From NCBI GenBank assembly GCA_946482295.1, contig CAMLRB010000067.1, positions 1-16,152 of the forward strand: 16,152 nt of DNA. The letters are read 5' to 3'. A model generated the notes under the pieces. That model saw only the letters and a list, made by a program, of their open reading frames with translations. It searched no databases and was not told the origin of the DNA. This DNA comes from an uncultured Bacteriovorax sp. Lineage in GTDB: Bacteria > Bdellovibrionota > Bacteriovoracia > Bacteriovoracales > Bacteriovoracaceae. A program made the position numbers and the translations under genes. Positions 1 to 16,152 of the stretch are shown here, one piece after another (the stretch's first letter is position 1; the number at the start of each line of letters is the position of its first letter).

Positions 1-622
1 CCGCATTCAAGTGTGATTCATAAGCGAGTTTGTCTTGATCAGCGCGGGAAATTTTCCATTCTTTAACCATCAACTCACAGTGCTCTCCCATAGAGAGACC
101 AGTGTGCGGTTCCTGCACGACAGGGAACTTAGGTTTTAAATATTGAGGACGAAATTCTGTGAGCAGTTGAATCTTTTTCATCAGTGTCGGCGCTTTCTGC
201 ACTTCCATCATGAGCCACGAAAACTCGTGTGGAAGAACACCTGCGATATCTGAATTTGTATCGCATCCACCTGCAATACCACTGTCAATTTGTCCGGCCG
301 CAATTTTGAGTGCAATTTGCGCAGCTGTTTCAAGACCAGTTCCGCAAGCACGTTGAACATCATAACCTGGCGTATGAGGATGAAGACCCGACTCCAAAAC
401 ACATTCACGAGTGAGGTTCCAGTCTTCTGCATTTTTCATGACAGCTCCCAGAGCAACGTCGCCCAGCTGGACTCCATTCAGATTAGTTTTCTGAACGAGA
501 TTCTTGAGTGTCGCCGTCATTAGATCCTTATTTGAAGTCTTACTGAAATGACTGAACGATTTGGTAAAAGGAGTGCGGCTTCCTCCGAGGATCGCCACAG
601 GTTTAAAAGCTCTGTTTTGCAT
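1..622 (-). CDS. Acetyl-CoA C-acyltransferase (thiolase), 5' part
   Basis: N-terminal 207 codons of a thiolase; the rest lies beyond the left edge. Thiolases cleave 3-ketoacyl-CoA in fatty-acid beta-oxidation or make acetoacetyl-CoA. Visible features are an early SRTPF segment (residues 15-19), the nucleophile region VQRACGTGLETA with the acyl-accepting Cys at about residue 93, a GGCDTNSD segment (118-125), and the family block GLSMGEHCELM (175-185) followed by a RADQD..A..SH segment. The order resembles FadI-type enzymes of roughly 430 residues. The ATG at 622 has an AAGGA Shine-Dalgarno about 8 bases upstream. The gene is divergent from tetR across a shared operator, so repression by that regulator is likely (inference). 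Exact substrate chain length cannot be told from this half. Confidence 0.92.
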   Translation of the reverse strand, partial: MQNRAFKPVAILGGSRTPFTKSFSHFSKTSNKDLMTATLKNLVQKTNLNGVQLGDVALGAVMKNAEDWNLTRECVLESGLHPHTPGYDVQRACGTGLETAAQIALKIAAGQIDSGIAGGCDTNSDIAGVLPHEFSWLMMEVQKAPTLMKKIQLLTEFRPQYLKPKFPVVQEPHTGLSMGEHCELMVKEWKISRADQDKLAYESHLNA

Positions 623-638
623 ATGTTCATCCTTGTGA

Positions 639-667
639 TTGACAATCTACCTATCGGTAGGTAGAAT
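639..667 (+). promoter_or_regulatory. tetR promoter (TTGACA-17-TAGAAT)
   Basis: A perfect -35 TTGACA (639-644), a 17-base spacer and -10 TAGAAT (662-667). The -10 ends 7 bases before the ATG at 675, so the predicted transcription start falls on or next to the start codon. No Shine-Dalgarno is present, which suggests a leaderless mRNA. The 647-664 operator fills the spacer. Confidence 0.75.
647..664. promoter_or_regulatory. Probable TetR operator palindrome
   Basis: The 18-base sequence CTACCTATCGGTAGGTAG has perfect 7-base inverted arms (CTACCTA / TAGGTAG) around a 4-base centre. It overlaps the spacer and the edge of the -10 of the tetR promoter. It also overlaps a possible weak -10 (TAGATT, 645-650 on the minus strand) for the divergent thiolase. 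Size and position fit a TetR-family dimer site that both autoregulates and represses the neighbour. Binding by the adjacent regulator is inference. Confidence 0.75.
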
Positions 668-674
668 ACACCTT

Positions 675-1253
675 ATGAAAACTAAAAGCAATAGTGACAC
701 GAAAACACAAGCACTTGAGCTCGCCAAAACCTATCTTCAGACGATGGGATTTAATGGTTTTAGTTTTCAGACCATTGCCGATGCCCTGGGCATTAAAAAG
801 GCCTCACTTCACTATTATTTCGCTTCTAAAGAAGAGATGGGCCTTGCTCTCATCAAAGATTATGAAGAAGGTTATAAAGCGTGGGTAGAGCGAGTCTCAA
901 CTCTCACATCCCAGGAAAAGCTCGAGAAGATGGTGAAGGGGTTTATGAAACTCACGGAAAAAAATCATATGATTTGTCCGTTGGGCGTTTTTAGTTCCGA
1001 TTATCACACCGTCACCGCCAAAATAAAAAAGAAGAGTCGCGACTTTCATCAACTGCAAAGAGACTGGTTGATCAAAACAATTGATCAAGGAAAAAAAGAA
1101 GGTACCATTAAGAAAAGTTTGGAATCGGATGTCGCGGCCGACTGGATTATGGCCACACTTCAAGGTGGGGTTCAAGTGGCGCGATTACGTGGTGAAAAAG
1201 AATCGTTAAAAAAAATGCTCGATACAATGTTGGATACTCTTCATGGCAAATAA
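675..1253 (+). CDS. TetR/AcrR family transcriptional regulator
   Basis: A 192-residue protein with the classic TetR N-terminal helix-turn-helix at about residues 27-55 ([15 protein letters not shown], then [12 protein letters not shown]). The HYYF..K.E.. signature is diagnostic. The rest is a helical ligand-binding and dimerisation domain with a single Cys in a MICPLG segment; the ligand is unknown. An alternative in-frame start at 639 lies inside the -35 box, so ATG 675 is chosen; it gives the usual short lead-in before helix 1. The gene is divergent from a thiolase and its 3' end overlaps the VF530-like gene by 11 bases. A role in controlling acyl-CoA metabolism is plausible from context only. 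Confidence 0.93.
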
Positions 1254-1503
1254 CAATAATCCACTTCATGGAAAAACTCTTGAAACGATTCTCAATGAAC
1301 TTGTGGCCCATTATGGATTTGCAGGTCTATCAGAATTAATCGACATCAACTGCTTTAAAAAAGACCCAAGTATAAAATCAAGTTTGACGTTTTTAAGGCG
1401 TACGCCTTGGGCACGGGCAAAAGTCGAACAGCTTTATATCAATTACTCTACTGGCCATCAGACTTATCAGGGTGGCGCCACTTCTCGTAACCCTTCTGAT
1501 TAA
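1243..1503 (+). CDS. VF530 family (DUF2132) DNA-binding protein
   Basis: An 86-residue protein matching the small VF530/DUF2132 family, whose founding Vibrio fischeri member has a solved structure and binds DNA. Family hallmarks are [12 protein letters not shown] near the N terminus, the HYGF..L...I.I.CF region in the middle, and [18 protein letters not shown] (about residues 42-59). The core ends near residue 68. The last 18 or so residues are a polar tail ([11 protein letters not shown]...) that I do not recognise as part of the family core. The start ATG lies inside the last codons of tetR (11-base overlap), suggesting translational coupling. The 3' end overlaps the convergent gene at 1448 by 56 bases. 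Cellular role unknown. Confidence 0.88.
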
Positions 1504-2905
1504 TCTGTTCAATTACACCTTTGATGATTTCATTGTCGGCAAAAGTTTGTCCGATGAATATACATTGGTGAGAATAAGCTGAGTGTGTTTTTTTACCTAC
1601 AAAATTTCGGGCGAATTGAACACGATGCAAATTGATGTATGAAAAGGAGGATGAAGCGAGCTCAAAAGCGCAATAAGGACTGAGTGCAAAAGGTAGTTCC
1701 ACAATAGCACCTGAGAGCGCGATTTGTTTTATCTGACAAGAAGAACAGACTGAGATTTTACTGTAAGACGAGTGTTTATTAAAAAACACTTTTGGGATTG
1801 TCACAAAATCAGATTCAACAGGCTGCATCTTCGCTTCTAGTTTCATGACCATTGAATCGAGAAGATCACTATCAATATGAAGAGGAGAGTGAAGAGCGAA
1901 ATCAAAGGCCTTTTTAAATTCATCAACATTTGTTAGATTTTCAGGATCGTAAGTTACACAATAACAAAAATGTTTTTTCAAAAAGTTCTTAAGAGGTTCA
2001 AACTTACTTTTATTTTGTTGAATGAGTTTACGATTGACTAAAATAAGTTGAGGAAGTTGAAACTCAAGATCATCGATGAAATCATCAATATGAGAAAAAC
2101 CGCGGGCGCAGTAGCGTTTTTCTGCTTTGACCATTTTTTTAATTTTTTCTCTTTCTTCACCATCAGGTTCAAAATAGAGAAGTTTTACAACTTTAGGTTT
2201 TGAGGTGTCGAGATTGTTAGCAATCCACGCTTCGAGTTTGCGGGGGTCTTTGAATTGATCGGCAAAATTAATCGTACACTCGAGAGAGTTTGAGTATTGG
2301 TAGTAGCGGCCCACCTTATTTTTTTCATTAACAGTGATTTTTGCACCTTTGATGTTTAATTCTTCAAAGAGAGGGGAGTTGAACTCGATTGTCTGACCTG
2401 GAGAAAGATCAACGTTCACTTCAATCATACATTTCTTACTCGTAATCCATCCCATACGACCAAATGTTGTAAAGTCGGCCTGTTCCGGAAAATCAACCGG
2501 TTTGAAATCGATGAGGTTTTGATCGGGATTTTTTATATCAAGAAACCATTTGATCATTGATCTAAAAAATTTGGGTGAAGGATTTTGTTGATTACCTCGA
2601 TAGAGGATTTGACTGGCACCTGCGATGATTAATGATTTTTTATACTCAGGTGTGGTGTCAGCAGTGATGACTATGAACATCGTCTTTCTGGCAAAAACGT
2701 GATTGCGCATTTTGGCTATAAACGCTGCAGGCCCCAGAGATTTATCATCACCGTTCAAAACGACAAGTTTTGGAAGTTCTTTGAGAATGAGTTCTTCACT
2801 CATAGGAATGGTTTTTACGTGCTTGAGGGGTATTTCGTCTTGAAGTAAGGCATTACTTACGAACCAAAAGAGCTCAGCACCCTGGTCAACTACGACGATA
2901 GACAT
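1448..2905 (-). CDS. Protein with two degenerate receiver-like and two PilZ-like regions
   Basis: A 485-residue soluble protein without signal peptide. Residues 1-125 and about 237-352 each look like a CheY-type receiver fold, but the phospho-acceptor position at the end of strand 3 is Asn in both (LVVLN, N51; LILVN, N291), so neither is expected to be phosphorylated. Between and after them (about 145-225 and 372-468) are beta-rich segments resembling PilZ barrels. The second contains an ALSGA.VEL stretch like the PilZ DxSxxG strand, but no RxxxR cyclic-di-GMP motif is seen. The assignment rests on pattern, not alignment. ATG 2905 has a distant GGGGAG upstream and the gene lies 41 bases after mscS on the same strand. 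Likely a signalling or scaffold protein; function unproven. Confidence 0.6.
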
Positions 2906-2946
2906 ACCTTAATGGTACTCCCCTTCGGGATTTGAGTCAAATGTTA

Positions 2947-4035
2947 CTAACTTAGGACGTTTGCATCGGGCCGTGTGTCTGTTTGGTCCTCTATGATGAA
3001 GCGATTATCAGGCCATTCGGCCGCACGAATGACGTTTGTTCCGGTTTTAATCTTCTTAGAAGCAAAGGCCTCAAGTACGTTATTAATAACATGGTCGGTA
3101 GCTTCGATCTTCTTGCCGTAATCGCGAAGAGAGAAGAAGACTTTGATAAAAATAAAAGATTCAGTGACATCGCTTAGTAGAACTTTTGGAGGGGGATCAT
3201 GCAGAACTTCATCAACGGCCTTAACCGCATGGAGAACAGCTTCTTTCGCTTCTTCAATGTCGACTTCAAAACGCAAGCGAAACTGATGAGTCAGCATTGG
3301 TGATTTATGGTGATGAGAAAAAATAGTGATCTGGCCCTGGGCCAATGTTTTATTGGGAATGATAATTAATTGATCAGTAAAACCAATGAGTGATGTTGCT
3401 CTCCAGGTTATTTCATAAACCTGACCTATCCATGTTTCTCCACCAGAGTGAATCTCAACCCAGTCATCAATTTGAAAAGGGCGCTCAATCTGCATCGCCA
3501 CACCAGAAAACAAATTTCCTAGTGTATCTTGAAGTGCGAGTCCGAGAACAATGGTGAAAATGGCCGAAGTAGTGAGAACTGTCGCGAGATGAATTCCAAA
3601 AACTTCAGCAGCAAGCCAGGCGATGAGCACCGAGGAAAAAAGCAAAGTAAAGAGATTGGCAATGAGTCTCGGTACACCTGTGCGAATATTAGAGAAAAAA
3701 AGATAGAGATAAACATATATTTGAGACAAGCGGATGGCGACTGTGACGAGGACAATGAAGGCAATGAGTGCGATGAAATTATTAAATCGAAGAGTGTAAA
3801 AATCTTTGATTTCTGAATCGACCATAATCCAATGAAAGCCGGCCATGATCGCGGAGAGTGCCAAATAAAGAATTGTTTTTACAAAGCGTCGACGAAGAGT
3901 AATGTGTCTTCGCGCACTGATGCGCTTTAAAAGAAAAGAGTAGAAGAGCCAAGCTCCCAAAATAGCGAGAAGGAGCGTGAGATAGGGCTCAAGCTGAATA
4001 AAAATTTGAATGCGATCGACCGGAATTTTGGTCAT
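2947..4035 (-). CDS. MscS-family mechanosensitive channel
   Basis: A 362-residue membrane protein. There are about four hydrophobic helices in the N-terminal half and a pore-lining helix around residues 150-185, ending in GLALQDTLGNLFSG. This is followed directly by the MscS beta domain (MQIERPFQIDDWVEI) and a PNKTLAQGQITIFS strand, the usual PNxxL...I.N.S block. The C-terminal alpha/beta part carries the SDVTESFIFIKVFF region. MscS channels release solutes on hypoosmotic shock in the inner membrane. ATG 4035 is chosen: AAGGA lies about 6 bases upstream and the ATG overlaps the glutaminase TGA (TGATG), giving coupled translation. A GTG at 4038 is possible but too close to the Shine-Dalgarno. 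Confidence 0.93.
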   Translation of the reverse strand: MTKIPVDRIQIFIQLEPYLTLLLAILGAWLFYSFLLKRISARRHITLRRRFVKTILYLALSAIMAGFHWIMVDSEIKDFYTLRFNNFIALIAFIVLVTVAIRLSQIYVYLYLFFSNIRTGVPRLIANLFTLLFSSVLIAWLAAEVFGIHLATVLTTSAIFTIVLGLALQDTLGNLFSGVAMQIERPFQIDDWVEIHSGGETWIGQVYEITWRATSLIGFTDQLIIIPNKTLAQGQITIFSHHHKSPMLTHQFRLRFEVDIEEAKEAVLHAVKAVDEVLHDPPPKVLLSDVTESFIFIKVFFSLRDYGKKIEATDHVINNVLEAFASKKIKTGTNVIRAAEWPDNRFIIEDQTDTRPDANVLS

Positions 4036-4979
4036 CACTTTTCCTTGTTAGAAGAGGACCCTAAAAACATATTAAGCTTAAAACGTTGAACAAAATCTTT
4101 AATGGCGCTTACACTTCGGAGTGAGTGACCATGATGATTGATGAGTGGAGAATAGGCAGCCAGACAGAGCTTTCCGGGAACGACACAAAAAAGGGCACCG
4201 CTTACGCCGCTTTTGGCCGGAAGACCCACACTATAGGCCCATTCGCCAGCAGTGTCGTACATTCCGCACGTGAACATCAAACTCAAAATATCTGGGATGT
4301 ACTCTTCTTTTAAAATCCGCTTACCTGTCATTGGTTGAACTCCACCATTGGCCAATGTGGCACCCATCATGGCCAGATCAACTGTATTGACGAGAATCGA
4401 ACATTGTTGAAAGTAGAGATCAAGGGAAGCTTCGATGTCATCTTCAATAATTGAAAAATGTCGAAGAAGATGAGCGATTGAACGATTGCGATGTGCCGTT
4501 TGACGTTCACTTTGAAAAATATTTTCATCAATGGATACTTCAATTCCGGCCAGATCTGAAAAAAGGTTGAGAACGCGATCAAGCCGACTGATCGTCGGAG
4601 AATCTTTAATAAAACTCGAAACAGCGATGGCCCCGGAATTGATCATGGGGTTGTAAGGCCTGTGAGTATGTTTTTCCAATTCTATGATCGAATTAAAAGC
4701 TTCACCTGTTGGTTCAACTCCTACTTTTGTCAAAAGAAATTCGCGGGAAAGATTTTGGAGGGCCATGGCATACAAAAAAGGCTTCGACGTGGATTGCAAA
4801 GAAAAAGTTTGATTATAATCTCCTGCTTTAAAAATTTTTCCATCGCTTGTGACAACAGCAATAGAAAAAAGATCAGGAGAAACCTTTGAGAGCTCTGGAA
4901 TGTAGTCGGCCAGATGCCCTTCATTGTTTGATTTGTATTTTAAAATAAGTTCTTCGAGATAAGGTGTTAAGTCTTCCAT
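4035..4979 (-). CDS. glsA: Glutaminase A
   Basis: A 314-residue cytoplasmic serine-dependent glutaminase (beta-lactamase-like fold) that hydrolyses glutamine to glutamate and ammonia. Visible family motifs are GHLADYIPEL near the N terminus, the catalytic S-x-x-K in QSTSKPF (Ser63 and Lys66), VGVEPTGEAFNS, the NPMINSGAIA block, and GLPAKSGVSG near the C terminus. Length fits the family (about 305-320). Two starts compete: a TTG at 4997 with AAGGTG upstream, and ATG 4979, which has no Shine-Dalgarno but a TATATT box 7 bases before it. ATG 4979 is preferred because it gives the normal family N terminus and follows the leaderless pattern of other genes here. The stop overlaps the mscS start. Confidence 0.95.
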   Translation of the reverse strand: MEDLTPYLEELILKYKSNNEGHLADYIPELSKVSPDLFSIAVVTSDGKIFKAGDYNQTFSLQSTSKPFLYAMALQNLSREFLLTKVGVEPTGEAFNSIIELEKHTHRPYNPMINSGAIAVSSFIKDSPTISRLDRVLNLFSDLAGIEVSIDENIFQSERQTAHRNRSIAHLLRHFSIIEDDIEASLDLYFQQCSILVNTVDLAMMGATLANGGVQPMTGKRILKEEYIPDILSLMFTCGMYDTAGEWAYSVGLPAKSGVSGALFCVVPGKLCLAAYSPLINHHGHSLRSVSAIKDFVQRFKLNMFLGSSSNKEK

Positions 4980-5093
4980 GGCGCAAAATATAACCAAGAT
5001 TCACCTTAAAAGCCAGCTAACAACGTCTGTGCAGTGTGATGACCATTGTCGATAATGGAGAAGACTGCTAGATTTAAGTGGAGAGGGTTTATC

Positions 5094-5948
5094 ATGATGA
5101 TTCAGCATTTTTATGACACAAAAACGTCAACGCTTTCCTATGTCGTTTTCGATGAAGGCACACATGATGCTATCGTCATTGATCCGGTGCTGGATTACGA
5201 TCTTGAAAGTGGAAATGTTGATGATGCCCATCTCAAAATCATCACTGAATTTATTCACTCCCAAAAATTAAATCTGCACGCCTGTCTTGAAACACATGTG
5301 CATGCTGATCATCTTTCGGGTGCTCATTTTTTAAAACGTGATTTTCCTCAGCTTAAAGTTTTTATTGGCGAAGAAATTAAAATCGTGCAGAAAACATTCA
5401 AAGAACTTTTGAAGCTCGATGCACACGTTCCTGTCGATGGAAGACAATTTGATCATTTAATAAAAGATGGTGAAGTGATGACATTCGGGAAACTGACGAT
5501 AAAAGCTCTCTCTACACCAGGACACACACCTGCTTGTATGAGTTACCTTATAGGAGATGCCCTCTTTACAGGAGACGCCCTATTTATCGAAGATAGTGGA
5601 ACTGGGAGATGTGATTTCCCAAATGGCAGCGCCGAAAATCTTTATCATTCCGTTCACGAAAAAATTTATGCACTTCCTGATTCAATTCGTGTTTTTGTCG
5701 GTCATGATTACAAACCTGGTGGAAGAGAATTAAGATTTGAAACGACAATTGGTCGAAGCAAAGCAGAAAACATCCATCTAAAATCGCAAACGACTAAAGA
5801 CCAATACGTTCATTTTAGAGTGACAAGAGATCAAACTCTTCCGACTCCAAAACTTCTTACACCAAGTCTCATTGTAAACATCCAGGCCGGACAATTACCT
5901 AATTATGAGAGTCCGGCCCGTTTTGTAGATACGACTAAAAAGATTTAA
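5094..5948 (+). CDS. MBL-fold persulfide dioxygenase-like hydrolase
   Basis: A 284-residue metallo-beta-lactamase-fold enzyme. Metal-binding motifs in order: THVHADH (H68, H70, D72, H73), TPGHTPACMSYL, FTGDALF with the bridging Asp, and the GHDY motif. The C-terminal segment with RSKAENIHL, RDQTLPTPKLLTPSL and NIQAGQLP is the pattern of the Blh/ETHE1-like subgroup, non-haem iron enzymes that oxidise glutathione persulfide to sulfite and protect against sulfide. That substrate assignment comes from family knowledge. The start at 5094 (ATGATG) has a GGAGAGGG ribosome site; an upstream TTG at 5046 lacks one. A GATAAT box at 5051-5056 may be its -10. No rhodanese domain or BigR-type regulator is adjacent. 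The stop interlocks with the convergent gene's stop. Confidence 0.9.
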   Translation: MMIQHFYDTKTSTLSYVVFDEGTHDAIVIDPVLDYDLESGNVDDAHLKIITEFIHSQKLNLHACLETHVHADHLSGAHFLKRDFPQLKVFIGEEIKIVQKTFKELLKLDAHVPVDGRQFDHLIKDGEVMTFGKLTIKALSTPGHTPACMSYLIGDALFTGDALFIEDSGTGRCDFPNGSAENLYHSVHEKIYALPDSIRVFVGHDYKPGGRELRFETTIGRSKAENIHLKSQTTKDQYVHFRVTRDQTLPTPKLLTPSLIVNIQAGQLPNYESPARFVDTTKKI

Positions 5949-6268
5949 GACTTTTCTCTTAAGACTGAAATTTTGCTTGGGCCGGACTCAATCAAAACTT
6001 TATTAAGCATCACTGGGGCTTCTAATTTATAAATGCCACGTGCAGCTTTTGTGCTCTTCAAGATTTCACCCTTTTCATTCTTAAAAACAACAGGGGCCAC
6101 TAGGTCTTTATAGGGTCCGTTATGTTCCAATTTATGGTCATAGACGTAAAGGAGGTTTGAATCCAACATAAAGCACACTTTCTCAGATTTAAGGGCAGCG
6201 GGACAATGAGCGAGAGATGCGATGGGGTAGGTTAGGGAAGAAAGCAGGATAATTATTAGTTTTTTCAT
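5945..6268 (-). CDS. Small exported hypothetical protein
   Basis: A 107-residue protein with a clear Sec signal peptide (MKKLIIILLSSLTYPIASLA, cleavage after about residue 20). The mature part of about 87 residues starts HCPAAL, has a second Cys about ten residues on (EKVC) that could pair with it, and is otherwise beta-strand-rich with KNEKGEI and KLEAPVMLNKVLIESGP segments. I do not recognise the family. ATG 6268 is chosen because it places the signal peptide at the N terminus; an upstream ATG at 6322 would add 18 basic residues. No Shine-Dalgarno is seen. The TAA stop shares the TTAA at 5945-5948 with the convergent hydrolase. Confidence 0.7.
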   Translation of the reverse strand: MKKLIIILLSSLTYPIASLAHCPAALKSEKVCFMLDSNLLYVYDHKLEHNGPYKDLVAPVVFKNEKGEILKSTKAARGIYKLEAPVMLNKVLIESGPSKISVLREKS

Positions 6269-6276
6269 GGAATCTA

Positions 6277-6305
6277 CTTTTAGGCGCTTCGGATCTTTTC
6301 GGCAA
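6277..6305 (-). promoter_or_regulatory. Putative promoter of the small exported protein gene
   Basis: On the minus strand: TTGCCG (-35, 6305-6300), a 17-base spacer and TAAAAG (-10, 6282-6277). Each box matches the sigma-70 consensus at 4 of 6 positions. The -10 ends 8 bases before ATG 6268, so the mRNA would be leaderless or nearly so. Confidence 0.4.
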
Positions 6306-6344
6306 TTCTTTTTATGTTTCAAGAGGTTAATGAGGCGATTTTTA

Positions 6345-6373
6345 ATGACGTTCTGAGGCTTTTCTCATAGACT
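6345..6373 (+). promoter_or_regulatory. Putative promoter of the zinc protease gene
   Basis: ATGACG (-35, 6345-6350), a 17-base spacer and TAGACT (-10, 6368-6373), each 4 of 6 to consensus. Eight bases separate the -10 from ATG 6382, and no Shine-Dalgarno lies between. Confidence 0.4.
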
Positions 6374-6381
6374 GCGCGCCT

Positions 6382-7266
6382 ATGAAAAAAATTGAGTTTT
6401 CGCTTTTTTCAGTCTTTCTCGTTGTGATTTTTATGGTTTTCACTGTCGAAGCCGCTCATCACAAATTTCCCGCTATTCCTGACAATGATATGAATATTCC
6501 GGCCAGCGAAGTTAATCCAAAAGATTCGGATAACTCAGTCACTGAGGCCGATTTTGTTCGTGTTGTTTCGATTCTTAAAAAAATCTATTCTCCTGTTATC
6601 AAAGCTAAAAGTGGATTTGACCTGGTTGTCGTTTCTGATTGGCAAGATGGAACAGTTAACGCTTATGCCACTCGTGAAGTCGAGTCTTGGAATATCTTTG
6701 TTCCTGGTGGGATTGCAAGGGCAAAGGGAATGACGAGAGATTCTTTTGCTCTGATCGTTTGCCATGAATTGGGTCACCATTTAGGTGGGGCTCCTCGCAC
6801 ATTTTTATACAATGGGTGGCCATCGGCCGAAGGACAAGCTGACTATTGGGCCACTTCAAAATGTTTGAAAAGATATTACGAAGAATTGTCATATGAAGAA
6901 ATTTCTATCGATGCCACAATTCCTCAAAAAGCTGTAACTGATTGTTCAAATACACACAAAACTTTCAAAGATATAAAAGTTTGTATTCGCTCTCATCTTG
7001 CGAGTATCTCTTTTGGGAATTTCCTCAACGAACTTCCTTCAACAAAGCATAAAGTCAGCATTGAGACTCCGGATACACGTGAAGTGAAAGGGACAAACAC
7101 AAATGATTATCCCCGCCCTCAGTGTCGACTCGATACACTTTATCAAGGCGCTCTTTGTACTGTTCCTTCGTCGTTTTTAACTTCAGATGAAGATGCAAAG
7201 ATTGGACATTGTAATGACGAAACTAAACTGGGCACGCGTCCACGCTGCTGGTTTAAACCTAACTAA
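6382..7266 (+). CDS. Exported M48-like zinc metalloprotease
   Basis: A 294-residue protein with an N-terminal hydrophobic signal peptide (about residues 1-25, ending VEAAHH). A zincin motif [10 protein letters not shown] puts HExxH at H128-E129-H132. Eighteen residues further on, AEGQADYW supplies E150 with D154 four residues later, the E-xxx-D arrangement of M48 gluzincins. These are the expected zinc ligands and catalytic Glu. The C-terminal half carries several cysteines (CLKRYY, TDCSN, KVCIRS, QCRLD, LCTV, GHCND, RCWF) that suggest disulfides in an exported protein. There is no transmembrane segment after the signal. It probably acts in the periplasm or outside the cell; substrate unknown. 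dedA follows after 23 bases. Confidence 0.8.
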
Positions 7267-7289
7267 TAAATTTCAAGACAAGAGCACAA

Positions 7290-7937
7290 ATGGATTTAAT
7301 TAAGACTCTGATCGATTTCATTCTTCACATTGACGTACACCTTGCAGAATTGATCCAAACATACCAGGGATGGACTTCGGCCATTCTCTTTCTCATTATT
7401 TTCGTAGAAACGGGAATTGTTATCATGCCGTTTCTACCAGGTGATTCACTTCTTTTTGCGATCGGAGCTTTTACCGCAAAAGGATCATTTGAGTATTGGT
7501 CAATTACAACACTCCTTCTCATTGCAGCGGTCATAGGTGATTCACTAAACTACGCCATTGGAAAATACCTTGGCCCAAAAGTTTTCGACCGTGACGATTC
7601 GGTTTACTTAAAAAAATCTCACCTCATGAAGGCGCATGCTTTCTATGAAAAATATGGCGGGAAGACGATCATCATCGCGCGATTCGTTCCTATCGTTCGT
7701 ACATTCGCTCCATTTGTGGCCGGGATCGGCGCTATGAGATATCGCGACTTCATGACTTACAATGTAATTGGTGCTGTACTTTGGATTTATTCTTTCACGA
7801 CACTGGGCTACTACTTTGGTTCGTTGCCGTTTGTAGAAAAGAATTTCAAGCTTGTTATGGTGGCCATCATTATTCTGTCTGTTCTTCCGGCCGTTATTGA
7901 ATTCTTAAAAGAAAGAAACAAAAAAAAAGCGGCTTAA
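7290..7937 (+). CDS. dedA: DedA family inner-membrane protein
   Basis: A 215-residue polytopic membrane protein. The N terminus ([21 protein letters not shown]) closely follows my memory of E. coli DedA. Conserved blocks are [34 protein letters not shown], the [23 protein letters not shown] block with its essential Arg/Pro residues, and [14 protein letters not shown]. DedA proteins are proton-dependent transporters or scramblases needed for membrane homeostasis. The Lys/Ala-rich C terminus is encoded inside the left arm of the terminator hairpin. Only a weak ribosome site (AAGAG) is seen, and the 23-base gap to the protease gene suggests co-transcription. Confidence 0.95.
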
Positions 7938-7949
7938 GAAAGCCGCTTT
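7926..7949. terminator. Bidirectional intrinsic terminator (dedA / dacB)
   Basis: AAAGCGGCTT (7926-7935) pairs with AAGCCGCTTT (7940-7949) around a 4-base loop; the stem includes the dedA stop codon. Read on the minus strand it is followed by a run of about nine T, a strong terminator for dacB. On the plus strand the T tail is short. Confidence 0.85.
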
Positions 7950-7958
7950 GATGTCATC

Positions 7959-9284
7959 TTAGAAAAGTTGTCCTTCGATTGGAGAGAAGTCAGATTCTTC
8001 TTCAAGTAATTCCTCCAAGCTTTTTACGTTCTCATCTTTATGGTAAGAGTGAAATCCTTCAACAGTATAGTTGAAAACTTTTGGTCCACCCATTTCTGCC
8101 ATCAACGTTCCGACCATAAAGTTTTGAACGGCCTTAGCTGATTCAATTTGTGTCGTCATATTAAAGATTCCAAAGAAGCTGAAGCCTTTAACCGTACTCA
8201 TCGCTCCTGCGAGAGTAGAAGTGTGCATAAGTGTTCCCGTCTTTGCGACGAATGAGTTTTTAAGATCAGCTGAGTTTAAACGGTTTCTAAATGTTCCTTG
8301 ATCTGAACCTGGAACAGCGACAACGTCTTCCAACTCACGGCCTTGTCTTTCAGCAGATAGTTTAAGTTCTTCGATCATATTCATTACGATTGAACAGCTC
8401 GCAAAATTATCTTTACGAACACCATTGATCGTTGAAGGAAGACCACTTCCATTGAAGATTTTAATTTGTTCAGCAGTTAAGCCGTAACGGTTTTGCAACC
8501 ATGTTCCAAATTTAGCTTCTCCACCTAATTGTCTGAAGATTGTGTGAGAAGAATAGTTATTCGACTTAACATTTGTTTCTTTGAGGTATTTGAAAAGTTC
8601 AGGTGACGTTAATGTTAACATACGTACATCATCGCCTTCTTTGTTGAAGGGGATTGTGTCAGTGTATTCAACAGCATCTACTTTCATTGTGACTTCAGGA
8701 AGGAAACGTCCGGCCTTCGCGAGTTTTGCAAGACGCTTATATTCGTCTTTGAAGACTGCTGACCAACCAGATGTATTAAAATATGTTCTCAAATTTCTTG
8801 CATTTGTTTCTCTCGTAATCAACGGATAAACATCTGTATGAGTCTGGGCCGCTGGGTTGATGAGAAGATTTTTATCAAACGTAATTTTTTCAAAATGAGT
8901 AAAGCCCAACATGTTCAACTGAGAAACAAGAAACAACATTTTTTCATTGCTCAAGAACGGATCAAAAGATCCAGCAATGTGCATTTGTTTTCCACGAACA
9001 TAAAGTCGAGTATCGTGACGATAATCAATTCCTAATTCTTCTACGGCCCATAAAGACGTTAAGAGTTTAGTGACAGAAGCTAAGCGAATTTTCAAATCAA
9101 TATTCACACCTTGAAGGTTTCCTTTTTCATCAGTGTAACAGTAGGCCTGCTCTTCTTTTGGAGTGACCTTATGTTTTGCAAGTTGATTAAAAAATTCTGT
9201 GTCCGTTTTCTCTGAAGCGAGAGCAGGCACACTTAGTGCGAGGGCCAGAACCCCACATGTCAGGCGTCTTTGAATGCTTTTCAT
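7959..9284 (-). CDS. dacB: D-alanyl-D-alanine carboxypeptidase (PBP4, peptidase S13)
   Basis: A 441-residue exported penicillin-binding protein. The signal peptide covers about residues 1-23 (cleavage after ALA). The three active-site motifs are in order: SVTK (S70-K73), SNN (S241-N243, followed by HTIFRQLGG as in S13 enzymes) and KTG (K348-G350). Such enzymes trim or cleave peptidoglycan cross-links in the periplasm. The distance from SxxK to SxN (171 residues) is shorter than I recall for E. coli PBP4, so the inserted domain is reduced. The C terminus is an acidic tail (EELLEEESD). ATG 9284 has AGGGGAA about 8 bases upstream. In Bdellovibrio, PBP4-type enzymes help remodel prey walls; any such role here is inference. 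Confidence 0.93.
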   Translation of the reverse strand: MKSIQRRLTCGVLALALSVPALASEKTDTEFFNQLAKHKVTPKEEQAYCYTDEKGNLQGVNIDLKIRLASVTKLLTSLWAVEELGIDYRHDTRLYVRGKQMHIAGSFDPFLSNEKMLFLVSQLNMLGFTHFEKITFDKNLLINPAAQTHTDVYPLITRETNARNLRTYFNTSGWSAVFKDEYKRLAKLAKAGRFLPEVTMKVDAVEYTDTIPFNKEGDDVRMLTLTSPELFKYLKETNVKSNNYSSHTIFRQLGGEAKFGTWLQNRYGLTAEQIKIFNGSGLPSTINGVRKDNFASCSIVMNMIEELKLSAERQGRELEDVVAVPGSDQGTFRNRLNSADLKNSFVAKTGTLMHTSTLAGAMSTVKGFSFFGIFNMTTQIESAKAVQNFMVGTLMAEMGGPKVFNYTVEGFHSYHKDENVKSLEELLEEESDFSPIEGQLF

Positions 9285-9328
9285 CTTATTTCCCCTATAA
9301 ATTCCGTGTGTGAATCAAATCGTTAGGG

Positions 9329-9357
9329 GGTATAACTTTTTTGACTTTGCGTTACAA
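9329..9357 (-). promoter_or_regulatory. Putative dacB promoter
   Basis: Minus strand TTGTAA (9357-9352), a 17-base spacer and TATACC (9334-9329), each 4 of 6 to consensus. It would give a leader of about 38 bases containing the AGGGGAA ribosome site. Confidence 0.4.
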
Positions 9358-9537
9358 GCCGATACGCAAGAACCTGTAAAATTTCCTCCATTTTGGGGCC
9401 AAACTGGCACTTTTTGCGTTTTCTTTAACGGTGTGCTCAATAAAATCCTTACATTAGGGTCGGTTTGATGGCCTTTAAACAAGGTCTGTAGTTACACTTA
9501 ATCAAAAGAAAAACTGTTTTTTCAGAGGGGGAAAACA

Positions 9538-10131
9538 ATGAAATCATTATTGCCACTATTGGCGGCTGCACTTCTATTTGTTGGTTGTGAAAAAATCGAA
9601 GGACAACTTAACGTTACAAACGACGTGAAACTTATCTCTACTAAAGGCTCAACTCGTACGATTAGACTTGGAACGTATTCAGCTGACATTAAAGCGAACA
9701 CTTCTAAGAAGATCACACTTCGTTTAAATAACGATAGCGATGAAAAATTTGTTTTCAATCTTCCAGATGGATCACGTATTCCAGCTAACGGAACATTCTC
9801 TTTCAAATCTCACGAAGTAGGTCAGCCTGTTGATATAAGCGGATCTGTTGCTACAACAACTCAAAACTCGCCAGTGAGACAAACAACAGAACAATGTACA
9901 TATTGGGAACCAGTTCAAGTTTGCACTCCACTTCCAAATGGTGGAATGTCTTGTACAGTTCAAAACCGTCAGGTGTTTGGTATGAGATGGATCGAATACT
10001 ACGATCGTAGAACTGATAAAGACCTAGCTCTTTCAATTTCTGTTGCAAACGCAGGAAGCGAATCAGCTCAATTCCAAGGTGATGTTGCATACATCGAAAG
10101 AATCACTCTACGTGCAACTCAATGTAGATAA
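9538..10131 (+). CDS. Lipoprotein of unknown function
   Basis: A 197-residue protein with a type II signal peptide; the lipobox LFVGC puts the acylated Cys at residue 17. The next residue is Glu, so outer-membrane sorting is likely by the +2 rule. The mature part is beta-rich (ITLRLNNDSDEKFVFNLPDG) with a Thr/Gln linker near residues 105-117. A Cys-containing region follows (EQCTYW, QVCTPLPNGGMSC) and the chain ends TQCR, so two disulfides are possible. I do not recognise the family. A strong GAGGGGG ribosome site precedes ATG 9538. The 9285-9537 gap to dacB must hold the promoter, but I see no convincing pair for the plus strand. A strong terminator follows the stop. Confidence 0.8.
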   Translation: MKSLLPLLAAALLFVGCEKIEGQLNVTNDVKLISTKGSTRTIRLGTYSADIKANTSKKITLRLNNDSDEKFVFNLPDGSRIPANGTFSFKSHEVGQPVDISGSVATTTQNSPVRQTTEQCTYWEPVQVCTPLPNGGMSCTVQNRQVFGMRWIEYYDRRTDKDLALSISVANAGSESAQFQGDVAYIERITLRATQCR

Positions 10132-10146
10132 TCTTTAAAATAAAAG

Positions 10147-10171
10147 GCCCGCTTTAAGCGGGCTTTTTTTT
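10147..10171 (+). terminator. Intrinsic terminator of the lipoprotein gene
   Basis: GCCCGCT pairs with AGCGGGC (stem within 10147-10163, small loop), followed by eight T (10164-10171). Upstream A residues extend the pairing. On the minus strand the same hairpin is followed by a T-rich tract, but it would serve only transcripts running past 10175. Confidence 0.93.
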
Positions 10172-10174
10172 GGT

Positions 10175-10528
10175 TTAATTTGTAGCGATTCGCCAGACAG
10201 GACCAGGATCAGCACTGTAGCGATTTAAGCATCTTTCGATATCATCCAAGACACCTTCTTGCTCTAAATAGTCTCCCACATCTTCCATAAGCTGATCTTC
10301 ATGACTAGAGAGTACAACTCCACTCAAATAATGGGTGAACTGTTCATTGTTCAAAGTGCTTACGATAATGACGTTATAAGAAGCGAGGTTGCCCTTCCTG
10401 ATTTCCGCCATTGTTTGATTGGGAAGTCGATTGAATTTATCTCCCATTAACTGAGAGAGGTCGCTGACGTTCTCTTTTTCGAGTTCAATGTGGAAATGGA
10501 TGTTTTTATAGTCGGTTTCAAATTTCAT
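10175..10528 (-). CDS. Hypothetical cytoplasmic protein
   Basis: A 117-residue acidic soluble protein with no signal peptide or membrane segment. The pattern is alternating beta (NIHFHIEL, YNVIIVSTL) and helix (DQLMEDVGDYLEQEGVLDDIERCLNRY). I recognise no family or catalytic motif. The ATG at 10528 has no clear Shine-Dalgarno; an AATAAT lies six bases upstream, but no matching -35 is seen. It is divergent from the histone-fold operon with only 51 bases between starts, so the two could share regulation. The gene ends four bases after the terminator of the lipoprotein gene, which is probably used from both sides. Confidence 0.65.
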   Translation of the reverse strand: MKFETDYKNIHFHIELEKENVSDLSQLMGDKFNRLPNQTMAEIRKGNLASYNVIIVSTLNNEQFTHYLSGVVLSSHEDQLMEDVGDYLEQEGVLDDIERCLNRYSADPGPVWRIATN

Positions 10529-10579
10529 GATAAAATTATTGTGATCTATATTTGCTCAAAAGTCTAAGGGGAGAAAAGA

Positions 10580-11044
10580 GTGCAAGAACCCACATACTGG
10601 CGTAAATGCGGAAGTTGTAAAAAAGAAATTGGTTTCAATTCGGTTTATCAGGCCTGTAATGTCAGTACCTGTCGTAAACTTGTTTTTTGCTCAGTTGATT
10701 GCTGGAATTTACACAACCCAGTCATGAATCATAAAAGTTCTTGGGCCGAAGAAAATCGTTCTCCTAAGAAAGAAAACTATCGCCCTGAAGGAGACGAAAA
10801 CGCTCCTCGCCGAATTATTGTTCAACCTTCCAGAGCAAGTGAAGCAACGGGATCAGCGAATGAGGAGGAAATTCTCATCGTCGCTTCGAAACTCAAGCAA
10901 TACATTAAAGATAAACACGATATGAATACAAGTGCGAACGTCATGGAAATCCTTTCAAAAATCGTTCGTCGTCATACAGACGATGCTGCCGCTAAAGCAA
11001 GAAGTGAAGGAAGAAAAACTGTGATGGATCGCGATTATGAATGA
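10580..11044 (+). CDS. Zinc-finger / histone-fold fusion protein
   Basis: A 154-residue protein of two parts. Residues 10-51 hold eight potential ligands: C10-x2-C13, C26-x4-C31, C37-x3-C41, H45 and H51. The CSVDCWNLH run resembles HIT/MYND/ZZ-type cross-brace fingers binding two zinc ions. Residues 52-95 are polar and likely disordered. Residues 96-154 form a histone fold: helix 1 (ILIVASKLKQYIKDKHD), loop MNTSAN, long helix 2 (about 119-143), then GRKT (144-147). R145 and D152 have the seven-residue spacing of the archaeal Arg-Asp clamp. Helix 3 is cut to a few residues, as in bacterial histones such as Bdellovibrio Bd0055. The GTG start has AAGGGGAG upstream, and a TATATT at 10547 may be the -10. 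The stop overlaps rarD. DNA binding is inferred. Confidence 0.88.
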   Translation: MQEPTYWRKCGSCKKEIGFNSVYQACNVSTCRKLVFCSVDCWNLHNPVMNHKSSWAEENRSPKKENYRPEGDENAPRRIIVQPSRASEATGSANEEEILIVASKLKQYIKDKHDMNTSANVMEILSKIVRRHTDDAAAKARSEGRKTVMDRDYE

Positions 11045-11957
11045 AGTTCCCTCCTTTAAAGTAGGATTAGCTTGGGGACTGCTCGCATTTCTCACTTGGG
11101 GAATCGTTCCCATTTATTGGAAACTTCTTCATGGCATTTCTTTTGTTGAAGTTCTTGGTCATCGAATTTTATGGTCAGCTGTAATTTTAGGATCAGTTCT
11201 TCTCTTTCAAAAAGACATTCGTGGTTTTTCAGGAATCGTATCTCAGAAAAAAAACATTTTGTATTTGATTCCGACAACATTACTCATTCTTTTCAATTGG
11301 AATCTTTTTATTTGGGGAGTTGATAATAACTACATTGTCGAATGCTCTATGGGCTATTTCATCAATCCTTTGCTCAATGTTTTTCTTGGTGTTTTCTTGC
11401 TAAAAGAAAAATTGAAACCCATTCAGTGGATCGCTATTTCATTCGCTTTCATTGGCATTCTCATCATGCTGCTCTCTCGTGTTGGACGCCCGGAAATTTC
11501 AATTGGTCTCGCTTTGAGTTTTGCGCTGTATGGGTTGTTGAAGAAAAAAATGAACGTGAAGCCAATGCACTCACTTTTTTTTGAAACTATTTCTCTTATT
11601 TTACCCGTACTTATTTATTTCGGTTACCTCATAAACACTCACAATTTTTCCTTTTTTAATGAAGGTCCAGTGGATCGACTCCTTATGATTGGTGGGGGAG
11701 TTGTGACGGTCGTTCCACTTCTTGCTTTCGGCCATGCTGTTCGTCATCTTTCTCTGACGACAGTAGGTATAATGCAATACATGACTCCCACAATGCAGCT
11801 CATGTCGGGAGTTTTCCTTTATGGAGAAGCATTCACTAAAAATCACGCCTGGTCATTTGGTTTTATTTGGTGTGGACTTCTTATTTACACTCTTCACGGT
11901 TTGATGGAACATCGAAAGAAATCATGGGAGAAAAATGAAGCTTCATCATCCACTTGA
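11037..11957 (+). CDS. rarD: RarD-type EamA/DMT transporter
   Basis: A 306-residue inner-membrane protein with about ten hydrophobic helices arranged as two EamA repeats. Characteristic RarD features are the N-terminal TWGIVPIYWKLL, GHRILWS, NWNLFIWGVDN, GYFINPLLNVFLG, ALYGLLKK at the repeat junction, and MQYMTPTMQL near the C terminus. Family members are drug/metabolite exporters; RarD was named for a chloramphenicol-sensitivity phenotype and its physiological substrate is unclear. The start overlaps the histone-fold gene by 8 bases and the end overlaps the next gene by 23 bases, so all three are surely co-transcribed. Confidence 0.93.
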   Translation: MNEVPSFKVGLAWGLLAFLTWGIVPIYWKLLHGISFVEVLGHRILWSAVILGSVLLFQKDIRGFSGIVSQKKNILYLIPTTLLILFNWNLFIWGVDNNYIVECSMGYFINPLLNVFLGVFLLKEKLKPIQWIAISFAFIGILIMLLSRVGRPEISIGLALSFALYGLLKKKMNVKPMHSLFFETISLILPVLIYFGYLINTHNFSFFNEGPVDRLLMIGGGVVTVVPLLAFGHAVRHLSLTTVGIMQYMTPTMQLMSGVFLYGEAFTKNHAWSFGFIWCGLLIYTLHGLMEHRKKSWEKNEASSST

Positions 11958-12645
11958 GTTTAGACATTCACTGGAAGTGCGCCTATGCGATGGTACATTT
12001 GCTGATGTCTTAACTTTAAAAAATCTTTCGGAGCTGGATCAACTTGAGCTACTCGTTGCTCTTGGAGACTTGTTTCCTTTCATGCCCGATACTCAACATG
12101 TAACTTCTGGATTTCATCCTGACATTAACAAAGTGGAAATAACAAATGCAGTGACTTTCTTTGGTGGTAGCTTTCATCCCTTTCATCGCGGTCATCTCAA
12201 TTGTCTGGAGAGTTGCCCGGAAAAAAACATTATCGTGATCCCGGATTGCAATCCTCATAAAGTGCGTTTTGAAGAACGCTCTCCCTATGAAACTTTCACT
12301 GAACTTTGTTCTATCTTAAAAGGAAAACCATTCAGTATTTATCCTGGATTTCTAGGGAAGAACGTGGCCAATCCAACTGCGAGCTGGATTACACGTGTGA
12401 AAATACCTGAAGTTAATTTTTTGATGGGGGACGACTCCTTCATGAATTTTTTCAAGTGGACTCGTCCAGAAGACATTCTCCTTAAACTCACAAAACTTTA
12501 TTTAGTACCTCGCGATTTTGAACGATCTGATTATGAAGAACAACTTTCTAAAATTCGCACAATAGCGCCTCGTCTGCAGATCATTATTTTACCTGATCAT
12601 CCGTTTCGTCAGTTGTCGTCGACAAGCTTTCGCTCACTTAAATAG
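11935..12645 (+). CDS. NadD-like nucleotidyltransferase, atypical
   Basis: A 236-residue protein with the cytidylyltransferase-like fold of nicotinate-mononucleotide adenylyltransferases. FFGGSFHPFHRGH (about 75-87) is the GxFxPxHxGH nucleotide-binding motif, the middle has a MGDDSF..F..W block as in NadD (GxDsf..l..W), and SSTSFRS near the end matches ISSTxIR. NadD adenylates nicotinate mononucleotide in NAD synthesis. Two oddities stand out: about 70 residues precede the first motif, which normally lies at the N terminus, and the protein stops only two residues after SSTSFRS, whereas NadD usually continues for about 25 residues. It may therefore be a divergent NadD or a relative with another substrate. 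Its start lies inside rarD. Confidence 0.75.
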   Translation: MKLHHPLEFRHSLEVRLCDGTFADVLTLKNLSELDQLELLVALGDLFPFMPDTQHVTSGFHPDINKVEITNAVTFFGGSFHPFHRGHLNCLESCPEKNIIVIPDCNPHKVRFEERSPYETFTELCSILKGKPFSIYPGFLGKNVANPTASWITRVKIPEVNFLMGDDSFMNFFKWTRPEDILLKLTKLYLVPRDFERSDYEEQLSKIRTIAPRLQIIILPDHPFRQLSSTSFRSLK

Positions 12646-12747
12646 ACAGTGGACAATGCCTAAACGTCTAATTGAGAAATAATTAAGTCATAGGTTTTCC
12701 ATTTTCCTTTATCATAAATTGTTATTCATACATTTTAAGGAGTAATT

Positions 12748-13533
12748 ATGTTTTGTTTGAAAAGGATTTTATTCGCATTTTCATTGTTGGTTTTAATGAT
12801 CAACACCGGCATTGCTGCTGACAAAATCAAAGTCGGCTATTTTGTCTATCCACCTCATTTGATTCAAGGTTCAGATGTTGCTTCACCAAAAGGGGCAGCA
12901 GTTGATGTTATCGAAAAAATTATTGCCCCTAAGGCCGATATTAAAGTTGAATGGGTTGGCCCTGTACCATTTGCGAGATTATTGACGATGCTAGAAGCAG
13001 GTGAAATCGATATGATTGGTCTTTCCGTTTCAAATAAAGAGAGACAAGAAAAATTTATCTTTACGCAAAATGCTCCTCTGTGGGGGAAGCAAGGTTTACT
13101 TGTTTTAAAAAGCGAAGCCATTGATTCAATTAAGACTCCTGCCGATTTGAAAGGTAAAACAATAAGCAAGCTCTTGAAGGGAAACCTGCCAAAATTTTTT
13201 GATGAAAATCAGGCAACAATCAAGTTTGATGAAGTTGGAGGGGATAATTCGGCTGAGCTTAATTTGAAGAAAGTTGTTGCTGGCAGAACTTTTGGTTCCT
13301 ATTTTGCCTTTCCAGATGTTCTTCTTTATTACGCAGCTGTAGAAAAGGCCTCTGATAAAGTGAAGCTTATTTCTTATCCAGGTTCAGAAGAAAATGTTCT
13401 TGGTTATTTCCCGCTCTCGCGTAAGCTTGATCCAAAAATTGCTTCACGAATCACATCAGCGATTGAAGCATCAACTAAAGAATATGATTATTTAAAAATG
13501 TCTCAGGATTATATTAATAAGGCCGGTAAATAG
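12748..13533 (+). CDS. Periplasmic solute-binding protein (SBP family 3)
   Basis: A 261-residue exported protein with a signal peptide (about 1-23, cleavage after GIA). The mature protein follows the family 3 (amino-acid type) binding fold: IKVGYFVYPPHL at the N terminus, GAAVDVIEKI, LLTMLEAGEIDMIGLSVSNKERQEKFIFT in lobe 1, then LVLKSEA and the TPADLKGKTI crossover into lobe 2. No lipobox is present. No ABC permease or ATPase gene lies nearby, so it is an orphan; the ligand is unknown. A perfect AAGGAG ribosome site precedes ATG 12748. The 102-base gap upstream is AT-rich without a clear promoter pair, and a strong terminator follows. Confidence 0.87.
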   Translation: MFCLKRILFAFSLLVLMINTGIAADKIKVGYFVYPPHLIQGSDVASPKGAAVDVIEKIIAPKADIKVEWVGPVPFARLLTMLEAGEIDMIGLSVSNKERQEKFIFTQNAPLWGKQGLLVLKSEAIDSIKTPADLKGKTISKLLKGNLPKFFDENQATIKFDEVGGDNSAELNLKKVVAGRTFGSYFAFPDVLLYYAAVEKASDKVKLISYPGSEENVLGYFPLSRKLDPKIASRITSAIEASTKEYDYLKMSQDYINKAGK

Positions 13534-13560
13534 ATCGCTATTAAAATTTTAGGCAAAAAA

Positions 13561-13585
13561 AAACCACTCGTAAGAGTGGTTTTTT
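13561..13585. terminator. Bidirectional intrinsic terminator
   Basis: AAACCACTC (13561-13569), loop GTAA, GAGTGGTTT (13574-13582), flanked by A runs on the left and T runs on the right. It ends the binding-protein transcript on the plus strand and the rpsD transcript on the minus strand; either direction ends in a long T tract. Confidence 0.92.
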
Positions 13586-13590
13586 ATTTT

Positions 13591-14214
13591 TTATGGTTTT
13601 ACTTTCCAGTAATACTCGGTAACGAGCTGACCAGCGTATTCGAAAGGAATATCAGCTGGAAGTGGAAGATCTACCATCTTCGCTGTTTTCCCTTCTACAG
13701 AGAAACAAGCTGGGATTGATGGAAGACGTGGAGTAGCTTGAGCTTGAGTATAGTTAAGAGAAGCGAATCCTCTGTCTGTAAGAGTGATTGTGTCACCTTT
13801 TTGAACAGTGTATCCAGCTACGTTAACTTTTTTTCCGTTAACAACAACGTGTCCGTGAGAAACCATTTGGTTTGCTGCAAGCATTGACGGTGCCCAGTTA
13901 AGACGGAAAATAACGTTAGCAAGACGGCTCTCTAGAGTAATAAGAAGAGTATCCATCCAAGCACGAGACTTATCTTTTTTAGCTTTCTTTACGTAGTTAA
14001 CCAATTGACCTTCGCGAAGACCGTAGTGGTATCTAAGTTTTTGCTTTTCTTTCATACGAACAGCAAAGTCAGAAATTTTCTTTCTTTTGTTTCCGTGTTG
14101 ACCTGGACCATATGGTCTTCTTTCTAGTGCACCAGCTTTTCCTAGACCTGGAAGTTCAATTCCTAAAGATCTTTGAATTTTAAAGCGGCTTCTACCTGTC
14201 GTACTTCTTGCCAT
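13591..14214 (-). CDS. rpsD: 30S ribosomal protein S4
   Basis: A 207-residue S4. Visible blocks are RRPYGPGQHG, KISDFAVRMKEKQKLRYHYGLREGQ, TLESRLANVIFRLNWAPS, then the S4 RNA-binding motif (NQMVSHGHVVVNGKKVNVAGYTVQKGD, about 114-140). S4 binds 16S rRNA early in 30S assembly. It lacks N-terminal zinc cysteines, so it is the C-minus form. It stands alone here rather than with rpsM, rpsK and rpoA as in many bacteria. ATG 14214 has AGGGG upstream, and the gene has its own promoter with a leader of about 80 bases. Confidence 0.98.
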   Translation of the reverse strand: MARSTTGRSRFKIQRSLGIELPGLGKAGALERRPYGPGQHGNKRKKISDFAVRMKEKQKLRYHYGLREGQLVNYVKKAKKDKSRAWMDTLLITLESRLANVIFRLNWAPSMLAANQMVSHGHVVVNGKKVNVAGYTVQKGDTITLTDRGFASLNYTQAQATPRLPSIPACFSVEGKTAKMVDLPLPADIPFEYAGQLVTEYYWKVKP

Positions 14215-14302
14215 GAACTAACCCCTAAATAATTGACTTATAAACAACTTTTACCAACATTTCACGTGTAGAGTTGTGATTTTTATAAAAAGACGTCCGT
14301 AA

Positions 14303-14332
14303 GTAATACAAGCAGGTCGTTATCTTTGTCAA
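14303..14332 (-). promoter_or_regulatory. rpsD promoter and leader
   Basis: Minus strand TTGACA (14332-14327, perfect), an 18-base spacer and TATTAC (14308-14303). The predicted start near 14296 gives a leader of about 80 bases. It contains a short inverted repeat (ACAACT/AGTTGT at 14277-14272 and 14249-14244) that could fold; an autoregulatory S4 site is possible but unproven. Confidence 0.65.
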
Positions 14333-14351
14333 TTTGATTTTGCAAAACACG

Positions 14352-15221
14352 TCAATAATAGTTTTGGACATACTCGAGATAGGCCCCTAGGAGATTGAGT
14401 GTCTGCTGTCCGACTTTGCCGGAGCCAATTTTATGGCCGTCGATTATCGTGATTGGAACGAGATTGCGCGTTGTGCTGGTAATAAAAACTTCGTCAGCTT
14501 CAAGAACATCTTTTTTAGTCAGGTTTCTTTCAATGAGTGGCAAGCCTAGTTTACCTTCAGCGCTCATTTCAAAAAGGGTTTTGCGAGTGAGACCTTCAAG
14601 AATTCCCGCCGAAAGAGGAGGAGTGAGCACTGTGCCATTTTTAATGATCCAGGCATTGCTAGTGGTTCCTTCAGTCACGAAGCCTAGAGCATTAATCATC
14701 AAAGCATCATCGGCCTTCGCCTCTTTCGCCTTTTTATAGGCAAGCATATTTTCTTGATAGTTTCCAGTTTTAGGGAGGGCCCCCGTTTCATTGAGAAGTT
14801 TAGGAGCGAAAATCATACTCAAACCTTTAGTGAGCCACCACTCTGGGTTTGGAGCAATCTCCTTAGCATAGATGACAAGATTATTGGGACCTGAGAGTTC
14901 GGGATCTAGCCCTAGCGAATGATTTGTCCCTCGAGTAAGTACGATTCTCAAAGTAATATTGGCCGCTGGAGTCGCTTCAATTGTTTTCATCACGGCTTCC
15001 GCAATCTCACTTTGAGAGATAGTGGGGCTGAGAGAAATCATTTGGGCCGATTGAAAAAGTCGTTCAAGATGTCGATTTAACCTAAATGGTTTTTTATGAA
15101 AAGTGCGAGTGGCTTCGTAGACCGAATCACCATAGAGAAAACCACGATCGAAAACTGAAAGTTTTGCTTCTGAACCCGGAAATATTTCACCATTAATGTA
15201 GACCACATAATCATTCATCAT
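14352..15221 (-). CDS. Class IV aminotransferase (BCAT / D-amino-acid type)
   Basis: A 289-residue PLP enzyme of fold type IV. Visible blocks are the N-terminal YINGEI, DRGFLYGDSVYEATR (25-39), R50 with HLERL, the PLP-lysine region LPKTGNYQEN (K151), DDALMIN, GFVTEGTTSN (E184, which contacts the pyridine nitrogen), and TPPLSAGILEG.TR. These occur in branched-chain aminotransferase, D-alanine aminotransferase and aminodeoxychorismate lyase, and I cannot separate them securely; length and the NYQEN context lean to a BCAT or D-amino-acid enzyme. The ATGATG at 15221 has no Shine-Dalgarno but has a promoter whose -10 ends 7 bases upstream. Confidence 0.9.
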   Translation of the reverse strand: MMNDYVVYINGEIFPGSEAKLSVFDRGFLYGDSVYEATRTFHKKPFRLNRHLERLFQSAQMISLSPTISQSEIAEAVMKTIEATPAANITLRIVLTRGTNHSLGLDPELSGPNNLVIYAKEIAPNPEWWLTKGLSMIFAPKLLNETGALPKTGNYQENMLAYKKAKEAKADDALMINALGFVTEGTTSNAWIIKNGTVLTPPLSAGILEGLTRKTLFEMSAEGKLGLPLIERNLTKKDVLEADEVFITSTTRNLVPITIIDGHKIGSGKVGQQTLNLLGAYLEYVQNYY

Positions 15222-15228
15222 AGAGATA

Positions 15229-15257
15229 GTGATAGAGGAAGATTAAGCAGAAATCAA
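15229..15257 (-). promoter_or_regulatory. Putative promoter of the aminotransferase gene
   Basis: Minus strand TTGATT (15257-15252), a 17-base spacer and TATCAC (15234-15229), each 4 of 6 to consensus. The -10 ends 7 bases before ATG 15221, predicting a leaderless transcript. Confidence 0.5.
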
Positions 15258-15269
15258 TTCTTTAAAAGA

Positions 15270-15299
15270 TTGACGTATGTTTTCTAAAAAAGTCATAAT
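15270..15299 (+). promoter_or_regulatory. Promoter of the exported protein gene at 15306
   Basis: TTGACG (15270-15275) and CATAAT (15294-15299) with an 18-base spacer; both boxes are 5 of 6 to consensus. The -10 ends six bases before the GTG at 15306, so the transcript probably begins at the start codon. Confidence 0.65.
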
Positions 15300-15305
15300 T
15301 TTTAG

Positions 15306-16152
15306 GTGAAATATAAATTTATTATTCTCCTTTTATTGGCCCAATCAACATTGCTAATTGCTGCGGATACAGTTCGTCTCGACACTGATCTTGCGGATTT
15401 TGCAGTAACGGCCACAACTTCGACAACTCTCTCATTAAACGTAGATGTTCCGACGAACCAACCCACCGATGAAGCGAATGCACCAAAAGTTTACGTTCCT
15501 CTGAAAAATACTGGAGGTGGTTCTGACACAACTGACTTTTATCTTTATTCTCGTGGGGGAGTGCCAGATATACTCGATACGTCGACAACTTCATACACGA
15601 TCAATTTTCCATTGGTCGTGACAGTCGGAAGTTCTAATCGCTATCTTTATGTGGCCGCTTACGATACAGATGCTCCTCAATGGGAAGTCGTCAGGATGTA
15701 TCCCTCAACACTCGTTAGTTTAACAAACGCGGCCCTTTCTTTTCCCGTTTCTCCTGCGACAATTTGTGCACAAACGGCGACAGCTTGTACAAACCTCACA
15801 GTGGGGTCTTCAACTCGTACAACCAAAGATATAAAACTATATTTTTTCCTTTACTCGGCAAATTCCCTTGCAGCTGGAGCAGTCATTGATCCCGCAACAT
15901 ACACAGAAGGAATTTACATTACGACGAGTATGAGCAACGTCATTCAAGAGGCGTCTGTTTATCAAGGAAATATTGCCTCTCAAAGAAGAGGAGATAGTCG
16001 TGTTATTTTAAGTGTGGCCAATACAGCTGTTAATCTCGCTCGCAATATACGCGTTCTCAATCTTCCGACAAATAGTGTGGCCGCAGATCTTCCCGTTGGC
16101 GATCCGGCCCTTGGTGCATATACATTGTTAAATGATTCTTATCCTTACACGA
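15306..16152 (+). CDS. Exported beta-rich protein, 5' part
   Basis: At least 282 codons, open to the right edge. The N terminus (MKYKFIILLLLAQSTLLIAADT) is a Sec signal peptide cleaved near IAA. The mature part is rich in Thr, Ser, Val and Asn and looks like stacked beta strands (FAVTATTSTTLSLNVDVP, YLYVAAYDTD, RVILSVANTAVN), as in surface or fibre-like proteins. A Cys pair (TICAQTATAC) sits near residues 155-163. No known domain is recognised. The start must be GTG 15306: the preceding in-frame codon is TAG, and the next possible start codon (a TTG) would cut the signal peptide. There is no Shine-Dalgarno. The gene is divergent from the aminotransferase. Confidence 0.75.
   Translation, partial: MKYKFIILLLLAQSTLLIAADTVRLDTDLADFAVTATTSTTLSLNVDVPTNQPTDEANAPKVYVPLKNTGGGSDTTDFYLYSRGGVPDILDTSTTSYTINFPLVVTVGSSNRYLYVAAYDTDAPQWEVVRMYPSTLVSLTNAALSFPVSPATICAQTATACTNLTVGSSTRTTKDIKLYFFLYSANSLAAGAVIDPATYTEGIYITTSMSNVIQEASVYQGNIASQRRGDSRVILSVANTAVNLARNIRVLNLPTNSVAADLPVGDPALGAYTLLNDSYPYT

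Follow-up and report, generated by a model that had tools for sequence, protein, structure and literature searches.

The zinc-finger histone gene and its surroundings

The window, by which we mean the whole 16,152-nucleotide stretch of DNA analysed here, comes from an uncultured Bacteriovorax species and encodes a protein in which a Cys/His-rich finger is followed by a linker and a histone fold. Its reading frame (10580-11044) opens with a GTG start codon and closes with a TGA that falls within the 8 bases shared with the next gene, which starts at an ATG. The features considered below are:

10175..10528, minus strand: divergent 117-aa ORF of cluster c3, a conserved neighbour with no assigned family (neighbourhood comparison)
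10566..10573, plus strand: AAGGGGAG, ribosome-binding-site-like, 6 bases 5' of the GTG (sequence reading)
10580..11044, plus strand: zinc-finger histone gene of the 'ZZ histone' class, 154 aa (ORF reading, homologues, published class)
10595..10768, plus strand: two-site finger with conserved AxxE..SP end, residues 6-63 (invariant ligands, spacing)
10769..10861, plus strand: variable linker, residues 64-94 (19% mean pairwise identity)
10805..10822, plus strand: PRRIIV motif of the linker, residues 76-81 (sequence comparison)
10862..11038, plus strand: alpha3-type histone fold with RKT...D motif, residues 95-153 (HBb match)
11037..11957, plus strand: rarD-like EamA transporter, its start overlapping the histone stop by 8 bases (ORF and family matches)
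11935..12645, plus strand: NadD-like nucleotidyltransferase of cluster c1, below NCBIfam cut-offs (downstream neighbour)

The C-terminal boundary of the finger, at residue 63, was placed at the end point of the stand-alone fingers of 66-79 aa described below. The coordinates and strand given to the ORF by a first-pass annotation are correct, and the eight ligands that it had named (C10, C13, C26, C31, C37, C41, H45 and H51), the stretch G144-R145-K146-T147 and the R145/D152 pair all lie where it had put them. In the window the rarD-like gene (11037-11957) separates the histone gene from the c1 gene, which in most kin directly follows the histone.

A histone part of the HBb type

The C-terminal part carries the RKT...D motif and is a bacterial-dimer-like histone. 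In a single-sequence search of solved structures, the window protein matched both deposited sequences of HBb, the Bdellovibrio histone Bd0055 (8cmp, E 5e-10; the other, E 7e-10), and, among others and more weakly, the Leptospira histone HLp (9qt0, E 3e-4); a profile of the histone part, which itself includes one HBb-like row, matched the HBb-like fold at E 1e-24. Pfam returned nothing significant for the window protein, and the NCBIfam archaeal histone model reached E 0.01, under its cut-off; these weak scores fit with the naming of many database relatives as hypothetical protein and of only a few as histone H3/H4. The Bd0055-type fold proposed in the first-pass annotation is thus borne out, with an invariant RKT...D motif, and the searches place residues 95-153 with HBb rather than in an unrelated helical family.

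With HBb (PDB 8cmp, 8fvx, 8fw7, 9ezz, 9f0e) the window protein has in common a histone fold over 57 ungapped residues, the RKT...RD motif and most of the contact residues compared. The DNA-contact residues of HBb, as given in the accessible text of its description, include T8, S9, K10, N22, S24, T53 and R57 (PMC11317129), and in the ungapped alignment six of these seven are identical in the window (S103, K104, N116, S118, T147, R151), the counterpart of T8 being A102. Hence, the histone part is expected to form dimers and to bind the DNA backbone in the manner of HBb. In contrast to the fused window protein, which is not single-domain, HBb is abundant and has neither finger nor linker. The face-to-face histones, such as HLp (9qt0), likewise share the alpha3 histone fold, and HLp has no finger; the residues that hold the face-to-face tetramer (R48 and N52 of the published profile) fall on A138 and S142 of the window by simple offset, and by that measure seem to be absent.

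The finger: conservation and fold class

We aligned 73 sequences, comprising the window protein, 63 loci from a genome scan and nine database homologues, with identities down to 40%. All eight finger ligands are invariant across this alignment, as are P62, L99, S103, L125, R145, K146, T147 and D152, and the conservation of residues is far above chance expectation. Across 121 finger sequences (113 distinct, some loci having been entered twice), 117 keep the pattern C-x2-C-x12-C-x4-C-x(5 or 9)-C-x3-C-x3-H-x5-H, the exceptions being L019 and L025 (x2 for x4), L113 (Asp for the fifth Cys) and L079 (masked letters). The fused protein of L113 (G284) is otherwise intact. Besides its ligands, the finger conserves W7, V28-S29, A56xE58 and P62; its basic residues in the window are R8, K9, K14, K15, R32 and K33, of which K14 is nearly invariant, and many of the longer-loop members of the family have NRKR at that place.

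Measured against eight relatives, dN is 0.014-0.098 for the finger and 0.11-0.21 for the histone part; dS could be computed in three of these 16 comparisons, at 1.4-2.8, and not in the other 13. A greater conservation of the finger than of the histone part holds by dN in the clade of the window and fails family-wide, where mean pairwise identity is 58% for the finger, 60% for the histone part and 19% for the linker (residues 64-94).

The core C-S-x2-C-x3-H is typical of MYND and HIT fingers, and ZZ fingers have C-x2-C at that place. Ligands 5-7 of the window finger lie in FCSVDCWNLH, i.e., CSxxCxxxH, and C-x3-C-x3-H is kept in 117/121 fingers. The CSxxCxxxH spacing pointed out in the first-pass annotation is thus present and looks more MYND/HIT-like than ZZ-like; no Pfam finger model, however, reaches its cut-off. 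MYND and HIT fingers also differ from the window finger in having Cys as the last ligand, where the window has His, and in the spacing of their first pairs. The scores of the Pfam MYND and HIT models for the window finger are far under cut-off, zf-MYND reaching 10.7 bits with the whole protein and 12.7 bits with the finger alone against a cut-off of 22.7. With 40 fingers as queries and E up to 1, zf-MYND was touched by eight, zf-FLZ by 12 and zf-HIT by one, the last at a best E of 0.18. More generally, Pfam and NCBIfam gave a weak scatter with no good fit for the fingers (best E 0.0011 with the 40, 0.0016 with a set of 12 and 0.073 elsewhere), and the ZZ model was absent among the Pfam families listed for finger alignments (25 of 27, and all 15 in a second set). 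A finger profile run against PDB sequences returned cytochrome c3 rows, which we regard as chance matches of CxxCH, along with a weak row for ZMYM5. The predicted structure model (mean pLDDT 50.2, with the finger below 50) is too poor to judge a ZZ-like fold, and the candidate folds suggested by the ligand spacing and the published comparison are ZZ-like and MYND/HIT-like. The published likeness to eukaryotic ZZ domains is claimed from predicted structure (PMC11390915).

Membership in the ZZ histone class

A protein search recovered 706 homologues of the window protein at E 1e-3 or better, and the best 120 of these all combine finger and histone. A genome scan in which each species was represented once found 333 encoding stretches, and the best 80 of them fall in Bdellovibrionota (59), Myxococcota (12), Pseudomonadota (5) and lineages with no named phylum (4). 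This architecture has been described: Schwab et al. 2024 define ZZ histones by an N-terminal C4 + C2H2 finger and a C-terminal bacterial-dimer-like histone, and report them in B. bacteriovorus among others, with low expression and abundance there (PMC11390915). As far as the accessible text of that paper goes, its ZZ histones (D0LYE7 of Haliangium and that of B. bacteriovorus) have the same finger, the same kind of histone part and RKT, and the ligand positions 10, 13, 26 and 31 bear the same numbers in its profile and in the window. The loop before the fifth ligand is four residues shorter in the window and its clade than in the published ZZ histones; further, in the paper's numbering the sixth ligand is C53/C43, two residues past the fifth, and C-x-C occurs there in 0/121 fingers. 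The window protein is thus almost certainly, as judged from these comparisons, a further member of the described class and its architecture is not new, in keeping with the earlier suggestion of relatives among the published ZZ histones.

The longer, less conserved second histone Bd3044 is reported from 37% of Bdellovibrionota genomes (Hocher et al. 2023, PMC10627809), and by our inference this is the B. bacteriovorus ZZ histone. The frequency of the fused gene in our sample of related genomes, where a search for the same fusion found it in 110/290 (38%), is in line with that published value. A review gives deletion of both Bd0055 and Bd3044 as lethal (PMC11318664); the deletion attempts found in the accessible text of the primary paper concern bd0055 only. 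The literature consulted, part of it in partial text, holds no tested function of the ZZ class.

The finger as a separate gene in related genomes

The phylum of G001 (Bacteriovoracaceae, the genome of L003), hereafter the kin phylum, was sampled as 290 genomes drawn evenly from a larger group. A finger profile found the finger in 137 of them, with a single match in 136; the remaining one (G046) has a second match, a piece of 28 residues at the end of a contig. In many genomes scoring covered the 20 best candidates of a first look, and a divergent second copy may have escaped it. Fused and separate states were told apart by running a histone profile on the 137 genomes and joining matches within 800 bases: in 110 the finger is fused to a histone, in 27 it is a separate gene, and in none do both forms occur. 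A second histone match is found with this profile in 79 of the 110 fused genomes and is lacking in 31. Tandem histone doublets, with two profile matches about 200 bases apart within one 129-160 aa frame, occur in nine of the fused-gene genomes (G096:C126, G125:C6, G134:C14, G143:C7, G161:C6, G195:C32, G259:C121, G275:C50 and G287:C127).

Of the 27 genomes with a separate finger, 21 carry a single histone match at another place; the other six (G007, G016, G024, G046, G069, G077) have none at E 1e-4 with the histone profile. PF00808 at E 0.1 likewise found no histone in the six, a weak test, since in three of nine kin genomes this model fails to find the fused gene. All six belong to a single finger lineage of nine members (support 100/99), the other three of which (G032, G039, G056) have one distant histone match each at E about 1e-10. 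The six are mostly draft-looking, so that a histone gene may have been missed; their being six related cases makes chance assembly gaps less likely. Given its free occurrence in many related bacteria, the finger probably has a histone-independent function.

A profile of twelve mostly stand-alone fingers retrieved 4797 database proteins; 61 of the best 120 lack a histone, a share that gives no estimate of the true ratio since the profile favours stand-alone forms. Two kinds of separate finger occur: short ones, which end soon after the SP/AP motif found at the close of the fused finger too, and longer ones with an extra tail. The 61 finger-only proteins among the best 120 comprise 33 of 66-79 aa and 28 of 97-138 aa; an I-L-R-R-like motif ends 23 of the longer ones. 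The longer-tail fingers include L082-L090, L098, L121, L122, L124, L134, L135 and database proteins such as P0143, and their I-L-R-R-like end is reminiscent of a reversed PRRIIV of the fused linkers. Nine short fingers (L123, L127-L133, L140) lie directly 5' of a gene that we read from its sequence as membrane-pyrophosphatase-like, and in seven of the nine a gene likewise read as galE-like is on the other side, the stretch ending before that point in the remaining two. A histone was undetected in six of the nine genomes with this neighbourhood.

The accessible text of the ZZ histone paper has no mention of stand-alone fingers or of separate finger genes (PMC11390915), and we found no stand-alone finger or split gene in the literature within reach, which excludes most subscription journals, preprints and supplements.

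Joining and parting of finger and histone

Gene neighbourhoods, in which loci obtained twice were counted once and from which 18 of 120 histone loci were omitted where ORF tiling had missed the core gene, bring fused and fingerless forms together. Beside c1 (NadD-like in the window) or c3 there are 17 fused genes, including that of the window, and seven fingerless histones (L101-L104, L107-L109); beside c6/c9 there are seven distinct fused loci and one fingerless (L110); and beside c8/c13 there are one fused gene (L066) and eight fingerless. Other arrangements occur, with the fused L011 near a c6 member and the fused L016 near a c8 member. In seven of the 27 separate-finger loci the finger was unmarked, and these were placed by their neighbours alone. 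None of the conserved neighbours of the fused, fingerless and separate-finger loci points to a pathway.

The trees of the two parts were used for the number of switches, without direction, and rest on about 60 columns each, so that their single branches are weak. The finger tree (110 rows) requires seven changes between fused and separate states (7-8 in bootstrap replicates, two being forced by well-supported branches), and the histone tree (101 rows) about nine between fused and fingerless (8-9, with four forced); in the latter the fingerless L110 adjoins the fused L047 with support 100/92. Taken together, trees and neighbourhoods show that the family has switched repeatedly between the fused state and the separate or fingerless ones. 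In the c8/c13 neighbourhood fission is unproven: G063 and G067 each have a fingerless gene of the c8/c13 kind together with a fused gene elsewhere, and L066 may therefore be a fresh fusion.

A PRRIIV-type motif is present in 52 of 94 fused linkers; all seven fingerless histones beside c1 or c3 keep RRILV, KRIIV or KRILV before the fold, and the other 13 fingerless histones have no motif of this type. In one Bdellovibrionota lineage, eight fused genes (L041, L042, L045, L047, L053, L056, L058, L060) have, 9-10 codons 5' of the histone core, an ATG that follows a purine-rich stretch; nearly the same internal ATG site is found in the fused L047 and the fingerless L110. An internal translation start nevertheless finds no support: ATGs preceded by an RBS-like 5-mer are no commoner in the linker (5/62) than in the finger (7/87), with 4/231 in the histone part (counts over all fused genes, some entered twice), and the window has no start codon within 30 codons 5' of the fold core. 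The fused gene L038 (near 2100) has an in-frame stop in its histone part and AAGGAG-ATG in its linker; the stop would be either a draft-genome error or a sign of a decaying gene.

Occurrence in other phyla

In the phylum of G005, Myxococcota, one profile found the finger in 31 of 112 genomes, and another profile, run on a second, overlapping draw, in 43 of 140; in the UBP10 phylum (that of G405) it was found in three of 148. Fused and separate states were sorted for 14 of the Myxococcota-phylum stretches, nine of which encode finger and histone in one frame, four a finger without histone (one, L144, reaching a contig end) and one both in two frames. The last (L145, G363:C327), with its two frames on one strand, is either a frameshift or an overlapping gene pair. 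The exclusion between fused and separate forms is not strict in this phylum, as G339 and G378 have two finger matches each, G378 combining a fused gene (L148) with a divergent separate finger (L149). The more divergent fingers L149 (G378) and L150 (G339), one of which ends a long open frame, have the sequence C-x-V-A-S-C-N, and both genomes also have a closer finger match; these sequences suggest that the family is wider than the profiles used. A role in mobile elements or defence was considered and dropped: none of 17 pattern stretches in viral contigs was confirmed, phage and plasmid records gave no match to a stand-alone finger used as the query, and a PADLOC search gave none.

What the finger may do

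The explanation that fits these observations best, to which we assign a probability of about 0.5, is a histone dimer on DNA whose finger docks a conserved partner. The C-terminal fold would most likely form a dimer like that of HBb, which would hold the DNA backbone irrespective of sequence and is expected to bend it; the N-terminal finger, predicted to bind two zinc ions, would give a conserved partner in the cell a place to dock, this partner being more probably a protein than a nucleic acid. Such a dimer would present two fingers on the DNA. We take the docking surface from the conserved features other than ligands, from the slow change of the finger in the window clade and from its survival where no histone was found. 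The finger would then be a separately evolving unit with its own job, which fusion keeps next to DNA and which, in the lineages with separate genes, it would perform as a small free protein. About evenly balanced, too, is the joint reading that there exists an undescribed family of free two-zinc fingers in Bdellovibrionota and Myxococcota, nearly always single-copy where present, with a role independent of histones, and repeatedly joined to and separated from a histone, whose fused form would be a DNA-anchored docking protein and whose split form would act in trans on or beside chromatin.

It is unlikely, though worth keeping in view, that the finger itself binds nucleic acid and gives the histone dimer a second DNA or RNA contact with site preference or bridging. 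The basic residues of the finger, with the nearly invariant K14 and the NRKR of longer-loop members, agree with such a role, as does the I-L-R-R-like end of 23 of the 28 listed stand-alone fingers of 97-138 aa; the 33 of 66-79 aa, however, end near SP/AP with no tail, and most two-zinc fingers of the ZZ, MYND and HIT types bind proteins. Somewhat more doubtful is that the protein is, in the window lineage, a bulk nucleoid histone whose finger merely stabilises or oligomerises it. In the nine genomes scoring best against the family alignment (G001, G044, G172, G175, G189, G208, G239, G247, G273) the fused gene is the sole histone-profile match, and the fused protein may hence be the main histone there; PF00808 points to no other place in them, a weak test that finds the fused gene in six and nothing in three. 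Against this stand the low abundance of the B. bacteriovorus ZZ histone (PMC11390915), the slower change of the finger than of the histone part in the window clade, odd for a mere spacer, and the fingerless genes that other lineages hold in the same neighbourhood. The proposal of the first-pass annotation that the protein is a targeted factor rather than a bulk packager accordingly stays plausible, favoured by that low abundance and weakened by the 31 of 110 fused genomes with no second histone match.

Those 31 genomes also make it improbable that the finger is a reader of the tails of the cell's other histones, a role that eukaryotic ZZ domains have towards histone H3. The published structural likeness to such domains and the further histone match, at least one, in 79 of the 110 fused genomes speak for tail reading; the six finger-only genomes with no histone match speak against it, and the authors of the class, in the accessible text, report the tail-binding pocket as unconserved and call tail reading unlikely (PMC11390915). 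Least probable of all, and hardly to be expected, is that the cysteines form a zinc or redox sensor altering DNA binding upon metal loss: eight near-invariant Cys/His ligands would suit it and free fingers could buffer zinc, but the conservation of W7, V28-S29, A56xE58 and P62 beyond the ligands is not obviously needed by a sensor.

Implications

What is new here is that the finger also stands alone and that the kin-phylum sample never shows its free and fused forms together. Its frequent occurrence without a histone, unforeseen in the first-pass annotation, shifts attention from the recruitment of the histone to the purpose of the finger. As the finger occurs alone and never beside the fused form in the kin phylum, its function could be tested without touching a histone, and the finger genomes with no detected histone offer a clean background for such tests. 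Surveys based on architecture would scatter these related genes among 'ZZ histones', 'bacterial dimers' and 'hypothetical proteins'. The study of bacterial histones is a young field, and, if the joint reading of a free finger family is true, the finger would be the counterpart, in bacteria, of a histone-associated adaptor that can be detached.
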